DNA from: Mariniblastus sp.
Lineage (GTDB): Bacteria; Planctomycetota; Planctomycetia; Pirellulales; Pirellulaceae
Reading direction: 5' to 3'
NCBI GenBank assembly: GCA_022447555.1
Contig: JAKVBF010000009.1
Coordinates: 62,001 to 126,000 of the forward strand
Length of the DNA: 64,000 nt
Shown piece by piece: positions 1 through 64,000 of the stretch (position 1 is the first letter of the stretch; every line of letters begins with the position of its first letter). The translations under genes were made by a program, and so were the position numbers. Below the pieces are notes generated by a model. That model saw nothing but the letters and a program-made list of their open reading frames with translations. It was not told the origin of the DNA and did no database searches.

Positions 1-2
1 CG

Positions 3-194
3 TGTCCTTATCAGGAACCGCTTTACGCCGCGCTTACGATCGATCCCAAAAACGGGATGATTCGCGCTGAAGGAACGAATACCAAGTGGCAAGGTCCGTC
101 TCCTTTGGAGCTGCAAGTCATGTCCGTAAAACGGGCTGGTGAGGACTCCGTTCGGCCCAGGATCACCCATCGAGATTTTGGATCCGGAAAATAG
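3..194 (+). CDS. C-terminal fragment of an unidentified protein
   Basis: An open frame enters from the left edge and ends at a TAG at 192-194, giving about 63 codons with no start inside the window. The translation looks like real protein (for example PYQEPLYAALTIDPKNG and a basic tail ending in HRDFGSGK), with no low-complexity run. The opposite-strand frame over the same bases looks like a shadow. I do not recognise a family. It is probably the end of a gene that lies mostly upstream of the window. Confidence 0.5.
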   Translation, partial: CPYQEPLYAALTIDPKNGMIRAEGTNTKWQGPSPLELQVMSVKRAGEDSVRPRITHRDFGSGK

Positions 195-860
195 GGAACG
201 TTCAGATAATCGGAAAAGTCGATTGTAAATGCTGTCATTCCCGTCGGGGTTTATCGCCGCTGCAAGCGGATGAGACTTCTCGTTGAGTGATATCGTTTAA
301 GGCCTAAGTGCTGGCATGTCGGCAGCAGCATTCTTTCCACGGTGCAACGCTTTGAACATGGGTTTGATGCGATCCTCGCCGTGTAAACCCTTACCAATTG
401 TCTTCTGGGCGCGGTGCCTCGCGAGGTGCATGGGGTTAACTATTTTAGGTTTTTTGAGACAAAGCTATGAATCCGGATTTTTCGCTTTTGCCCGCGATTT
501 GAGGCGTCGATTCTAATTTGGTGGCATTGATGAAGTCATGACTGTTGGAGTCGCTCCTCGAACGTTGTCTCCCGCTGCCGGTCTTGGTCGTAGTGGAATA
601 TTTTTTGTGACCTCGACATCAATGATTCCGAATGACTCAGACTTCTGGCCAAGTATTAAGATCGATCGGTAAACCCGCCTAATGAACATTTTTATGATAA
701 TATTTTAGAGTCTTTTTTGTGCCGGCCTTGTCTGATGTCAAAACAAACTGGCGTCAATGTTGGGTCAATCTAGGCGGGTGAATCGCCCCTTTGTGTGTGC
801 AACAAGTGACGGTTCCATGGTGTGAGGTTGGCCTCAAGCCAATAAATTAAGGAAGCAACG
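195..860. other. Long intergenic region without a supported gene
   Basis: About 665 bases between the partial gene and the methyltransferase gene. Short frames exist, including a 66-codon one at 316-516 and a 45-codon one near 537-673. None has a convincing ribosome binding site or a recognisable translation. The region holds a 10-bp perfect palindrome (CCTCGCGAGG, around 418-428) and AT-rich stretches near 690-720 that could carry promoter elements. No tRNA or known RNA motif was seen. Confidence 0.4.
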
Positions 861-1487
861 TTGAATCCAAACATGAGCAGTGAAGAGATCGCATCAGGTA
901 TTCCAATCGACATCGATTTGGAGGCCCTTTCCTTATTGGTGGAGTTCAAGCAGTTGTGGGACGAAGCCGAAGAGATTTGGAATGCCAATCAAGATGAACC
1001 ATCCTTTCATGGTTACGTGAGTGCTGACTACCGCGCGGTTTATGAATCGTTAAACGTTTTACAAGGACATGCCAAGACCTTTCTTGAATGGGGTTCCGGT
1101 TTGGGAGTTGTTTCGATTATGGCGAGTCGCATGGGGTTTAACGCCTATGGCATTGAAGCCGAGGGTGAGTTGGTGGAATACTCACGAGTTCTCGCGAGAG
1201 CGTATCAATCGAATGCTCAATTCGCGGTGGGTAACTTAATACCCGATACGTTTGCATGGGATGCTTCAAGAGATGATGAAGTGAGTCGGACGCTCACGGA
1301 TCCGGTTTCAGGTTACGAAGAACTTAATCTGAATCTAAAAGATTTCGATTTGGTCTATGCTTATCCTTGGCCTGAAGAGCGACCCCTCTATGAGAATATG
1401 ATGAAGGGTTTTGGTCGCCCGGGATCTCTGTTTTTGAGTTATGACGCAAAGAGAGGGATTGATCTGGTGCGCATCCAACCCCGTTAA
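861..1487 (+). CDS. Class I SAM-dependent methyltransferase-like protein
   Basis: A 208-residue cytoplasmic protein. Around residues 73-82 it has FLEWGSGLG followed by a hydrophobic helix and then YGIEAEG. These are the glycine-rich motif I and the acidic ribose-binding end of strand 2 in Rossmann-fold methyltransferases. A later FDLVYAYPWPEE stretch (about 163-174) could be motif IV with an unusual YPWP in place of the NPPY-like sequence. The substrate is unknown. The TTG at 861 is preceded by GGAAG at a good distance, whereas the ATG at 873 is rather far from it, so TTG is preferred. DUF2809 follows 38 bases downstream on the same strand. The methyltransferase fold is fairly sure, the function is not. 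Confidence 0.75.
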   Translation: MNPNMSSEEIASGIPIDIDLEALSLLVEFKQLWDEAEEIWNANQDEPSFHGYVSADYRAVYESLNVLQGHAKTFLEWGSGLGVVSIMASRMGFNAYGIEAEGELVEYSRVLARAYQSNAQFAVGNLIPDTFAWDASRDDEVSRTLTDPVSGYEELNLNLKDFDLVYAYPWPEERPLYENMMKGFGRPGSLFLSYDAKRGIDLVRIQPR

Positions 1488-1525
1488 CGCGTCCGGAGTT
1501 TATTGGCAAGATGTGAGGTGGGCGA

Positions 1526-1951
1526 ATGGTGCATCGACAAGTCTCTCGCAGCCGTACCGTTTGCCTGATATTGGCCATGATTCTGGCCGGTCTGGGATGG
1601 GGTGTGCGTCAAGGTGAGTTCGCCTCGGTTCCCGTTGCGTGGCGGGATTCATTGGCCAGCGGCTTATGGACCGGTTTCATTTACCTTCTTTGGTGTATCC
1701 TACTCCCTCGACTACGACCGGTAAACGTTTTGATTCTTGCACTGTTGACGACGTTCGGACTCGAATTCGCCCGACTGTTGAACCCGGATTGGCTCACCAA
1801 GATTCGAAGCTTTCGACTCGGGCGAATGGTGTTTGGCTCGTATTTTAATCAGCTCGATTTGAACTCGTATTGTGTTGGTGGGATGGTGACGTTTTGTTTG
1901 GATGGATTGGTCTCTTTTTGGATATGGTTGCGAACCCCTGTGAGGCGTTGA
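1526..1951 (+). CDS. DUF2809 family small membrane protein
   Basis: A 141-residue protein with about four hydrophobic segments: residues 10-26, 44-64, 67-85 and 112-135. The ending pattern, with RLGRMVFG, then a YFNQLDLNSY stretch and a final helix, matches the DUF2809 family of small integral membrane proteins, whose function is unknown. GAGGTGG lies a few bases upstream of the ATG. The gene follows the methyltransferase gene closely and may be co-transcribed with it. Family assignment rests on motif recall, not on a search. Confidence 0.7.
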   Translation: MVHRQVSRSRTVCLILAMILAGLGWGVRQGEFASVPVAWRDSLASGLWTGFIYLLWCILLPRLRPVNVLILALLTTFGLEFARLLNPDWLTKIRSFRLGRMVFGSYFNQLDLNSYCVGGMVTFCLDGLVSFWIWLRTPVRR

Positions 1952-2125
1952 GTTTTAGAGACAGCAATGTGTGCTTCCGCCCATAGATCAATGATGTCCA
2001 TCCGCACGATCTTTCAGTCTCTCTCGCTGTATCGGGTACTGGCTGCAACTAACTTTGACAGCAGGTCACCGCTATTAATTAGAGGCGCTTAAGTTGATGT
2101 CTCCGGAACTGTTGTCAGCTTTTCC

Positions 2126-2989
2126 CTATTCTAGCCCGTTAAGGAACGCGATCAAACGGTTCCAATAATCTTTTGGTAATCGATCCCAATGTCCTCCGCC
2201 CGAGTTGAGATAGAACTGCTTGTTTTTTGACGGTGAGCTGTCGAATATCTTTTTTCCCGAGCTGATTGGTACTAAATAATCACGATCGCCGTGACTTTGG
2301 AAAAGGGGTACGTCACACGTGCGGATTTTCTCAGCCGACGGGTAGCGGTTACTCATGATGCGATCGACGGGAATAAACCAAAAATTGGATTTTGCCGCGT
2401 CAGGCAGCGAGGCAAACGTGCGTTGAAGGACAAGGGCTTTCGCGCCGATTTTTGAAGCGAGGTGGCAAGCGGGACCTCCGCCAATGCTGTGGCCCACAAC
2501 GATCACATCTTGGGGCGTTGTGTCCGTTTTTTTATTCAACCAGCTCATGGCCGCTTCGGCATCCATTAAAATCCCTTGTTCGTGAGGAGAACCATCGCTT
2601 TTGCCATAGCCTCTGTAGTCAAATACCAGAACATTGGCACCGAGGAACTGTCGCAACTCATCGCCCATATGGGCCGTTGCCATCGCAACATTTTCGCCAT
2701 TACCATGACAGAGAAGCAAGGTTCTCGGTGGTCTGTCTCGCCCCATTGGAGCCGGCAAAAACCAACCGGATATATCGGTGTCATCCTTGGATTTAAAATT
2801 AACTTCCTCAAAAGTAATGTCCGTTGGTTGCCAGTTTCCCCGCATTCCTGGCGTTGGGTAAACCAGTCTGTTTTCGTTAAGTACCAAGATCACAAGCAGG
2901 GCGGAGTAAAATGCAACGCACAAACCGAAAATCCATTTCATTCGAGAGAGCCATCGTTTCTTGGGTGAGGGTTTAAACGTTTCGTTCAT
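2126..2989 (-). CDS. Membrane-anchored alpha/beta hydrolase
   Basis: A 287-residue hydrolase of the family often annotated as BEM46/ABHD13-like. One N-terminal transmembrane helix (about residues 16-36) anchors it, with the catalytic domain likely periplasmic. The nucleophile elbow GHSIGGG places serine near residue 168. DRDYLVP near 232-238 carries the probable acid, and GGGHWD near 263-268 the histidine. HGNGENV near 95 is the oxyanion-hole region. The substrate is unknown; esterase or thioesterase activity is typical. It is divergent from the glycosyltransferase gene at 3109, with the shared upstream region in between. Confidence 0.85.
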   Translation of the reverse strand: MNETFKPSPKKRWLSRMKWIFGLCVAFYSALLVILVLNENRLVYPTPGMRGNWQPTDITFEEVNFKSKDDTDISGWFLPAPMGRDRPPRTLLLCHGNGENVAMATAHMGDELRQFLGANVLVFDYRGYGKSDGSPHEQGILMDAEAAMSWLNKKTDTTPQDVIVVGHSIGGGPACHLASKIGAKALVLQRTFASLPDAAKSNFWFIPVDRIMSNRYPSAEKIRTCDVPLFQSHGDRDYLVPISSGKKIFDSSPSKNKQFYLNSGGGHWDRLPKDYWNRLIAFLNGLE

Positions 2990-3108
2990 ATTGGAAAACT
3001 AGGCCGATATAGATGTTGGTATGCGTGTAATTTTTGTTGACTGTCTTACAATGTAACGTTAAGTCATCGGTCAATGATTTTGACACCCCAACGACAGGAA
3101 AGCAACAA

Positions 3109-3846
3109 GTGCCCTCACTTCTCATTGTGATTGCCACTTTTAACGAAGTGGATAATCTTCCCGTTTTGGTTTCCGCTATTTTCGATCTTCTGCCGGAATC
3201 CAAAGTGCTTGTCATTGATGACGATTCCCCTGACGGCACGGGTCAATGGTGCGACGAATACCGGCAACGAGAACCGAGATTGGAAGTGATTCACCGAAAA
3301 GGTGAACGGGGTTTGGGCACCGCAACGCTTGCCGGTTTGCAGCGGGCCATGCATGGGGGCTTTGATCTGATCGCGACGATGGACGCCGACCTGAGTCATG
3401 ATCCCGCGGACCTATTGTTGATGTTGAAACGCATCAAAGAAGACAAGACAGGTAAGTTGGGGCTCGTTATTGGCTCGCGATACGTTCCTGGGGGACGGAT
3501 AATGGGGTGGTCTTGGTATCGGCGTCTGGCGAGCAAACTAGTCAATGGTTACGTTCGACTGGTCTTAGGTCTGGAATCACATGACAATACGAGTGCCTTT
3601 CGGGTATATCGCGCAAATGCCTTGCGTCGCATTGAATTGTCGGATGTTGTCAGCAAAGGCTATGCTTACCTTGAAGAGCTTCTATGGCGATTGCAGACGG
3701 CGCGAGTCAAGATGGCGGAGGTCCCGATTGTATTTGAAGATCGGAAGCGGGGTGAGTCCAAAGTACGAACCGCGGTATTACTGAGCTCGCTATGGCAAAT
3801 CTTGATGCTTTCCTTCAGAAATTTAATTAATCAAAGCAAAGGATGA
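3109..3846 (+). CDS. Polyprenol-phosphate mannosyltransferase-like GT2
   Basis: A family 2 glycosyltransferase resembling dolichol/polyprenol-phosphate mannose synthase (Dpm1). It would transfer a sugar from a nucleotide donor to a lipid phosphate at the inner membrane face. The frame could start at TTG 3034, but AGGAAAG at 3096-3102 sits just before GTG 3109. From there the protein begins with the family's first strand ([16 protein letters not shown]), giving 245 residues. Visible motifs are [20 protein letters not shown] (the DxD-type metal site) and GSRYVPGG. It lacks C-terminal transmembrane helices, as in soluble Dpm1-type enzymes. The next gene starts 4 bases after the stop. Confidence 0.85.
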
Positions 3847-3850
3847 AGCG

Positions 3851-4294
3851 ATGCAAACAGAAACCGAATCCAAATCGATCAGCCCGTTCCATCTGGCTTT
3901 TCCTGTTGACGATTTAGAGGCTGCTCGGCAGTTTTACGGTGGACTGCTTGAATGTCCGGAGGGCCGTAGTAGTGATTCATGGATCGATTTCGACCTCTTT
4001 GGTCATCAGATTGTCGCTCATTACCAAGAGTCTCAAACGGATGTGGCAGAGGGTGATAATCCGGTGGACGGTCACGATGTCCCCGTTCCACATTTCGGAG
4101 TGGTATTGCCTTGGGTCCAATGGCAGGTGTTGGCGGATCGATTGAAAGCACATGACGTTTCGTTTGTGATTGAGCCCTACATTCGGTTTGCAGGAGAAGT
4201 AGGTGAACAAGCGACCTTGTTTCTGCGTGATCCCTCTGGAAACGCTTTGGAATTCAAGTCGTTTCGAGATATGCGGCAGTTGTTTGCAAAATAG
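3851..4294 (+). CDS. VOC superfamily (glyoxalase/bleomycin-resistance fold) protein
   Basis: A 147-residue protein with the paired beta-alpha-beta-beta-beta layout of vicinal-oxygen-chelate proteins. It opens with [21 protein letters not shown] (a typical first half), has HFGVVL at the start of the second half, and ends with [15 protein letters not shown]. The metal ligands are most likely the early histidine, the middle histidine and the final glutamate. The start lies 4 bases after the glycosyltransferase stop, so translational coupling is likely. The substrate is unknown; a lyase, isomerase or dioxygenase activity would all fit the fold. Confidence 0.85.
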
Positions 4295-4407
4295 GTGCTT
4301 TCAAAGGCCGGCGATTTTTGAAATATTGCGTCTTCTGTTAAGGCACTCGTATCCAAGAAGTTTGTCCGTGATAAGATGATTGGCTGAAATTCGAATGGGA
4401 GGAAGCG

Positions 4408-6759
4408 ATGCGAAGCTTGAATTGGGTTGGGTGGTCTACCATCATGTGTTGTGTACTGGCGGGAAGCACATTGCGGGCTCAGGTGCCTTTGGATGAAGCG
4501 CCCTTAAGCCCGCAGGTATCTGAAGAAGCTCGTGAAATCCACACGGCGGGTATGCTTTTTGATGGCCATAATGACTTGCCATGGACGATGCGGAAAAAAG
4601 CCGGTTCATCATTTGACAAGATCGATATTGCCGAGGCTACAGATTTTCATACGGACATACCCCGGCTCCGGGCGGGTGGAGTGAAAGCCCAGTTTTGGTC
4701 GGTCTATGTACCCGCGGGAACAGACTTAACGGGAAATGCTTTGTTGCAAACGCTCGAGCAAATCCAATTGGTTCACGACATGTGTGAACGGTATCCCGAT
4801 GAATTTGAAATGGCCCAAACGGCAGACGATATCCAACGCATTGTGGGTGCCGGCAAAATTGCTTCGATGATCGGCGTCGAGGGCGGGCATAGTATTCAAA
4901 ACAGTCTTCAGGTCCTGAGGGAATTGTATGATCGTGGCGCCCGCTACATGACGCTGACACACAGCAAGACCCTTGCTTGGGCCGATTCGTGTACCGATGT
5001 AGCGAAGAACAATGGCCTATCCCCTTTTGGAAAAGAAGTTGTTCGGGAGATGAACCGGTTGGGAATGTTGGTTGATCTCTCTCATGTCTCCCCAAAATGT
5101 ATGCGAGATGCTCTTGAAGTTTCCGTAGCCCCGGTGATTTATTCGCATTCATCGGCCAAAGCGATATGTGACCACCCGCGTAATGTGCCCGACGAGATGT
5201 TGAAGATGACCGCCAAGAATGGTGGGGTTGTGATGGTTAACTTTTATTCTGGATTTGTCGTCCCCCAGGAGGACGTCGAGCAAAACAAGGAGGCTCGGGG
5301 GGATTGTGATTTGGTTTGCGACCATATTGATCACATCGTTAAGGTTGCGGGGATTGATCATGTGGGGATCGGTGCCGATTACGATGGTGTGGGACGACTG
5401 CCACGGAATTTGGAAGATGTCTCTTGCTACCCAAACATCACGCAGGAATTGCTAGACCGGGGATACACTCGGGGTGATATTCATAAGATCTTGGGTGAGA
5501 ACGTTTTGAGGGTGCTGCGTCAGACCGAACAGGTGGCCACGCGACTGAAGTTGCGGCCCGATCCAGCGAGTGCTTCAGCCTTGTTTGAGCTTGAGGTTGG
5601 TCCTTCACCGGTTGATCGCCAGAATATGATTGTGCGCCATCTGGTTTCGCTTCCCAATTATCGGGGAAAGGTTGTGACGTTGGGGGATTCCACGGGCAAT
5701 CAGTATTTAGGGCAGTTGTCCGCGCCATCGATCGGCTTTCAAAAAGAAGCGAAAGAGTCTGACAGGATGGTTACCTTTATCCTGCCCGAACTCAAAGCGA
5801 ACACGACTCTCAAACTTAGGGCAACCGATGACGGGCTCACGGCCAACCGAGTTTTTCAATGGCATGATGATGAATACGGGACGGCTGAATTGCAATATGC
5901 CGGTCAGCCGGTGATGAAATACATGTACGAGCCCGTTGATGACTCAACGCCTGAACGGCGGGCCGACACGTATAAGGTCTTCCATCACGTTTACAGTCCC
6001 GATGGTAAGCAGTTGGTGACCAAGGGTCCCGGCGGGTTATTCCCTCACCATCGAGGACTATTCTACGGCTTTAATCGGATTAGTTACGGCGACAACAAGA
6101 AGGCCGATGTTTGGCATTGCCGTAATGGCGAAAGCCAGACTCACCAAAAGATGGTCCGCAAGATCAGTGGTCCGGTTTTCGGAAGTCAGTTAGCCGTGAT
6201 CTACTGGCAGGGGCAGGACGGCAAGCCATTTGCTCATGAACTTCGTGAAATGACGGCATTTCGCGTTAACGGAGGGACCCTCATCGAGTTTGATTCCATT
6301 CTTGAATCAGAAGTGGGGCCAGTCAAACTCGACGGTGATCCTCAGCACGCAGGTTTCCAATTCCGAGCGTCTCAGGCGGTCCCCGATAAAACAAAGCATC
6401 TAACTTACTACGTGCGGCCGGACGGAAAAGGAGAGCCGGGGGAATTTCGTAATTGGTCGGCGAAAAAAGGCGAAACTAAGGTCAATCAGGCGCACGTTAA
6501 TTTGCCTTGGAATGCTTTAAATTTTACCATCGGCGATGATAACTACACCTGCTGCTACTTGGACCACCCTAACAACCCCAAAGAATCTCGGTATAGCGAA
6601 CGGGATTACGGAAGATTTGGTTCCTATTTTGAGTACCAAATGGATGACGGTAAACCATTGAAATTACAATACAGAATCTGGTTGCAGGAAGGTGAGATGG
6701 AGGTCGATGAAATCGAAGCCCTGAGTCAGCAATTCATCGACCCGATTACAGTGAAATAA
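4408..6759 (+). CDS. Secreted M19 membrane dipeptidase fused to a DUF6807 (PmoA-like) domain
   Basis: A 783-residue exported fusion protein. Residues 1-25 form a signal peptide ending in LRAQ. Residues about 45-380 are renal-dipeptidase (M19) family: DGHND near 52, EGGHS near 158, SHVS near 225, YSHSS near 247 and HVGIGADYDG near 318 supply the binuclear zinc site. M19 enzymes hydrolyse dipeptides, including L-D types. Residues about 500-778 match the DUF6807/PmoA family of planctomycetes, with HHRGLFYGF near 547, DVWHC and a YxxRDYGRFG stretch near the end. A linker of about 110 residues joins them. The start has an excellent GGGAGGAAG upstream. No internal stop or frameshift is present. Confidence 0.88.
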   Translation: MRSLNWVGWSTIMCCVLAGSTLRAQVPLDEAPLSPQVSEEAREIHTAGMLFDGHNDLPWTMRKKAGSSFDKIDIAEATDFHTDIPRLRAGGVKAQFWSVYVPAGTDLTGNALLQTLEQIQLVHDMCERYPDEFEMAQTADDIQRIVGAGKIASMIGVEGGHSIQNSLQVLRELYDRGARYMTLTHSKTLAWADSCTDVAKNNGLSPFGKEVVREMNRLGMLVDLSHVSPKCMRDALEVSVAPVIYSHSSAKAICDHPRNVPDEMLKMTAKNGGVVMVNFYSGFVVPQEDVEQNKEARGDCDLVCDHIDHIVKVAGIDHVGIGADYDGVGRLPRNLEDVSCYPNITQELLDRGYTRGDIHKILGENVLRVLRQTEQVATRLKLRPDPASASALFELEVGPSPVDRQNMIVRHLVSLPNYRGKVVTLGDSTGNQYLGQLSAPSIGFQKEAKESDRMVTFILPELKANTTLKLRATDDGLTANRVFQWHDDEYGTAELQYAGQPVMKYMYEPVDDSTPERRADTYKVFHHVYSPDGKQLVTKGPGGLFPHHRGLFYGFNRISYGDNKKADVWHCRNGESQTHQKMVRKISGPVFGSQLAVIYWQGQDGKPFAHELREMTAFRVNGGTLIEFDSILESEVGPVKLDGDPQHAGFQFRASQAVPDKTKHLTYYVRPDGKGEPGEFRNWSAKKGETKVNQAHVNLPWNALNFTIGDDNYTCCYLDHPNNPKESRYSERDYGRFGSYFEYQMDDGKPLKLQYRIWLQEGEMEVDEIEALSQQFIDPITVK

Positions 6760-6881
6760 GCATTTGATCCTAGGTTTGAAACGCTGTCGTTAGCTTTGAC
6801 GCGCTCCCTAGATTCGTTCCCATTGGCAAAATGTGATACAGAATAATTCCACCTCTGGTTACCGGTGGAACGGAGAATAAT

Positions 6882-8840
6882 ATGTCTAAACCCGAAACCG
6901 GCCAAATCGATAGTGTGATGCAGGAAGACCGTCAGTTCCCTCCGAGCACGGAATTTTCGGCAAAAGCGCATATTGGTTCGATGGACAAGTATCACGATTT
7001 GTATGCCAAAGCGAAGGATGATCCCGAAGGATTTTGGGGTGATTGTGCGAAGGAAGAGTTGCATTGGTTTGAGCCATTTCAGCAAGTGATGAAACAAGAC
7101 GGTTCGGAGTACAGCTGGTTTTTGGAGGGTAAGACCAATGTTTCATATAACTGTCTCGATGCAAATATCGAAGCGGGGCATGGCAATCGAACAGCGATTC
7201 TTTGGGAGGGAGAACCGGGTGATACGCGGGCGTTAACTTATAGTGAATTACATTCTGAAGTTAGCAAGTTTGCCAACGTCCTCAGAGGTTTGGGTGTCGC
7301 TTCAGGTGATGTTGTTTCGATTTACATGCCCATGACACCCGAACTAGCAATAGCTATGTTGGCCTGTGCACGCATTGGCGCAGTGCATTCCGTTATTTTT
7401 GCTGGTTTTTCGGCAGGAGCCATAGCGGACCGAAACAATGATGCCGAGGCAAAGGTCCAGTTGACCTCGGATGGCTTGTTTCGTCGGGGCAAAATATTAC
7501 CTTTGAAGGAGACGGTTGACGAAGCGCTCGAAAAGTCTCCCACGGTTGGTAAGTGCATTGTTTTGAGGCGAGCCGAAAACGAAGTCTCGATGGTACCGGG
7601 CCGTGATTTTTGGTGGCATGATTTGATGGCCGAGGCGGCCGATGTCTGTGCCGCCGAGCCGCTCGATAGTGAAGCCGATTTATTCATTCTTTATACCAGT
7701 GGCTCAACCGGTAAACCCAAAGGCATTCGGCATACGACGGCGGGTTATAATTTATGGACGAAGATGACATTCCGTTGGGTTTTCGACTGGCAGCCTGAAG
7801 ACCTTTATTGGTGCACGGCAGACTGTGGATGGATTACAGGTCATAGTTATATTGTTTACGGCCCCCTTTCTAATGGAGCGACCGTCTTTATGTATGAAGG
7901 CGCTCCGAATCATCCCGAGCCGGATCGTTTCTGGGAAATGATTGATCGTCACAAATTGACCATTTTATATACCGCTCCCACGGCGATTCGCGCCTTCATT
8001 AAATGGGGTGATGAGCACGTTGAAAAACATGATTTGAGCAGCTTGCGACTTTTAGGGACAGTCGGTGAAGGGATCAACCCGGAAGCGTGGATGTGGTACC
8101 ACGAAAAAATCGGTTACGGTAAATGTCCTATCGTTGATACTTGGTGGCAGACAGAAACAGGGGGTATCATGATGAGTCCTCTGCCCGGCGCGACGTCTAC
8201 TAAGCCGGGAAGTTGCACCACTCCGTTGCCCGGTGTGGTCCCAGTGATTCTCGATGAATCGCTCCAGCCGGTCCCCGCCAACCAAGGGGGGATGCTGTGT
8301 ATTGATCAACCTTGGCCCGGTATGTTGCGAGGTATTTGGGGCGATCAGGATCGTTATGTCGATCAGTATTGGTCGACGGCTCCCGGTAAATATTTGACCG
8401 GCGATAATGCGCGAGTCGACCATGACGGTTACTACTGGATTATGGGGCGGATCGACGATGTGATTAATGTTTCGGGACATCGCCTGAGCACGATTGAGGT
8501 TGAGAGTGCGATGGTGTCGCACCCCGCCGTTGCGGAAGCGGCTGCCGTCGGTCGGCCCGACGAGATTAAGGGGCAGGCAATTGCCGTCTTTGTCTCGGTT
8601 AAAGGGGCGGAAGCTTCGGAAGATTTGCGAGCAGAACTGAAGCGACATGTGCGGAAAGAGATCGGTGCTTTAGCGGTACCAGATGATATACGATTTACCG
8701 AAGCTTTGCCCAAAACGCGAAGTGGGAAAATCATGCGACGGCTGTTGAGGGATATCGCCGCCGGTAAGGAAGCCGCGGGAGACACGTCTACACTGGAAGA
8801 TTTTAGTGTGTTAGCCAAGTTGCAAGGTGATGAAGAATAA
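6882..8840 (+). CDS. acsA: Acetyl-CoA synthetase
   Basis: A 652-residue AMP-forming ligase making acetyl-CoA from acetate, ATP and CoA in the cytoplasm; the length is normal for the family. [11 protein letters not shown] at about 271-281 is the P-loop-like adenylation motif. WWQTETGG near 425 and [18 protein letters not shown] near 507-524 are further signature motifs. The lysine in [13 protein letters not shown] (about K616) is the catalytic residue that is acetylated in well-studied homologs. GGAG lies 6 bases before the ATG. The gene stands alone, with a Nudix gene about 130 bases downstream. Confidence 0.97.
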
Positions 8841-8969
8841 TTCGGTGAGTCACCCAGTTAACGTTCAAAGCCGAGATGGAGATTGTCTGGAAAAGGTTGC
8901 CGACTCGGTTAAGAAAATTTGGGTCGACTCGTAACCGGTTGGTGTCCGCTTTAAAGAAGGATCCCCGAG

Positions 8970-9392
8970 ATGAGTGAAACCCTAAAGAACCGTCGATCTC
9001 GAAGTGCCGTGGTGGGAATTCTTCGTCGAGATACCAATGTGTTGGTCATCAAACGATCTGCTACCGTAAGGGCTCCGGGTAAAATTTGTTTCCCTGGGGG
9101 AGGCATCGAATCCGGAGAGACGGCTCCAATGGCATTGGTCCGAGAGCTGCGAGAGGAATTGAACCTCGATGTCGTGCCAATTCACGAAGTGTGGCAAAGT
9201 AGGACGCCTTCGGGTATCGATCTTCACTGGTGGTTGGCCGAGCATGATCCCCAACAGCCCTTCGTTTGTAATCCAGCCGAAGTTGAATGGGCCTGCTGGA
9301 TGACCTGCGCAGAGATGAAAGCGTCACCGGACCTGTTGGAAAGTAATCAAGCCTTTCTTGAGGCGTTCGCTGAGGGCGAGTTTTTTTTTTAA
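8970..9392 (+). CDS. Nudix hydrolase
   Basis: A 140-residue cytoplasmic protein. It contains a Nudix box, starting GGGIESGE and continuing to RELREELNLDV (about residues 43-67). This fits G-x5-E-x7-RE-U-x-EE-x-G-U apart from an asparagine at the last glycine. The acidic RE..EE residues bind the metal. Nudix enzymes cleave nucleoside diphosphate derivatives; the exact substrate cannot be told. AAGGAT precedes the ATG. The coding end is a run of ten T bases giving a Phe-Phe-Phe terminus just before TAA. Confidence 0.9.
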   Translation: MSETLKNRRSRSAVVGILRRDTNVLVIKRSATVRAPGKICFPGGGIESGETAPMALVRELREELNLDVVPIHEVWQSRTPSGIDLHWWLAEHDPQQPFVCNPAEVEWACWMTCAEMKASPDLLESNQAFLEAFAEGEFFF

Positions 9393-9431
9393 ACGATCAG
9401 TCTATTCTCTTACTTGGATGATGCTTGATTC

Positions 9432-10433
9432 TTAAGCAGCTTTATTTGGGTACATTTTTAATGTCACCGGGTTATGCGAGAAATTGACCAAGTCTCGGAT
9501 TCGATAGTTCTGGCGGTGGTGCTGAGAGTAATAAATTCTAGCGGCCACTTCTCCCAGCAAACCGAGGCTGAAAAATTGGACAGCGAGGACCGCGCTGAGG
9601 ATTCCCAGCAACAAGAGAGGGTTTCCGGTCATGTCAATATTACCAATCAGCTTCATGGCCCCGGTGAGTGTTAAAGAACACAATCCCAACAACCCGGTCC
9701 ATATCCCAATCATGCCAAACAATTTCATTGGACTGGCGAAATATTTTTGCATATATCGGACCGTAATGAGATCTAAGATAACCCGAAACGTACGGCCAAT
9801 TCCGTATTTTGTTTCTCCGAATTGACGCGCTCGATGGTGGGTCACGACTTCGATGGAACGGGCACCCAATTGATCTGCAAGGATGGGAATGAAGCGGTGC
9901 ATTTCTCCGTACAATTCTAAGTCTTGGGCGATTTCGCAACGCATCGCTTTGAGCGTGCAACCTAAATCATGGATCGGAAATCCGGTCGCTTTCGAGATTA
10001 ACCAATTGGCAATTTTTGAGGGCAGTTTTCGAGAGAGCCATTCGTCTTGACGGTCCTTTCGCCAACCGTGCACCAAGTCGTAACCCTCATCCAATTTGGC
10101 GATCATCATTGGGATATCACGGGGATCGTTTTGTAAATCGCCGTCCATTGTAACGATGTACCGTCCGGAGGCGTGATTGATGCCGGCATTCATCGCGGCG
10201 GTTTGGCCGTAATTACGACGAAATAAAACAAGTTTGACGCGATCGTCTGCAGCGATGTGCTTGAGCTGTTGAACGGTTCCATCATTGGATCCGTCATCCA
10301 CAATGACGAGCTCATAATCATTTTCCATCGGATCCAGTGCGTCGCATATTTCACGATAAAGCAATTCGACATTTTCATTCTCCTGATAAACCGGGACAAC
10401 GACGGAAACCGTGGGTTTTCTAAGATGGGACAT
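9432..10433 (-). CDS. Membrane GT2 glycosyltransferase (GtrB/ArnC/DPMS-like)
   Basis: A 333-residue family 2 glycosyltransferase of the type that loads a sugar onto undecaprenyl phosphate. The catalytic domain covers residues about 8-230, with VVVPVYQENENVE, VDDGSNDGT and TMDGDLQNDP (DxD metal site). Two transmembrane helices lie at the C-terminus, roughly 238-262 and 272-297. The DLGCTLKAMR stretch near 157-166 is typical of this subfamily. It is convergent with the Nudix gene. It differs from the protein at 3109 by having the membrane tail. Confidence 0.9.
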   Translation of the reverse strand: MSHLRKPTVSVVVPVYQENENVELLYREICDALDPMENDYELVIVDDGSNDGTVQQLKHIAADDRVKLVLFRRNYGQTAAMNAGINHASGRYIVTMDGDLQNDPRDIPMMIAKLDEGYDLVHGWRKDRQDEWLSRKLPSKIANWLISKATGFPIHDLGCTLKAMRCEIAQDLELYGEMHRFIPILADQLGARSIEVVTHHRARQFGETKYGIGRTFRVILDLITVRYMQKYFASPMKLFGMIGIWTGLLGLCSLTLTGAMKLIGNIDMTGNPLLLLGILSAVLAVQFFSLGLLGEVAARIYYSQHHRQNYRIRDLVNFSHNPVTLKMYPNKAA

Positions 10434-10844
10434 AAGGCGCTCTTTGAATGACGTGTCGCAAGGAGTTTATTTGGTTCAATCGCAGGGCTCAACATCGAAT
10501 ATCATGGGCACGCTAGCAAAAACACTTCATTCAGACATGAATTCCAAAAACTTGATTCGAATACAGTACGTTCCGGTAATGCTCGTTCCCCTGAAATCGG
10601 GCGGTTTAACGCAGCAAAAACGAATCCCTAAAGGATCACGTTTAGATGAAACAGGTAGCTTACGAGTCGGCAAAATTCATCTCGCAGCGCGATGATACAA
10701 TGTTGAAGGAACTCGATTCGGCCGAGTCAGAAGTGGCGGCTTTAGCGATTGGCCTGTCAAACATTTTGGTTTGAGTTGTAGCAAGGATCTTTTGTAGGTC
10801 TGAGACAGCTTAGAAAAGAGTTCCTGTTTGGGATGGGCTCAAAA
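10434..10844. other. Intergenic region with no supported gene
   Basis: About 410 bases upstream of the glycosyltransferase gene and downstream of the terminator at 10845. A 94-codon plus-strand frame (10411-10695) overlaps the glycosyltransferase start and has no recognisable translation. The 10434-10500 part probably holds the promoter of that gene. Nothing else is evident. Confidence 0.35.
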
Positions 10845-10873
10845 AAAAACCCGCGATTGGAACGCGGGTTTTT
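10845..10873. terminator. Bidirectional intrinsic terminator
   Basis: A perfect CCCGCG/CGCGGG stem (10850-10855 and 10863-10868) extends through A-runs and T-runs on both flanks around a 7-base loop. On the minus strand it follows the stop of the small protein gene at 10898 and is followed by at least nine T residues. The plus strand also has a T-run, so it could act both ways. Confidence 0.8.
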
Positions 10874-10897
10874 CGAGTTGCGAAACCGGAAGTCAGA

Positions 10898-11176
10898 TTA
10901 TGCTGAAATCATTAGGCCTTCGCGTTTGGCGATTTCAAGAGTGACGTTTTCCATCTTGCCAGCCTCTTTGATTTTAGACTCTAAGAATTCTTGGCCGGTT
11001 TTGGTGTGAACGCCAATAGCTCGCGTCACCGTGTTCGTATCGGGACATAAAAACGAGATTTTGTTGGGGGTGATGGACTTGATCTCAACCTCATTCTTCT
11101 CGATTGCATAAGCCACCAAGAATTGAATGTGACGGTTGTTCTCTTCGTCCTCCCATGTGGCGATCATACTATTCAT
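10898..11176 (-). CDS. Small conserved-looking protein of unknown function
   Basis: A 92-residue soluble protein with no signal peptide or membrane segment. GGAG stands 7 bases before the ATG, and a strong intrinsic terminator lies 25 bases after the stop, so it is a well-bounded single-gene transcript. The sequence alternates beta-like segments (HIQFLVAYAIEK, VEIKSITPNKISFLC, TRAIGVHTKTG) with a final charged helix, suggesting a small alpha/beta fold. I do not recognise a named family. Confidence 0.75.
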   Translation of the reverse strand: MNSMIATWEDEENNRHIQFLVAYAIEKNEVEIKSITPNKISFLCPDTNTVTRAIGVHTKTGQEFLESKIKEAGKMENVTLEIAKREGLMISA

Positions 11177-11786
11177 CGTATTACTCCAAATGCCTTATGT
11201 TTTATTTCAGGGGCCTCGCCCTGTTTTCTTGAAACGGTGTTAAAACGGTCGAACTCCGAGTTGTAGTTGAACAATCGGAAAAGTAAGGCCCGAATTTTGA
11301 CGAAATTCCGACAAATAATCCTAAAAAGCAAATGAAAGATTGCCTCCGAGATTGGTAGGGAAACCGCTTTTGAGTGGGACTTCATAACAAATCGATTTAT
11401 GGTTTCGTTAAGGGGTTCAAATGGCGTCATAAGTCTCATTAATCAACACTTTGAGAAACTTCAGAAACTCCTTGAAAATGGAACGAAATGCTCTTTTTTA
11501 ATAGAAACCTATGTTTCTCCCAAAGCTTGAATCGGGTTTTAAGGCTTCTGGGCGTGTGATTGAGAGCTGGAATACCCCTTTTACCCGCAATAGCAACACC
11601 CCCACAGGGCTAGTCGTGAATTGATCGGGAAGCGAGTTGCGAGGGTGCGCTCGAGCCATTGGAGTTCTGTTTTTATGCAAGATGGACTCGCCTTGGCAGA
11701 GAAGTGCGCACCTTTGCTTTTTGGGAAAATTAAAGGTATTTTGCGGCGTAGATTTTTGATCCTTGAGTGATGACTGGAGCCCTTTG
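11177..11786. other. Long intergenic region between divergent genes
   Basis: About 610 bases between the small protein gene (minus) and the M49-like peptidase gene (plus). Several 60-120 codon frames cross it, but none has both a ribosome binding site and protein-like composition. The minus-strand frame 11498-11872 also runs into the peptidase gene and is rejected. Promoters for both neighbours must lie here. No structured RNA was recognised. Confidence 0.35.
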
Positions 11787-13595
11787 ATGCGCCCAAGAGG
11801 TACTTTTTTTGTGGTCAGTTTGTCTCTGATGAATTTACTCCTGTGGCTCCAGCCGGCTACGGCGCAAGACAAGCCAAATCTGACCCAGTACGAAACCGTG
11901 AAATTGACGGCTGACTTGACTCACTTGACCGACAACCAGCGTGAGATGATTGTACTGATGATCCAAGCTGCCGAGGCGATGGACGAATGTTTCTGGATAC
12001 AAGCCTATGGTGATCGTCAGTCACTGATTGATGGGATCAGGGACTCCAAATTAAAGGGTTTTGCCGAGATTAATTATGGTCCATGGAACCGACTAGATGG
12101 AAACCAACCATTCATCTCTGGATTTTCGAGTAAACCGTTGGGGGCGAATCTGTATCCTGCCGACCTGACGGTTGAGGAATTTAACGAACATCTCCGACAA
12201 TTCCCAAACGATACGGATGCGTTCAAAAGTCTTTACACATTCATTCGTCGAGATGAGGAAAATCGCTTGTTCGCTGTGCCTTACAGCCGAGCCTTTCAAA
12301 CGGAATTTTCTTTGGCGGCAAACAAATTGAGAGAGGCAGCCAAATTAGCGGAAGAACCAGGGCTGAAAGCTTATTTAATCTCGCGCGCCGATGCGCTGAT
12401 GTCGGATGAGTATCGGGAAAGTGACATGCTTTGGATGGATATGAAGGACAACGCTCTGGATATTGTGATAGGCCCCATCGAAAATTACGAGGATCAGTTG
12501 AATGGTTACAAGGCTGCTTGTGAGAGTTACGTGTTGGTCAAAGATATGAGCTGGAGTGGGCGGCTTAAGAAATATGCGGCGATGTTGCCAGCACTGCAAA
12601 AGGGATTACCGGTACCTGAGGAATATAAACAAGAGTCACCCGGTACGAACTCTGATTTGAATGCCTATGACGTTATTTATTATTCAGGTGATTGCAACGC
12701 GGGTTCAAAGACAATTGCGATCAATTTGCCTAATGATGAAGAGGTGCAGTTGAAAAAAGGTTCTCGTCGCCTGCAGCTCAAAAATACGATGCGTGCCAAG
12801 TTTGATCTGATCCTGGTGCCCATTGCCAACTTGCTGATTACTCCAGATCAACGAAAGCATATTACGTTCAATGCTTTTTTCTCCAATACGATGTTCCATG
12901 AAGTCGCACACGGGTTGGGGATTAAAAACACAATCAATGGAAAAGGTAAGGTTCGAGAGACGCTTCGTGAAGCGGCGGGAGCGCTGGAGGAAGGGAAGGC
13001 CGATATTTTAGGTCTCTACATGGTCACGGAACTTCTCAACAGCGGCCAGCTAACCGAGGGAGCGTTAGAAGATTACTACGTCACGTTTATGGCCAGTATC
13101 TTTCGCTCGGTCCGATTCGGTGCCAGTAGCGCTCACGGCAAGGCGAATATGCTGCGGTTTAATTTCTTCAAGGAACGTGATGCTTTCACTCGGTTGGATA
13201 ATGGACAGTATCGGATCAATATTCCGGAACTTAAACTCGCAGCGACGGCGTTGACGAACAAAATACTCAAGCTTCAGGGGGACGGAGATTATAAAGGCGC
13301 TCGTACGTTCATGGATGAGATGGGATTTGTCGGGCCAGTGCTTAAAGCTGATTTGCAGCGAGTTGAACAGGCTGGTATCCCAACCGATATTGTTTTCGAG
13401 CAGGGGATCGAAACGTTGGGTTTAAAGCCCGTTTCAACGTACGAGCCCGCAAGCTATGATTTGGACGCTGTTCAGCGACGACTCGATATCGCCGTCGGCA
13501 GGGATGAGATTACCCCTGCACAGGCGGATAAGATGATCGAGGCGCTGCGGGATTTCAGCCAGAAGCAAAGGCGAAAAGAAGACGAGAACGAGTAA
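11787..13595 (+). CDS. Secreted M49-like (dipeptidyl-peptidase III family) metallopeptidase
   Basis: From ATG 11787 (GGAG 8 bases upstream) the protein has 602 residues and starts with a clear signal peptide ending near PATAQ. An in-frame TTG at 11763 would bury that signal and is less likely. HEVAH at about 371-375 and LEEGKAD at about 400-406 match the two zinc motifs of the M49 family (HExxGH and EExxAD), here in a five-residue HExxH form. M49 enzymes remove dipeptides from peptide N-termini. Bacterial members of this branch are often labelled Zn-dependent hydrolase. Export suggests peptide scavenging in the periplasm or outside. Confidence 0.82.
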   Translation: MRPRGTFFVVSLSLMNLLLWLQPATAQDKPNLTQYETVKLTADLTHLTDNQREMIVLMIQAAEAMDECFWIQAYGDRQSLIDGIRDSKLKGFAEINYGPWNRLDGNQPFISGFSSKPLGANLYPADLTVEEFNEHLRQFPNDTDAFKSLYTFIRRDEENRLFAVPYSRAFQTEFSLAANKLREAAKLAEEPGLKAYLISRADALMSDEYRESDMLWMDMKDNALDIVIGPIENYEDQLNGYKAACESYVLVKDMSWSGRLKKYAAMLPALQKGLPVPEEYKQESPGTNSDLNAYDVIYYSGDCNAGSKTIAINLPNDEEVQLKKGSRRLQLKNTMRAKFDLILVPIANLLITPDQRKHITFNAFFSNTMFHEVAHGLGIKNTINGKGKVRETLREAAGALEEGKADILGLYMVTELLNSGQLTEGALEDYYVTFMASIFRSVRFGASSAHGKANMLRFNFFKERDAFTRLDNGQYRINIPELKLAATALTNKILKLQGDGDYKGARTFMDEMGFVGPVLKADLQRVEQAGIPTDIVFEQGIETLGLKPVSTYEPASYDLDAVQRRLDIAVGRDEITPAQADKMIEALRDFSQKQRRKEDENE

Positions 13596-13785
13596 GATTG
13601 GGGCATCTTATTCCAAGGTCTACTTACAGGAAAACTGAATCTTTTATTGGGTTGGATAGATCAACCGCTGAGTGGAAAGCCCTGCTCGGTTAGTTTAAAA
13701 GACGCGAGACAGGCTATTTAAGATTCACAAGCTGTGATGATCTTCCCGATTTTTTGGGTGTCTGGGGGCGTTATTGGCACTTGGA

Positions 13786-15222
13786 TCAGTCGTCCGTTGA
13801 CCCCGTTGGCATGGAATGGTGCCAATGGATGACATCCCGAGAGAGTTGCTCCGACACCACTGGTTCGGAAGAGGCGAGATTTTTCGATTCGGTAGGATCT
13901 AGAGTGATGTCGTAAAGCTGGATTCGCTTGCCATCGTAATCGCATAGCAGTTTCCATCGTCCCTGACGGACCGCCAGATCCGGTAGGTTTTGAAAACCAT
14001 AAAAGCTTTTCCTGTCTGGGGGCCGGCTGAAATAAAGGGGGGCTTGGCGGGACGCTTTGGAATTTCCCAAAAGCGTGGACAGTACGTTTTCGCCATCGGT
14101 CGGCTGTTTGTCTGAAGGTTTGCTGGCCGTCAGTTTTAATAGTGAAGGTGCTAGGTCCATCGCTGAAAAAATCGAACGATCGTTGATCGAACCACAGGAG
14201 CTTTCCTTCATCAATCCAGGACCCCAAGCGATCAGGGATGAACGGATTCCCCCTTCATACAAATGTGTCTTAAAGCCTTTCAATCCTCCCGTTTGGCCAG
14301 CGCCCTGTTCGGGACCATTGTCTGAACAGATCAAGATCAGCGTGTTGTCACGCAACGTCTCATCGGACCGGATGAATTCAAAGAGTCTGGAAAATTGTTG
14401 ATCCATTTCTTCCAGAACGGCCAGATAGAGTTCTCGTTTATTGTTGGTTTTTTTGATCCGCTCATACGACGGCCAGAATGGACTATGGACGTCGTCGGGC
14501 CAGACATTGACATAGAACGGCTTGCCGGCTTTTTGCGCTTTTTTCATAAATGGAATGGCCGCATCGATAAACCCGCCCGTGATTTCTGATCGCTGCATCC
14601 AGGTCACAGGTTCTCCTAGATTAACCGCCTTGCCCCAGATTTGACCTTTCCTCCCCTCCTTGTTGATCGTTAAAGGAAGTAGCTTGGGCCCCATGCCTTC
14701 AAAATTGGTGAGCGATTCATCGAACCCGTATTCCGAAATGAGTGGTGCATCGTCGACGTCGCGTTGACCTCCCATGTGCCATTTGCCGAAATGGCCCGTG
14801 GCATATCCGGCTTGTTGCAGAGTGCGTGCCAGCATCGGGGCCTGTGGGTCTAGCCAGTTTGCCATCCCCCGTGTTTTATTTTTTTCACGGAAGGCCAGAT
14901 AAGACGTAATCTGCCAACGCTGTGGATAGGTACCTGTAGAGATCGCTACGCGCGAGGGTGAGCAGATCGGGGAGTTGACATAAAATTGCTTGAAGGCAAT
15001 CCCCTCCTTTGCCAGCTGATCAATGTTGGGGGTTTCGGCATCCGGATTTCCAAAGCAAGAAAAATCGCCCCAACCCATGTCATCGATGAAAATAAGAATG
15101 ATGTTGGGTGGGGATGTGGATTCGAACGAGAAGAGGGTGCTCGGCGTTACCCCGCTAAGAGCAACAAGCAATATTAGTAAAAAGTAACATCTTGGTATTA
15201 CGAGCCAGTTTTTTGTTTTCAT
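13786..15222 (-). CDS. Exported sulfatase (formylglycine type)
   Basis: A 478-residue sulfatase with an N-terminal signal or anchor (residues about 10-30). NIILIFIDDMGWGD near 40-53 provides the two metal-binding aspartates. CSPSR at about 87-91 is the site where cysteine is converted to formylglycine, followed by GTYPQRWQ. GHFGKWHMGG near 144-153 carries catalytic lysine and histidine residues. Such enzymes release sulfate from sulfated polysaccharides, and planctomycetes carry many. The gene lies downstream of the SelW-like gene on the same strand with a gap of about 80 bases. Confidence 0.93.
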   Translation of the reverse strand: MKTKNWLVIPRCYFLLILLVALSGVTPSTLFSFESTSPPNIILIFIDDMGWGDFSCFGNPDAETPNIDQLAKEGIAFKQFYVNSPICSPSRVAISTGTYPQRWQITSYLAFREKNKTRGMANWLDPQAPMLARTLQQAGYATGHFGKWHMGGQRDVDDAPLISEYGFDESLTNFEGMGPKLLPLTINKEGRKGQIWGKAVNLGEPVTWMQRSEITGGFIDAAIPFMKKAQKAGKPFYVNVWPDDVHSPFWPSYERIKKTNNKRELYLAVLEEMDQQFSRLFEFIRSDETLRDNTLILICSDNGPEQGAGQTGGLKGFKTHLYEGGIRSSLIAWGPGLMKESSCGSINDRSIFSAMDLAPSLLKLTASKPSDKQPTDGENVLSTLLGNSKASRQAPLYFSRPPDRKSFYGFQNLPDLAVRQGRWKLLCDYDGKRIQLYDITLDPTESKNLASSEPVVSEQLSRDVIHWHHSMPTGSTDD

Positions 15223-15301
15223 TGCGGAAAGCCAAGCGTTGTTGCTGACAGGGAAAGGGTGAGACCGATATGTTATTGTTGTAACACATTTGCTGTAACG
15301 G

Positions 15302-15562
15302 TTAGTCCACGGGATACTGCGATGTTAGAATAGCCCGAATCACTTCCCGATCAGAAGGCCAATGTTTTTTCATGATCATGGCAAGCAAACCTCCTTTTCG
15401 TGAAATGACCTTCTTTTCGTCAACCAACACATCGAATTGACCTCGTGAACCGGTCTCGATGACAGGCTCCTGATCCAGCTCTTTTCGAATCGCGGCAGCG
15501 TAACTCGCTACCTTCGAGATATAGTCTTTTCATATGGGGCAGTGAATGATTTTGATTGTCAT
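15302..15562 (-). CDS. SelW/Rdx-family selenoprotein with in-frame UGA (Sec) codon
   Basis: Read on the minus strand from ATG 15562-15560, the frame gives MTIKIIHCPI, then TGA at 15532-15530, then KDYISKVASYAAAIRK onward to TAA at 15304-15302: 86 residues if UGA is selenocysteine. The order C-x-x-U near the N-terminus, then a helix, then ETGSRGQFDVLVDEKKVISRKGG, then a C-terminal helix matches SelT/SelW/SelH (Rdx) thioredoxin-fold proteins. There the CxxU or CxxC pair is the redox centre and GxFEV-like strands follow. UGA falls exactly at the U position, and the frame stays open for 75 codons beyond. AGGA lies 9 bases before the ATG. A hairpin follows the UGA. A nonsense-mutated CxxC gene is the alternative. 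Confidence 0.85.
15501..15521 (-). promoter_or_regulatory. Candidate bacterial SECIS hairpin
   Basis: Immediately downstream of the UGA in the SelW-like gene the mRNA can fold CTCG with CGAG around a 7-base loop AAGGUAG. The stem extends by two A-U pairs after a U-U mismatch. The loop lies 16-22 bases after the UGA, with its GG pair at 18-19. This is inside the distance known for bacterial SECIS elements, which need a small apical loop containing an early G for SelB binding. The stem is short and the G is third in the loop, so the fit is good but not perfect. Confidence 0.6.
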
Positions 15563-15806
15563 GGATGGTAGTCCTATCGATAAGAATGACTCGTTTGCTT
15601 TGTGCAAAAAGGGGGGGGCGTTTCTCAAAACACGTTATGAGCTTGAAATTGCTACGTTGGTTCGATGTTTTACGAGCGGTGTTTTACAAGGACCGTCAAC
15701 AAGACACTGGCAAACGCCCAGTATCGAGTCAGGACCGTATAAATAAAAAAAAGAAATCATTGGCTCTATGCACCTAAGCATTGCGCGTAAAGCAAGGCGA
15801 TAATTC

Positions 15807-16577
15807 TTACTTACTACGCGAATGCGAAAAAAGCCAGGCGTAGACGCCATCCAATTTCTTGACCTCACCTGGAGCGGTGCCGTGGTTAGCGCCTTCGAAA
15901 AAGGTTGTTTTAATATCGGTCGAACCCAAGTCCTTAAGAGCTCGTTGCATAGCGATTATTCCCTCCACTCGGGGTTTCGAATCGTTCGTTCCTACCATCG
16001 CCCAGATCGGTAATTGGATCATCCCTTCAATGCGGGAGAGATCGGGGATAAAGCCTTTCGGAATAATGGCCGCGAAACGTTCTGGTGAGTGCATGGCCCA
16101 TTCCCAAGTCCCTTTTCCGCCCATACTGTAACCGACGCAATAGATGCGGTTTGGATCGATGGATGGGTTCGTTTTTAGAACGTGGTCTAGCATCTTGTTG
16201 AGCGAGGCAGGATCCCAGTGGCCTTCACTCTGGGGTACCAGGATACTGGTGATCGGCTGTCCGGGTTTCGCGAACCTTTTGACGTCTCCCGTCCATCTGG
16301 CCCGTTCGAGAGTGCGTTTGGATCCTCCCGATCCGTGGAGAAAGATCACCAACGGTTTTTTCTCGTTCAACGTTTTTACCGGAAGATAAAGAAGTGCGCG
16401 CGGGTTGAGACGTTCGAACGCTACGGCGATCTTGTCAGGAACGGTGATCACTTCGAGTCGAAGGTTCCCCCGGATGTCATTAAGCTTGTTCTGGGATTGC
16501 CCCTCGGAGGAACCGCTCAGGCAGAGACTGCACAGAACGAAGGAAAACGAAAGTGAATACCGGCTAGGTGCATTCAT
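15807..16577 (-). CDS. Secreted alpha/beta hydrolase (PHB-depolymerase/esterase-like)
   Basis: A 256-residue exported protein with a signal peptide (about residues 1-27, ending near SEGQS). Residues 75-84 (VIFLHGSGG) form the oxyanion region. YSMGGKGTWEWA near 149-160 is the nucleophile elbow of the LpqC/poly(3-hydroxybutyrate) depolymerase-like and prolyl-oligopeptidase-like group. GTNDSKPR near 196-203 supplies the acid and ANHGT near 231-235 the histidine. AGGAA precedes the ATG. The substrate is probably an ester such as an acetylated or feruloylated polysaccharide. The SelW-like gene lies 244 bases downstream. Confidence 0.87.
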   Translation of the reverse strand: MNAPSRYSLSFSFVLCSLCLSGSSEGQSQNKLNDIRGNLRLEVITVPDKIAVAFERLNPRALLYLPVKTLNEKKPLVIFLHGSGGSKRTLERARWTGDVKRFAKPGQPITSILVPQSEGHWDPASLNKMLDHVLKTNPSIDPNRIYCVGYSMGGKGTWEWAMHSPERFAAIIPKGFIPDLSRIEGMIQLPIWAMVGTNDSKPRVEGIIAMQRALKDLGSTDIKTTFFEGANHGTAPGEVKKLDGVYAWLFSHSRSK

Positions 16578-16646
16578 GGGCGCTATTCCTGTGTTTCCTA
16601 GGTTGCTTTTTACGACCTGAGATAAATGGGGGCAGCTGAAACCATG

Positions 16647-17711
16647 TTACGCGGAAAAGACGGGTAGATAGTTAAGCGGCATCTGCAAAATAATACAGGC
16701 CATCGCCGCGCCGTACTCAGGGCCCGCTTCACTGGATCCCCATGATCCGTCACCGGCCTGAGTCTTGATCAGCTGGTCACGTATCGCCGGGTACCATTCG
16801 TTCCAGTATTCCCCGCCCGCGTGCCACATTGCTTGGACCGCGTAATAGTTGGAATAGAAATAGTGGCCGCCACTTTGCAGCCCGGAGGGTTTGAACTTTT
16901 TGAGGTACTTAAGCGCGGTTTCGACTTGCTGCCCCTCGTAGATGCCGGCGCTATACATCGAAGTGACGCCCGCGGCCGTCATGGCAAACGTCGAATGGCC
17001 ACCGCGAAGGGTGTACCGAAAACTGCCGTTTTTGTTTTGGCTTTTTTTGACGTAATCGATGCATTTTTTACGAACTTCATCAGGGACGTCGATACCCGTG
17101 TCGCGGGCGCCTCGCAAACCCATGATTTGACAAACGGTGATGGACAGATCAGCGTCGCTCTTTCGAGGTTGGTAACGCCAGCCACCAACATCGTTTTGAC
17201 ATTTGCAGGTCAAGTCGACCGCCATCCGGAGCTTTTCACCTATTTCAGATTTACGGGTCATGCCATAAGCCTGAGACAGAAATAGCATGCTGAAACCATG
17301 CCCATACATATTTTCATGGGCCGTATTGTCGCGGCGGGCGATGTAGCCCGTTTCACGGACGTTATTTAGAATGAACTCAACGCATAGATCGATCGTCTTG
17401 CCATATTTCCCAAAGCCCGGTGCGTGGCCACCACACATAAAGGCAAGCCCAGAAAGCGAACAGGTGGCGACTCCAGCGGAAAGCCCGGAATTGCCAAAGG
17501 CACCCCGATTTCGGCCTGATTTGACTTGGCGTCGATGAAGAAAACTGAGAGCACGCTCAACGGCCGAACGTGCCTCGGGGGTGATTAGTTGGGCCGGCGT
17601 TTTCTCGTTTTTAGATCCCTTGCGGTCACGCCCCATCGCGGCAGAAACGCCAAGAAAAGGGGCACAGCCCATCCCCATGGCCAGTTGGTTGAATTTGCGT
17701 CGGTCCATCAT
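16647..17711 (-). CDS. Tat-exported prenyltransferase/squalene-cyclase-repeat protein
   Basis: The frame opens at 17768, but starting at the internal ATG 17711 puts DRRKFNQLA at the very N-terminus, a twin-arginine signal (RR-x-F), giving 354 residues. The mature part is built of alpha-helical repeats of the squalene-cyclase/prenyltransferase type. Recurrent GGW/GSF/GSWG motifs (VGGWRYQP, NGSFRYTLRGGHS, DGSWGSSEAG) alternate with hydrophobic helices. Planctomycetes carry many such proteins of unknown role. There is no DxDD motif, so cyclase activity is unlikely. The gene is divergent from transketolase. Confidence 0.8.
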   Translation of the reverse strand: MMDRRKFNQLAMGMGCAPFLGVSAAMGRDRKGSKNEKTPAQLITPEARSAVERALSFLHRRQVKSGRNRGAFGNSGLSAGVATCSLSGLAFMCGGHAPGFGKYGKTIDLCVEFILNNVRETGYIARRDNTAHENMYGHGFSMLFLSQAYGMTRKSEIGEKLRMAVDLTCKCQNDVGGWRYQPRKSDADLSITVCQIMGLRGARDTGIDVPDEVRKKCIDYVKKSQNKNGSFRYTLRGGHSTFAMTAAGVTSMYSAGIYEGQQVETALKYLKKFKPSGLQSGGHYFYSNYYAVQAMWHAGGEYWNEWYPAIRDQLIKTQAGDGSWGSSEAGPEYGAAMACIILQMPLNYLPVFSA

Positions 17712-17987
17712 GCCTACCAGTCTAAATCCACGTAATCGCCCCGTTTTCATACTAGATGATAGCTGCATCCGCTAAATCGGTCAAAACGTCTCCCTTATTC
17801 GGAGCTTTCCCTCATTAGCGGTTGCCGAATGAGGGCTAATTGACCCGCTTATTAAACCGTTGATAATCAGCATTATGACGACCTAAGAAACCTGCCAGGC
17901 CGAGCTTTTTCGATGCTTGAGCCGGTTATCTTTGAAAAAAGAGGTCCGATCGTCTCATTGACTATAACAATACCTTAAAGGTTCCCT

Positions 17988-20024
17988 ATGACCACCTCGG
18001 CCGTTGATACACGACACTTGGCGATTAATACCATTCGAACGTTGTCGATGGATGCAGTTCAAAAGGCCAATAGCGGCCACCCAGGAACACCGATGGCCCT
18101 AGCGCCAGTCGCTTACTGTTTGTGGAATGAACACTTAAATTACGATCCACAAAATCCAACCTGGCCAGGGCGCGATCGGTTTGTCCTCTCATGCGGTCAT
18201 GCCTCGATGCTGCTGTATTCCATTTTACATCTGGCAGGCGTTAAGAATCCGGATGGCTCTCCTTCGATATCGATCGACGATATCAAAAATTTTCGACAAT
18301 TTGAGAGTCCCTGTGCTGGGCACCCCGAGCACGGTGAGGCTTCGGGCATCGAAACGACGACGGGACCGCTGGGGCAGGGGATCGCCAATTCGGTTGGAAT
18401 GGCCATTTCTGGAAAGTGGATGGACGGGCGTTATGATTTCACCGGATGCAATTTCGACGTCTATGCCATTTGTAGTGATGGCGATGTCATGGAAGGAGTG
18501 GGCTGCGAAGCGGCTTCTCTGGCCGGACATCTTAAACTCGATAATCTATGTTGGATCTATGATGACAACGAGATCACGATCGAAGGACGGACCGAGTTGG
18601 CATACAGTGAAGATGTCGCCGCCAAATTCGAAAGCATGGGATGGGCAACGGTGACGGTCGAAGACGCAAATGATCTCGACGTGATTAACGCCGCCTTCGA
18701 GCAATTTAAAGGAACGACGGACAAGCCAACGCTCATCATATTGAAAAGTATCATCGGCTACGGAGCGCCGAATAAACAGGACACGGCCTCGGCTCACGGC
18801 TCACCGTTGGGGGAAGACGAGATCGCATTGGCCAAGGAGGCATATGAATGGGCGGGCGAAAAATTTGCGGTTCCCCCGGGGGTAACGGAGTTGTTCGCTG
18901 ATAATTTGGCGCGTCGCGGGAGTGCGGCCTTTGCTCAGTGGCAAACAAAATGGACGGAGTTTCGTTCGTCCAACCCCGAGGCGGCCAACGATCTACAAAG
19001 TATCTTCGATCGCCGCTTGCCGGAGGGTTGGGAAGCGGCATTGCCCGTGTTCCCAGCCGATGAAAAGGGGCTGGCGACACGCAGTTCGTCAGGAAAGGTG
19101 TTGAATGCTGTCGCCAAGGAAATTGAATGGATGATTGGTGGTTCGGCCGATTTAGCTGGGTCCAATAAATCGCTGATTGAAAGTGAGGACGCGGGGCATT
19201 TTAGTAGTGGTGATTTTGCCGGACGAAATTTTCATTTCGGTATCCGAGAACATGCCATGGCTTCGATCTGCAATGGGATGGCGTTATCCGGTATTCGGAG
19301 TTACGCCGCGACATTCGCCGTGTTCACCGATTACATGCGTCCTGCGATGCGGTTGAGCGGATTAATGAAACAACCTGTCCTATACATTCTGACCCATGAT
19401 TCGATCGGGTTGGGAGAAGATGGTCCGACGCATCAACCGGTAGAGCATCTAGCCTCGTGTCGAGCGATTCCAAATTTATTGGTCATGCGGCCAGCTGACG
19501 CCAATGAAGTCTCTCAGTGTTACGGTGCCGCAGTGAGTGATCTCGCTCGTCCAACCGCCATGTTTTTAACCCGTCAAAATGTTCCAACCTATAATCGAAC
19601 GGAATTGGGTGATGCCAGCGGAACGCGGCGTGGTGCGTATGTGCTCAAAGATACCGATGGGGTTCCTGACGTTATTCTGATGGGGACTGGGAGCGAAGTT
19701 GAGATTTGTATGCAAGCGGCTGCGATGTTAGAGCAAGAGAAGATTAGCGCACGAGTTGTGAGCGTCCCCTGTTTTGAGTTGTTTGAGGAACAATCGACCG
19801 AATACCGTGAGTCGGTATTGCCGAGCTCCGTCAGCGCTCGAGTTGCGGTAGAGGCGGGAATCGAAATGGGCTGGCACCGTTTGCTTGGAGCCGACGGAAG
19901 GTTTGTTGGGATGTCCGGTTTCGGGGCTTCTGCTCCGTTTGAGGAGCTGTACGAGCACTTTGGTATAACACCTGAAAAAACGTGCCAAGCAGCACGCGAA
20001 CTGGTCGCTGCCATTCACAATTGA
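17988..20024 (+). CDS. tkt: Transketolase
   Basis: A 678-residue thiamine-diphosphate enzyme moving two-carbon ketol units between sugar phosphates in the pentose phosphate pathway; the length is normal. NSGHPGTPMALAP near residues 28-40 starts the family signature. CSDGDVMEG near 163-171, ending with the asparagine in YDDNEI, is the thiamine-diphosphate and metal motif. GSADLAGSNKS near 387-397, FGIREHAM near 417-424 and the pyrimidine-domain stretch GLGEDGPTHQP near 472-482 are all present. AAAGG precedes the ATG. The gene is monocistronic by spacing. Confidence 0.97.
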   Translation: MTTSAVDTRHLAINTIRTLSMDAVQKANSGHPGTPMALAPVAYCLWNEHLNYDPQNPTWPGRDRFVLSCGHASMLLYSILHLAGVKNPDGSPSISIDDIKNFRQFESPCAGHPEHGEASGIETTTGPLGQGIANSVGMAISGKWMDGRYDFTGCNFDVYAICSDGDVMEGVGCEAASLAGHLKLDNLCWIYDDNEITIEGRTELAYSEDVAAKFESMGWATVTVEDANDLDVINAAFEQFKGTTDKPTLIILKSIIGYGAPNKQDTASAHGSPLGEDEIALAKEAYEWAGEKFAVPPGVTELFADNLARRGSAAFAQWQTKWTEFRSSNPEAANDLQSIFDRRLPEGWEAALPVFPADEKGLATRSSSGKVLNAVAKEIEWMIGGSADLAGSNKSLIESEDAGHFSSGDFAGRNFHFGIREHAMASICNGMALSGIRSYAATFAVFTDYMRPAMRLSGLMKQPVLYILTHDSIGLGEDGPTHQPVEHLASCRAIPNLLVMRPADANEVSQCYGAAVSDLARPTAMFLTRQNVPTYNRTELGDASGTRRGAYVLKDTDGVPDVILMGTGSEVEICMQAAAMLEQEKISARVVSVPCFELFEEQSTEYRESVLPSSVSARVAVEAGIEMGWHRLLGADGRFVGMSGFGASAPFEELYEHFGITPEKTCQAARELVAAIHN

Positions 20025-20104
20025 CGACTTTGCCGTTTGAAATGTTGAATCTTGATTTTACCATCGGATTTAGTGTGACAGGCGCTGAGTCATCGTCAAA
20101 CGGA

Positions 20105-20163
20105 CCACAGGATGCGTTCGGCCACAGGATGCGTTCGGCCACAGGATGCGTTCGGCCACAGGA
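20105..20163. repeat. 17-bp direct tandem repeat, 3.5 copies
   Basis: The unit CCACAGGATGCGTTCGG occurs three times without mismatch at 20105-20121, 20122-20138 and 20139-20155, followed by a partial copy to 20163. It lies in the gap between transketolase and the first CmoB-like methyltransferase, about 70 bases before the latter's start. A 17-base unit is not a multiple of three and the region is noncoding. It could be a slippage-prone tract or a set of regulator sites. Confidence 0.95.
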
Positions 20164-20230
20164 AGGTTGGCTCCGGGAGGTCGCGGAGATCGTTTAAAAA
20201 ATTGAAAAACAAGCAGGAGTACCGCCTACG

Positions 20231-21013
20231 ATGAACAATGAAGAGTTGATCGAACAAATTCGCGCCATGCGACCGTGGCATCATGATATCGAGGTCAATC
20301 AAACGCTAAGTACGGGCAAGGTGTTTTCTCCCGATGGGACTCTGTTGCCAGCCGATAACGACAAGGTGAGTATGATTTCACCGAGAGGGCGTTTCGAGTC
20401 TCGTGCGAACAAGCTTTACCCCGACGGTATGGCGGGCAAGCGGTTCTTGGATTGTGCCTGCAATGCAGGAGCTTACTGTTTTTACGCCCGCGAGCTGAAC
20501 GCCGAAATGTCCTACGGTTTTGACGTCCGGAAGCATTGGATTGATCAAGCCAAGTTCGTTCAAGAAAACCGTGATGGTTTTCCAGCGGACCGTATTGAAT
20601 TTCAGGAAATGGATCTTTACGACCTTCCTAGCCAAGATTTGCAACCTTTTGATTTCACCTATTTCAGTGGGATCTTTTATCATCTCCCCGATCCTGTGAC
20701 TGGCCTTAAAATTGCGGCCGATTTGACCCAAGATGTTTTGTTACTCAATACAGCGGCCGTTCCTGAATCAGAAAATCCACTGGGGATGTCCATGGTTTAC
20801 GAAAGCGTCGACTTGGTCATGTCTGGCGTTCACCGGTTGGCGTGGTTTCCCAACGGACCTGAAATTCTGGTGGAAATCCTCAAGTGGCTGGGGTTTAAAG
20901 AGATGAAACTGACCAAGGATGTGATCAATCACAAAAACCGCCGTCGTCTCGAGATTATTGCGGCTCGAGAAAAAGGGCGGCTCTCTGAATTGTCGGGGCA
21001 TGATTTAACCTAA
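20231..21013 (+). CDS. CmoB-like (DUF1698) SAM methyltransferase, copy 1
   Basis: A 260-residue methyltransferase. FLDCACNAGAYCFYA near residues 73-87 is motif I, with an unusual Cys-Ala-Cys-Asn in place of the D/E-x-G-x-G pattern. YGFDVRKHWIDQA near 95-107 is motif II. FTYFSGIFYHLPDP near 141-154 corresponds to the GVLYH-type motif of CmoB and DUF1698 relatives. CmoB itself carboxymethylates a tRNA wobble uridine using carboxy-SAM, but distant relatives have other or unknown substrates. A related gene follows 233 bases downstream. RBS candidates near AGCAGGAG precede the ATG. Confidence 0.8.
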   Translation: MNNEELIEQIRAMRPWHHDIEVNQTLSTGKVFSPDGTLLPADNDKVSMISPRGRFESRANKLYPDGMAGKRFLDCACNAGAYCFYARELNAEMSYGFDVRKHWIDQAKFVQENRDGFPADRIEFQEMDLYDLPSQDLQPFDFTYFSGIFYHLPDPVTGLKIAADLTQDVLLLNTAAVPESENPLGMSMVYESVDLVMSGVHRLAWFPNGPEILVEILKWLGFKEMKLTKDVINHKNRRRLEIIAAREKGRLSELSGHDLT

Positions 21014-21246
21014 TGGGCTGGGGCAGCTGAAGATGGGAATGACTCGGCTTCTTGTCCTCACTCGCACGCTAGCACTCTTTCATGGCCTCGACCGGCCAGC
21101 TGATATTGGTTCACCCATTGGAATGTGTTATTTTTTTGTCGCATGATTCCAAGATTGATTTGGCATCGTGAAGGCATGCTTGAGCATGGATCTTTAACGC
21201 TCGAGTACCAACCCGCATCCATTGGCGTTATTGAAATGAGGTCACA

Positions 21247-22062
21247 ATGTCCACCGACACTCCCGTAAAACCCCAAGTGAATGAAGCCTTGGTCAAAAAG
21301 ATTCAGGACTTGGGGCCGTGGCATATGAACATCCAACTCACCGAGGACTTGAACACAGGTCAGGTGTTTTCTAATGAAGGTGAAGTCTATCATCGGCCTT
21401 CCAATGCGGGTGTTAGCCTGTTGAATTTAAGAGACGGCTTTTTAGATTTGATGAAGCGTTTGTATCCAGAAGGTTTGGGTGACAAAAGATTTTTGGATTG
21501 TGCTTGCAACGCGGGTGGTTATTGTTTCTGGGCTCGCGAAATGAATGCAAAAGCGGCGTTCGGGTTTGACGTTCGCGAACACTGGATCCAACAAGCCCGT
21601 TTTGTGAAGAACCATCGCGTTGTTGGTCCGACCGACGGGATTGGATTTCAGGTCAAAGACTTGTATGACTTGCCGAAGTTGGAGATGAACCCTTTCGACA
21701 TCACTATCTTTAAAGGGATTTTTTATCATCTCCCCGACCCCATCACGGGGCTGAAGATTGCCGCTGACATGACCAATGAGGTGATGCTTTTCAACACCTC
21801 AACGACTTGGGGCGAAAAGGACGGATACATGAAATCGGGTTGGGAAAGCCGTGAAAATGTGATGTCCGGTGTGCACGGTCTAAAATGGTACCCCACCGGC
21901 CCTAAAGTAATGGGTGATATCCTTCGCTGGTTGGGTTTCAAGGAGATGAAGTTGATGTTTTACAAGCAGCAGTACGATCAGCCCCAGTTAGGCCGTACCG
22001 AAATCATTGCCTCCAAAGTCGAAGGTAAGCTTGATGCCATCGGCGGCGAGTGGTTGACTTAG
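21247..22062 (+). CDS. CmoB-like (DUF1698) SAM methyltransferase, copy 2
   Basis: A 271-residue paralog of the preceding gene. It shares the opening PWHxxI, GKxFSxxG and KLYP/RLYP elements, FLDCACNAG near residue 80, GFDVREHWI, KGIFYHLPDPITGLKIAAD, VMSGVHxLxWxPxGPxI and WLGFKEMKL. The two are clearly a tandem duplication that has diverged. Differences cluster in the segment around residues 180-200 and at the C-terminus, which could change the substrate. The start ATG follows AAATGAGGTCACA (AGG about 6 bases upstream). It is convergent with the PQQ-propeller gene. Confidence 0.8.
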   Translation: MSTDTPVKPQVNEALVKKIQDLGPWHMNIQLTEDLNTGQVFSNEGEVYHRPSNAGVSLLNLRDGFLDLMKRLYPEGLGDKRFLDCACNAGGYCFWAREMNAKAAFGFDVREHWIQQARFVKNHRVVGPTDGIGFQVKDLYDLPKLEMNPFDITIFKGIFYHLPDPITGLKIAADMTNEVMLFNTSTTWGEKDGYMKSGWESRENVMSGVHGLKWYPTGPKVMGDILRWLGFKEMKLMFYKQQYDQPQLGRTEIIASKVEGKLDAIGGEWLT

Positions 22063-22087
22063 ATGGCTTGAATTACGGGCTGAGGCT

Positions 22088-23425
22088 TCACTCGACGGAG
22101 CCAATCAGAAAGCAGGCAAGCTCCGCCTCACCGTTGATTGCATTTGACCGAGCCAGAAGCCTTCCGTTAGAGAGTGCGGGCATGGCCCGCGACTTTCCTT
22201 CAAAAAGGCGGGTCTGGTAAATGCGTTCAAAGGCCTTGGGATTTGCCTTTAGGATGTGTAGTTGGCCTGTATGGTCAAGAACAACTATCTTGTCGTTGAC
22301 AAGAATGCAGTGGCCCACCGGAAAATTCTCCTCGACCCATTCCGTCGTTTGGGTTGAGGGGTCCAAGCATCGAAAGCTACCGGTGCGATGATCTTCTCGA
22401 CCGGCGGTTCCAAAGAGTTTTCCCTGTGAGAGAATCGGGGTCGAGTACTGACTCTCGAAATTGTTAGCATCGCTCCAAAGTTCCCTAATGCCGGTCGTGG
22501 ACGGAGCCAGGTAGCGTGCACCGATTCCGTAAGACGCGGTCAGGAAAATCTTATTTCCGATGGCGACTGGCATAGCACCGTTCACTGTTGGACCTCGATC
22601 ACCAAACGGGAATTCAAAGGCGACTTGACCGGTGGCCGGGTTTAACCCAAAAAATTTGAGTCGAGAAACCAGCATGACCGTTGGTTTGCCGTCGGTGTTG
22701 GTTACGATGGGAGACGAATAACTCGAGCGTTGATCAGTGGCTGTCCACTGCGTCTCTCCTGTTTTCAAATCGAACGCAACGACACCCGCGTCGCGTCCAC
22801 CTACATTGACGATCAAAGCATCGCTAACAATGATTGGCGTACTTCCAAACCCAAAATAACCTGAAGGTGCCCTGAATTCCGTCGACGCACTGCGGGACCA
22901 GATTTCTGAACCATCAGCCATGTTAAGGCAGAAGAGTTCGCCGGCGGCGTCGAAAAGATAAACGTTCCCATTGTGAATGATGGGGACTGCTTTGGGTCCG
23001 GTATCCGGGTCGATTCCCCCGCTTCTGTATTTTGCTGGTAATTTCGTCTTCCAGTATATAGAACCGTCTCTTAGAGACAGGCACTCGACCCATTGATCGG
23101 ATCGAATACGATGGAAGACGACGACCCGATCGCCCTCCACGACGGGCCCTGAATAGCCTTGGCCGATTGGATGAGACCAGACTTTTTTTAACCCATCTTC
23201 GGGGAAGGATCTTAATAGCGTCTCGTTTTCGCTGATTCCATTGCGGTTTGGCCCCATAATTTGCGGCCAATTTTGGGCGGCTGCTGATGGGGCTAGTGCG
23301 CCGGTTGACCCCGTAATCAGAAGAGTGGTCAATACGAACAGGAAACCGACCTGGTTTGAGACCGTTCGACGTGGACGCGTGGGTCCCTGCGCGGTTATGA
23401 TGCGATCATTCAGTTTTGGTTCCAT
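22088..23425 (-). CDS. Secreted PQQ-like beta-propeller repeat protein
   Basis: A propeller protein of the PQQ/BamB-like class that is very common in planctomycetes. The first mature residues NWPQIMGPNRNGIS are the usual planctomycete opening after the signal peptide. Repeats such as GSIYWKTKLP, GSEIWSRSAST and GETQWTATDQ mark the blades. The frame opens at 23482, but ATG 23425 (446 residues) still leaves a full signal peptide and avoids overlap with the divergent gene. AAGGG lies about 11 bases before it. Function is unknown; it lacks the catalytic residues of a quinoprotein dehydrogenase as far as I can see. Confidence 0.85.
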   Translation of the reverse strand: MEPKLNDRIITAQGPTRPRRTVSNQVGFLFVLTTLLITGSTGALAPSAAAQNWPQIMGPNRNGISENETLLRSFPEDGLKKVWSHPIGQGYSGPVVEGDRVVVFHRIRSDQWVECLSLRDGSIYWKTKLPAKYRSGGIDPDTGPKAVPIIHNGNVYLFDAAGELFCLNMADGSEIWSRSASTEFRAPSGYFGFGSTPIIVSDALIVNVGGRDAGVVAFDLKTGETQWTATDQRSSYSSPIVTNTDGKPTVMLVSRLKFFGLNPATGQVAFEFPFGDRGPTVNGAMPVAIGNKIFLTASYGIGARYLAPSTTGIRELWSDANNFESQYSTPILSQGKLFGTAGREDHRTGSFRCLDPSTQTTEWVEENFPVGHCILVNDKIVVLDHTGQLHILKANPKAFERIYQTRLFEGKSRAMPALSNGRLLARSNAINGEAELACFLIGSVE

Positions 23426-23463
23426 CTTAGGTGTTTCCCTTGCGTCCATGGTCATCTTGGTTA

Positions 23464-24525
23464 TTGAGTGGTCAAAAGGCATTCAGCCGTAGTAAACGCG
23501 GATGGTGGGCGGGTGTTGCCGTGGCAATGTTAGCCTCTATTCTGATTTTACTTGGGGTGATCTGGCTTGTGACCACTGTAACACTGGTCGTTCTGTACTC
23601 GACGTCGCAGGGCCTCTATATGACCGTACCCTTTTTCATTTTGCAACTACTGTTAGCGGTGGCGATGATTGGAATTGGGACCTATCTGGTTGTGGTTTCC
23701 GTTTGGAAACTGAGCGGTTCCGTTGAGCGTCGTGGGGCTTTGATTTCTCAAGCTAACGAAATCGATTTACTGAAAGATTTTCGTCGGGTTCGCGAAAAGA
23801 TGCCTACGGTTCCAGTGAATTCGATCACCCCAAGTCCTGGAAGTGAGTTAGCCTATCGGCTGTATGCATCACGTCGGAATTTATGGGGATTGGTTGGTGC
23901 AGCTTGCATTTTCATACTGTTCGTGGCATTGACTGCAGTGTTGATAATCGTCGCCTATAATAATTTTTTGGAGCGCCCGGCGTCCCAAGATTACTCTGAT
24001 TACTCAGCCGCCGGTTTAGCGATTCCTTTTTTGATAGCGTCTGTTTGGGCGTTCGCTTACTTTGTCCGTCAGTTGCTGAAACTAACGAGTATTGGGCCTA
24101 CAGTCCTTGAGATATCAGACTATCCTGTTGCTCCTGGTGGCGTTTACCAGATCCAGCTGTCCCAATCCGGCCGTTTGCGTATACAATTACTAGATATCAC
24201 GTTGGTTTGTTACGAAGAGGCGACATTCAAACAGGGGACGAATATACGGACCGAGCGAAAATCTGTTTACTCTCAACGTCTATTTCGTCGCCGAGGGGTC
24301 AATGTTGATGCCAGTCGCTCGTTTCAGACCGAATTTGATATGCAAGTTCCTGTGGGCGCTATGCATTCGTTTGTTTCAGATAGTAATCGGGTTCAATGGA
24401 AAATCGAGATTTACGGACAAGCCAAAGGGTTTCCAAGGGTAAAACGAAGTTTCGAGTTAATCGTTTTGCCTCAAGACCTTGGTCTAGCCGAACCCAATCC
24501 AGATCGGAGGCTCGGAGCGAATTGA
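23464..24525 (+). CDS. Membrane protein of unknown function, first gene of a three-gene unit
   Basis: The frame opens with GTG 23431, but TTG 23464 fits better with the divergent neighbour; no start has a good ribosome binding site. The protein has about 353 residues. It has two N-terminal transmembrane helices (roughly 15-45 and 50-75), a charged cytoplasmic stretch, and two more helices (roughly 140-165 and 185-205). A C-terminal beta-rich domain follows (PVAPGGVYQIQLSQSG onward), looking like an arrestin-type sandwich. The stop overlaps the start of the next gene (TTGA), implying translational coupling. I do not recognise a named family. Confidence 0.72.
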   Translation: MSGQKAFSRSKRGWWAGVAVAMLASILILLGVIWLVTTVTLVVLYSTSQGLYMTVPFFILQLLLAVAMIGIGTYLVVVSVWKLSGSVERRGALISQANEIDLLKDFRRVREKMPTVPVNSITPSPGSELAYRLYASRRNLWGLVGAACIFILFVALTAVLIIVAYNNFLERPASQDYSDYSAAGLAIPFLIASVWAFAYFVRQLLKLTSIGPTVLEISDYPVAPGGVYQIQLSQSGRLRIQLLDITLVCYEEATFKQGTNIRTERKSVYSQRLFRRRGVNVDASRSFQTEFDMQVPVGAMHSFVSDSNRVQWKIEIYGQAKGFPRVKRSFELIVLPQDLGLAEPNPDRRLGAN

Positions 24526-24926
24526 AACGGCCACGGATCAAAATCAGTCTGGGAGATGAAAGGCTTACCTACCGCCCGGGTGATGTCATGATTGGCCAGT
24601 ACATGATTGACCCAGTGGATGACGATAAAATCGTGGCGGTAGAGTCCTCTGTGATTTGGTTGACTGATGGAAAAGGAGAGGGGGATATGGGCGTTCACTT
24701 TTTCGATCGTCAAAAAGGTCCCTTTGACGTGGCGAAATTGCGTCAGCTAAAAAGATTTAGCACGGTACTTCCGGCAAGTCCTTTTTCTTATAATGGCACA
24801 ATGATTCGGGTTCGCTGGGCCGTTCGCATCCGCGTGTTTTTCGAGGTCGGCTCGGAACACACAGAAGATTTATATTTCCAGCTGGGCAATGTGATTAGTA
24901 GTTTGTCTCCGCCATCGGTGGAATGA
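24522..24926 (+). CDS. Arrestin-like beta-sandwich protein of unknown function
   Basis: The frame is open from 24396, but TTG 24522 overlaps the previous stop by four bases (TTGA) and is preceded by two GGAG-type sites, giving 134 residues. KISLGDERLTYRPGDVMIGQYMI is the kind of opening seen in arrestin-like or SpoOM-like proteins (short strand, YRPGD turn, long strand). VAVESSVIWLTDGKGEGDMGVHFF continues the sandwich. It resembles the C-terminal part of the preceding membrane protein, which suggests paired domains. The stop TGA is immediately followed by the ATG of the ATPase gene. Confidence 0.7.
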   Translation: MKRPRIKISLGDERLTYRPGDVMIGQYMIDPVDDDKIVAVESSVIWLTDGKGEGDMGVHFFDRQKGPFDVAKLRQLKRFSTVLPASPFSYNGTMIRVRWAVRIRVFFEVGSEHTEDLYFQLGNVISSLSPPSVE

Positions 24927-25541
24927 ATGGATTGGACTGCTAACAACCCCTTCGCGACGCATTACACCCAGACGGGGCGCCGATTTATTCCTCCGGAAGA
25001 TACGGCTGATGTAGCTACTTTAACCCAGTGCTTTTTGCGCAACGGACGGGTCGGCCAGATTGTGGGACCCCACGGTTGCGGCAAAACGAGTCTCGCCTAC
25101 GCGATGGCCCGTTCGATGTTCGGATCTTTTGGAAATATTCAATTTGCGGTGATTCGCAGGCAAAGTTGGCGAGGTAGGACGGTAGAGATCCTTTCCAATC
25201 TTCAGGGTAATGGCAGTGCCGATTTGCGAGTGGTTGATGGAATTGAAACCTTGTCGCATCTTCATCGTTGGTGTTTGGTCAAAAGTTGTCTTCGTCGAAA
25301 CGGTGCTTTGTTATTAACGACCCACCGTAAACTGTTGAGCCTCCCGTTGATTACGACGTTAAATCCAAGCCTGGGCCAATTTGAGAAAATTGTCACAGCG
25401 TTAAATAAACCCCCGACGACGAGGGTGCCAGCAGAGAAAATTCAAGAGGCTTTCGATCGACATGATGGTGATTATCGAGAGGGTTTGATGTATCTCTACG
25501 ATTTTTATCAGCATCAACGCGTTTCATCGCCTCTTTGTTGA
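24927..25541 (+). CDS. P-loop ATPase, third gene of the unit
   Basis: A 204-residue soluble protein with Walker A GPHGCGKTS near residues 46-54 and a Walker B-like LRVVDGIETL near 89-98 (hydrophobic strand then Asp). A sensor-like LLLTTHRKL near 127-135 follows. The small size and layout resemble planctomycete AAA/ExeA-like ATPases that work with membrane partners. It directly abuts the arrestin-like gene (TGAATG), and the three genes 23464-25541 are evidently one operon. The role is unknown; an energy-dependent membrane or envelope process is a guess. Confidence 0.78.
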   Translation: MDWTANNPFATHYTQTGRRFIPPEDTADVATLTQCFLRNGRVGQIVGPHGCGKTSLAYAMARSMFGSFGNIQFAVIRRQSWRGRTVEILSNLQGNGSADLRVVDGIETLSHLHRWCLVKSCLRRNGALLLTTHRKLLSLPLITTLNPSLGQFEKIVTALNKPPTTRVPAEKIQEAFDRHDGDYREGLMYLYDFYQHQRVSSPLC

Positions 25542-25658
25542 TAGGCGACTACCACCGGTCCGAATGCCGGATGCAGGTTGCCACTTTTTCATGAAGTTTG
25601 CGGGTTTCTCTGGAATGCCGCTTTTGACGTGTCATTAATTTTGTGTAGGAAGACTCTT

Positions 25659-26405
25659 ATGAATCGTATCTCAACGTTGGGTCTGTTAATGATGGCCTGG
25701 TGGTTTCCTGGGGCAGATGTTTTTGCTCAAGTGTCCGAGCGTCCGCAAATATCCGTCACAGGAACGGCCGTGACATGCGTTAACCCTGACGAAATTATCT
25801 GGTCCATTACAACCACGGATGAGGATCCAGATCTGACCAAAGCAAAAATTGCAAGTGATCAATCGGCGGCACGCGTTTTGGCCATTCGTGATCGCCTTAA
25901 GATTGCGCAAGAGCAATTGACCTCCGGTCGACTGCAAATCGAGAGGGTGGTCGAGCGCGTAGACGCAAAGCGAAATCTCGCTCCCGTAACGGTCTTCAAA
26001 CATTTTCGGATTCAGCGGGAATTCTCTATTAAACAAAAAGATCTCGACCGATTTGATGAGTTTCTTTCGGAGATCGTTGGCGGGCCGGTGGAAGGGAGTT
26101 TTCGTTACGAAACCTCTCAACGTTACGAACTTCGAAATGAAACGCGAATCAAAGCAGTTAAGCTTGCCAGACAGAAGGCTGTCGCGATGGCAGAGGCATT
26201 AGGCGTAGGGGTTGGAGAGCCTCTCAAGATCACCGAGTCGTCCAATGGCTGGCCACGAAATACGTCAAATTTCGCGTACAACCAAGTTCAGCAGAGAGGG
26301 GCGGCGGATCAAAGGGATGGGCAGTTGGTTCCCGATGCCATTGAGATCCAGATAAGTGTTCAAGTTGTGTTTGCGTTGCAGCCACCTGAGGCGGGTGATA
26401 AATGA
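25659..26405 (+). CDS. SIMPL-domain (DUF541) exported protein
   Basis: From ATG 25659 (AGGAAG 6 bases upstream) the protein has 248 residues, starting with a signal peptide ending in DVFAQ. The upstream open frame from 25578 would hide this signal. PQISVTGTAVTCVNPDEIIWSI is the usual first strand of SIMPL/DUF541 proteins. Long stretches of alternating strand and helix, with the ending NQVQQRGAADQ then IEIQISVQVVFAL, fit the family. The biochemical function is unclear; members are periplasmic or envelope-associated. It may be the last gene of the upstream operon, with a gap of about 117 bases. Confidence 0.85.
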   Translation: MNRISTLGLLMMAWWFPGADVFAQVSERPQISVTGTAVTCVNPDEIIWSITTTDEDPDLTKAKIASDQSAARVLAIRDRLKIAQEQLTSGRLQIERVVERVDAKRNLAPVTVFKHFRIQREFSIKQKDLDRFDEFLSEIVGGPVEGSFRYETSQRYELRNETRIKAVKLARQKAVAMAEALGVGVGEPLKITESSNGWPRNTSNFAYNQVQQRGAADQRDGQLVPDAIEIQISVQVVFALQPPEAGDK

Positions 26406-26426
26406 TGGGTGAAGTCAATGAGCTAA

Positions 26427-28793
26427 CTAGACATTGTCTGGACGTTTTCCCACGATTTTCAAATTGCAAAACGCCAAACGGAATCGTTTCATTCCTTGTT
26501 CGGTAAAATCGACGCTGGCAATCCGTTTCATCTTGCTGCCAGATAATTCGGTGATCGTGCCGGTTCCATACTCTTCGTGTTCGACCAGCATTCCGGTTTC
26601 AAATCGTGAGGGGTGGGTTTTTGCGGCAGCCTGTTCGGCAAACTCCGCCCCGGTCATGAGGCGGGAAAGTGTCGGCTTGTTTTCCACTGGTTCGGGGGGG
26701 GTGGGCGATAAATCATGATCGGATTCGTCTTCTTCCTGTCCCCGTGAGTCCCGGTCGTCCGCATCGACCTGGATCGCTTCTTGCATCCAAGGATCGACTT
26801 CAAAAGGAACGTCATCAGCATTTTCAAATTCGTCATAGTCCAAGATGTCGGCCGTGGCCGGTTCCACGATTAGCATTTCAGATCGAGGCAATTCGAGCAG
26901 AAAGCGACTGGCAATGGCCGGCCAAAAAGCCCCACGTTTGAATCTTGAAATGCAACGACTTAACTGCAATTCCGATTGAGCTCGAGTGATACCCACAAAG
27001 AGCAGGCGACGTTCCTCTTCGATTTCTTCGTCGCTTTCCTGACTGCGCTCGTGTGGCAGGATCCCGTCTTCACAACCAACAATGAAAACCGAGGGGAACT
27101 CGAGGCCTTTCGCCGCGTGGATGGTCATGAGCGTGACGTAATTAGCGTCGGATTCCCAAGCATCCGTGTCACTGACAAGCGCCGTTTGCTCTAGGTAGGC
27201 TTCTAGGCCGCCATCTTCCGGATGTTCCATGTCGAATTCTTGGGCAGCAACGATCAATTCGTCAACATTACCGGCACGTTCGTGGCCCTCGTCGCTGCCG
27301 TCCATCACGAGCCATTCTCGGTAACCGGTTTCCGTAACGACCATCTTGATGATCGATTCGACATCGTCGGTGGCTAATACGGAGAGCTCATCGAATAACG
27401 CCACGAATTTCGCTACTTTTGTGGCGGCTGCTTTGGAAATGGTGCTGATCAAACCACACTGTCGCGCGGCGTCCAGCAAGCACATGTTCTCAGATCTTGC
27501 ATAGTTACGAATACGACCTAACGTGACTTTCCCAATTTTTCGCGAGGGGACGTTGACGATCCTTTCAAACGCAACGTTGTCACGTGGGTTGTTAAGTAAA
27601 TGGAGGTAAGCCAATACGTCCTTAATTTCACGACGCTGGTAAAACTCGTGACCGTTGACAATTTGATAAGGGATCCCCTCTTTCCGCAACGCATGTTCGA
27701 ACGATCGAGACAACCAGTTCGCTCGATAGAAGATGGCGTAGTCGCGTGGCTTCTTTTCACCTTTTTGAATCGCTAGCCGAATGTGGTCGGCGATATCCGA
27801 GGACTCCTCTCGAGGGGAGGGGTAGGTGACCAGTCGAACCGGTGACCCTTGTTGATTTTCAGTGACAAGATTTTTTTGTTTTCTTCTGAGATTGTTTCCG
27901 ATGAGTTGATCGGCGATGGAAAGAATGGATTTAGTGCTCCGGTAGTTTTGCTCAAGTCTCACGACGACGGTTTGTGGGTAATCCCGCTCGAACTCAAGAA
28001 TATTGTTCAAATTGGCCCCCCGCCAACCATAGATTGACTGGTCGGGGTCTCCGGTGACACCTAAATTTTGAACGTTGTGATTCAACAGTCGAATCAACTG
28101 ATATTGCGCGGCGTTTGTATCCTGATACTCGTCCACCATTACATACTGATAACGTTGATCGAGGCTTTCTCGTAACTCGGGGTTGTGGCGCAAGAGGTCC
28201 ACGGTGTGTAGAAGCAAATCGTCGAAATCGACCGCGTTCGCCAATTTTAATTGGGCCTGATATTCGGGGTACACACGGTTCATGATCTGATCCATGGGGT
28301 GTCCCGGGCGAGGGGTGAAATCTCCAGGGGTCAGTCCACTGCCTTTGAGAGTACTGATTTGATTGATCAGGGAATCCACAGAATAATGCTGTGAATTGAC
28401 ATCGGCGTTTTCAATAGCCTGTTTGGCAACCTTTTTAGAATCGGCCATGTCGTAAATGGAAAAATTTTCACTTAATCCCACCATCGCTGCGTGTTGGCGT
28501 AACAGTCGTGAACAAAAGCGGTGGAACGTTCCCGCCCATGTATGCGATCCGGGGACAAGTTTTCCGAGACGATTTCGCATCTCATCGGCTGCTTTGTTGG
28601 TGAATGTCAGCGAGAGGATCGACTGTGAAGGGACCCCTTGAGAAATCAGATATGCGATCCGGTGTGTGATGACGCGAGTCTTTCCACTGCCGGGTCCCGC
28701 GAGCATCAATAAAGGCCCTTCGAGATGCATCACCGCCTGCCGCTGAGCGTCATTGAGAGGGTCGATGATGGTTTGGGTAGTCGCGACGTGCAT
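26427..28793 (-). CDS. pcrA: UvrD/PcrA-type superfamily 1 DNA helicase
   Basis: A 788-residue 3'-5' helicase. LNDAQRQAV is the Q-motif region, AGPGSGKTRV (about 32-41) is motif I, and TFTNKAADEM is motif Ia. VDEYQDTN near 222-229 is motif II. GDPDQSIYGWRGA near 250-262, EQNYRSTKSIL, MTIHAAKGLEFPSVF and ERRLLFVGITRAQ are the later motifs. It acts in nucleotide-excision and mismatch repair and clears stalled complexes. The acidic linker and the C-terminal GMLVEHEEYGTGTITEL element, a Tudor-like domain binding RNA polymerase in PcrA, are present. The name pcrA or uvrD is a matter of convention here. Confidence 0.96.
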   Translation of the reverse strand: MHVATTQTIIDPLNDAQRQAVMHLEGPLLMLAGPGSGKTRVITHRIAYLISQGVPSQSILSLTFTNKAADEMRNRLGKLVPGSHTWAGTFHRFCSRLLRQHAAMVGLSENFSIYDMADSKKVAKQAIENADVNSQHYSVDSLINQISTLKGSGLTPGDFTPRPGHPMDQIMNRVYPEYQAQLKLANAVDFDDLLLHTVDLLRHNPELRESLDQRYQYVMVDEYQDTNAAQYQLIRLLNHNVQNLGVTGDPDQSIYGWRGANLNNILEFERDYPQTVVVRLEQNYRSTKSILSIADQLIGNNLRRKQKNLVTENQQGSPVRLVTYPSPREESSDIADHIRLAIQKGEKKPRDYAIFYRANWLSRSFEHALRKEGIPYQIVNGHEFYQRREIKDVLAYLHLLNNPRDNVAFERIVNVPSRKIGKVTLGRIRNYARSENMCLLDAARQCGLISTISKAAATKVAKFVALFDELSVLATDDVESIIKMVVTETGYREWLVMDGSDEGHERAGNVDELIVAAQEFDMEHPEDGGLEAYLEQTALVSDTDAWESDANYVTLMTIHAAKGLEFPSVFIVGCEDGILPHERSQESDEEIEEERRLLFVGITRAQSELQLSRCISRFKRGAFWPAIASRFLLELPRSEMLIVEPATADILDYDEFENADDVPFEVDPWMQEAIQVDADDRDSRGQEEDESDHDLSPTPPEPVENKPTLSRLMTGAEFAEQAAAKTHPSRFETGMLVEHEEYGTGTITELSGSKMKRIASVDFTEQGMKRFRLAFCNLKIVGKRPDNV

Positions 28794-28814
28794 CAGCGTT
28801 TAAGGGGAGATTAA

Positions 28815-28853
28815 GGGTTGCTAGCGTAGGGTTGCTAGTGTGGGGTTGTAGCG
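28815..28853. repeat. Imperfect 14-bp tandem repeat upstream of the helicase gene
   Basis: Three head-to-tail copies near GGGTTGCTAGCGTA: 28815-28828 and 28829-28842 differ at two bases, and a degenerate copy runs to about 28853. They lie within 60 bases of the helicase start on its promoter side, and upstream of the alpha-CTD-like gene on the other strand. They could be operator sites or simple slippage products. Confidence 0.7.
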
Positions 28854-29020
28854 TTCAATCAGTAAGAAAAAAAATTGTTTGGCAGGCTGATCGAAATCCT
28901 CAGACCATATGGTATATTTTGAGTTCGTTGAGGCAAGGACGAGCGCCGAAAGAATACCGAATTGGTGGAGGCGTCCTTAGCAGCCCATGATTGTTAATAA
29001 CACTAGGGAGGGACCCCCCG

Positions 29021-29296
29021 ATGGCGAAGACGCGTATACCGCTTAGCGCAGCCGAAGAAGAATCACGGAATTTACACGAGAAATTAGAACTCAGTACGGC
29101 TGAAATAGGCTTGACGGTTCGAACGACGAATTGTTTAGAAGAGCGGGGAATTTTTACCGTTCGTGACCTCCTGAACACGACGCGCGTTGAGTTGCTCAGT
29201 ATTTCTAACTTTGGTGAAAAAACACTTGATGAAGTTTATCGCTCTCTTGAAGCGATTGGATTTCACCGGCCTAGTTCCGACGTCAAGCCTCGATAA
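29021..29296 (+). CDS. Free-standing RNA polymerase alpha C-terminal-domain-like protein
   Basis: The start at ATG 29021 is fixed by GGGAGGG about 6-12 bases upstream, giving 91 residues; the frame opens 30 bases earlier without support. The core LELSTAEIGLTVRTTNCLEERGIFTVRDLL and then LLSISNFGEKTLDEVYRSLEAIGF is the double helix-hairpin-helix fold of the RNA polymerase alpha C-terminal domain, with NFG-x-K-x-LDE characteristic. There is no alpha N-terminal assembly domain, so this is not RpoA itself. It may bind DNA or activators independently. An intrinsic terminator follows at 29333. Confidence 0.87.
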   Translation: MAKTRIPLSAAEEESRNLHEKLELSTAEIGLTVRTTNCLEERGIFTVRDLLNTTRVELLSISNFGEKTLDEVYRSLEAIGFHRPSSDVKPR

Positions 29297-29332
29297 TTAT
29301 TCTCGAATGGTTGGAACAAGTTTGAAACCATA

Positions 29333-29360
29333 AGCTCTCTTTAATAAAGAGGGCTTTTTT
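29333..29360 (+). terminator. Intrinsic terminator after the alpha-CTD-like gene
   Basis: A stem of about ten pairs (AGCTCTCTTT with AAAGAGGGCT, one G-T pair) around a 3-base loop, followed by a run of six T. It lies 36 bases downstream of the stop and closes a single-gene transcript. Confidence 0.85.
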
Positions 29361-29839
29361 CGTAGGCCTGATTTTAATCCCATGTTCTGGGGGGCGGTTT
29401 GGCTTACCGGAACATTCTATTGGTCCTCTCAATCCACTAGGCCGAGTAAGCAAATCAATCGATTGTCCAAAAGAGAGGCAGACTATCCTGCCTCTTGTTA
29501 TCGACTCCTTCTACAAAGCAATTTTTCCAGATTCGCGTGTTGGCTGGTTAACATCATTTTCTGTATGTAAACCATCGCACTCTCGGCGGTCTAAGCTTTT
29601 CTCTTGCCTCAATGCGTTCTGGGGCTGCTGTTATACGACATCACTTGGTGTCTTTATGCGACGTTGTCACTGGCCCTGCGTATTTTGCCAGCTATCTGTG
29701 TTTTCCTTTTCCAACAAATCCGTTTCTACGAAGCATCTTCGCATTTTTGGAGAAACGTGAGCTATGTTTTCTAACGAGTTCCTTGTGCGGTATCACAACG
29801 CAACTTTTTAAACAAACTCTAAACAGGTAAGAGCATATT
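29361..29839. other. Intergenic region upstream of the tad genes
   Basis: About 480 bases. Frames here (29382-29570 and 29612-29830) lack convincing starts and composition. A perfect 8-bp hairpin, AGAGGCAG/CTGCCTCT with a 6-base loop, lies at 29474-29495. On the minus strand it is followed by a short T-run, so it could be a weak terminator or an mRNA structure. The tad promoter is presumably near the downstream end. Confidence 0.4.
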
Positions 29840-31141
29840 ATGACGACGGTCCAATCTCCTCAGGTAAGTGGCTTTGATAAACTCAAGCAACGAATCCACC
29901 AAAAGTTGATTGGCAAGTTAGATTTGACTCGAGTGGGTGAGCTGGAAGGGGATGTTCTGCGAAGAGAGATCAAGGTCGTGATCGAGCATCTATGCGATGA
30001 CGAAAACAATCTTTTGAACCGGCAAGAGCGTGAGCGACTGGTCGAGGAGGTGCTGGATGAAACATTCGGGCTTGGGCCGCTCGAATTACTTTTAAAAGAT
30101 CCCACGATCAGTGATATTTTGATCAACGGCCCCAAGAATATTTATTGTGAGCGTGGGGGCAAAATGGAACGCTCCAGAGTGGAATTTCGTGACAACCAAC
30201 ATCTCTTGCAAATTATTGATCGTATTGTCTCCAAGGTGGGGCGCCGCGTCGATGAGACATGTCCCATGGTGGATGCTCGTTTGGAAGACGGCTCGCGGGT
30301 CAACGCCATCATCCCTCCATTGGCTCTGGACGGGGCGGCGATGTCGATCCGACGGTTTGGTTCAAATCCACTTCGTTTAGAGGATCTTTTAAATTATAAG
30401 GCGTTTACACCTGAGATGGTGATGTTGCTTGAGGCGGCTATGAAGGCTCGATTAAACATTATCATTAGCGGTGGTACCGGTTCGGGTAAAACAACCCTGT
30501 TAAACACTTTATCGAGTTTTATTTCCAATAAGGACCGGATCGTCACGATCGAAGATGCTGCTGAATTACAGTTGCAACAGGAACACATTGTTCGTCTGGA
30601 AACACGGCCCCCGAATATTGAAGGCAAGGGCCAAGTGACAGCGACCGACCTTGTTCGAAATTGCCTAAGGATGCGGCCAGAAAGAATCATCATTGGTGAG
30701 TGCCGAGGACCCGAGGCGTTGGATATGTTGCAGGCAATGAATACGGGACATGATGGATCGTTAACAACCACACATGCCAATTCGCCTCGTGATTGTATTT
30801 CTAGACTCGAGACATTGATCATGATGTCCGGTTTTGAATTGCCGATGAAAGCGATGAGAACACAGATTGCGAGCGCGGTCGATTTGATTGTCCAAGCGAA
30901 TCGGTTGCAGGGAGGAGCTAGGAAAGTAACGCATGTGACGGAGGTTTGCGGTATGGAGAATGAAACCATTGTCATGCAGGATGTTTTTCGGTTCGTTCAA
31001 GACGGTGTAGATGAAGAGGGCGGTGCGCAAGGCCGTTTTGTCTGCACTGGAGTGCGGCCCAAGTGCATGGATCGACTCGAAGCTGCGGGAATTAACTTGC
31101 CAGCCAGTATTTTTCGTGAGCGCGTCATGATGACGGATTGA
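29840..31141 (+). CDS. tadA: TadA/CpaF-type secretion ATPase
   Basis: A 433-residue hexameric ATPase that powers a Tad (tight adherence) pilus or related type II/IV secretion machine at the cytoplasmic membrane. The N-terminal helical domain (about 1-100) is followed by [24 protein letters not shown] near 209-221 is Walker [10 protein letters not shown] near 236-244 is the Asp-box region. [38 protein letters not shown] near 278-315 is Walker B and the His-box. tadB and tadC follow in the same direction, so the operon core is clear. Confidence 0.95.
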
Positions 31142-31196
31142 TTGATTCAGCAGAAACCGGTTAACACCGTTCGCCTTCAACCAGTGACCTTATAGC

Positions 31197-32165
31197 ATGG
31201 TTTTTTATATCTTGATGGGTACGATCGTTCTCGGTATCGCGGGAATGATTTACGGCGCCTCAATGTTTTTCGCGGCGGACGCGGACTCGGTGAATAGAAG
31301 GCTGGATGCCCTGACGAGCAATGGGGGGCGGGGGGTGACCCAGAGAGAATCGGAAAGTAGTGATTCCGTTCTGAAATCACCTCTCGATGACACACCCAAT
31401 CACTTGGAAAAGTTCGTGTCGAGGTTTTTCAACCTATCGGCCTTCATTGAGCAATCTGGATTGAAGATTGAAGTCAGTCATTTCTTCTTTATAACCATGG
31501 GATCAGGTGCCGTTTTAACATTCTTGTTTCTGATCCTTTCGCCTCTCAAATCAATCTCGCCACTTGTCCTGGGTTCAGGCATGCTGATCCCTTTCGGGTA
31601 TGTCTGGATCGTGCGCAGCCGTCGTTTAAAGCGTTTCGCCACACAGCTCCCTGAGGCCCTTGATCTGATTACCCAAGCGCTCAGGGCAGGCCAGAGTCTT
31701 TCGGCGGGCATTCAGTTAGTGGGTCAGCAGATGCAGGAACCTTTGGGTCCAGAATTCAAACGCTGCTTCGAACAACAAAATCTTGGAGTCGCGTTGGAAG
31801 ACTCGCTTAAGGGGATGGTCGATCGGATCCCTAATCTTGACCTTCAATTTTTTGCCACATCGGTGATGTTGCAACGTCAGACCGGCGGTGATCTTGCCGA
31901 GATTCTCGACAAAATCGGAAAACTGATTCGAGAGCGGTTTCAAATTTGGGGCCAGATTCAATCGTTAACCGGTGAAGGCCGTTTGTCCGGAATTGTGTTG
32001 CTCTCGTTGCCGCCCGCGTTGTTCGCGGTGATGCTGCGACTTAATCATGACTATGTAATGCTGCTTTTCGAGGATCCGCTCGGAAAGCAGATGTTGATGT
32101 TTGGGATCGTCATGCAGTTGCTTGGTGCGGCGGCGATTAAAAAAATCATTACGATCAAAGTTTAA
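31197..32165 (+). CDS. tadB: TadB-type inner-membrane platform protein
   Basis: A 322-residue type II secretion F-domain protein. One N-terminal transmembrane helix is present, then a charged stretch, two helices near 95-140, and the F domain starting RFATQLPEALDLITQALRAGQSLSAGIQLVG (about 145-175). Two final helices follow near 265-285 and 300-318. It forms the inner-membrane core with TadC and is driven by TadA. The TAA stop overlaps the ATG of tadC by one base (TAATG), so the two are translationally coupled. Confidence 0.92.
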   Translation: MVFYILMGTIVLGIAGMIYGASMFFAADADSVNRRLDALTSNGGRGVTQRESESSDSVLKSPLDDTPNHLEKFVSRFFNLSAFIEQSGLKIEVSHFFFITMGSGAVLTFLFLILSPLKSISPLVLGSGMLIPFGYVWIVRSRRLKRFATQLPEALDLITQALRAGQSLSAGIQLVGQQMQEPLGPEFKRCFEQQNLGVALEDSLKGMVDRIPNLDLQFFATSVMLQRQTGGDLAEILDKIGKLIRERFQIWGQIQSLTGEGRLSGIVLLSLPPALFAVMLRLNHDYVMLLFEDPLGKQMLMFGIVMQLLGAAAIKKIITIKV

Positions 32166-33193
32166 TGGACCGCTTCGTTCTGGGATACGCAACAATGTCG
32201 AATGCATTACCGCTGGTTTTGATATTATCACAAGTCGACTTCGTGGCCTTGCTGCCGTTTGCCGTTTTTGGAGCGATTGCCGTCGGAGCCTGGGCTATTT
32301 CAGACGTTCTGTTTAATGGAACATCTAAATCAGACGAACGCCTAATGTTGATGAAACAAGAGACGCGGGGTGAGCAGGATGCGACGGGATCTCCAAGGGG
32401 TCCTCGTAAAAATGAGGGGATCACTCGGTTACTGGCCAAAGCGAGTCCCGCTTTAGGAGAGGTGCTTAAGCCTACGAAGGCAGTAGAACTCAGTCGGCAA
32501 AGGCAAAAACTGGCAGAAGCAGGTTTTCGAAGTGACCAAGCGCCCGCATTGTTCAATACGTTGAAAATGATCCTGGCGATCATTGGATTTGTTTTTGGGG
32601 GAGGTGGGGCCATTTTATTTAACGGGATAAATTTATTTGCACTGACCTATACCTTAGTAACTGCCGGTCTCTTTCTTTTTATTCCTGAATTTATTCTGAC
32701 GTTAATAGCCAAATCGCGAAAAGAGAAAGTTTTTCTTGGGTTGCCTGATGCGTTGGACTTGATGGTTGTTTGCGTTGAAGCGGGTCTAGGGTTGGATCAG
32801 GCAATGCGGAAAGTTGCCGACGAATTATCACGGGCGCAGCCTGTGATTGCGAGCGAATTCGGTGTGTGTAATCAACAACTGCAAATGGGTAAACCGCGAG
32901 AGGACGTATTAAGGGAGCTAGGGGGGCGTAATGGAGTCGATGATTTGAAGACGTTGGCGTCGATCATGATTCAGGTTGATAAATTTGGGACGTCCATTGG
33001 AAAAGCATTGAGAACTAAAAGCGAAGCGATGCGTCTACGAAGAAGACAATTGGCCGAAGAGAAGGCAGCGAAAACCGCCGTTAAACTTATCTTCCCCCTC
33101 GTTATTTTCATTTTTCCCGGAATCTTCGTTGTACTCGTTGGTCCCGCTGCAATTACGATGGTCAACGAAATGCTGCCGGCTTTACAAAAGTAA
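32165..33193 (+). CDS. tadC: TadC-type inner-membrane platform protein
   Basis: A 342-residue protein paralogous to TadB. It has an N-terminal helix (about 14-45), a charged linker, two helices near 133-180, and the F domain VFLGLPDALDLMVVCVEAGLGLDQAMRKVADEL (about 193-225). MIQVDKFGTSIGKALR follows, then a final helix near 305-330. The start ATG at 32165 shares its A with the tadB stop. After it the operon appears to end; pilin and assembly genes (flp, cpaB, tadZ, rcpA) are not in this window, except for the unlinked secretin at 61433. Confidence 0.92.
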   Translation: MDRFVLGYATMSNALPLVLILSQVDFVALLPFAVFGAIAVGAWAISDVLFNGTSKSDERLMLMKQETRGEQDATGSPRGPRKNEGITRLLAKASPALGEVLKPTKAVELSRQRQKLAEAGFRSDQAPALFNTLKMILAIIGFVFGGGGAILFNGINLFALTYTLVTAGLFLFIPEFILTLIAKSRKEKVFLGLPDALDLMVVCVEAGLGLDQAMRKVADELSRAQPVIASEFGVCNQQLQMGKPREDVLRELGGRNGVDDLKTLASIMIQVDKFGTSIGKALRTKSEAMRLRRRQLAEEKAAKTAVKLIFPLVIFIFPGIFVVLVGPAAITMVNEMLPALQK

Positions 33194-33380
33194 AGTGCTT
33201 CGCTTCATTTTGTTGCAGGAACTATCGATTTCCTCACACCGCGGTACCGATTACGGGCCGATATCAGTTTTAGGGAGAGCTTGCCAACCAACGGGATCTT
33301 AAACGCTTTTTTCCATAGAAGTGTGTTAGATCACAAAGTGTATTTCGTGCTGAAACGCAATCAATAAAACGGAGTCTTTC

Positions 33381-34061
33381 ATGTCTAATGTGTCGCCATG
33401 GATAATCTTCTCGGTTCTGAGTCTTATTGGCGTTGGCTCGGTAGTCGGCCAGTCGTGCGAAACTTGTTTGGATTCGGTTCCGTCTCAACTAATGGTTGCT
33501 GGCCTGAGTGATTGCCCTGCTGGACGAGGGTGTCATCATCCTACCGCCGGCTTAGGAGGGAAACTGAATTTTCGAGCGCGGGTTCACCACTTGAAAGAGT
33601 TCAACCATCTGGTTTCACAGCGTAATGTTGCGTGGCCTAAACCCTTTACGTGTGCCGATCGTCAGCTGTATTTTAAAATGTGGGAGCCCATGTTAGATAC
33701 GGGATGGCGAGCGTCTTGTGTTTTAAACCATCGTCACTTCGTTGAAGGAACTGTGGATTTGAATCAAGCCGGTCGAATGAAATTGGCTGCTATTATGAAG
33801 AACCATGCCGTGGGGCAGAAAGCCTTTTATATTGCTCGGGACCAACCCATTGAACTCTCCATCAAACGATTGGAAACCGTTAAGCGAACGGTTCAGCAGT
33901 GGTACGGCTTAGGTGACGTGTTCGAGATTGCCTTCACCGACTTGGAGCCCGTAAAGGGAGATGGCTTGAGAACCCAGAATGTCGGTCAGCTGTATAGCGA
34001 CCAAACACCTCCTCCTGTCATTCCCGTCGCAACAGGGACTGGTTTTTCTGGTGGCGGATAA
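33381..34061 (+). CDS. Exported Cys-containing protein of unknown function
   Basis: A 226-residue protein with GGAG 7 bases before the ATG and a signal peptide ending near VVGQS. The mature part starts with a cysteine-rich stretch (SCETCLDSV, then DCPAGRGCHHPTAGLGG) and has further cysteines in FTCADRQLY and ASCVLNHRHF, so disulfides or a metal/haem site are possible. The C-terminus is Pro/Val/Gly-rich, ending in GTGFSGGG. The adjacent CxxC-like and CHH elements do not make a clear CxxCH haem motif. It follows tadC by 190 bases; whether it belongs to the tad unit is open. I do not recognise a family. Confidence 0.72.
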   Translation: MSNVSPWIIFSVLSLIGVGSVVGQSCETCLDSVPSQLMVAGLSDCPAGRGCHHPTAGLGGKLNFRARVHHLKEFNHLVSQRNVAWPKPFTCADRQLYFKMWEPMLDTGWRASCVLNHRHFVEGTVDLNQAGRMKLAAIMKNHAVGQKAFYIARDQPIELSIKRLETVKRTVQQWYGLGDVFEIAFTDLEPVKGDGLRTQNVGQLYSDQTPPPVIPVATGTGFSGGG

Positions 34062-34175
34062 ACCATTCTTGGTAGACGCGTGATTTTTCTAATCCTACGG
34101 CCTTGGTCATTTAATGAGCAGGGCTTTTTGCATATATTAGGACTTCCTCGAAAAAGAATGTATGGAGTGGAAGAT

Positions 34176-34346
34176 ATGGATAAGAAAGCCAAAAAGAAGA
34201 TAGAAGTTCTTAGGAAACGGTTGGAGAAATTACAAACTCAGTTAAAAGGTGCCAAAGAGCAAATGGACGATCCAAGTGAGGTCCAGTCATTGGAAGACGA
34301 TATTGCAAACATTCATTCCGAAGTCAATGAACTCAAAAATAGCTAA
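34176..34346 (+). CDS. Small coiled-coil protein
   Basis: A 56-residue, highly charged protein from ATG 34176 with GGAAG just upstream; the frame is open further up but that part lacks support. The sequence from MDKKAKKKIEVLRKRLEKLQTQ through LEDDIANIHSEVNELK has heptad spacing of Leu/Ile over nearly its whole length, so it should form a coiled coil. It has no signal or membrane segment. It stands 35 bases before truB on the same strand. The function is unknown; small coiled-coil proteins of this kind are common in planctomycetes. Confidence 0.7.
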   Translation: MDKKAKKKIEVLRKRLEKLQTQLKGAKEQMDDPSEVQSLEDDIANIHSEVNELKNS

Positions 34347-34381
34347 ATCGCCAACGCTGTTTAGTTCGGAGTAAGCCACAC

Positions 34382-35287
34382 TTGTTCGGTTTTTTAAATA
34401 TCAAAAAACCGGTGGGCATAACGTCGAGAGATGTTGTCAATCGGGTGCAGAGGCTGGTTAAACCGTTAAAGGTGGGCCATACAGGGACTTTGGATCCTTT
34501 GGCTTCTGGGGTTTTAGTATTGGCCATCGGGCCGGCAACGCGTCTGGCCAAGTACTTGCTGCATCACTCAAAACATTACCGAGGTCGTTTTAAATTAGGT
34601 TGTTCGAGTCCGACCGATGATACGGAAGTCGAGCTCACCTATCTTTCGCCTGCCCCCAAAATTAGCGAGGCTGAATTGGAGGCCACGGTAGCACGTTTTC
34701 GCGGCAACATTCGGCAGCGCCCGCCCGCGTATTCTGCGGTGAAAATAAACGGCCAACGGTCTTACCGTTTAGCTAGAAAAGGAGAGGACTTCGAAGTTCC
34801 AGCACGAGAGGTGACGATTCACGAACTGAACGTGAGTCGTTATCAGGCGCCGGATTTCGAACTCGAAATTCACTGTTCAGGCGGGACCTATGTCCGTGCG
34901 TTGGGCCGTGATATTGGCATTCATTTGGGCTCTGGTGCTGTCATGACCGGACTGAGCCGAACGGGTATCGGTCGGTTCCAAATTCAGGATTCATTGGATT
35001 TTGACGCGGTCGATAGACCTGCAATCGCGCGACATTTAGTGTCGCCTTTGCAATGCCTTCCGGAGATTCCGCGAGTTACCGTCGGTAAAGAGTGCATCGA
35101 AAAGCTCGCAGTCGGTAAAAGCCTTGAGCTTGAACAGACTCAGACGTCGGACCTGCTGGCTGCCGTTGATAAAAAGGCGAGATTATTAGCATTGATGGTT
35201 CGGAAGGAGAATGAAGGTTATCGGCCTACCACTAACTTTGTCCATTATTGGTTGCAGCTGGATCACCAGTCTAAGGAATCTTCGTAA
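34382..35287 (+). CDS. truB: tRNA pseudouridine(55) synthase TruB
   Basis: A 301-residue enzyme making pseudouridine-55 in the T-loop of tRNA. The start is TTG 34382 with GGAG about 10 bases upstream. FLNIKKPVGITSRDVV opens the fold. GHTGTLDPLASGVL near 33-46 carries the catalytic aspartate at about residue 38. RFRGNIRQRPPAYSAVKINGQRSYRLAR near 107-134 is the tyrosine-containing motif II. CSGGTYVRALGRDIG near 167-181 is motif III. The 3' end overlaps the convergent sulfotransferase gene by 25 bases. Confidence 0.95.
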   Translation: MFGFLNIKKPVGITSRDVVNRVQRLVKPLKVGHTGTLDPLASGVLVLAIGPATRLAKYLLHHSKHYRGRFKLGCSSPTDDTEVELTYLSPAPKISEAELEATVARFRGNIRQRPPAYSAVKINGQRSYRLARKGEDFEVPAREVTIHELNVSRYQAPDFELEIHCSGGTYVRALGRDIGIHLGSGAVMTGLSRTGIGRFQIQDSLDFDAVDRPAIARHLVSPLQCLPEIPRVTVGKECIEKLAVGKSLELEQTQTSDLLAAVDKKARLLALMVRKENEGYRPTTNFVHYWLQLDHQSKESS

Positions 35288-36108
35288 CCTTGGTGAATCA
35301 ATTCCTGACCCCCAATTTCTTTAAACCAGGTTTTGGTGTCGTCAGTGAAGTAGTTTCGCCAATCTCCCACTTGGCCTTTGCGCAGGAAGTCGCGGGGACG
35401 CTCCTGAGAAAAACCCGGCTTCAGGTGACCTTGAATGTCGGAACATCGGGACGGGTCAACGTCTAGAAACTCAAACAGTTCACGACGGTATCTTTCTACA
35501 TCTTGATGGAGCGCTTCGTAGTGAACAAATTTAACTGGGACCTCCGGGTGTTGGGCACAGGTGGCTCGATCCTGTTCAAGGTGGCTTTTCCACCAATTCA
35601 CGGATTCTTGTACAAGAACCTCATGAGACAGTAATTTCTCTGGGTTTTTTTGAAAGTACCAGGGATCGTTTAAAAAGTGCTGATTCTCTTCGGCCATCTC
35701 CGGGATTCGCTCAAACAGTCGATGGACCTCAGGGTAGTTGTGCAAATGGAATGCGCGACTGACTAAGACATCTCGACCATCTCGGATGATCGAAATGTAG
35801 GGGACATTGGTGAGAACAAATGGGGCGAGCGTGTGGGGTGTTCTTTCCCCAAGTACCTTGGACGATGAGTCTTTCTTTATCAAACATTCCTTAACCATGT
35901 TTTCAAAGAGCTCTCGTGCTTCTGCTCGGTGGTTTAGGTCCTGATAAATCGGTAGGGTTTGGAATTTAAATTGGAGCTCTGTGATCAACGTTTGCCAATG
36001 GTACTCGCCATAACATCCGATATCCCGGTGGCTGCTCAGAAGTCCGCTCAACCAATTGGTTCCGGACTTCATGAATCCTCGCAAACAAAAAAAGCGTCTC
36101 TTGGGCAT
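35263..36108 (-). CDS. Sulfotransferase family protein
   Basis: A 281-residue cytosolic enzyme expected to transfer sulfate from PAPS to an acceptor. FMKSGTNWLSGLL near 12-24 is the 5'-phosphosulfate-binding loop. ISIIRDGRDVLVSRAFHLHN near 104-123 is the 3'-phosphate-binding region with Arg and Ser. The C-terminal PGFSQERPRDFLRKGQVGDWRNYF (about 231-254) is the nucleotide-binding RKGxxGDWKNxF loop. The acceptor is unknown. The end overlaps truB by 25 bases on the opposite strand. Confidence 0.92.
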   Translation of the reverse strand: MPKRRFFCLRGFMKSGTNWLSGLLSSHRDIGCYGEYHWQTLITELQFKFQTLPIYQDLNHRAEARELFENMVKECLIKKDSSSKVLGERTPHTLAPFVLTNVPYISIIRDGRDVLVSRAFHLHNYPEVHRLFERIPEMAEENQHFLNDPWYFQKNPEKLLSHEVLVQESVNWWKSHLEQDRATCAQHPEVPVKFVHYEALHQDVERYRRELFEFLDVDPSRCSDIQGHLKPGFSQERPRDFLRKGQVGDWRNYFTDDTKTWFKEIGGQELIHQGYEDSLDW

Positions 36109-36441
36109 GGGTGAAACATTAGGGAAAGGTTTAAAAGTCTATTCTTTTAAAGATTGTCATGGGAGTCAATGTCCATTGTTCCGTTGGGGTCGATCCACTG
36201 TGTGTATGAGGGGCCGCTTCCTTGATTGAGCGGGGCGATCCTCTTGCTGCGGGCGAATCGATTGGTTCGTTGGAACAGGGTGACGTGCCGAAATCTGACT
36301 ACGGCCACCCCCACTGGGGATTGTTACAAACATTAAGCAAACGATTCGATAGCTCGATTTTCGCTTCCGCGTCTAAACGCTACAATTAATTGTCTTGTAG
36401 AGTAATCTAAAAAAAAGCTTCGCCTCTACCGTTAGCGGACA
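36109..36441. other. Intergenic region with one doubtful small minus-strand frame
   Basis: About 330 bases between divergent genes. A 55-codon minus-strand frame from GTG 36314 to TAA 36147 has a protein-like translation (for example QGSGPSYTQWIDPNGTMDID). It has no ribosome binding site and a competing ATG frame overlaps it, so it is not called as a gene. The plus side before 36442 probably holds the cupin promoter. Confidence 0.35.
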
Positions 36442-36807
36442 ATGAATATGCAGAAAATCAAGGTGATCGAGAAATTTAGTTTGTTCCAAGAACACTGGTC
36501 TCCGAAAATTATCGCCGAATTGAACGGGCAACAAGTTAAGGTTGCCAAGTTGCTCGGTGAGTTCGACTGGCACTTTCATGAAAATGAAGACGAGCTATTT
36601 TGGGTCATCAAAGGCTCCTTGGAGATGCATCTACGGGACCGGGTAGTCAGTATCGAGGCAGGGGAATTTTTTGTGGTGCCTCGAAACGTCGAACACAAAC
36701 CGGTGGCCAAAAGCGAATGCCATGTTGTTCTATTTGAACCCGCCTCGACTCTCAATACGGGTCATGAAATTACCGACCGAACCGTCTCAGAGCTGGATCG
36801 GATTTAG
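36442..36807 (+). CDS. Cupin-domain protein
   Basis: A 121-residue single-domain cupin. The stretch WHFHENEDELFWVIKGSLEMHL (about 46-67) has the HxH...E metal pattern of motif 1. GEFFVVPRNVEHKPVAKSECHVVLFEP (about 74-100) is motif 2 with its histidine. Such proteins bind a metal and may be isomerases, dioxygenases or sensors. The end overlaps the convergent glycosyltransferase gene by 4 bases. The role is unknown. Confidence 0.88.
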   Translation: MNMQKIKVIEKFSLFQEHWSPKIIAELNGQQVKVAKLLGEFDWHFHENEDELFWVIKGSLEMHLRDRVVSIEAGEFFVVPRNVEHKPVAKSECHVVLFEPASTLNTGHEITDRTVSELDRI

Positions 36808-37961
36808 ACGGCGTTATGTTCTTGGCCATGCAGGCTTTCCTTGATGGTGAGGTCAAGTTCAGGGCCGCGAAGGGACCATCGGGCCGCCAGTGCTGCCGGT
36901 GGATTTTGGGTGTCGTTTCTGCGAGCCCGGATTTGTGGTAATCGTTTCACCATGTCTTGGAGTCCCGAAACGAACTCGTCGGTTGCTTCGTAGAGAAAGA
37001 TTTCGTTGTTGGTATTTTGAAACCGCCTCGCGATTTCAGGGTAAGCCAAGCGATTTGGAAGAATCGCCGCCAGTCCCGCGGCGAGTCCCTCGAGGACGGC
37101 GAGGCCGTAGAACTCGTGTTGAGCGGTGGAGATGAACACGTCGGCAGTGGCAAGTACGTTCCAGTAAGCATCTCGATCGGGTTGAAATCCCCAATGTTCA
37201 ATCTGCGTGCTGAATTCGGAATGAATCTGATCGAATTCGGGTGGATGTTGGCGAAATGTTTCACCGATCACGCTTAGACGAAAATCAATCGAATGTTGGT
37301 CCAGCTTTCGGAGGATCGCCAACAGACCGGCGGGGTTTTTGTCATGCTCCCAACGAGCGGCCCAAACGAGGTGGATTGCTTGGGTGTTTTTTTTGACCTG
37401 ACCCGAGGGCGTTGATGTTACGTGGATACCAGGTGGAACGATCGTCGATCGCGATGGAATGCTTTCAATAAGTTCGCGGGGTGCGTAATCGGGCCAATGT
37501 TTGGCGGCCTCGTTTAAGCCGTGGATCAATGATGACCGGTTGAATTCAGAATTAAACCACGTGATATCCGCCGCCATGATGCTGGTGAGATTCGTGAACG
37601 CGAAGTGCAGGTCGCGCGGGTCGGTTTTTCGATTGGGGTAGGCTATTTGGTTCTCATGAAAATAAATACAAAGCGGTACGTTTCGGGCGGGAGTGGTTAG
37701 GAGGCCGCGGAATTCTGCGGCGTTTAACATGTCAGTAGTGAAGATAAAGTCCCATCGATGACCTTCAAGCCAGAGTTTGTCTATTTGGGCTGAGAAAAAG
37801 ACAGCAGATTGTCTCATTCTCCATTTCCAGTGACGGGCTGGAAGGTGGATTTGTTCCCACTGATGCTGGCTATGCTGTACCCATCCGTCAATGAACGCGC
37901 GGTGGCTACCCCCGTAAAATGGTTGTATGGATATCAGATTTAAGGGTTCAGCGTCGGGCAT
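36804..37961 (-). CDS. GTDC1/DUF3524-type glycosyltransferase (tRNA-queuosine mannosyltransferase-like)
   Basis: A 385-residue GT-B protein. The opening ISIQPFYGGSHRAFIDGW matches the DUF3524 N-terminal domain, whose animal member GTDC1 is the tRNA-queuosine alpha-mannosyltransferase (QTMAN). FTTDMLNAAEFRGLL and FHENQIAYPN near 103-112 are further family landmarks. AARWEHDKNPAGLLAIL starts the second Rossmann domain. STAQHEFYGLAVLEGLAAG near 274-292 is the nucleotide-sugar binding EFxGxxxxE motif of GT4-like enzymes. The bacterial substrate is not established; tRNA queuosine is one possibility. No queuosine biosynthesis gene is in the window. Confidence 0.85.
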   Translation of the reverse strand: MPDAEPLNLISIQPFYGGSHRAFIDGWVQHSQHQWEQIHLPARHWKWRMRQSAVFFSAQIDKLWLEGHRWDFIFTTDMLNAAEFRGLLTTPARNVPLCIYFHENQIAYPNRKTDPRDLHFAFTNLTSIMAADITWFNSEFNRSSLIHGLNEAAKHWPDYAPRELIESIPSRSTIVPPGIHVTSTPSGQVKKNTQAIHLVWAARWEHDKNPAGLLAILRKLDQHSIDFRLSVIGETFRQHPPEFDQIHSEFSTQIEHWGFQPDRDAYWNVLATADVFISTAQHEFYGLAVLEGLAAGLAAILPNRLAYPEIARRFQNTNNEIFLYEATDEFVSGLQDMVKRLPQIRARRNDTQNPPAALAARWSLRGPELDLTIKESLHGQEHNAV

Positions 37962-38084
37962 GGTACTTGTTTACAATGGTTATTCCGAATCTTAAAAGGC
38001 CGATTTAGGAATCAGATCGTCATGAAATGAAAGGTGGAGTACGCGTCACGTATTCCAAGACGGTAGTCAGCACTGGAATTCCGA

Positions 38085-38409
38085 ATGTTGCCCATTATCG
38101 TAACGTGTATTATCGCGGCGGCTATTCTAGGTGCGGTGTTTATCCTGTTATTTGGGGGAGCCGTGGACGGAAGTTTGGGATCTTCATCACAGTGGGATCT
38201 TCATCACAGCATTTGGAGTCGCGGCAGTGCCAGCAGTAGCGGTTTACTTCGCCAATAGAGTTGCTCAAAGAATCCTAAAAGAAGACGGAGATCGTCCGAT
38301 TTCGACGAAGATGATGAACAACGGATTTTGCCCCGGTTTTCCTTTTTGGGGTTGTTATGGGGTGGCTTGGCAGCTGCTGATTATCTGTATTTGCTCTAAT
38401 TCAGCTTAG
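38085..38409 (+). pseudogene. Frameshifted small membrane protein gene
   Basis: ATG 38085 (GGAA 7 bases upstream) opens a frame encoding a hydrophobic helix (LPIIVTCIIAAAILGAVFILLFGG), but this frame closes early. A different frame, ending with TAG at 38407-38409, encodes a second helix (IFITAFGVAAVPAVAVYF) and a charged tail with a Cys-rich end. Between them lies a perfect 17-bp tandem duplication (38176-38209). Removing one copy is not enough, and a further one-base change near 38170 is needed to join the two helices. I read it as a two-helix protein gene broken by two lesions; a wholly noncoding reading is possible. Confidence 0.5.
38176..38209. repeat. Perfect 17-bp tandem duplication
   Basis: TGGGATCTTCATCACAG occurs twice in a row at 38176-38192 and 38193-38209 without mismatch. 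It sits at the junction between the two frames of the broken membrane gene and looks like a recent slippage or repair duplication. Confidence 0.95.
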
Positions 38410-38422
38410 TGCTAAGAGGGAG

Positions 38423-39142
38423 TTAGTTTGGTTCAAATTGGATGTCCAAACATTCCCAATAACTTGGTAACGGAGCTGACTCCGATACCCTCTCATTTTT
38501 GATGATTGGATGGTCAAAATTTAAGCTTCGGGCGTGCAATGCAATCCATCTTTTTCGGGTGTCGAATGTTTGCGGTCCAAATTCGGTTTCCGAGCCATAA
38601 AGTTCATCTCCTAGAATGGGGTGTCCGTGATCGCTGGCCTGAAGCCGGATTTGATGAGTTCGGCCTGTTTCGAGTTGAATTTCAATCCAACTCCTGCCGT
38701 TCACAACAGCTTGGGTCCGATAGTGCAAAACTGCCTCTTGTGCGTCGGGATGGCTTGCTGTAACCATTTCCGAACGAGCCTCGTCGGGAATTTTTCTCAT
38801 CCAGTCACGCCAAGTCCCATCAGGTGGAGTGATCGCTCCCTCGACGACCGCCCAGTAGGTTTTGCCAACGGTGCGATTTCTAAACTGGGCTGACAGACGT
38901 TGCGCTGCTCTGACGTTTTTAACCATCACCATGACCCCAGACACGGGCCGGTCGAGACGGTGAGGCACCCCAACATAAACCTTTCCCGGCTTTTCGTCTC
39001 GAGTTTTGAGATACTGTTTAAGGCGGGTTTCAATCGAGTCAATTCCCGGAGGCGCTTGTGTCAGGACTCCGCCCGGTTTGTTAAGGATGATGCACGCCCC
39101 TTGTTCGAGGAGGATTTCCGGCGGAGGTAGTTTTGGGTTCAA
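38423..39142 (-). CDS. RluA-family pseudouridine synthase
   Basis: A 239-residue RNA pseudouridine synthase. PHRLDRPVSGVMVMVKN near 61-77 is the HRLD motif with the catalytic aspartate at about 64; Pro-Val replaces the common Thr-Thr. LNKPGGVLTQ near 20-29 and LETGRTHQIRLQASDHGHPILGDELYG near 156-182 are the flanking motifs. It lacks the N-terminal S4 domain, as TruC/RluA-like forms do. Target RNA and position cannot be assigned. It is tightly followed (gap about 10 bases) by the upstream end of the sulfatase 3' region on the same strand. Confidence 0.92.
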   Translation of the reverse strand: MNPKLPPPEILLEQGACIILNKPGGVLTQAPPGIDSIETRLKQYLKTRDEKPGKVYVGVPHRLDRPVSGVMVMVKNVRAAQRLSAQFRNRTVGKTYWAVVEGAITPPDGTWRDWMRKIPDEARSEMVTASHPDAQEAVLHYRTQAVVNGRSWIEIQLETGRTHQIRLQASDHGHPILGDELYGSETEFGPQTFDTRKRWIALHARSLNFDHPIIKNERVSESAPLPSYWECLDIQFEPN

Positions 39143-39151
39143 ATTGGTATC

Positions 39152-40924
39152 CTAGCGCGTTTCGATTGCAATCTGAAAAGCGATATTGTTTGTCTGGTTA
39201 TCGGAGTAGGTTGCCCATATTTTGAGTGGACCGACAGGAAATTGGACCTCTTCAAAGGTTACCTTGCGATCATCGCTGGTGTGTTTTTGGATCCAGACTT
39301 GGTTGCCGGCATGGAGCGCGACTTCAGTGCCGACCGCGTCGTTTACCAAATGGATCGTGACTCGGAACGGTTTGGCCGACAAATTGTCCACTCTCCATGT
39401 TCCCTTTGGAACCTTCGAAGGTTTGTCGGATTCAGAAGATTGCCTTAGATCCTGACGGGATAGCAGGGTGGAAGGCTCTTGGAGAGCGCCGATTTTAATG
39501 AGTGGTGGTTGGTAATTGTCGATTCGTGTCTTTCCTACGTCCGCGAACCATGCCTCGTATTCTGCGCGCAGCTGGTTAGCGATATCAGTGTGTTGGGAAA
39601 CCATATTTCGCATCTCATAAGGGTCGTTATGAAGATCGAATAACTCAAAGTTAACGGGTGACTGCAAGGTTTCTTGGTTGAACCCGCTATGATTGACCAG
39701 TTTCCATCGCGGCCCGATTGCGGCGAAGTGGTGAAATTTTTGGGGTGTATTGCCCCGGTGCGTTTGGATGAAGAGGGTTCGATCAGGAAGTTTCGACGTC
39801 GAATTTTTCAGGACGGGCAAAAAACTGCGGCCATCAAAAAGATTCTTTGGAATCGGAATGTTGCAAGCTTGGAGGAGCGTGGGAGCGAGGTCAATGTGTG
39901 CGGCCACGGCAGAGGAAGACCGCGCTGTTGGGTCTATTGCTGGCCAGTCCCATAAGAAGAGTGTGCGGATGCCACCCTCGTAGACAGAGGTTTTTCGGCC
40001 ACGAAGCGAACATCGATAACGATTTCCATTGGGTCCGTTGTCGGTCATGAATACAACGATGGTGTTTTCTCGGATTCCCAATTGGTCTAGCAACTCGTAC
40101 AGCTTGCCAATATTTTGATCGATGTTGCTGATCATGGAAAAAATTTGTCTGCGTTTCAGGGTGTCCGTCCTCTTAGGTAATGGTTCTCCTTGACTTGCAG
40201 GGAACTGATCATTCTCTAGGTTGATTCCCTTGTAGTATTTCATCCAGCCTTGCGGCGTATCGCCAAACGGGCCGTGTGGGCAGTTGTCAGGTAAATAGAC
40301 AAAAAATGGTTTTTGATTTTGGACACATTTTCGAATGAATTGGGAGGCGCATCGGTAGTACACGTTGGTGCAATAGCCTTTAAACGGGCGCGGAAATCCG
40401 TCGTCGATCAATATGGGGTCGGTATACTTACCGGCGGCTTCGATGGGGTCGGAAGATTGCCCGATACCCCCTCCTCGGTGGACAACGGAACGTTGGAAAC
40501 CTTGGTCCATGGGTCTTAAAGGGAAATTGTCTCCGAGATGCCATTTGCCGAAAATTCCTGTTGCATAGCCATGCTCCTGCATGATTTCTGCCACGGTGAT
40601 TTCGGACGGCTCCATCATTGCCCTTCCTTGGAATGTGTCGACCACTCGGGTGCGATAGTTGTAGCGCCCGGTAAGCAAACAAGCACGTGTGGGGGCACAG
40701 ACTGGACTGACATAAAATCGCTCCATTCGGAGCGATCGTCGAGACATGGCATCGATGTTGGGCGTCTCAATCAACGGATTGCCAGTACAGCCAAAATCGC
40801 CAATTCCTTGGTCATCCGTCATGATGAGAATCACGTTGGGTTGAGTTTGGCCAACCGCTGCGTTGTCCAGTCCAATGAGGGCCAAGCCTAATAGCAGTGA
40901 GGTTTTGAGCATGTTTATTTTCAC
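39152..40924 (-). CDS. Exported sulfatase (arylsulfatase type) with C-terminal beta domain
   Basis: A 590-residue exported sulfatase. A signal peptide (about 1-25) precedes NVILIMTDDQGIGDFGC with the metal aspartates. CAPTR at about 76-80 is the formylglycine site, followed by LLTGRYNYRTRV. GIFGKWHLGDNFPLRP near 122-137 supplies catalytic residues, and VFMTDNGPNG near 291-300 further metal ligands. After about residue 470 an extra beta-rich tail occurs (GTWRVDNLSAKPFRVTIHLVND onward), seen in planctomycete sulfatases. It is divergent from the gene at 41222. Confidence 0.93.
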   Translation of the reverse strand: MKINMLKTSLLLGLALIGLDNAAVGQTQPNVILIMTDDQGIGDFGCTGNPLIETPNIDAMSRRSLRMERFYVSPVCAPTRACLLTGRYNYRTRVVDTFQGRAMMEPSEITVAEIMQEHGYATGIFGKWHLGDNFPLRPMDQGFQRSVVHRGGGIGQSSDPIEAAGKYTDPILIDDGFPRPFKGYCTNVYYRCASQFIRKCVQNQKPFFVYLPDNCPHGPFGDTPQGWMKYYKGINLENDQFPASQGEPLPKRTDTLKRRQIFSMISNIDQNIGKLYELLDQLGIRENTIVVFMTDNGPNGNRYRCSLRGRKTSVYEGGIRTLFLWDWPAIDPTARSSSAVAAHIDLAPTLLQACNIPIPKNLFDGRSFLPVLKNSTSKLPDRTLFIQTHRGNTPQKFHHFAAIGPRWKLVNHSGFNQETLQSPVNFELFDLHNDPYEMRNMVSQHTDIANQLRAEYEAWFADVGKTRIDNYQPPLIKIGALQEPSTLLSRQDLRQSSESDKPSKVPKGTWRVDNLSAKPFRVTIHLVNDAVGTEVALHAGNQVWIQKHTSDDRKVTFEEVQFPVGPLKIWATYSDNQTNNIAFQIAIETR

Positions 40925-41017
40925 GAAAAAGTTTTAGCAGGAGGTGTCAATGTACCGCTTTTGAAGGTGTTTGTAAAAACGGGTTGCCACCGTCCAAGCC
41001 CTTGAGAGGGTATTTCG

Positions 41018-41034
41018 CACCCTGGATCAGGGTG
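41018..41034. promoter_or_regulatory. Palindrome between divergent genes
   Basis: A 7-bp inverted repeat, CACCCTG-GAT-CAGGGTG, in the 297-base gap between the sulfatase (minus) and the thioredoxin-fold/cyclase-repeat gene (plus). It has no T-run, so a terminator is unlikely; it could be an operator. Nothing else is evident in this gap. Confidence 0.3.
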
Positions 41035-41221
41035 AGCACAGATGAGCCGCTTGCAATCATGCACCCTCTTCTGTGGTTCATTGGCGGTAAGACGCTTTGT
41101 GGGTTTGGTGGCTACTGGGTGCGAACAGCATTCCATGTAAGAATGGAGGCAACGTTCAATCCTCACAAAACTCGACCTTCGTTGAGTGAACTGTTGGGTG
41201 AATCCTTTGGGTGGGCTTACG

Positions 41222-43090
41222 ATGTTACAGAAATTTTGGTGGTTAGTTGTTGGTTTTTCGATCTTGATGGTTTGGCCCTGGTTACCTCACTCGGAGGGGC
41301 AGGAGCGCGCCAAGAATTCAACAAAAAAGATAAGGGTGAAACCGGGATCGGTAGCCGCACGGATCGGTTCCGCTGTGCAGTGGCGAGGGAGTTTGGATCT
41401 GGCTTTGGAGGAATCGGAAAAGACCGGGAAGCGTGTCTTTTGGTATGTCCCCACTTTAAAGGGGAGTTTTATGGATCGAAAAACCGAGATTGATCGATAC
41501 ATGATGGCGGGCCCTTTTTCGAACCCGCAAATTATTCAACTGTTAAATCGAGAGTTCATACCCGTCCGATCAAAGCCGAAAACGGAGCAGCAAAAGAAAT
41601 ACGACTTGGCCCCGTTTCAGTTCATTGAACCAGGGTTTCTGATATTGGAAGGCAGTGGTGACGAGCAATTGAAGGTCGATCGGCTGACAACTTTCCAATC
41701 TGAATGGCTGTTTCAGTTGATTTCGAGTGCCTCGGGGAAAGCAGGTTTGACCTTTTCAACCAACCAACGCTTGGCGGCACAGTGGGCTGCGGTTCGAAGT
41801 GGAAACTGGGACTTCACGTTGCCTTCGGTTGAGTCTGATGACCCAGATGCCACCGAAATTGGGCTACTTCGAGGGATGCAGGCGTTTCGTAATAATCAAC
41901 CGGAAAAAGCAAAACGTATTTTCGCAGAAATTTCGGTGCTGGAACCCACACATCCATTGGCTTGGAAAGCGGCTGCGGAGTCCGAGGGCTTCGGTCCTTT
42001 TGTACGGGGTTTTGAAATCTTTCGCAGTATCCCATCGGGCGCGTTGACCGCAGGGGTTGATTCTCAGGGTAGCTCGGCACCGAAAGGTGTGTTTAATGAG
42101 AGAGGGGTGTGGTTGGCCGGCACCGACTTTCTATTAGGAATGCAGAACGAGTCAGGTGGCTTTGTTGATTCAGATTATGATTTTGGTGGAACCGATAGTT
42201 TGCCGAACGTTCATGTGGCGGTCACCGCGTTGGTGGGCATGGCATTGTTGGAAAGTAAAGAGAAGTATCCGGAACATAAAACGGCGAAAGTTGACAAAGC
42301 GATCCGAGATTGTTTTAGATTTGTTTCCGATCCCAAAAATATTAATCGGTCCGATCGTGACGAGATTCTTTGGGCCTATGCTTTTCCTGTTCGTCTAATG
42401 GCTCGTATGAAACGACTGGGATACGATACGTCGGATTCGTTGCAGAAGGCTGTTGAAAATCTGCAAAGTGTGCAGTCAAAACGGGGTGGTTGGTATCACG
42501 AATATGAAAATCCGTTTGTTACCGCTACCGCTCTCTGTTCGCTTCACGAGGCAAAACAGGCTGGGGCGGTATTGGATATGCAAAAGGTTTCTTTGGGTGT
42601 AAAAGCGTTGAGCAAGGATCGCCAAAGTCCGGGTACGTTTCCCTATTCTAGCGGCGGACGCCGTAAGGTCACCGACGGTTCAGAACGCGAGCTATCAGCC
42701 GCCGCTGGTAGGATGCCGCTCTGCGAGGTTGCTTTGTCCTTGTGGGGAGAATCTGACTTGAAGCGATTACAGAACGCGATTCAACAGAGTTTTCGCTACC
42801 AAGAGAATTTGGATGTAGCTCTCAAGTATGACGATCATACGTCCCGTTTAGCTTATGGTGGATTCTTTTTTTGGTACGACATGCGTGGAAGAAGCGAGGC
42901 GATTTCCAATCTGATGGCTGGTGAGCTTAAGAGTTGGTGTCAAGCAAAACAAAAGGGAATCATTATGGCGATGCCCGAGATCGATGGTTGCTTTGTCGAT
43001 TCTCATGAGATCGGTCGTTGTTATGGAACGGCCATGGCTTTGTTGTGCCTGGCACGATCAGATGCGGACACTCCGGAAACAGAAAAATAA
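41222..43090 (+). CDS. Exported protein with thioredoxin-like fold and squalene-cyclase-type helical repeats
   Basis: From ATG 41222 (the frame opens at 41186) the protein has 622 residues with an N-terminal signal or anchor (about 1-25). Residues about 55-170 look like a degenerate thioredoxin-like domain (LDLALEESEKTGKRVFWYVP, later EFIPVRSK and PGFLILEGSGDEQL) without a CxxC pair. Residues about 270-600 are alpha-helical repeats with GGFVDSDYDFGG, RGGWYHEYENP and TFPYSSGG turns, as in prenyltransferase/squalene-cyclase repeat proteins. A second repeat protein lies at 16647. The function is unknown. Confidence 0.75.
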   Translation: MLQKFWWLVVGFSILMVWPWLPHSEGQERAKNSTKKIRVKPGSVAARIGSAVQWRGSLDLALEESEKTGKRVFWYVPTLKGSFMDRKTEIDRYMMAGPFSNPQIIQLLNREFIPVRSKPKTEQQKKYDLAPFQFIEPGFLILEGSGDEQLKVDRLTTFQSEWLFQLISSASGKAGLTFSTNQRLAAQWAAVRSGNWDFTLPSVESDDPDATEIGLLRGMQAFRNNQPEKAKRIFAEISVLEPTHPLAWKAAAESEGFGPFVRGFEIFRSIPSGALTAGVDSQGSSAPKGVFNERGVWLAGTDFLLGMQNESGGFVDSDYDFGGTDSLPNVHVAVTALVGMALLESKEKYPEHKTAKVDKAIRDCFRFVSDPKNINRSDRDEILWAYAFPVRLMARMKRLGYDTSDSLQKAVENLQSVQSKRGGWYHEYENPFVTATALCSLHEAKQAGAVLDMQKVSLGVKALSKDRQSPGTFPYSSGGRRKVTDGSERELSAAAGRMPLCEVALSLWGESDLKRLQNAIQQSFRYQENLDVALKYDDHTSRLAYGGFFFWYDMRGRSEAISNLMAGELKSWCQAKQKGIIMAMPEIDGCFVDSHEIGRCYGTAMALLCLARSDADTPETEK

Positions 43091-43309
43091 TCGCCATGGA
43101 CCGTCGAACTTGGTGTGGGAACGTTCAATCAATGGTCTATGGAATTAAGAAATAGAAACTAAAAAAAAGTGTTAATTTTTAGTTGTTCGTTCTGAACTTT
43201 ACCGGTTGAGTTAGCACGGAAGTAGCTTGCTACGTCTGAGGCATTCGGCTCTCCGGGGTAACGGTTAACTCAAAATTATCCGGTGCCCCGGGGGCTATTC
43301 CTAAGCGGC

Positions 43310-45160
43310 CTATTTCACACCGATTTCCCAAATGCCCGGTTGTTCATAGTGGGCTTCCCCGCTGTCCATTTCCTTGGCACGATTCAGCAGCATTCGTGCA
43401 GGCTGGTCGTCTGGAAACTCGTTCAAGACGGCCGAAAAAAGCGAGCATGCCGACCGGTAGTCCCCGCTCAAGAAAATCCGAAGTCCTTCTTCATAATTCT
43501 GCTTCAGTCGAAGCCAATCTGAACTGGGGCGGCGTAGCTCACAAATGGTGACAGGCTGCATTACGTTCACTAATTTGACTTGGCACAACGTTCGGTAGGG
43601 GGTTTCGCAGCTGAGTCTTTTAGCGGTCTCAAGTGTAACTACAAGGGGCACACCAACCTGTTTGGTAACTCCCTGTACCCGACTGGCGACATTGACGGTA
43701 TTGCCCAAAGGGCCGTATTTAAAACGCAACTGGGAACCAACATTACCAACTTGTGCAAGCCCTGAATTGATCCCAATTCCAATCTGAAAAGCTTGACCAA
43801 TTGTCGTTTCCCAGCGTTTGCAGAGACTTGGTACCTGCGCTAACATTGCACGAGCCGCGGTAGTCGCCAGCGATGCGTGCGCGGGTTGCGAATCCGGCGC
43901 ACCCCACATGGCGATCAGCTCATCCCCAACATAGTCGACAAGAACTCCCCCGTTGTTCTGTACGCAAACGGACAATTGCTGCATCACATCATTGATAAAA
44001 TCGACGGTAACTTCAGGTCCGACACGCTCCGAAATTTCCGAGAATTTTCTTATGTCACAAAATAGGACCGTAACCTCAGACTCGCGACCTTTTAGAAACT
44101 CTTTGTCGTTTTCTAGTTTGTCTACAAGATGAGCCGGGAAGAATTGCTCCAGGCGGACACGTGCTTCGACAGCTTTTTTTTCATGTTGCAGGCGGGCGAG
44201 TCCAGCCGCAATTCCGGAAGCCAGCAGTTCCACGAACATGGTTTCAACTTCGGTGATTTCTTTTTTTTCGTTCTGTTGATCGATGGTCTTTTCACCATAC
44301 ATCGCACCAATCACAGTTCCCTTGGTTGACAGAATGGGTGCGGCAACCAAACATTTCGTCTCTTCCAGAAGCGGTTCTGGAAGACGGTCAATGGTGGGGA
44401 TTTGCCGATGAGCCCGCATGCTCGACTCAACTTGATTCAAGAGGGGTAAGCTAGGACCCCAAGGATTTGGCGAATCCTGTTGGTGACTGCCGTGAAGACT
44501 TCGAATTTGCCACTTTTTGTTTTCAGTAAAAAGTACGGCTGCGAGATCCAGTTGCAGCATCTCTGTCATGGCTGTCGCGGCTTGTTGAAAAAACTCATCG
44601 TTGTTGGGCGTACCTTGAAATAAATTCAAGACGCAACGTAACCAGCTCATCAGCTCCGAGATATCCATGCGGCTTTTGTCGCGAAGTTGTTGTAATGAAC
44701 GCGAGTCAAAAGTCTGTGTCAGTGAGTGGCCCGCGATGGCTGGCGGTACCGTCATTTGGTCCAAACCGACCAACCTTGTTTGGGCTGGCCGCACGCTCAC
44801 AGAGCAGTTGCCGATCGAGAATCTGAGCGGCAATGGAAGTACGATAAAATCTTCATCCGTTAAATGAAATGTCTGCCCAGTCGTTGGGGATTTGAGTTCG
44901 ATCGTTGCTTGAGAGCTAATGTTCTTCACTCTAAGGTGATCACCTTGTAAATGGAGCGAGACGTGAGCTCTTGATATTTCCAGTTCGCGAATCGGGGCAA
45001 CGATTAAGCGGGGTGGGTTAACGGCTCGGTTGATGTGGTACGGTTCCAATTCATGAACGCGTTGCCGCCCAACCTCGAGTCGATCTAAAAGGGGCGCAGA
45101 GAATACCACGCGGCCCTCGTCGAGAATTTCAATTGTGAAGGATCGTTGGTTTAGCGTCAT
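43310..45160 (-). CDS. FHA-GAF adenylate/guanylate cyclase
   Basis: A multidomain cytoplasmic signalling protein, 616 residues from ATG 45160 (a TTG at 45196 would add 12). An N-terminal FHA domain (about 15-100, with ISRAHVSLHLQGDHLRVKN) should bind phosphothreonine. A GAF domain (about 190-345) follows. A class III nucleotide cyclase domain (about 360-540) begins VTVLFCDIRKFSEIS with a metal-binding aspartate, then YVGDELIAMWGAP with the second, and FKYGPLGNTVNVASR further on. A TPR-like tail completes it. It would make cAMP or cGMP in response to phosphorylation and a GAF ligand. Confidence 0.92.
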   Translation of the reverse strand: MTLNQRSFTIEILDEGRVVFSAPLLDRLEVGRQRVHELEPYHINRAVNPPRLIVAPIRELEISRAHVSLHLQGDHLRVKNISSQATIELKSPTTGQTFHLTDEDFIVLPLPLRFSIGNCSVSVRPAQTRLVGLDQMTVPPAIAGHSLTQTFDSRSLQQLRDKSRMDISELMSWLRCVLNLFQGTPNNDEFFQQAATAMTEMLQLDLAAVLFTENKKWQIRSLHGSHQQDSPNPWGPSLPLLNQVESSMRAHRQIPTIDRLPEPLLEETKCLVAAPILSTKGTVIGAMYGEKTIDQQNEKKEITEVETMFVELLASGIAAGLARLQHEKKAVEARVRLEQFFPAHLVDKLENDKEFLKGRESEVTVLFCDIRKFSEISERVGPEVTVDFINDVMQQLSVCVQNNGGVLVDYVGDELIAMWGAPDSQPAHASLATTAARAMLAQVPSLCKRWETTIGQAFQIGIGINSGLAQVGNVGSQLRFKYGPLGNTVNVASRVQGVTKQVGVPLVVTLETAKRLSCETPYRTLCQVKLVNVMQPVTICELRRPSSDWLRLKQNYEEGLRIFLSGDYRSACSLFSAVLNEFPDDQPARMLLNRAKEMDSGEAHYEQPGIWEIGVK

Positions 45161-45281
45161 GAATCTGGGCTTGTGGCCTCTCTGCTGCGGAGTCAAGCGA
45201 TCAGCGGCTGATGGAAGGGGTTTGACTAATGCTTAGGAAGCTGGCTGGACCGTCCCGATGCATGAAACCTGCACAGTTTGG

Positions 45282-46334
45282 TCATTTGGACTTGTCAAGT
45301 ATTCCCTTTAGTTTTTGGATTTCGTTTTGGAGTGTTGCATTTAAACGCTCAAGTTGTCGGTTTTCATTCTGAAGTCTCATTCGTGCCGATTCACTTTTTT
45401 GGTACTCTTGAGTCAATCGCGTGATTGACTGGTTTCTTTGTTCGGTGGTGGAGGGCTGATCAGGATCTTTATTTCCGGCGATCGCGATTTCGTTAACCTG
45501 TTCCTGTTTCAAGCGGTTTGCGAGATCATTTGCCATTTTTGAACCTGCAATGTTGCCCGCTTCGAAGAGACGTTTGCCGGCGATTTTGAGTACTTCAATC
45601 TCTTTCGTTTTTTGGTAATCAGTGGGGTATTCCCACGTTAACTTGGATGATTTTAATGCCCCTCGTCGTAACATGATCGACTGTGCTAGTAAACGGGCTT
45701 CCTCGTTCTGCTCGAAATCTAACAAAGCATCCATGCTTGCTTTCAACGCGATCACTTGATTTTGGATCTGCTCCTTGGTTCGCGGACTGGGCGTCTCCAA
45801 GGTCTCAAGTGAATCTATTCCGGAGGACTCATCGGCCGCAGGCGTTTCGGGAGGAGGTTGAGATTCCTTTTGCCTCTGGTTTTGATATTCCATTATCTCG
45901 GCGATCTCTTGTTCGGAGGCAATCCCGCTCATGACCCTTTTTACCCGTCGCCCAAGCTCTTTTTCACCCAGGAGTTCGAGCATGATGATTGACTTTTGAA
46001 GGGTGACGACCGCTTCGGCGCGGGTGATCGTTGGTTTTTCGGCGGGTGATGCGTTTGCTTCCCTTGAACGGGGCCGAACCTGTGGAGCGCTCATGCTACG
46101 GAGCGACTTGAGCAAGCCCATGGCCCTGTTTTTCATTAAGATGGCCCCCGCGTTATCTCCTTCGTTCTCCATACGCTGAGCTTCCTCAATGAATTCTCGT
46201 ATCATCCGTTTCATTTCGTCGGTACGCTGACTGCCTAGGACAAGTGGTTCGTCCACTTGGGCAGGACTGATACAGCAGTACAACAGAAACAGGGGAGTTC
46301 CTAGTGCGAGTCTGCGAAGAAGAGATCTAGACAT
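45282..46334 (-). CDS. Exported coiled-coil protein of unknown function
   Basis: A 350-residue protein with a signal peptide (about 1-26, cleavage near SPAQ), so it is periplasmic or envelope-associated. The mature part is mostly charged helix: an N-terminal helical region (about 40-80), a Pro/Ser linker (about 155-185), a helical middle (about 190-285) and a terminal coiled coil rich in Gln/Asn/Leu (about 300-350). There are no enzymatic motifs. I do not recognise a named family. The cyclase gene follows on the same strand with a gap of about 85 bases to its start. Confidence 0.78.
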   Translation of the reverse strand: MSRSLLRRLALGTPLFLLYCCISPAQVDEPLVLGSQRTDEMKRMIREFIEEAQRMENEGDNAGAILMKNRAMGLLKSLRSMSAPQVRPRSREANASPAEKPTITRAEAVVTLQKSIIMLELLGEKELGRRVKRVMSGIASEQEIAEIMEYQNQRQKESQPPPETPAADESSGIDSLETLETPSPRTKEQIQNQVIALKASMDALLDFEQNEEARLLAQSIMLRRGALKSSKLTWEYPTDYQKTKEIEVLKIAGKRLFEAGNIAGSKMANDLANRLKQEQVNEIAIAGNKDPDQPSTTEQRNQSITRLTQEYQKSESARMRLQNENRQLERLNATLQNEIQKLKGILDKSK

Positions 46335-46777
46335 CGGTTCTCAAAGCCTATTTTAAATATGAGTTTGGGCCGTATATTGCCACCGGACAGCACGGCATCC
46401 AGTTTGCCTTAGATTCCATCCATGCAGCTTGGCGACACTTCAATTGTATTGGAGCCAGATGGCTCGAGCCAGCCTTGGAAACGGAACGGTGTGGCTCGCC
46501 AAAGTGCTAAAACGTGGGGGTTATTGGTACCGCGGATCGGTAAAAGCTCGTCGAGATTAGCAGTGAGCATAATTCGAGGTGTGATCCAAACCGACAGAGC
46601 TACCGAACCGATCTCAAAATGACGGCGCTGATGTTAAGATAAAGAAGTCGTGTTTCCAAGTTAGAGATCGTACAATGTCCTGAGGTAGCCTTGCTCTTGA
46701 CGTTTGAGTCTCCTCGAAATGGCCCGTCAATGAAGGGGCCGGAAAACCATCTAATTTGATTTGATTATGGAATAGAC
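46335..46777. other. Intergenic region without a supported gene
   Basis: About 440 bases between divergent genes. A 66-codon frame at 46422-46622 has no ribosome binding site and an unremarkable translation. Promoters for the coiled-coil protein gene and for the DUF4432 gene should lie here. Nothing else is evident. Confidence 0.35.
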
Positions 46778-47899
46778 ATGATTAAAGTTGTCAGTGCCCG
46801 TGACCAGATTCGTCTTGAAGACGGAGTTTTGGCTGGGGATATCGATTGGTCAATTACTAAAAAAACGCTTGTCGGAGGACTTCAGCAGGGAGTCGAAATC
46901 TTGCAAGTTGACAACGGGCAGTTGCAATTCGACGTGATCATGAGTCGGGGAATGAGTGTCTCGTGTGTTGATTGCGGAGGGGTGAAATTGGGTTGGGACT
47001 CACCGGTTCAAGAGATAGTACACCCCCAGTACGTTGATTTACAGGAAGCGGGTGGCTTGGGATGGCTGTCTGGTTTTAATGAATGGATGGCACGTTGTGG
47101 AGTCTCCTTTGCCGGGCATCCTGGTGAGGACGACGGAAGGCTACTGACACTGCACGGGAAAATCGGCAACCTACCCGCTTCAGAGATTGAAATCATCATT
47201 GAAGAAGAGCCTCGTTTGAGACTAAGGATTCGAGGATTGGTTTCGGAAAGGATGTTTAAGTTTGGTTGCTTTGATCTTTGGACCGAAATATCGACCGAAG
47301 TGGGCTCTCGTAAAATTCGCTTTGAGGATCAGTTAAAGAATGAAAGCGAATATGAACAAGAGTATCAACTTATTTATCATTCAAATTATGGCCCGCCACT
47401 GCTCGGGCCCAACGCTAAGTTTGTCGCGCCGATTCAGGAAGTGTTCCCCTTTAATGAGGATGCTAGCGCAGGACTTGAGACGTTTGATACGTTTACCGGT
47501 CCGGAGCGAGGGTTTGGTGAGCAAGTGTACTGCATGCGGCTGCATGCTGATCAAACCAATGCGACAACGGTGATGTTACAGAATGCGACGGGCCAGCAGG
47601 GGGTTGCCATGCACTATGACACCTCCACGCTGCCGGCGTTCACGCTTTGGAAAAACACGGATACGTTAAGTGATGGCTACGTAACGGGGTTGGAACCGGG
47701 AACCGGTTTTCCGTTTAATCGTGCGGTGGAACGGGCGAATAAAAGGTTACCTGCTTTATCGCCTAAATCTGAGGTGCGTTTTAGTATTGAAACGGAGGTT
47801 TTGATGAACTCATCGGAAGTGAGCAAGATTCGTGAGAGGGTTGATCGTCTTCAGCGTGGCATCCTGCCCATGCTGAACGCCCAGCCCCCCACGATCTGA
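46778..47899 (+). CDS. DUF4432 family protein (aldose-1-epimerase-like fold)
   Basis: A 373-residue cytoplasmic protein of the DUF4432 family, which belongs to the galactose-mutarotase-like superfamily of beta-sandwich proteins acting on sugars. FDVIMSRGMSVSCVDCGGVKLGWDSP (about 50-75) is the family's first hallmark, followed by WLSGFNEWMARCGVSFAGHPG. LHGKIGNLPASEIEI (about 125-139), YHSNYGPPLLG and GLEPGTGFPFNRAVER (about 307-322) are further landmarks. The histidine in LHGK is the likely catalytic or binding residue. It is a single-gene unit by spacing, before the tRNA-Ser locus. Confidence 0.9.
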   Translation: MIKVVSARDQIRLEDGVLAGDIDWSITKKTLVGGLQQGVEILQVDNGQLQFDVIMSRGMSVSCVDCGGVKLGWDSPVQEIVHPQYVDLQEAGGLGWLSGFNEWMARCGVSFAGHPGEDDGRLLTLHGKIGNLPASEIEIIIEEEPRLRLRIRGLVSERMFKFGCFDLWTEISTEVGSRKIRFEDQLKNESEYEQEYQLIYHSNYGPPLLGPNAKFVAPIQEVFPFNEDASAGLETFDTFTGPERGFGEQVYCMRLHADQTNATTVMLQNATGQQGVAMHYDTSTLPAFTLWKNTDTLSDGYVTGLEPGTGFPFNRAVERANKRLPALSPKSEVRFSIETEVLMNSSEVSKIRERVDRLQRGILPMLNAQPPTI

Positions 47900-48069
47900 A
47901 GTATACGCGATTGAAGCCGATGTGATTATCGGCTGGCGAGATGAAACGTAGGAAAAGCAAGTCCCACCGCCGTTTGCACCAACAAAGATTGTTGCGGTGA
48001 ATGCGAATGTCCGGACCATGAATTCATGGGCGCCCATGATGTGAGGATCCGAAGCGGTTGTTCAAAAAG

Positions 48070-48151
48070 CGGAGGGCACGAGACTCGAACTCGCAGCCCC
48101 TTGCGGGGTACTTCATTTCCAATGAAGCCGCTAACCATTCGCTTACCCTCC
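48070..48151 (-). tRNA. tRNA-Ser (anticodon GGA)
   Basis: Read on the minus strand, an 82-base cloverleaf has a 7-bp acceptor stem (GGAGGGT with GCCCTCC, closing U-G), a D-arm with GGTTAGCGG, and an anticodon stem CTTCA/TGAAG around the loop TTGGAAA. The long variable arm TACCCCGCAAGGGGC is typical of serine tRNAs, and the T-arm has GTTCGAGTC. The anticodon GGA reads UCC and UCU. CCA is not encoded; the discriminator base is G, as expected for serine. Confidence 0.97.
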
Positions 48152-48687
48152 TTTTGGAACGACCCGTTGCAAAGCCGGTCCGGGCGTCGTGATGACGTGC
48201 AACTATCTTGATAGGTTGTCCCATTTTTTGCAAGGTCAAAGACTGATCCAAACGGCGCGATAAGTGCTCTCAATGAACCATGGGCTTTTCCATGTTTGTG
48301 GATGGACGGCACGTGGGAAAGGCGGACGCGCCCTATTTGTTTGGGGCAGGGACATCGCGGGCAGTTCGACTTTGAAACTCGCCGACGCCGGCTTTTAGCG
48401 AATCGGCAGGGAAAACAGTCTGACAACCTTTGAATGTTATTTTTTCCCTCCTATGATTTCAAAGAATCTTTGCGTGTTTTGGAATCGGTTGGTCATTGGA
48501 AGGTGGTTTACGAGCAACATAGCAAGCGGGACTGGTATTTCAGATAAATCAAAGCCAGTTCTCGAAACGCAATGGAGAATTCTTTATCATCCGTTGGCCA
48601 TTAGTGAAAACTGACTGTTTTTGCTATGATGCAGATGATCCTTCTATCACCCGTAACCCGTTTGTTATGTTGCCAGAAAAATACCTG
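48152..48687. other. Region between tRNA-Ser and the small membrane protein gene
   Basis: About 535 bases. The minus-strand frames here run through the tRNA gene and are shadows. The membrane protein frame is open from GTG 48604, so its true start could lie inside this stretch. No integrase, attachment-site duplication or other sign of insertion at the tRNA was seen. Confidence 0.35.
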
Positions 48688-49230
48688 ATGTCTGATACGA
48701 ACCTCGATGATTATGGCGACGCGGAAACGGCACGTGCAACGGTTGGGACGCAAAACCCACTCGCTCATAATCATGGTTATCGAATATCGTTATTGTGTCT
48801 CTTGCAAATCGTGACAGGATGTTGCGTTTTCTTTGCCATTCTTAGGTTGTCACCTCTGGTTGCTATCTTGGGAACGATCATTGTTGCTCCAGCAATTATA
48901 CGTACGGGTTTGGCAGCGGAAGCCTACCGGCTGGGGGGCACGCCGTTTGGAATCAGCCGTCGCATCGCGGTATTTTTGGAATCCATGAGTCTTGTTGTCC
49001 TGACCGGTCTTTTTGCGGCGAGTATTTTTCTCACGATCAGTTTTGCCTTTGGGATTTTTGGGATGGTTTTTGGTATGGCCATCTTCGACGGCGATCTTAG
49101 TTCCGATGTGGCCATCGTCGGGACAGCCGGAGGCATGATTTGGGGACTGGCCGGGGCGCTTTTGGCGATAGGTTATTTTGCCTACCGAATGGGAAAACCG
49201 GCCTTGCCGAAACGTCCCTCGGGGCGGTAG
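48688..49230 (+). CDS. Small multi-helix membrane protein of unknown function
   Basis: The frame opens at GTG 48604; starting from ATG 48688 (MSDTNLDDYGD) gives 180 residues, and neither start has a good ribosome binding site. The protein has about four hydrophobic segments: roughly 31-50, 52-70, 90-125 and 140-165. It has a long Gly/Phe-rich third helix pair (SIFLTISFAFGIFGMVFGMAIF). The tail is basic. There are no recognised motifs. It is convergent with rho, with the terminator of rho in between. Confidence 0.65.
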   Translation: MSDTNLDDYGDAETARATVGTQNPLAHNHGYRISLLCLLQIVTGCCVFFAILRLSPLVAILGTIIVAPAIIRTGLAAEAYRLGGTPFGISRRIAVFLESMSLVVLTGLFAASIFLTISFAFGIFGMVFGMAIFDGDLSSDVAIVGTAGGMIWGLAGALLAIGYFAYRMGKPALPKRPSGR

Positions 49231-49278
49231 GGAGCGAGCATAATCTGGCGAGTTTACTCTCTTTATTGGCCGAGGCAT

Positions 49279-49308
49279 AAAAAAGGTCCGCCAAAAATTG
49301 GCAGACCT
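49279..49308 (-). terminator. Intrinsic terminator downstream of rho
   Basis: On the minus strand a hairpin AGGTC-GCCAA/TTGGC-GACCT (one A-C mismatch, 3-base loop, 49284-49308) is followed by six T residues. It lies about 30 bases after the rho stop. The Rho-encoding transcript therefore appears to end at a factor-independent site. Confidence 0.8.
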
Positions 49309-49338
49309 GTCGTTCTTAATGAGTTGTGCAATGTGGGA

Positions 49339-50688
49339 TTAAGCGTCAGCCATTTTCCCACTAATCAGGGTGATGAATTCTTCATTCGTTTTGAAACGAC
49401 CAAGCTGTTTGGTCAACTGTTCCATTGCATCGACGGGGTGCATCGACGAAAGGGTTCGCCGAAGCATGGTGACCGCGTGGAGCGTTTCTGGGGCCAAAAG
49501 TAATTCCTCGCGGCGGGTGCCAGACTGCGATATATCAATTGCGGGCCAGACTCGCCGATCGGCCAACTTTCGGTCCAAAACAAGCTCCATATTGCCCGTT
49601 CCCTTGAATTCTTGGAAAATCAAGTCGTCCATTCGGCTACCCGTGTCGATCAACGCGGTGCCAACGATGGTTAAGGAACCACCCTCTTCAAAGGATCTGG
49701 CAGTTGCAAACAGTTTTTTAGGAATGTCCATCGCCTTGATATCGACGCCTCCGGACATGGTTCGTCCAGTGTTGCCAACCCATTTGTTGAAAGCTCTGGC
49801 CAATCGTGTGATCGAATCCATCAAAAGAAAGACATCCTGTCCCATTTCGGCCAAACGCCGACAACGTTCAATTACCAGTTGAGAAATTCGGACGTGACTT
49901 TCGACATCTTCATCAAGGCTACTGGCAATGACCTCACCCTTAACGTTGCGCCGCATATCAGTTACTTCTTCAGGACGCTCATCAATCAACAATACCATGA
50001 GTTTCGAATCAGGGTGATTCGTTGATATTCCATGGCTGATGTGCTGCAGCATGACGGTTTTGCCGCTTCTCGGTGGTGCGACAATCAATGCCCGTTGGCC
50101 TTTGCCAAGCGGTGTCAGAAGGTCCATGACGCGTGTCGTCAATGGAGTGGGTCCGGTCTCAAGTTTGTACCAAGATTCCGGATTGATGGGTGTTAGTTCG
50201 TCGAATCGTTTCACTTCGTGATAATCTTCGGGGGGGATGCCATCCACATCGATGATTTCTCGAAGTCGAGGCCCCTGTTGACGTCGGGCAGGCTGAACCT
50301 TACCTCGAATCATGACGCCAGGCCGTAGCCCAAATTTCTCGATCATGGTTCCCGGGACGAATGGATCGGTCCGCTCACGAGAATAATTGTTGTTCGGACA
50401 TCTCAAGAATCCATATCCGTTGGGATGTAGCTCTAGTAGTCCCAAACCTTCGGTCAACTCAGACTCATCGACATCAACGGGATCGTAATTCCGATCGGGA
50501 TCCTGTGAGCGACGATTGTTGTTGGAGCGAGATCGTCCACCACCGCCACCGCGTCGACGACGATTTCCGCCCCCTCCACCGCCACGATTCCCACCACCGC
50601 CGCTATTACCGCCACCGCTGTTGCCACTGCCACTGCTGCGGCCAGAACCGCCCGAATTACCACGAGGGCGATATCGCTTCTTACCCAT
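49339..50688 (-). CDS. rho: Transcription termination factor Rho with a low-complexity N-terminus
   Basis: A 449-residue hexameric RNA-dependent ATPase that terminates transcription. Residues about 8-75 are an intrinsically disordered Gly/Asn/Arg/Ser-rich segment. Then comes the RNA-binding cold-shock-like domain (LLELHPNGYGFLRCPNNNYS, about 83-102). The ATPase core has APPRSGKT near 202-209 (Walker A), LLIDERPEEV near 229-238, FLLMDSITRLARAFN near 283-297 (Walker B region) and GGVDIKAMDIPKKLFATARSFEEGGSLTI near 308-336 (Q and R loops). A purine-rich leader and a gap of almost 700 bases lie upstream. Confidence 0.96.
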   Translation of the reverse strand: MGKKRYRPRGNSGGSGRSSGSGNSGGGNSGGGGNRGGGGGGNRRRRGGGGGRSRSNNNRRSQDPDRNYDPVDVDESELTEGLGLLELHPNGYGFLRCPNNNYSRERTDPFVPGTMIEKFGLRPGVMIRGKVQPARRQQGPRLREIIDVDGIPPEDYHEVKRFDELTPINPESWYKLETGPTPLTTRVMDLLTPLGKGQRALIVAPPRSGKTVMLQHISHGISTNHPDSKLMVLLIDERPEEVTDMRRNVKGEVIASSLDEDVESHVRISQLVIERCRRLAEMGQDVFLLMDSITRLARAFNKWVGNTGRTMSGGVDIKAMDIPKKLFATARSFEEGGSLTIVGTALIDTGSRMDDLIFQEFKGTGNMELVLDRKLADRRVWPAIDISQSGTRREELLLAPETLHAVTMLRRTLSSMHPVDAMEQLTKQLGRFKTNEEFITLISGKMADA

Positions 50689-51377
50689 AGAGCACCTAAA
50701 CCGTCAGGTACATGAAACATTCAATGCCAATCAAAATGATTGACCAACAAAACAGGCTTTCATGTCGTTAAGAAACCGAAAATCATCTGAAACTCGGGTA
50801 ATAGACGTCACAAAGCCAACATATTTTTTTAAGAACCGCTTTAATCCAACACCATGAAAACATGACGAGGACGGCGCATTAAATTCAGTTGATCTTCCAC
50901 AAGCCGACCTAGCAGGGTGCCGGTTCGGAGTGGCCACGTAGTGGCAAAATTACCGAGTTCCAAACTCGTAAACCGATGGAAGCAATGAACGCCTTTTTAA
51001 TGAATCCCACAGACGTAGGATTGGTAGGCGTTGAATTTCAAAGCAGTGATCGGTGATCAGCACGAAGTCTAACGTCCAATTAGACAACTGTGAAAGCCGG
51101 TAATCCGCTTGGCAAGAGCCATAGAACGCAGCGGAAGCTTTAACTATCGGAAGTGTCACCGAAAGTATCGCATGTGTCAAGCATGACAGCTTACAATTAA
51201 ATCAAGTTTTCCCCGTTTTTTCAGATTATCTAAAATGAACTTGGGATAGGCCGCTCAATGAAATTCTTAAGAATAATCCTTAAAAACGACCACCCAACCC
51301 TTTTGAAAGGTCGATAAGTAACAAGATGGTCCAAAGAGTTTTGCAGGGAACACGAACGCAAAAATACGGTCATTTTT
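50689..51377. other. Long intergenic region between rho and the thioredoxin-family gene
   Basis: About 690 bases between the divergent genes. Minus-strand frames 50731-50937 and 50950-51180 have no clear ribosome binding site or protein signature. Near 50931-50946 there is an imperfect inverted repeat (GTGGCCACGTAGTGGCA). The stretch is long enough for an extended rho leader, where Rho often autoregulates, but no rut-like C-rich run was identified with confidence. Confidence 0.35.
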
Positions 51378-52766
51378 ATGAAGACACTCGTCGCAACTCT
51401 CGTCATAGTCATGTTTTCCAGTTGTTTGGTTGTATCTCAAGAAACCACTTGGGAGACCGATCTTTCACGCGCTGCGCAGCGTTCGGCGATCACCAATAAG
51501 CCGTTAATGTTGCACTTTTGCGCGGACTGGTGCCGCGATTGCAGACAGCTCGATACGTTTGTTTTCACGAACCCGGTTTTGGGTCGTACGATACAGGAAA
51601 ACGTGATTCCAGTGCGCGTAAATGTCGATGAGCATGGGCCACTCGTGAAAGAGCATGCCATCACATCGATTCCGATGGATGTGATCATCACAAGTGATGG
51701 TCGAGTCCTTGCGAAGCAGCTCAGCCCACACTTGGTTGATGACTATGCGCGGATGCTTTCAAAATTACCGGCTGTCATGAATGAGCTGGATTCTACAAAA
51801 TACGGTAGGGAGCAAGCGGTCCAAAACGTGCTGGCTTCTGCCAAAGTGGACACGGATCCGGTGATCAATCGGAATAACTTTGCTGCCGTTCGGGGATCGT
51901 CGATAAACGATAGGATTGGGCTAGATCAAATCCAACAAGTGTCCAATGAGCACCGGCGAGAGATGAATAGTGCGTTTCGAAAAAAAGGCCCGCAGCGCAT
52001 CGTCAATAAGACCTTCGACTCGTCCCGAGAGTCGGGGGCTCCGAGTAGCCCAGTGGGTCAAGACGCTCCCTTGGCCGAAACATTACCCCATTCCCAAAAC
52101 CAAACCGTTAGTAACCCGTTTGTGTCAACTTCAACGTCCCCCGCATCGCTCCCGGAGCGGGGCGTAAGGGATATCAATCGAGCTGTCGCATTACCTCCGG
52201 ATCGGGATCAGTCTCAAAAGACTGAAAGCCCTAGCGAATCATTGATTCAGGCAGGTGGTGTTTTTATGCAGAGAGCCCTGGCAGTTGACTCTCCAAACGC
52301 TTCATTGGAACCGGATCGTATTGAGGAGAGCCAATCTGATCCACCTGTGACTCGCTCTGCTTTGGGCGATGATTCGGAACCATTTGCCCTGTTTGGACAG
52401 TGTCCGGTATCGTTAAGAGAGTCGAGCCAATGGGTGGACGGGGACCCGAATCTGGGAGTGCGTCATCGGGGGCGAGTCTTTATTTTCGCCAGTCAAGATG
52501 CCATGCTCAAGTTTCAGAGCGAACCAGATTTGCACAGTCCTGTGCTGGTCGGGTTTGATCCAGTTCTGTTCCATAAAACGGGGATGTTGGTTGAGGGGAA
52601 AGCCAAACACGGAATGTTCATGGGTAGCGGACCATCGCAACGCGTCATTCTATTTTGTTCTGAGGCGACTCGCGCGGAATTCCAAAAGGCTCCAGAGGTG
52701 TTTTTGCGGACCGTTCAAATAGCGATGGGTCGTGGCGTGCCTGTCGATGGTATCAAGTGGCGATGA
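51378..52766 (+). CDS. Exported thioredoxin-domain protein with C-terminal YHS-like domain
   Basis: A 462-residue exported protein with a signal peptide (about 1-20, ending LVVSQ). Residues about 25-135 form a thioredoxin-like domain with CADWCRDCRQL (about 48-58). The pair in WCRDC is the CxxC redox centre, and a cis-proline is present in TSIPMDV. A disordered Ser/Pro linker covers about 140-325. The C-terminal part (about 345-450) starts FGQCPVSLRESSQWVDGDP and includes HRGRVFIFASQDAMLKFQSEPDLHSPVLVGFDPV. It resembles a doubled YHS-like domain of planctomycetes. It probably manages disulfides or metals in the periplasm. Confidence 0.82.
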   Translation: MKTLVATLVIVMFSSCLVVSQETTWETDLSRAAQRSAITNKPLMLHFCADWCRDCRQLDTFVFTNPVLGRTIQENVIPVRVNVDEHGPLVKEHAITSIPMDVIITSDGRVLAKQLSPHLVDDYARMLSKLPAVMNELDSTKYGREQAVQNVLASAKVDTDPVINRNNFAAVRGSSINDRIGLDQIQQVSNEHRREMNSAFRKKGPQRIVNKTFDSSRESGAPSSPVGQDAPLAETLPHSQNQTVSNPFVSTSTSPASLPERGVRDINRAVALPPDRDQSQKTESPSESLIQAGGVFMQRALAVDSPNASLEPDRIEESQSDPPVTRSALGDDSEPFALFGQCPVSLRESSQWVDGDPNLGVRHRGRVFIFASQDAMLKFQSEPDLHSPVLVGFDPVLFHKTGMLVEGKAKHGMFMGSGPSQRVILFCSEATRAEFQKAPEVFLRTVQIAMGRGVPVDGIKWR

Positions 52767-52778
52767 GCCCCACCGGTA

Positions 52779-53339
52779 TCAGGTGTAGAGTAGATCTGCA
52801 GACTTATAGACTGTACGGACAATGCAAAAACCCATGCGTTGATACAGCCTGATGGCACCAGTATTGTGGGATGTGACTTCCAGTGTGACGAACTGGATTC
52901 CGACCTCTCGGAAACCCGCAAGCGAACGGGTCAAAAGACAAGATCCCAATCCCAAGCTGCGGTGGGATGGGACGATACCGATGTTTTGGATAGAACCGAC
53001 ATCAACTTGTTCTTGGATGCCTTGAATCGTTCCACAACTCTCAGCAACCCCTGTAATCGGGTTGTTGTACCGGATAAGCCATGTTGCGGATGGGAGAAAG
53101 CCTTGCCTACAGCTGATTTCTTTCATCAACTTCAGGCAGCCGACCTCACTGCCGAGGCAGGGGAAGACATTGCTGTCCATTTCAGATCGGAAGCTCCGAA
53201 ATTTGGCGGCGGCGTGTTCTTTTACCAGCTTGGTGGACCACGGTTCGAGTGAATAGTTTTTTGGTAGCGCCGTCTCTTCTGAAAGTCCTTCACGAAGATC
53301 AAATCGCATGCAAAATCTACGAAAATAGGTGACGGTCAT
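52779..53339 (-). CDS. GNAT family N-acetyltransferase
   Basis: A 186-residue acyltransferase. QNIGIVPSHRSLGLGSCLLTRSLAGFRE near 126-153 holds the acetyl-CoA pyrophosphate loop, with the RxxGxG pattern reading RSLGLG. VTLEVTSHNTGAIRLYQRMGF (about 160-180) is the typical C-terminal motif B. The N-terminal part may begin at M11; the first two methionines both sit in the same frame. The substrate is unknown. It is convergent with the thioredoxin-domain gene, with 12 bases between the stops. Confidence 0.88.
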   Translation of the reverse strand: MTVTYFRRFCMRFDLREGLSEETALPKNYSLEPWSTKLVKEHAAAKFRSFRSEMDSNVFPCLGSEVGCLKLMKEISCRQGFLPSATWLIRYNNPITGVAESCGTIQGIQEQVDVGSIQNIGIVPSHRSLGLGSCLLTRSLAGFREVGIQFVTLEVTSHNTGAIRLYQRMGFCIVRTVYKSADLLYT

Positions 53340-53437
53340 CGATGGCGGGACCCGTGCCGGGGAGATTTGAAATGGAATCGAACCTGATTGTTACTATAGC
53401 GTTGAAGTTCTTGGGTTGTCCAGAATCCATTTGATTT

Positions 53438-53905
53438 CTAGTCGATTTTCTCAACCGACTCCTGCGTCGATTTCGTTTGGGAAACAACTTCTCCTTCGAT
53501 GATGTCGGAAGGTCGTTCGGGATGATGTTTGTAAACGTTTACGGACACGTGGTTTTTGATCGATGCAATGGCCCATGTTTTGTACCAGTGACGACAGATT
53601 GGGATGAGTAAGGAGAACCCAAAAAGATCTGTAAGGAGTCCAGGTGTGATTAGGAGTCCCGCCGCGAATAGAATCATGGCCCCATCGGTAAGTAGGTCTG
53701 CGGGCACTTGGTTGCGGCTAAGACGATCTCGTATGCGAACGCCAACTTTACTGGTCTGCCATTTGGCCAGCCATGCTCCGATGATTCCTGAAACGACGAT
53801 TAACGCAATGGTCGTAGCAACCGTCGTGTATTTTGAAATCAACATCAGCAAAATCAAATCCGCCAATGGAACCAAGATGAATATGAGTAAGAGTCTGGCG
53901 AACAT
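53438..53905 (-). CDS. fxsA: FxsA family membrane protein
   Basis: A 155-residue inner-membrane protein. The first helix (FARLLLIFILVPLADLILLMLI) is the family signature. The second helix (about 28-48) ends in GAWLAKWQ, and a Gly-rich third region (ILFAAGLLITPGLLTDLFGFSLLIP) follows. FxsA in E. coli modulates phage F exclusion; its ordinary role is not established. The C-terminus is polar. It lies about 98 bases after the GNAT gene start on the same strand and could be in one unit with it. Confidence 0.88.
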   Translation of the reverse strand: MFARLLLIFILVPLADLILLMLISKYTTVATTIALIVVSGIIGAWLAKWQTSKVGVRIRDRLSRNQVPADLLTDGAMILFAAGLLITPGLLTDLFGFSLLIPICRHWYKTWAIASIKNHVSVNVYKHHPERPSDIIEGEVVSQTKSTQESVEKID

Positions 53906-54127
53906 TGTTCGAAGTGTTTCAGCTAAAGCGGTTTAATTTAGTCGTTGCGGGCCGTTGAGTACGTGTGTCTGTAGGATCGCTTGTATTTCGCGTGGTTCAT
54001 TGTGTTTTTAAAGGGTCTGTTTTTGTGAGGGCGACGCGGTCAAACCAGCCAATGGGTTGGTGTCAGGCTTCGCCGTCTTTTGGGTTAAGGTGGTTGATCG
54101 TAAAGCTTTATTTCGCGTGGTGGACGG

Positions 54128-54631
54128 TTACAGTATTTCACGAACTGCATTCCGTAATTCAGCGGTGGGGTAATGTTCGGAAACAGGGAAACGAATCAGG
54201 GGTAGCCCAGCGGAATCGAATACTTGATCTACGAATTTGTCCCGCTCGACTCGGTCCGGGCGGGCGTGACTCCCGTCATCCAGTTCGATGCACAACAAGG
54301 GTTCCAAAGTGTTTGGGTCGCATATGACAAAGTCGATGTGTTTCGCGAGGATTTTATTGATCCAAGATTTACGGTTTTTTATTTTTTTTTGGACCCGCAG
54401 CAGATCGGCCATTCGAACCATCGCAAATATTTCCCAATCATCACGGACGGCTTTCCTCAGGGCACGAAAAAATTTCAATTCCGTTTTTGTAACCAGTCGT
54501 TCTCGAGCGAGGTAGGGAAGTTTCTTCGGGCGTGTCCAAATTCTTAAGAGGACAAAGAAAACCAATAACATCCCAACGAATACCCCAAACGGCCAGCTGA
54601 TCTCGAGGATTGGGATAATTCGGTCGAACAT
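54128..54631 (-). CDS. DUF2726 domain protein with N-terminal membrane anchor
   Basis: The frame opens with TTG 54697, but ATG 54631 is more likely and gives 167 residues. One transmembrane helix (about 12-30) is followed by a soluble DUF2726 domain: TKTELKFFRALRKAV, then HIDFVICDPNTLEPLLCIELDDGSH and VDQVFDSAGLPLIRFP. The pattern of an acidic core with E-L-D-D-x-S-H resembles the PD-(D/E)XK nuclease-like fold, so a nuclease-like origin is plausible though activity is unproven. The gene is alone, divergent from the dus gene. Confidence 0.83.
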   Translation of the reverse strand: MFDRIIPILEISWPFGVFVGMLLVFFVLLRIWTRPKKLPYLARERLVTKTELKFFRALRKAVRDDWEIFAMVRMADLLRVQKKIKNRKSWINKILAKHIDFVICDPNTLEPLLCIELDDGSHARPDRVERDKFVDQVFDSAGLPLIRFPVSEHYPTAELRNAVREIL

Positions 54632-54824
54632 GTTTCTGTTTGGGGCTGCGTTTAAGAGATACCTTGAAGGAACTTCTCGGAAGCTGGTTTTCGACAATTA
54701 CTGTCAAGCATAGAATAATGGATTCTAAACGATCAGGATAGCTGAATCGAAGGTCCCGCCCGGTTTCAGTATTCCGCGTGTGATTCACGGGATGAGGTAC
54801 ATATCATGAAATATTTGCATACTG

Positions 54825-55910
54825 ATGAAAGCTGAAAATCAGATTCTACCAGAACTAAAAGCTCTTCGACTCGGTGACGTAGAGATTGGTTTCCCAATCG
54901 TTCAAGCGGCCCTGTCAGGCTATAGCGATTGGCCTATGAGAGTCATCGCTCGGCGGTTGGGTGCGCCTTATACGGTGTGTGAGGTCATGCTGGACGAGTT
55001 TTTGGTCAACCTCAAAGAACGCAAGCGTACGAGTCATTTTTTACATATTTCCGACGAGGAGCACCCGGTGGGCGGGCAGCTGATGGGCGCCGAGCCGGCG
55101 CAGTTCGCCGCGGGCGCTTTAAAGTTAGTGGAAGCTGGATTTGATGTGATTGATATCAATTTTGGTTGTCCGGTAAAAAAAGTTCTGGGTCGCTGTCGGG
55201 GTGGCTTTCACTTGAGTCAACCCTCGGTCGCCATTGATATTATCCAGCGGACGCGGGATGCCGTTCCCGCGGAGATCCCGGTGACGGTGAAAATGCGTCG
55301 GGGCATCGATGATACGGAAGAAAGCAGGGACCATTTTTTTCAAATTCTCGAGTCTGGATTTGAGATTGGAATTGCGGCGGTGACCGTACACGGCCGAACG
55401 GTAAAGCAGCGTTATGTCGGACCCAGCCGATGGGAATTTTTAAAAGAACTAAAACAGTTTGTCGGAGAGAAGATCGTATTGGGAAGTGGTGATCTTTTTA
55501 CCGCTGAAGACTGTCTTAATATGATGTCACAAACGGGTGTGGACGGAGTGACCGTGGCGCGTGGAGCGATAGGAAACCCGTGGATTTTCCAACAATGTCA
55601 GGCGCTCGCTGCTGGACAACCGCTGCCTAAGCCGCCGAGTCTGTTTGAGCAACGTGACGTGATTCGTGAACATTTTAGGTTGGCTGAAGAAGTCTACAGT
55701 CCAGATCGGGCCGGTCCGATTATGCGGAAGTTTGGTATTAAATATTCAATCCTTCATCCGGAACACGAAAAAGTTCGCTCCAGCTTTGTAAAGGTCAAAG
55801 ATCGGGCGGAGTGGGAGGCGGTGCTTGATCTCTGGTATGGAGAAGATCTTCCGGGCGTCTACCCCAATGGTCGGATGCATAAGGCGCAAGGAAGCTGCAC
55901 TCCGGGTTAG
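54825..55910 (+). CDS. tRNA dihydrouridine synthase (Dus)
   Basis: A 361-residue FMN enzyme reducing uridine to dihydrouridine in tRNA. VQAALSGYSDWPMRVIARRLGA (about 26-47) is the FMN-binding opening. INFGCPVKKVLGRCRGG near 111-127 contains the catalytic cysteine in GCP. VTVKMRRG near 153-160, VTVHGRTVKQRY and LGSGDLFTAED (about 221-231) form the rest of the barrel. After GCPVKKV the usual G(S/A)ALL loop is replaced by RCRGGFHLSQP. The C-terminal helical domain follows. The subtype cannot be fixed; DusB-like is the best guess. Confidence 0.93.
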   Translation: MKAENQILPELKALRLGDVEIGFPIVQAALSGYSDWPMRVIARRLGAPYTVCEVMLDEFLVNLKERKRTSHFLHISDEEHPVGGQLMGAEPAQFAAGALKLVEAGFDVIDINFGCPVKKVLGRCRGGFHLSQPSVAIDIIQRTRDAVPAEIPVTVKMRRGIDDTEESRDHFFQILESGFEIGIAAVTVHGRTVKQRYVGPSRWEFLKELKQFVGEKIVLGSGDLFTAEDCLNMMSQTGVDGVTVARGAIGNPWIFQQCQALAAGQPLPKPPSLFEQRDVIREHFRLAEEVYSPDRAGPIMRKFGIKYSILHPEHEKVRSSFVKVKDRAEWEAVLDLWYGEDLPGVYPNGRMHKAQGSCTPG

Positions 55911-56088
55911 ATCAAACTTGGGAGCCGTTTCGAGGCCACGGTTTGGGTGCGGGAATATTTGGTACCTAGATGGGGCGGTTTTTTTGGAACGGCGCGTCGG
56001 AATCCGATTATCGGCTCAGGTCGAAAAACGGAGTGGGATTTTGTATAATATGGAAGCGATGTGGTAGCGCATGTAGGGGAAGAGATTC

Positions 56089-56472
56089 ATGAAAGTTGAT
56101 CACTACGAAGATGTTCCGCAAAATACGGTAGAGATGCCTGGCGCTACGGGTTGCAAGGTGCGGCAGTTGATCGGGCAAGATGACTCGGCTCCGAATTTTG
56201 CCATGCGGCAGTTTGAGGTGGCACCCGGTGGTTTCACGCCGCGGCATAGCCACGCTTATGAGCATGAGGTTTTCGTTCTTGCAGGGGAGGGTGTGATTTT
56301 TGAGGGCAACCAGCAACACCCCATTAAGACGGGAGACGTGATCTACGTCGCCCCGCACGAAGTGCATCAATTTTGTAATACCGGGGAAAATTCATTGACC
56401 TTTTTATGTTTGATACCAAATTCGGCAATCGGTAAAGTCGGCATCCCTGCGCCCGAATGCGGCCAAGGCTGA
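56089..56472 (+). CDS. Cupin-domain protein, second copy
   Basis: A 127-residue single-domain cupin. PRHSHAYEHEVFVLAGEGVIFEG (about 49-71) is motif 1 with HxH and Glu metal ligands. GDVIYVAPHEVHQFCNTGENSLTFLCLIP (about 80-108) is motif 2 with the final histidine. It is unrelated in detail to the cupin at 36442. AGGGGAAGAG precedes the ATG. The function is unknown; small cupins often bind a metal as isomerases, dioxygenases or ligand sensors. ligA starts 33 bases downstream on the same strand. Confidence 0.9.
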   Translation: MKVDHYEDVPQNTVEMPGATGCKVRQLIGQDDSAPNFAMRQFEVAPGGFTPRHSHAYEHEVFVLAGEGVIFEGNQQHPIKTGDVIYVAPHEVHQFCNTGENSLTFLCLIPNSAIGKVGIPAPECGQG

Positions 56473-58560
<2,088 letters not shown>

Positions 58561-58962
58561 ACCGTCTACGTTCAGCTCACGTGCGTATGGGGACTGTGGG
58601 CAGGGGGTCTTAAGTCGGCAGGGAACACCGAGAAGGTTGCGCATCACACTCGCTTCGTTTCTGTGATCTAATAGGAATGACATTGCCGATCTCAAGTTGG
58701 GACAGCTCCCTTTCAACCATCAAAAAGGCACGGTGAGTCATCAAATTGCTTTGTCGGAAAGTTGGCTCGCAAGGTCCATTCGTACTCGTGGCCGATGCCA
58801 GTGCCGGAGATCATGTTAGAGTGTTCGTTTGGGTGGTCGATGGATTAAACTTTTTTTCTGAAGTTTTAAAAAACAAAAGAATTGCGAACACTAAGGGTGA
58901 AGGAAAGAATCCGAACCGCGGTATCATGAAGTGAGTTTGGTCTGATCTTGTTGGAAGAAAAG
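58561..58962. other. Intergenic region after ligA
   Basis: About 400 bases. A 62-codon frame at 58746-58934 has a weak, compositionally odd translation and no ribosome binding site, so it is not called. AT-rich stretches near 58845-58890 could carry the promoter of the LRR protein gene. No RNA motif was seen. Confidence 0.35.
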
Positions 58963-59715
58963 ATGCAAAGAAGTAAAACAAGGAACGCCATCAAAATCAC
59001 GATGCGCTCGCTTTTTTTATTGCTTCTGATTTGCGGGCTGATGGTTCGGTTTTGGGTACTGCCTGCATTGCAGCAAAAACGCATTGCCCAATGGGTAGTT
59101 AGTCATCAGGGGAGTGTGGGCTATCAAGAAGAATTGTCCGCTGCGGGAAAGTATCGCGAGGCCAGATATGGGTTGATTGGAAAAACGTTGGGAGTCGATT
59201 TTGTCGATCGAATCGCAATGGTCTCTTTAAAAAAGACGGATGACCTGCGTGTCTTGAGTGGCTTGCCTCACTTACAGCATCTGACGGTTGGCCAGTACAT
59301 GGGGTCAAACTTGTCGTGTTTGGAAGGGCTGCTCCATCTTGAGTCCTTGACGATCAGTGGGTCGGATGAGGTTGACCTTGGGGCTCTGGAAAACCTTCCG
59401 TCATTGTCGTTTCTCGCGTTCACTAATTCAGAAACAGAGGATTTCAGTCCGTTGAGAAATCTAAGAAATCTGACCCACCTTGATCTGTATGGAACGCGGC
59501 TCGTCGACTTTGAAGACTTAGAAGACCTCACTCAGCTGGAGTGGCTTTTTTTGCCTAACTCCGCTTTGCAGCCTGCGGATATCATTTCCCTTAAGAAGCT
59601 TGTTAACTTAAAAAGTCTCTGTGTGGGGAGGACGATTTTTTCTGAGAAGGGGTGTCAAGAATTACAAACGGCACTACCGAATTGTCACATTGAATTCTAC
59701 CTTTCTGAAGATTGA
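58963..59715 (+). CDS. Leucine-rich-repeat protein with N-terminal membrane anchor
   Basis: A protein of about 250 residues starting at ATG 58963 with GGAAG 5 bases upstream; the frame opens at TTG 58948. One transmembrane helix (about 15-35) is followed by a short region and then LRR repeats of the internalin-like type: LSGLPHLQHLTV, LEGLLHLESLTISG, LENLPSLSFLAF, LRNLRNLTHLDLYGTRL, LEDLTQLEWLFL and LKKLVNLKSLCVG (about 90-230). It probably displays a protein-binding surface outside the inner membrane. Such LRR proteins are common in planctomycetes and usually lack known roles. Confidence 0.87.
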   Translation: MQRSKTRNAIKITMRSLFLLLLICGLMVRFWVLPALQQKRIAQWVVSHQGSVGYQEELSAAGKYREARYGLIGKTLGVDFVDRIAMVSLKKTDDLRVLSGLPHLQHLTVGQYMGSNLSCLEGLLHLESLTISGSDEVDLGALENLPSLSFLAFTNSETEDFSPLRNLRNLTHLDLYGTRLVDFEDLEDLTQLEWLFLPNSALQPADIISLKKLVNLKSLCVGRTIFSEKGCQELQTALPNCHIEFYLSED

Positions 59716-59759
59716 AGCCCTGCTTCATTGATAGAAAGAGTCGGCGTTGTGAAGCGATT

Positions 59760-60092
59760 TTAGCGTTTTGGTACGTTGCCTGACAACTTTCTTAATAAGC
59801 CGTTTAATAAGATCGTGGCGATGGCCACGGCGGCTGCGATTGGGAAGATGCGAGGGCGCGCGGCAACCAGCAACAATAACAGTACCATGACGCCCATGGT
59901 GAGAATCGAAAATCGATTCCTTAAACTGGCTAATTGAGGGAAGGCCAGCCAAAGGGCTCCCAACATACAGCCCACACGGATCAGAATGCCCGAGTACGTT
60001 TGGCTTTGAGCAGAATCTTGTAGCAACAGAATGGCACCCCCTGCTAAGGCAGATAGGGCGATGATCAGTAAAAAAACTCGCTGAGGATTCAT
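59760..60092 (-). CDS. Small three-helix membrane protein
   Basis: A 110-residue protein with hydrophobic segments at about 6-25, 37-55 and 62-99, the last possibly two helices. The C-terminal tail is basic (RKLSGNVPKR). There is no signal peptide beyond the first helix. An alternative overlapping frame over the same bases (59725-60168) has poor composition and is rejected. The function is unknown. It is convergent with the LRR gene, with a gap of 44 bases between the stops. Confidence 0.7.
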   Translation of the reverse strand: MNPQRVFLLIIALSALAGGAILLLQDSAQSQTYSGILIRVGCMLGALWLAFPQLASLRNRFSILTMGVMVLLLLLVAARPRIFPIAAAVAIATILLNGLLRKLSGNVPKR

Positions 60093-60381
60093 GCCGGTAG
60101 TTTAAGAGAAAGTTCAACACCAGCCATAGTGCACTTTTTAAAACGGCAAATGGAGTTTCCGCAAACATGCCCGTGGATCGGCACTTATAACCTGGGTAGG
60201 TCGGTTCTCCGTATTACCACTTAGGGGTTCGCAGATGTTCAAGCGAGTAAAAAAATGTCCGCTGATGTCTAAGGAATATTAAATGTTCGTAAATGGCTGC
60301 AAATTAGTATTTCATCGGTCGAGATCGTTTCGGTTGATGGCCCTGACTGGGGACTCTCTGTCGCTGCTGTGGTCGAGGGGG

Positions 60382-61227
60382 TTAATCTAGAATTTGCTCT
60401 CGCAGTTGGGTAAGCAGATCTGCGGCATGTTTGATTTCAGACTTTTGTCGAATCGGTTCTTGAGGGATTTCTCTTTCAATCGTGAGGGGACCGCGATAGC
60501 CGATGGATTTCAACGCGGATAGGTAACGATGCATGTCGACTTGACCTTCACCAAGAGGTTTTTCCTCGCCCCAGTCGATTCCGGGGTTTTCAGACCAAGT
60601 CGCGTCCTTGCAATGGACGCTTTTTACCAGTGGACCAATTTTTTCTAGCGCTTCAATCGGTTCACCGGTTCCATAGAGGATCATATTGGCGGGGTCGAAG
60701 TTAACAAAGAGATTGTCCCGATCCACGTCGGATATGAATTGCAGAAGCCCTTCAGCCGTTTCTTGTCCCGTTTCGAGATGCAAATTTTGTCCGTTTTTCT
60801 GTGCGTGGTCGCACAAATCACGGGTCACGGTTACAACAGAAAGATATTCTGGATCGGATGTTTCGTGTGGAACGAATCCCAGATGCAGGGCGATCACTCC
60901 ACACTGAAGCAGTTTGGCGAAATCCGAAATTTCCTTCATTTCGGCCAGTCGCATATCACGCGTGGAACTGGGAACTAAACCTACGGTCTGTTCAACAGTG
61001 GGTATGTCGGCATAACTTTCCCCAGCAAAGCCACCGAAGACAGCGGTCAAGATGATACCCTGTTGGTTCAGTTGATCTAGGAAACGTGTTGCGGCCTCCG
61101 CCGTTCGAGTTTCCTGATGGGGAGCGTGAAGTTGTATCGTTGGGATCCCCAACTCCCTCGCTACGTCAAGATGCACTCCTAATCCGGCATCAATGCTGGC
61201 GAAAACGCCGATATCCCAGTCACTCAT
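60382..61227 (-). CDS. Sugar phosphate isomerase/epimerase family (xylose-isomerase-like TIM barrel)
   Basis: A 281-residue protein of the AP-endonuclease-2-like TIM barrel family. GIPTIQLHAPHQ near 26-37, GVIALHLGFVPH near 114-125, LHLETGQET near 149-157, LFVNFDPANMILYG near 172-185, VKSVHCKDATW near 201-211 and GPLTIEREIP near 254-263 match the barrel strands. The Glu, Asp, His and Glu residues in these strands are the metal ligands. Planctomycetes carry several such proteins for sugar or inositol-type catabolism; the substrate is unknown. Confidence 0.9.
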   Translation of the reverse strand: MSDWDIGVFASIDAGLGVHLDVARELGIPTIQLHAPHQETRTAEAATRFLDQLNQQGIILTAVFGGFAGESYADIPTVEQTVGLVPSSTRDMRLAEMKEISDFAKLLQCGVIALHLGFVPHETSDPEYLSVVTVTRDLCDHAQKNGQNLHLETGQETAEGLLQFISDVDRDNLFVNFDPANMILYGTGEPIEALEKIGPLVKSVHCKDATWSENPGIDWGEEKPLGEGQVDMHRYLSALKSIGYRGPLTIEREIPQEPIRQKSEIKHAADLLTQLREQILD

Positions 61228-61360
61228 AGATCGATCCCTGAATTGGTTCCTAAACGGCGGGGCGTGGGTGTCAAGCTACTTCTAACACCACTAGTCTAAC
61301 GTTCTGGTTCTTTTTGGAAAGAACCGTACAAGCGAAAACGTAGAGGGTTTGCGCATAAGA

Positions 61361-61393
61361 AAACCGCCGAACGCAGAGTGCGTTCGGCGGTTA
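61361..61393. terminator. Intrinsic terminator after the secretin gene
   Basis: A perfect 14-bp stem (AACCGCCGAACGCA with TGCGTTCGGCGGTT, 61362-61375 and 61379-61392) has only a 3-base loop. On the minus strand it follows the secretin stop at 61433 by about 40 bases and is followed by a short T-run (GGTTTTCTT). It also lies upstream of the sugar isomerase-like gene on the same strand. Confidence 0.78.
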
Positions 61394-61432
61394 GATTCAA
61401 AATGAAATCCGCAGATCTAGTCGACCCAGAGA

Positions 61433-64000
61433 CTAGTTACCGCCGATCTGACCCACTTGTCGCGTCTCTTCTTCTTCCTGAATGATGATACGTGGAGTGA
61501 CCATCATCATGATGTTAGAAGTTTCTCGACCGATACCGACGTTCTTAAACAATCGGTTGATGTAAGGCACGTTGCTTAGGAATGGGACACCACGTTCGGT
61601 GCGTCCTTCACTCATCCGCTTGATACCACCCATTAAGACTGTTCCACCATCGGGCACGCTCACGACCGTGTTGATCGTTGTGAAGCCTACAGTGGGCAAC
61701 TGAATGGTAACACCTGACGTTTCGACTTCTACCAGTTCGCTTTCTTCTTCGGTCGTTTCCTCGACGCCATCGACGGGATCGAGCAAATCGTCGAGAAGAC
61801 TGTTTGTCTCTCGGCGTGTCTTTGTGCTACCGTCGAAGGTGAACGTTTGGACGTCTTGAACCTGGCTGAAGAACGGAACCAGTGTCATTCGGACCGACTT
61901 TCGGTCATTGGAGACAACGGCTTGGACGTTCATGCTGGTTCCATCCGGTAGAAGGGTGATTACAGGTTGTTGTGCAACCGCAAAATCACCCACTACAGGA
62001 ATGACGCTCGTGACGAACGGACGTGTTGCCCCGTCGCTTACACTGGCACTTTGGCCGTTGAACATCGTGACCGTTGGGGCCTGCATGATGTTCGACCGTG
62101 TGTCGCCTTTGGACGCTTGGATCAGAAAGAACACCTCGATGTCACTCAAGATCGCAAAACCAAAGTTCGCGGCCGTTCCTACGTCAAAACCTCCAAACTG
62201 TGGCACCGCGGATGCAAAACTGTTTTGCAGAAATGCCACGTCCAGGTCTTGAGTCGGTTGGAACCTTTCTGGAACCGGTTCCCGACCGACGACCGCACTC
62301 TGGGACAGTTGATCTGGAATTGGGTTCGGTACGTCAGTCACATCATTGATCCGGAAATCAAAGTCGATTCCGATTCGCTCGAAGAAGTTATCTCGCAACG
62401 TGATAAAGCGTACCTCGACTACGATTTGAACGTCGTTCAACTCCCGGAGCTTTTCCAACAGGTCCTGAATTTCATCCTGAACCTCCTGCGTCTGGGAAAC
62501 GATGAGACTAAGGTTGGGAACGAACGATTGAATCGTTCCGTCACCATTGGTGTCATCCCAGCCTTCGGGATCGATCGTGGTTTTTATCAAATCGATGAGT
62601 GGCTCGAAATCGGCCTGCGTAATACCACCCAAAGATGGGGGTCCGAAGCTGTTAAATTGGGGCTGCCCCGTCTGGACGCCACCGCCACCGTACCGATTAC
62701 CATTGCCGAAGCCCAGGGCGCCGCCAAAGGGTCCATTGGGTATTTGTTGCCCCATGGCGGTTTGTTGTGCGGCATTGGCCTGCTGTGCCATTGCAATCGG
62801 TGACACGGCCGCCGACGCTCCATTTTGGCCCATGGCCAAAGGGGCTTGGTTTCCACTAAACCCATTCTGTCCCATATATCCGTTCATTCCACTTCCACTT
62901 CCCGGTGTCATGAAATTCATGTTCATAGAGGAATTGAAATTTTTGACCGGAGTGACCAAATCGCCAACGTAATACGTTTTGGGTTTAACATCTCTGCGTT
63001 GAGCGTCTTTGCTGGTCACCTTGATCACTTCATCTTCTACGATGAAGACCAACCCGGCTGATCCAAGGATGACATTCAAGGCACTTTGTAATGAGATCGG
63101 TTCCCGGATTGGGACATCGACCTCACGATTGGTTTCGATACCTTCGGCCGCGAGGGCGACGCCATCAAAAATTATGTTGACGCCCGCTTGGGTTGAAAGT
63201 TGATCAACTGCTTCGAACAGGGTTCCTCGGTATTCGCCTTGGACCTTCTGATCTTTCAGGAGATTCCATATTTGACGTTCAGACTCCGAGCTGTACTGTC
63301 GCAAAGACAGCTCCTCGGCGCGCATATTCACTCGTTTCGCGTACTCGTCGGTATCACCGTAAAGGAGTGGCATTTTTTCGTCAAAAGGAATTGCGTCCTC
63401 TTCAGCGTTGCGTAGGCCGAAGTAGACACCACGTTCTTTCGCATCCTTGATACGATTCATTTCAGCAATACTGGTGCCCAGTTTGGCTTTTTCCCGCAGA
63501 AGTGAAGAAATTTCGCTATCTGGATCGAGGTCAGCAGCCTGCCTTGCGATTTGCTCTGCTTCTGCATACCGACCTTCATCCAGCAGATTGTTGAAATCTT
63601 CGACTAGTTTTTGAATCTGTACTTCGGTGTCGTATCGCTTTTGACGCCCTAGTTCGACATCCATCAATCGAGAAGCATTCGCTTCGTCATTCATGATTTC
63701 CGGTAGATTAGATTCAATGAACGTTTGCATCTCAGTGATGTCACGATCAATGATGGTCAGCAAAGGACGTTTGCTGGCCGCATCGAGTTCGCTTTGAGAC
63801 ACCCGGTTTCGGATATCCGTCATGCGTTCCAGAGCGATTCGTGGTGTTGCCTCCAGAGCCCGCTCAGCGGCCGCACGTTCGCGGAAAACTTCGGACTGCA
63901 TTTTACGATACATCGCTGCTTGTGCATTAGCTACGGCGTCCAGGTCCAGCGTGCCGCCGTTTTCCTGGATTTCGGCAGTGGTTGCCATGCTGGCGAGTTT
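61433..64000 (-). CDS. Secretin (type II/III secretion or pilus outer-membrane channel), 5' end outside the window
   Basis: At least 851 residues; the frame stays open to the right edge, so the signal peptide and true start are beyond it. Residues about 70-200 of the visible part look helical, with DEGRYAEAEQIARQAADLDP being TPR-like. A STN/N0-like domain (LFEAVDQLSTQAGVNIIFDG, later SLQSALNVILGSAGL) covers about 255-330. A Gly/Gln/Asn/Met-rich insert spans about 355-455. N1-type ring domain (QIVVEVRFITL near 530) precedes the secretin core, with VFFLIQASKGDTRSNIMQAPTVTMFNGQ near 610-640 and TVVSVPDGGTVLMGGI near 770-786. It forms an outer-membrane ring. Confidence 0.92.
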   Translation of the reverse strand, partial: KLASMATTAEIQENGGTLDLDAVANAQAAMYRKMQSEVFRERAAAERALEATPRIALERMTDIRNRVSQSELDAASKRPLLTIIDRDITEMQTFIESNLPEIMNDEANASRLMDVELGRQKRYDTEVQIQKLVEDFNNLLDEGRYAEAEQIARQAADLDPDSEISSLLREKAKLGTSIAEMNRIKDAKERGVYFGLRNAEEDAIPFDEKMPLLYGDTDEYAKRVNMRAEELSLRQYSSESERQIWNLLKDQKVQGEYRGTLFEAVDQLSTQAGVNIIFDGVALAAEGIETNREVDVPIREPISLQSALNVILGSAGLVFIVEDEVIKVTSKDAQRRDVKPKTYYVGDLVTPVKNFNSSMNMNFMTPGSGSGMNGYMGQNGFSGNQAPLAMGQNGASAAVSPIAMAQQANAAQQTAMGQQIPNGPFGGALGFGNGNRYGGGGVQTGQPQFNSFGPPSLGGITQADFEPLIDLIKTTIDPEGWDDTNGDGTIQSFVPNLSLIVSQTQEVQDEIQDLLEKLRELNDVQIVVEVRFITLRDNFFERIGIDFDFRINDVTDVPNPIPDQLSQSAVVGREPVPERFQPTQDLDVAFLQNSFASAVPQFGGFDVGTAANFGFAILSDIEVFFLIQASKGDTRSNIMQAPTVTMFNGQSASVSDGATRPFVTSVIPVVGDFAVAQQPVITLLPDGTSMNVQAVVSNDRKSVRMTLVPFFSQVQDVQTFTFDGSTKTRRETNSLLDDLLDPVDGVEETTEEESELVEVETSGVTIQLPTVGFTTINTVVSVPDGGTVLMGGIKRMSEGRTERGVPFLSNVPYINRLFKNVGIGRETSNIMMMVTPRIIIQEEEETRQVGQIGGN

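Follow-up and report, generated by a model that had tools for sequence, protein, structure and literature searches.

A SelW-like gene of Mariniblastus sp. whose in-frame UGA codon is very probably read as selenocysteine

On the minus strand of a 64,000-nucleotide stretch of the Mariniblastus sp. genome (the window hereafter), a short frame beginning with ATG is interrupted by a TGA codon, and the question is whether it is a small gene broken by a stop or an intact selenoprotein gene whose UGA codon is translated. The frame (positions 15302 to 15562, minus strand) runs from the ATG to a TAA stop (15302 to 15304) and encodes 86 residues, with a single read-through codon, the TGA at codon 11 (15530 to 15532), inside the motif HCPIU. 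When TGA was read as U, the translation extended from MTIKII to SQYPVD, followed directly by the stop. The TGA thus stands at the U of a CxxU motif, C8-P-I-U11, in which Cys8 (15539 to 15541) is the putative redox partner residue, and 75 codons remain open after it; this is the arrangement that the initial annotation had described. An AGGA located 9 nt 5' of the ATG (15572 to 15575, minus strand) is a possible Shine-Dalgarno sequence. The window was also scanned crudely for TGA codons that have a Cys at a distance of three residues, are preceded by a start five or more codons away and are followed by 50 or more open codons; nine places were obtained, the SelW-like site being one of them. The pattern alone is therefore not decisive, and it is the homologs that decide. 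Elsewhere in the window, a TGA at position 54807 (plus strand) has 9 open codons before it and 366 after it (GMRYISUNIC) and is probably an unrelated stop preceding a gene.

We thus looked at the codon found at this position in relatives. A search with the single protein matched 5 of the 396 genomes of the order, the window genome among them; every match contained one TGA, and in the first four relatives this TGA was at the same codon as in the window. A five-row profile matched 82 of the 241 genomes of the family Pirellulaceae (E<=0.001), and a profile built from 12 rows of the window's kind found matches in 23 of the 392 genomes of the phylum (E<=1e-6). On named contigs, 83 stretches matched a search pattern and 20 loci were confirmed; they include Mariniblastus, other Planctomycetota, a Candidatus Eisenbacteria bacterium, Minicystis rosea, an SAR324 bacterium and gammaproteobacteria. 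One of the named loci (L032) and a same-genus genome share sequences. Once the listed matches of the order, named-contig, family and phylum searches were pooled and duplicates collapsed, 132 distinct loci were obtained (window included), and the codon at the Sec position was TGA in 129 of them, TGC in two and TGT in one. Since the search profiles had C and not U in the Sec column, Cys forms were not disfavoured. No other stop was present from codon -7 to codon +45 around the Sec codon in any of the 132 loci, and TGA occupied this codon in all 12 closest orthologs. The initial annotation had argued that a chance stop at this very codon was unlikely, and the codon counts, with Cys codons in the only three exceptions, bear this out. 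Comparison with the 11 closest orthologs over codons -9 to +66 gave pN/pS values of 0.24 to 0.42 (several dS values being near or at saturation), indicating that the whole frame is under purifying selection. Stops elsewhere in the frames of relatives, which had been named as the sign of a pseudogene, were not what we found: the relatives keep both the UGA and an intact frame. The expected CxxC or CxxU orthologs in other planctomycetes were found as well, with either TGA or a Cys codon.

The UGA form is present in 81 of the 241 Pirellulaceae genomes, so SelW-like selenoproteins are common in this family. One genome (G414) carries three such UGA loci, a short form (L061) and two others (L091 and L099) that group with the long branch described below. 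As for the three Cys loci, one (L107) is a short-form relative in genome G517, and the other two (L143 and L144) are CxxC proteins in genomes that also possess a UGA form. L107 has TGC at the Sec codon though its genome retains SelA, SelB and tRNA-Sec, and its best fold lacks the hairpin described below; a recent Sec-to-Cys change accompanied by decay of the SECIS element is possible.

The most telling local feature of the gene, absent from the initial annotation, is a bacterial SECIS-type hairpin located just after the UGA (15494 to 15512, minus strand). It has a 7-bp stem, GGUAGCG/CGCUGCC, and the loop AGUUA (15501 to 15505), with a spacing of 24 nt from UGA to loop and an energy of -10.1 kcal/mol. 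The rules given in PMC13188914 call for a loop of 3 to 9 nt, a stem of 4 to 16 bp, a G in the first two loop positions, a spacing of 16 to 37 nt and an energy of -7.5 or lower. The window hairpin agrees with them in loop size, stem length, loop G, spacing and energy. According to the same paper, most bacterial SECIS loops contain an N1-N2 pair, which the window loop lacks. Bare 6-bp stems gave -5.5 to -8.4 kcal/mol, some being weaker than the published -7.5. When the 54 nt from the UGA were folded, the same 6-bp stem GURGCG/CGCURC with the loop AGUUA was obtained for the window and three relatives, and a three-base loop with G first for another (L029). The ensemble probability of the six pairs was 0.98 to 1.0 in the window and at least 0.82 in 10 of the 12 orthologs; for two loci (L056 and L058) it was 0.02, the single-sequence ensemble favouring other folds.

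Conservation of the hairpin was apparent at two levels. Among the 12 closest orthologs, four consecutive codons of the hairpin were nearly frozen (GCG, AGT and TAC in 12 of 12, GCT in 11 of 12), and the V codon at its 5' end was GTA or GTG. In contrast, all 17 comparable columns outside the hairpin, where the residue is invariant and more than one codon could encode it, used two or more codons. All 72 stem cells were paired in these orthologs; covariation among them was matched by 203 of 500 shuffles, there being little variation and hence little power. The picture was different for the 93 short-form UGA loci (91 distinct), a set made up apart from the 12 orthologs and excluding the three Cys loci, L091, L099, duplicates and 22 loci of the phylum search. 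In this set 88.1% of hairpin cells were paired, and 43 cells had changed on both sides compared with 10.5 in shuffles. For percentage paired, double-change cells, further pair types and covariation score, none of the 500 shuffles reached the observed value; for the number of pairs changed on both sides, 14 of 500 did. Column composition is preserved in the shuffles and relatedness is not, so that these fractions are not probabilities. The double-change count also exceeded that of all six slid versions of the hairpin. The locus thus offers a comparative case of a SECIS element lying in a coding region, with synonymous positions frozen in one paralog and covarying in the other.

Insertion of Sec also depends on dedicated machinery, and the initial annotation had predicted that SelA, SelB, SelD and tRNA-Sec would be encoded elsewhere in the host. 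All four were found in the genome, which amounts to 4.19 Mb in 62 contigs and is 97.5% complete. The tRNA-Sec (contig C7, 67645 to 67740) scored 68.6 bits, above cut-off, and was called SeC with anticodon tca by ARAGORN. SelB (357.9 bits), with its EF-Tu GTPase domain, SelB beta-barrel and C-terminal winged helix, is encoded at 172533 to 174428 of contig C62, of which the window is a part, about 95 kb from the SelW-like gene. SelA (569 bits) is on contig C11 and SelD (273.2 bits) on contig C3, where it lies behind a pyridine nucleotide-disulphide oxidoreductase domain in a fusion. SelD forms the C-terminal half of this 733-residue protein (L017, 1393 to 3594, minus strand), the oxidoreductase domain forms the N-terminal half, and no stop falls inside the SelD match. 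A search of the genome for a formate dehydrogenase alpha selenoprotein gave four matches, none above cut-off and none with an internal stop.

The same association was seen across the family. SelB (E<=1e-60) was present in 75 of the 81 genomes with the UGA form versus 39 of the 160 others, G517 having been excluded from the UGA set before counting as it has the Cys form only; Fisher's test gave p 8e-26, which ignores relatedness and is not a clean probability. Among the six UGA-bearing genomes without SelB, two (G414 and G504) have SelA and three (G234, G428 and G471) have a tRNA-Sec above cut-off, the tRNA-Sec search having covered these three, G468, G517 and the window genome. In the sixth, G468, which is 80% complete, SelA, SelB and tRNA-Sec were not found at the thresholds used. 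Inspection of the tables by eye showed a short-form SelW-like gene within 10 kb of selB in G418, G424, G517, G353, G240, G282, G513, G083, G393, G129, G385 and G518; the G517 gene is the Cys form and the G518 selB match is a fragment. In G335 a short-form gene lies about 120 bp from selA.

We infer Sec insertion because the anatomy, the conservation and the machinery are all present. SelB with Sec-tRNA(Sec) would recognise the hairpin that follows the UGA and insert Sec at residue 11.

What kind of protein would result? On its own, the window protein falls under the cut-offs of the automatic family models: 19.5 bits versus 22.6 for Pfam Rdx (PF10262), 22.5 versus 34.2 for TIGR02174 and 28 versus 88 for NF041051. 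At E<=0.01, Pfam Rdx matched 11 of the 12 orthologs (best 3.5e-9), and both NF041051 and TIGR02174 matched all 12. One ortholog also matched an rRNA methylase model (E 0.0084), a single-member match that we took as chance. The profile of the 17-row alignment (A4) matched eight SelW/Rdx-type chains of the PDB, mouse SelW included, with E values from 4e-11 to 9e-4; the next row (E 0.1) was an unrelated zinc finger. An AlphaFold model built from this alignment with C in place of U (pLDDT 89.1, pTM 0.79) consists of strand 3-7, helix 13-29, strands 34-37, 43-47 and 50-55, helix 59-64 and helix 71-82. With Foldseek alone, no structure matched this model at E<=0.001, the first five rows being SelW-type structures. 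With a second structure aligner, the six best PDB entries (Z 10.3 to 10.6) were all SelW-related by title or profile search, followed by MIEN1 (Z 7.8) and, lower, by mouse SelW (6.8) and thioredoxins (about 6 to 7). The SelW/Rdx identity first proposed is thus upheld by fold and by profile relation, but the protein belongs to a divergent branch and is not a typical SelW: it is a divergent SelW-like/Rdx selenoprotein.

In the model, the C8-P-I-U11 motif would lie between strand 1 and helix 1 of a thioredoxin-like domain, and C8 and position 11 are invariant in alignments A4 and A7. Given that the product is a selenoprotein, a redox-enzyme role is probable by analogy with the family. Most likely, Sec would make the attack in a redox reaction linked to thiols or glutathione, and a selenenylsulfide would form between U11 and its partner Cys8. 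A selenoprotein that is selenium-binding, chaperone-like or regulatory, and not a redox enzyme in the thioredoxin or glutathione sense, is the less likely alternative. It draws on the lack of a demonstrated substrate and on PMC1088965, which calls the function of SelW-like protein unclear; against it, a CxxU motif in a thioredoxin-like fold and a Sec that is nearly fixed in relatives suggest catalysis.

The fold also bears on whether the UGA is a true stop, in which case the conserved product would be either a 10-residue leader or a downstream protein started internally. Read-through is usually partial, and here it is deduced from comparative evidence, two points that speak for termination. 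However, one conserved domain spans the UGA, with strand 1 and C8 before it and helix 1 and the rest after it, and the three Cys homologs run straight through. We thus rejected termination at codon 11 as very improbable. More improbable still is that a nonsense mutation inactivated a SelW/Rdx gene, or that TGC or TGT was misread as TGA during sequencing. Known Rdx proteins such as 3dex do have CxxC, and a few of the loci do have Cys codons, but 128 of the TGA loci lie in other genomes or contigs without another stop nearby, and the low pN/pS and the conserved hairpin equally contradict both inactivation and error. That suppression or an altered genetic code places Trp or Cys at the UGA is just as hard to credit, and no point in its favour was found: TGA serves as the terminating codon of the frame in relatives such as L026 and L029, the Sec pathway is complete in the genome, and the conserved hairpin would have no evident purpose. 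Taken together, the stretch from 15302 to 15562 very probably encodes a SelW-like selenoprotein, with Sec inserted at UGA codon 11, and what looks like a stop-broken small gene is almost certainly an intact gene for a redox-type protein in which the stop is read as selenocysteine.

The genomic setting gives no further indication of function. A same-strand gene for a sulfatase-domain protein (13786 to 15222) begins 79 nt after the frame, and a same-strand gene with prolyl oligopeptidase/dienelactone hydrolase matches (15807 to 16577) ends 244 nt before it; the SelW-like gene would stand alone and encode a small selenoprotein of the Rdx superfamily. No orthologous-looking neighbour was common to the window and six named relatives (L030 to L035), so the context is uninformative as to function. 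Neighbours were shared among L031, L032, L033 and L035, and L030 and L034 shared none; the single cross-hit was between the sulfatase of the window and an L034 protein (26.5%). The window contains one tRNA gene, a tRNA-Ser, and no Rfam family at gathering scores. Nothing points to mobility of the gene: the protein had no match at E<=0.001 among plasmid and phage records, and when viral contigs were scanned once with the 12-row alignment, three candidate stretches came up and none was confirmed.

We then considered how the window protein differs from the short form, whose outline is CxxUNYxPxA...SKxxxGRFP. Proteins of the window's kind are longer at two places, by one residue after the U and by about seven ahead of the conserved Pro. 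In the window, the added length lies in the segment RKGGLLAMIMKKHW (residues 55 to 68; 15359 to 15400, minus strand), about seven residues longer than in ordinary SelW according to the alignments, and the model places the extra short helix 59-64 there. In a tree of the 132 rows, 30 long rows formed one side of a branch (support 100/99) and the window's 12 rows a branch within the tree (98/92); the tree had 79 columns, an unsettled bootstrap and many weak forks, and only these two branches were used. As the insertion columns are filled in 21 to 22% of rows of a new alignment, below the 30% limit of the tree, they should not be what supports the branch. The long rows were first assigned by eye and residues were counted afterwards. 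The spacing from D44 to P69 was 24 to 26 residues in 28 of the 30 long rows (25 in the window protein), versus 16 to 19 in the other 102 (18 to 19 in 101 of them); the two exceptions among the long rows were L161 (21) and L099 (11, with a diverged tail). The extra residue after the U was found in all 12 rows of the window's kind; among the 18 other long rows 7 had it, and among the remaining 102 none, so it is not a marker of the whole long branch. Sixteen of these 18 rows came from other families of the phylum, and two from G414, which belongs to the same family as the window.

The Sec codon was TGA in all 30 long rows. The window's kind occurs in 12 genomes of the family, and ten of these also have a short-form SelW-like match (E<=0.001); no such match was found at this threshold in the window genome or in G297. 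We lean slightly toward seeing here a distinct SelW subfamily of the phylum, with a segment of about seven residues (a helix in the model) before the conserved Pro and Sec never replaced by Cys in 30 rows. It would include a Pirellulaceae sub-branch with the extra residue after the U and its SECIS moved by one codon, a sub-branch that mostly occurs beside an ordinary SelW-like selenoprotein. The two SelW selenoenzymes would then divide their roles, and the window genome would have the unusual one only. The long-insert branch may deserve its own name; we found no description of it in the open-licence literature, and a description elsewhere is possible. It adds to SelW a branch whose member in the window falls under the cut-offs of curated models and is easy to overlook, and it leaves general ideas on selenium use unchanged.

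Bacterial SelW-like selenoproteins have long been known, and we found little in print on those of the Pirellulaceae. In the open-licence literature, SelW and planctomycetes were brought together in PMC1794560 only, where Planctomycetes are named once and not with SelW, and words beginning with SelW, planctomyc or Pirellula are absent from the main text of the 2026 review PMC13188914. PMC4607533 reports that in epsilonproteobacteria annotation had completely missed SelW genes, and a later GOS survey gives SelW-like as 11.3% of selenoprotein genes (PMC9402790). As for function, PMC1088965 takes the CXXU motif to suggest a redox role and reports that the SelW-like protein was found to interact with glutathione. 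Selenoproteins have been reported in two planctomycetes, P1 and P2 from Porphyra, which like the window genome have complete Sec insertion genes; the selenoproteins named there include FdhA and FmdB, and a SelW-like entry in its S9 Table is possible (PMC4807772).

The window protein resembles the SelW-like selenoproteins described in PMC1088965, PMC1794560 and PMC2398784 in being small and in having a CxxU motif and a UGA followed by a bacterial SECIS element; there, these proteins are abundant in marine samples and have few or no Cys homologs in Sec-using organisms. The wording of PMC1794560 on this point, very few or no Cys homologs, foreshadows the pattern seen here. NF041051 (SelTWH_Campy) and TIGR02174 (CXXU_selWTH) are its best library matches, over nearly the whole length, with scores far under their cut-offs. 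It shares its fold with the bacterial structures 2obk, 2fa8, 3dex, 2oka, 2ojl and 2p0g and with mouse SelW (2npb), at 14 to 24% identity to the six bacterial structures and 20% to mouse SelW, 3dex having CxxC instead of CxxU. What sets it apart from ordinary SelW-like proteins, as represented by the 102 other rows of this analysis and not by the sets of those papers, is the greater length between FDV and the conserved Pro, about seven residues, together with the one residue added after the U.
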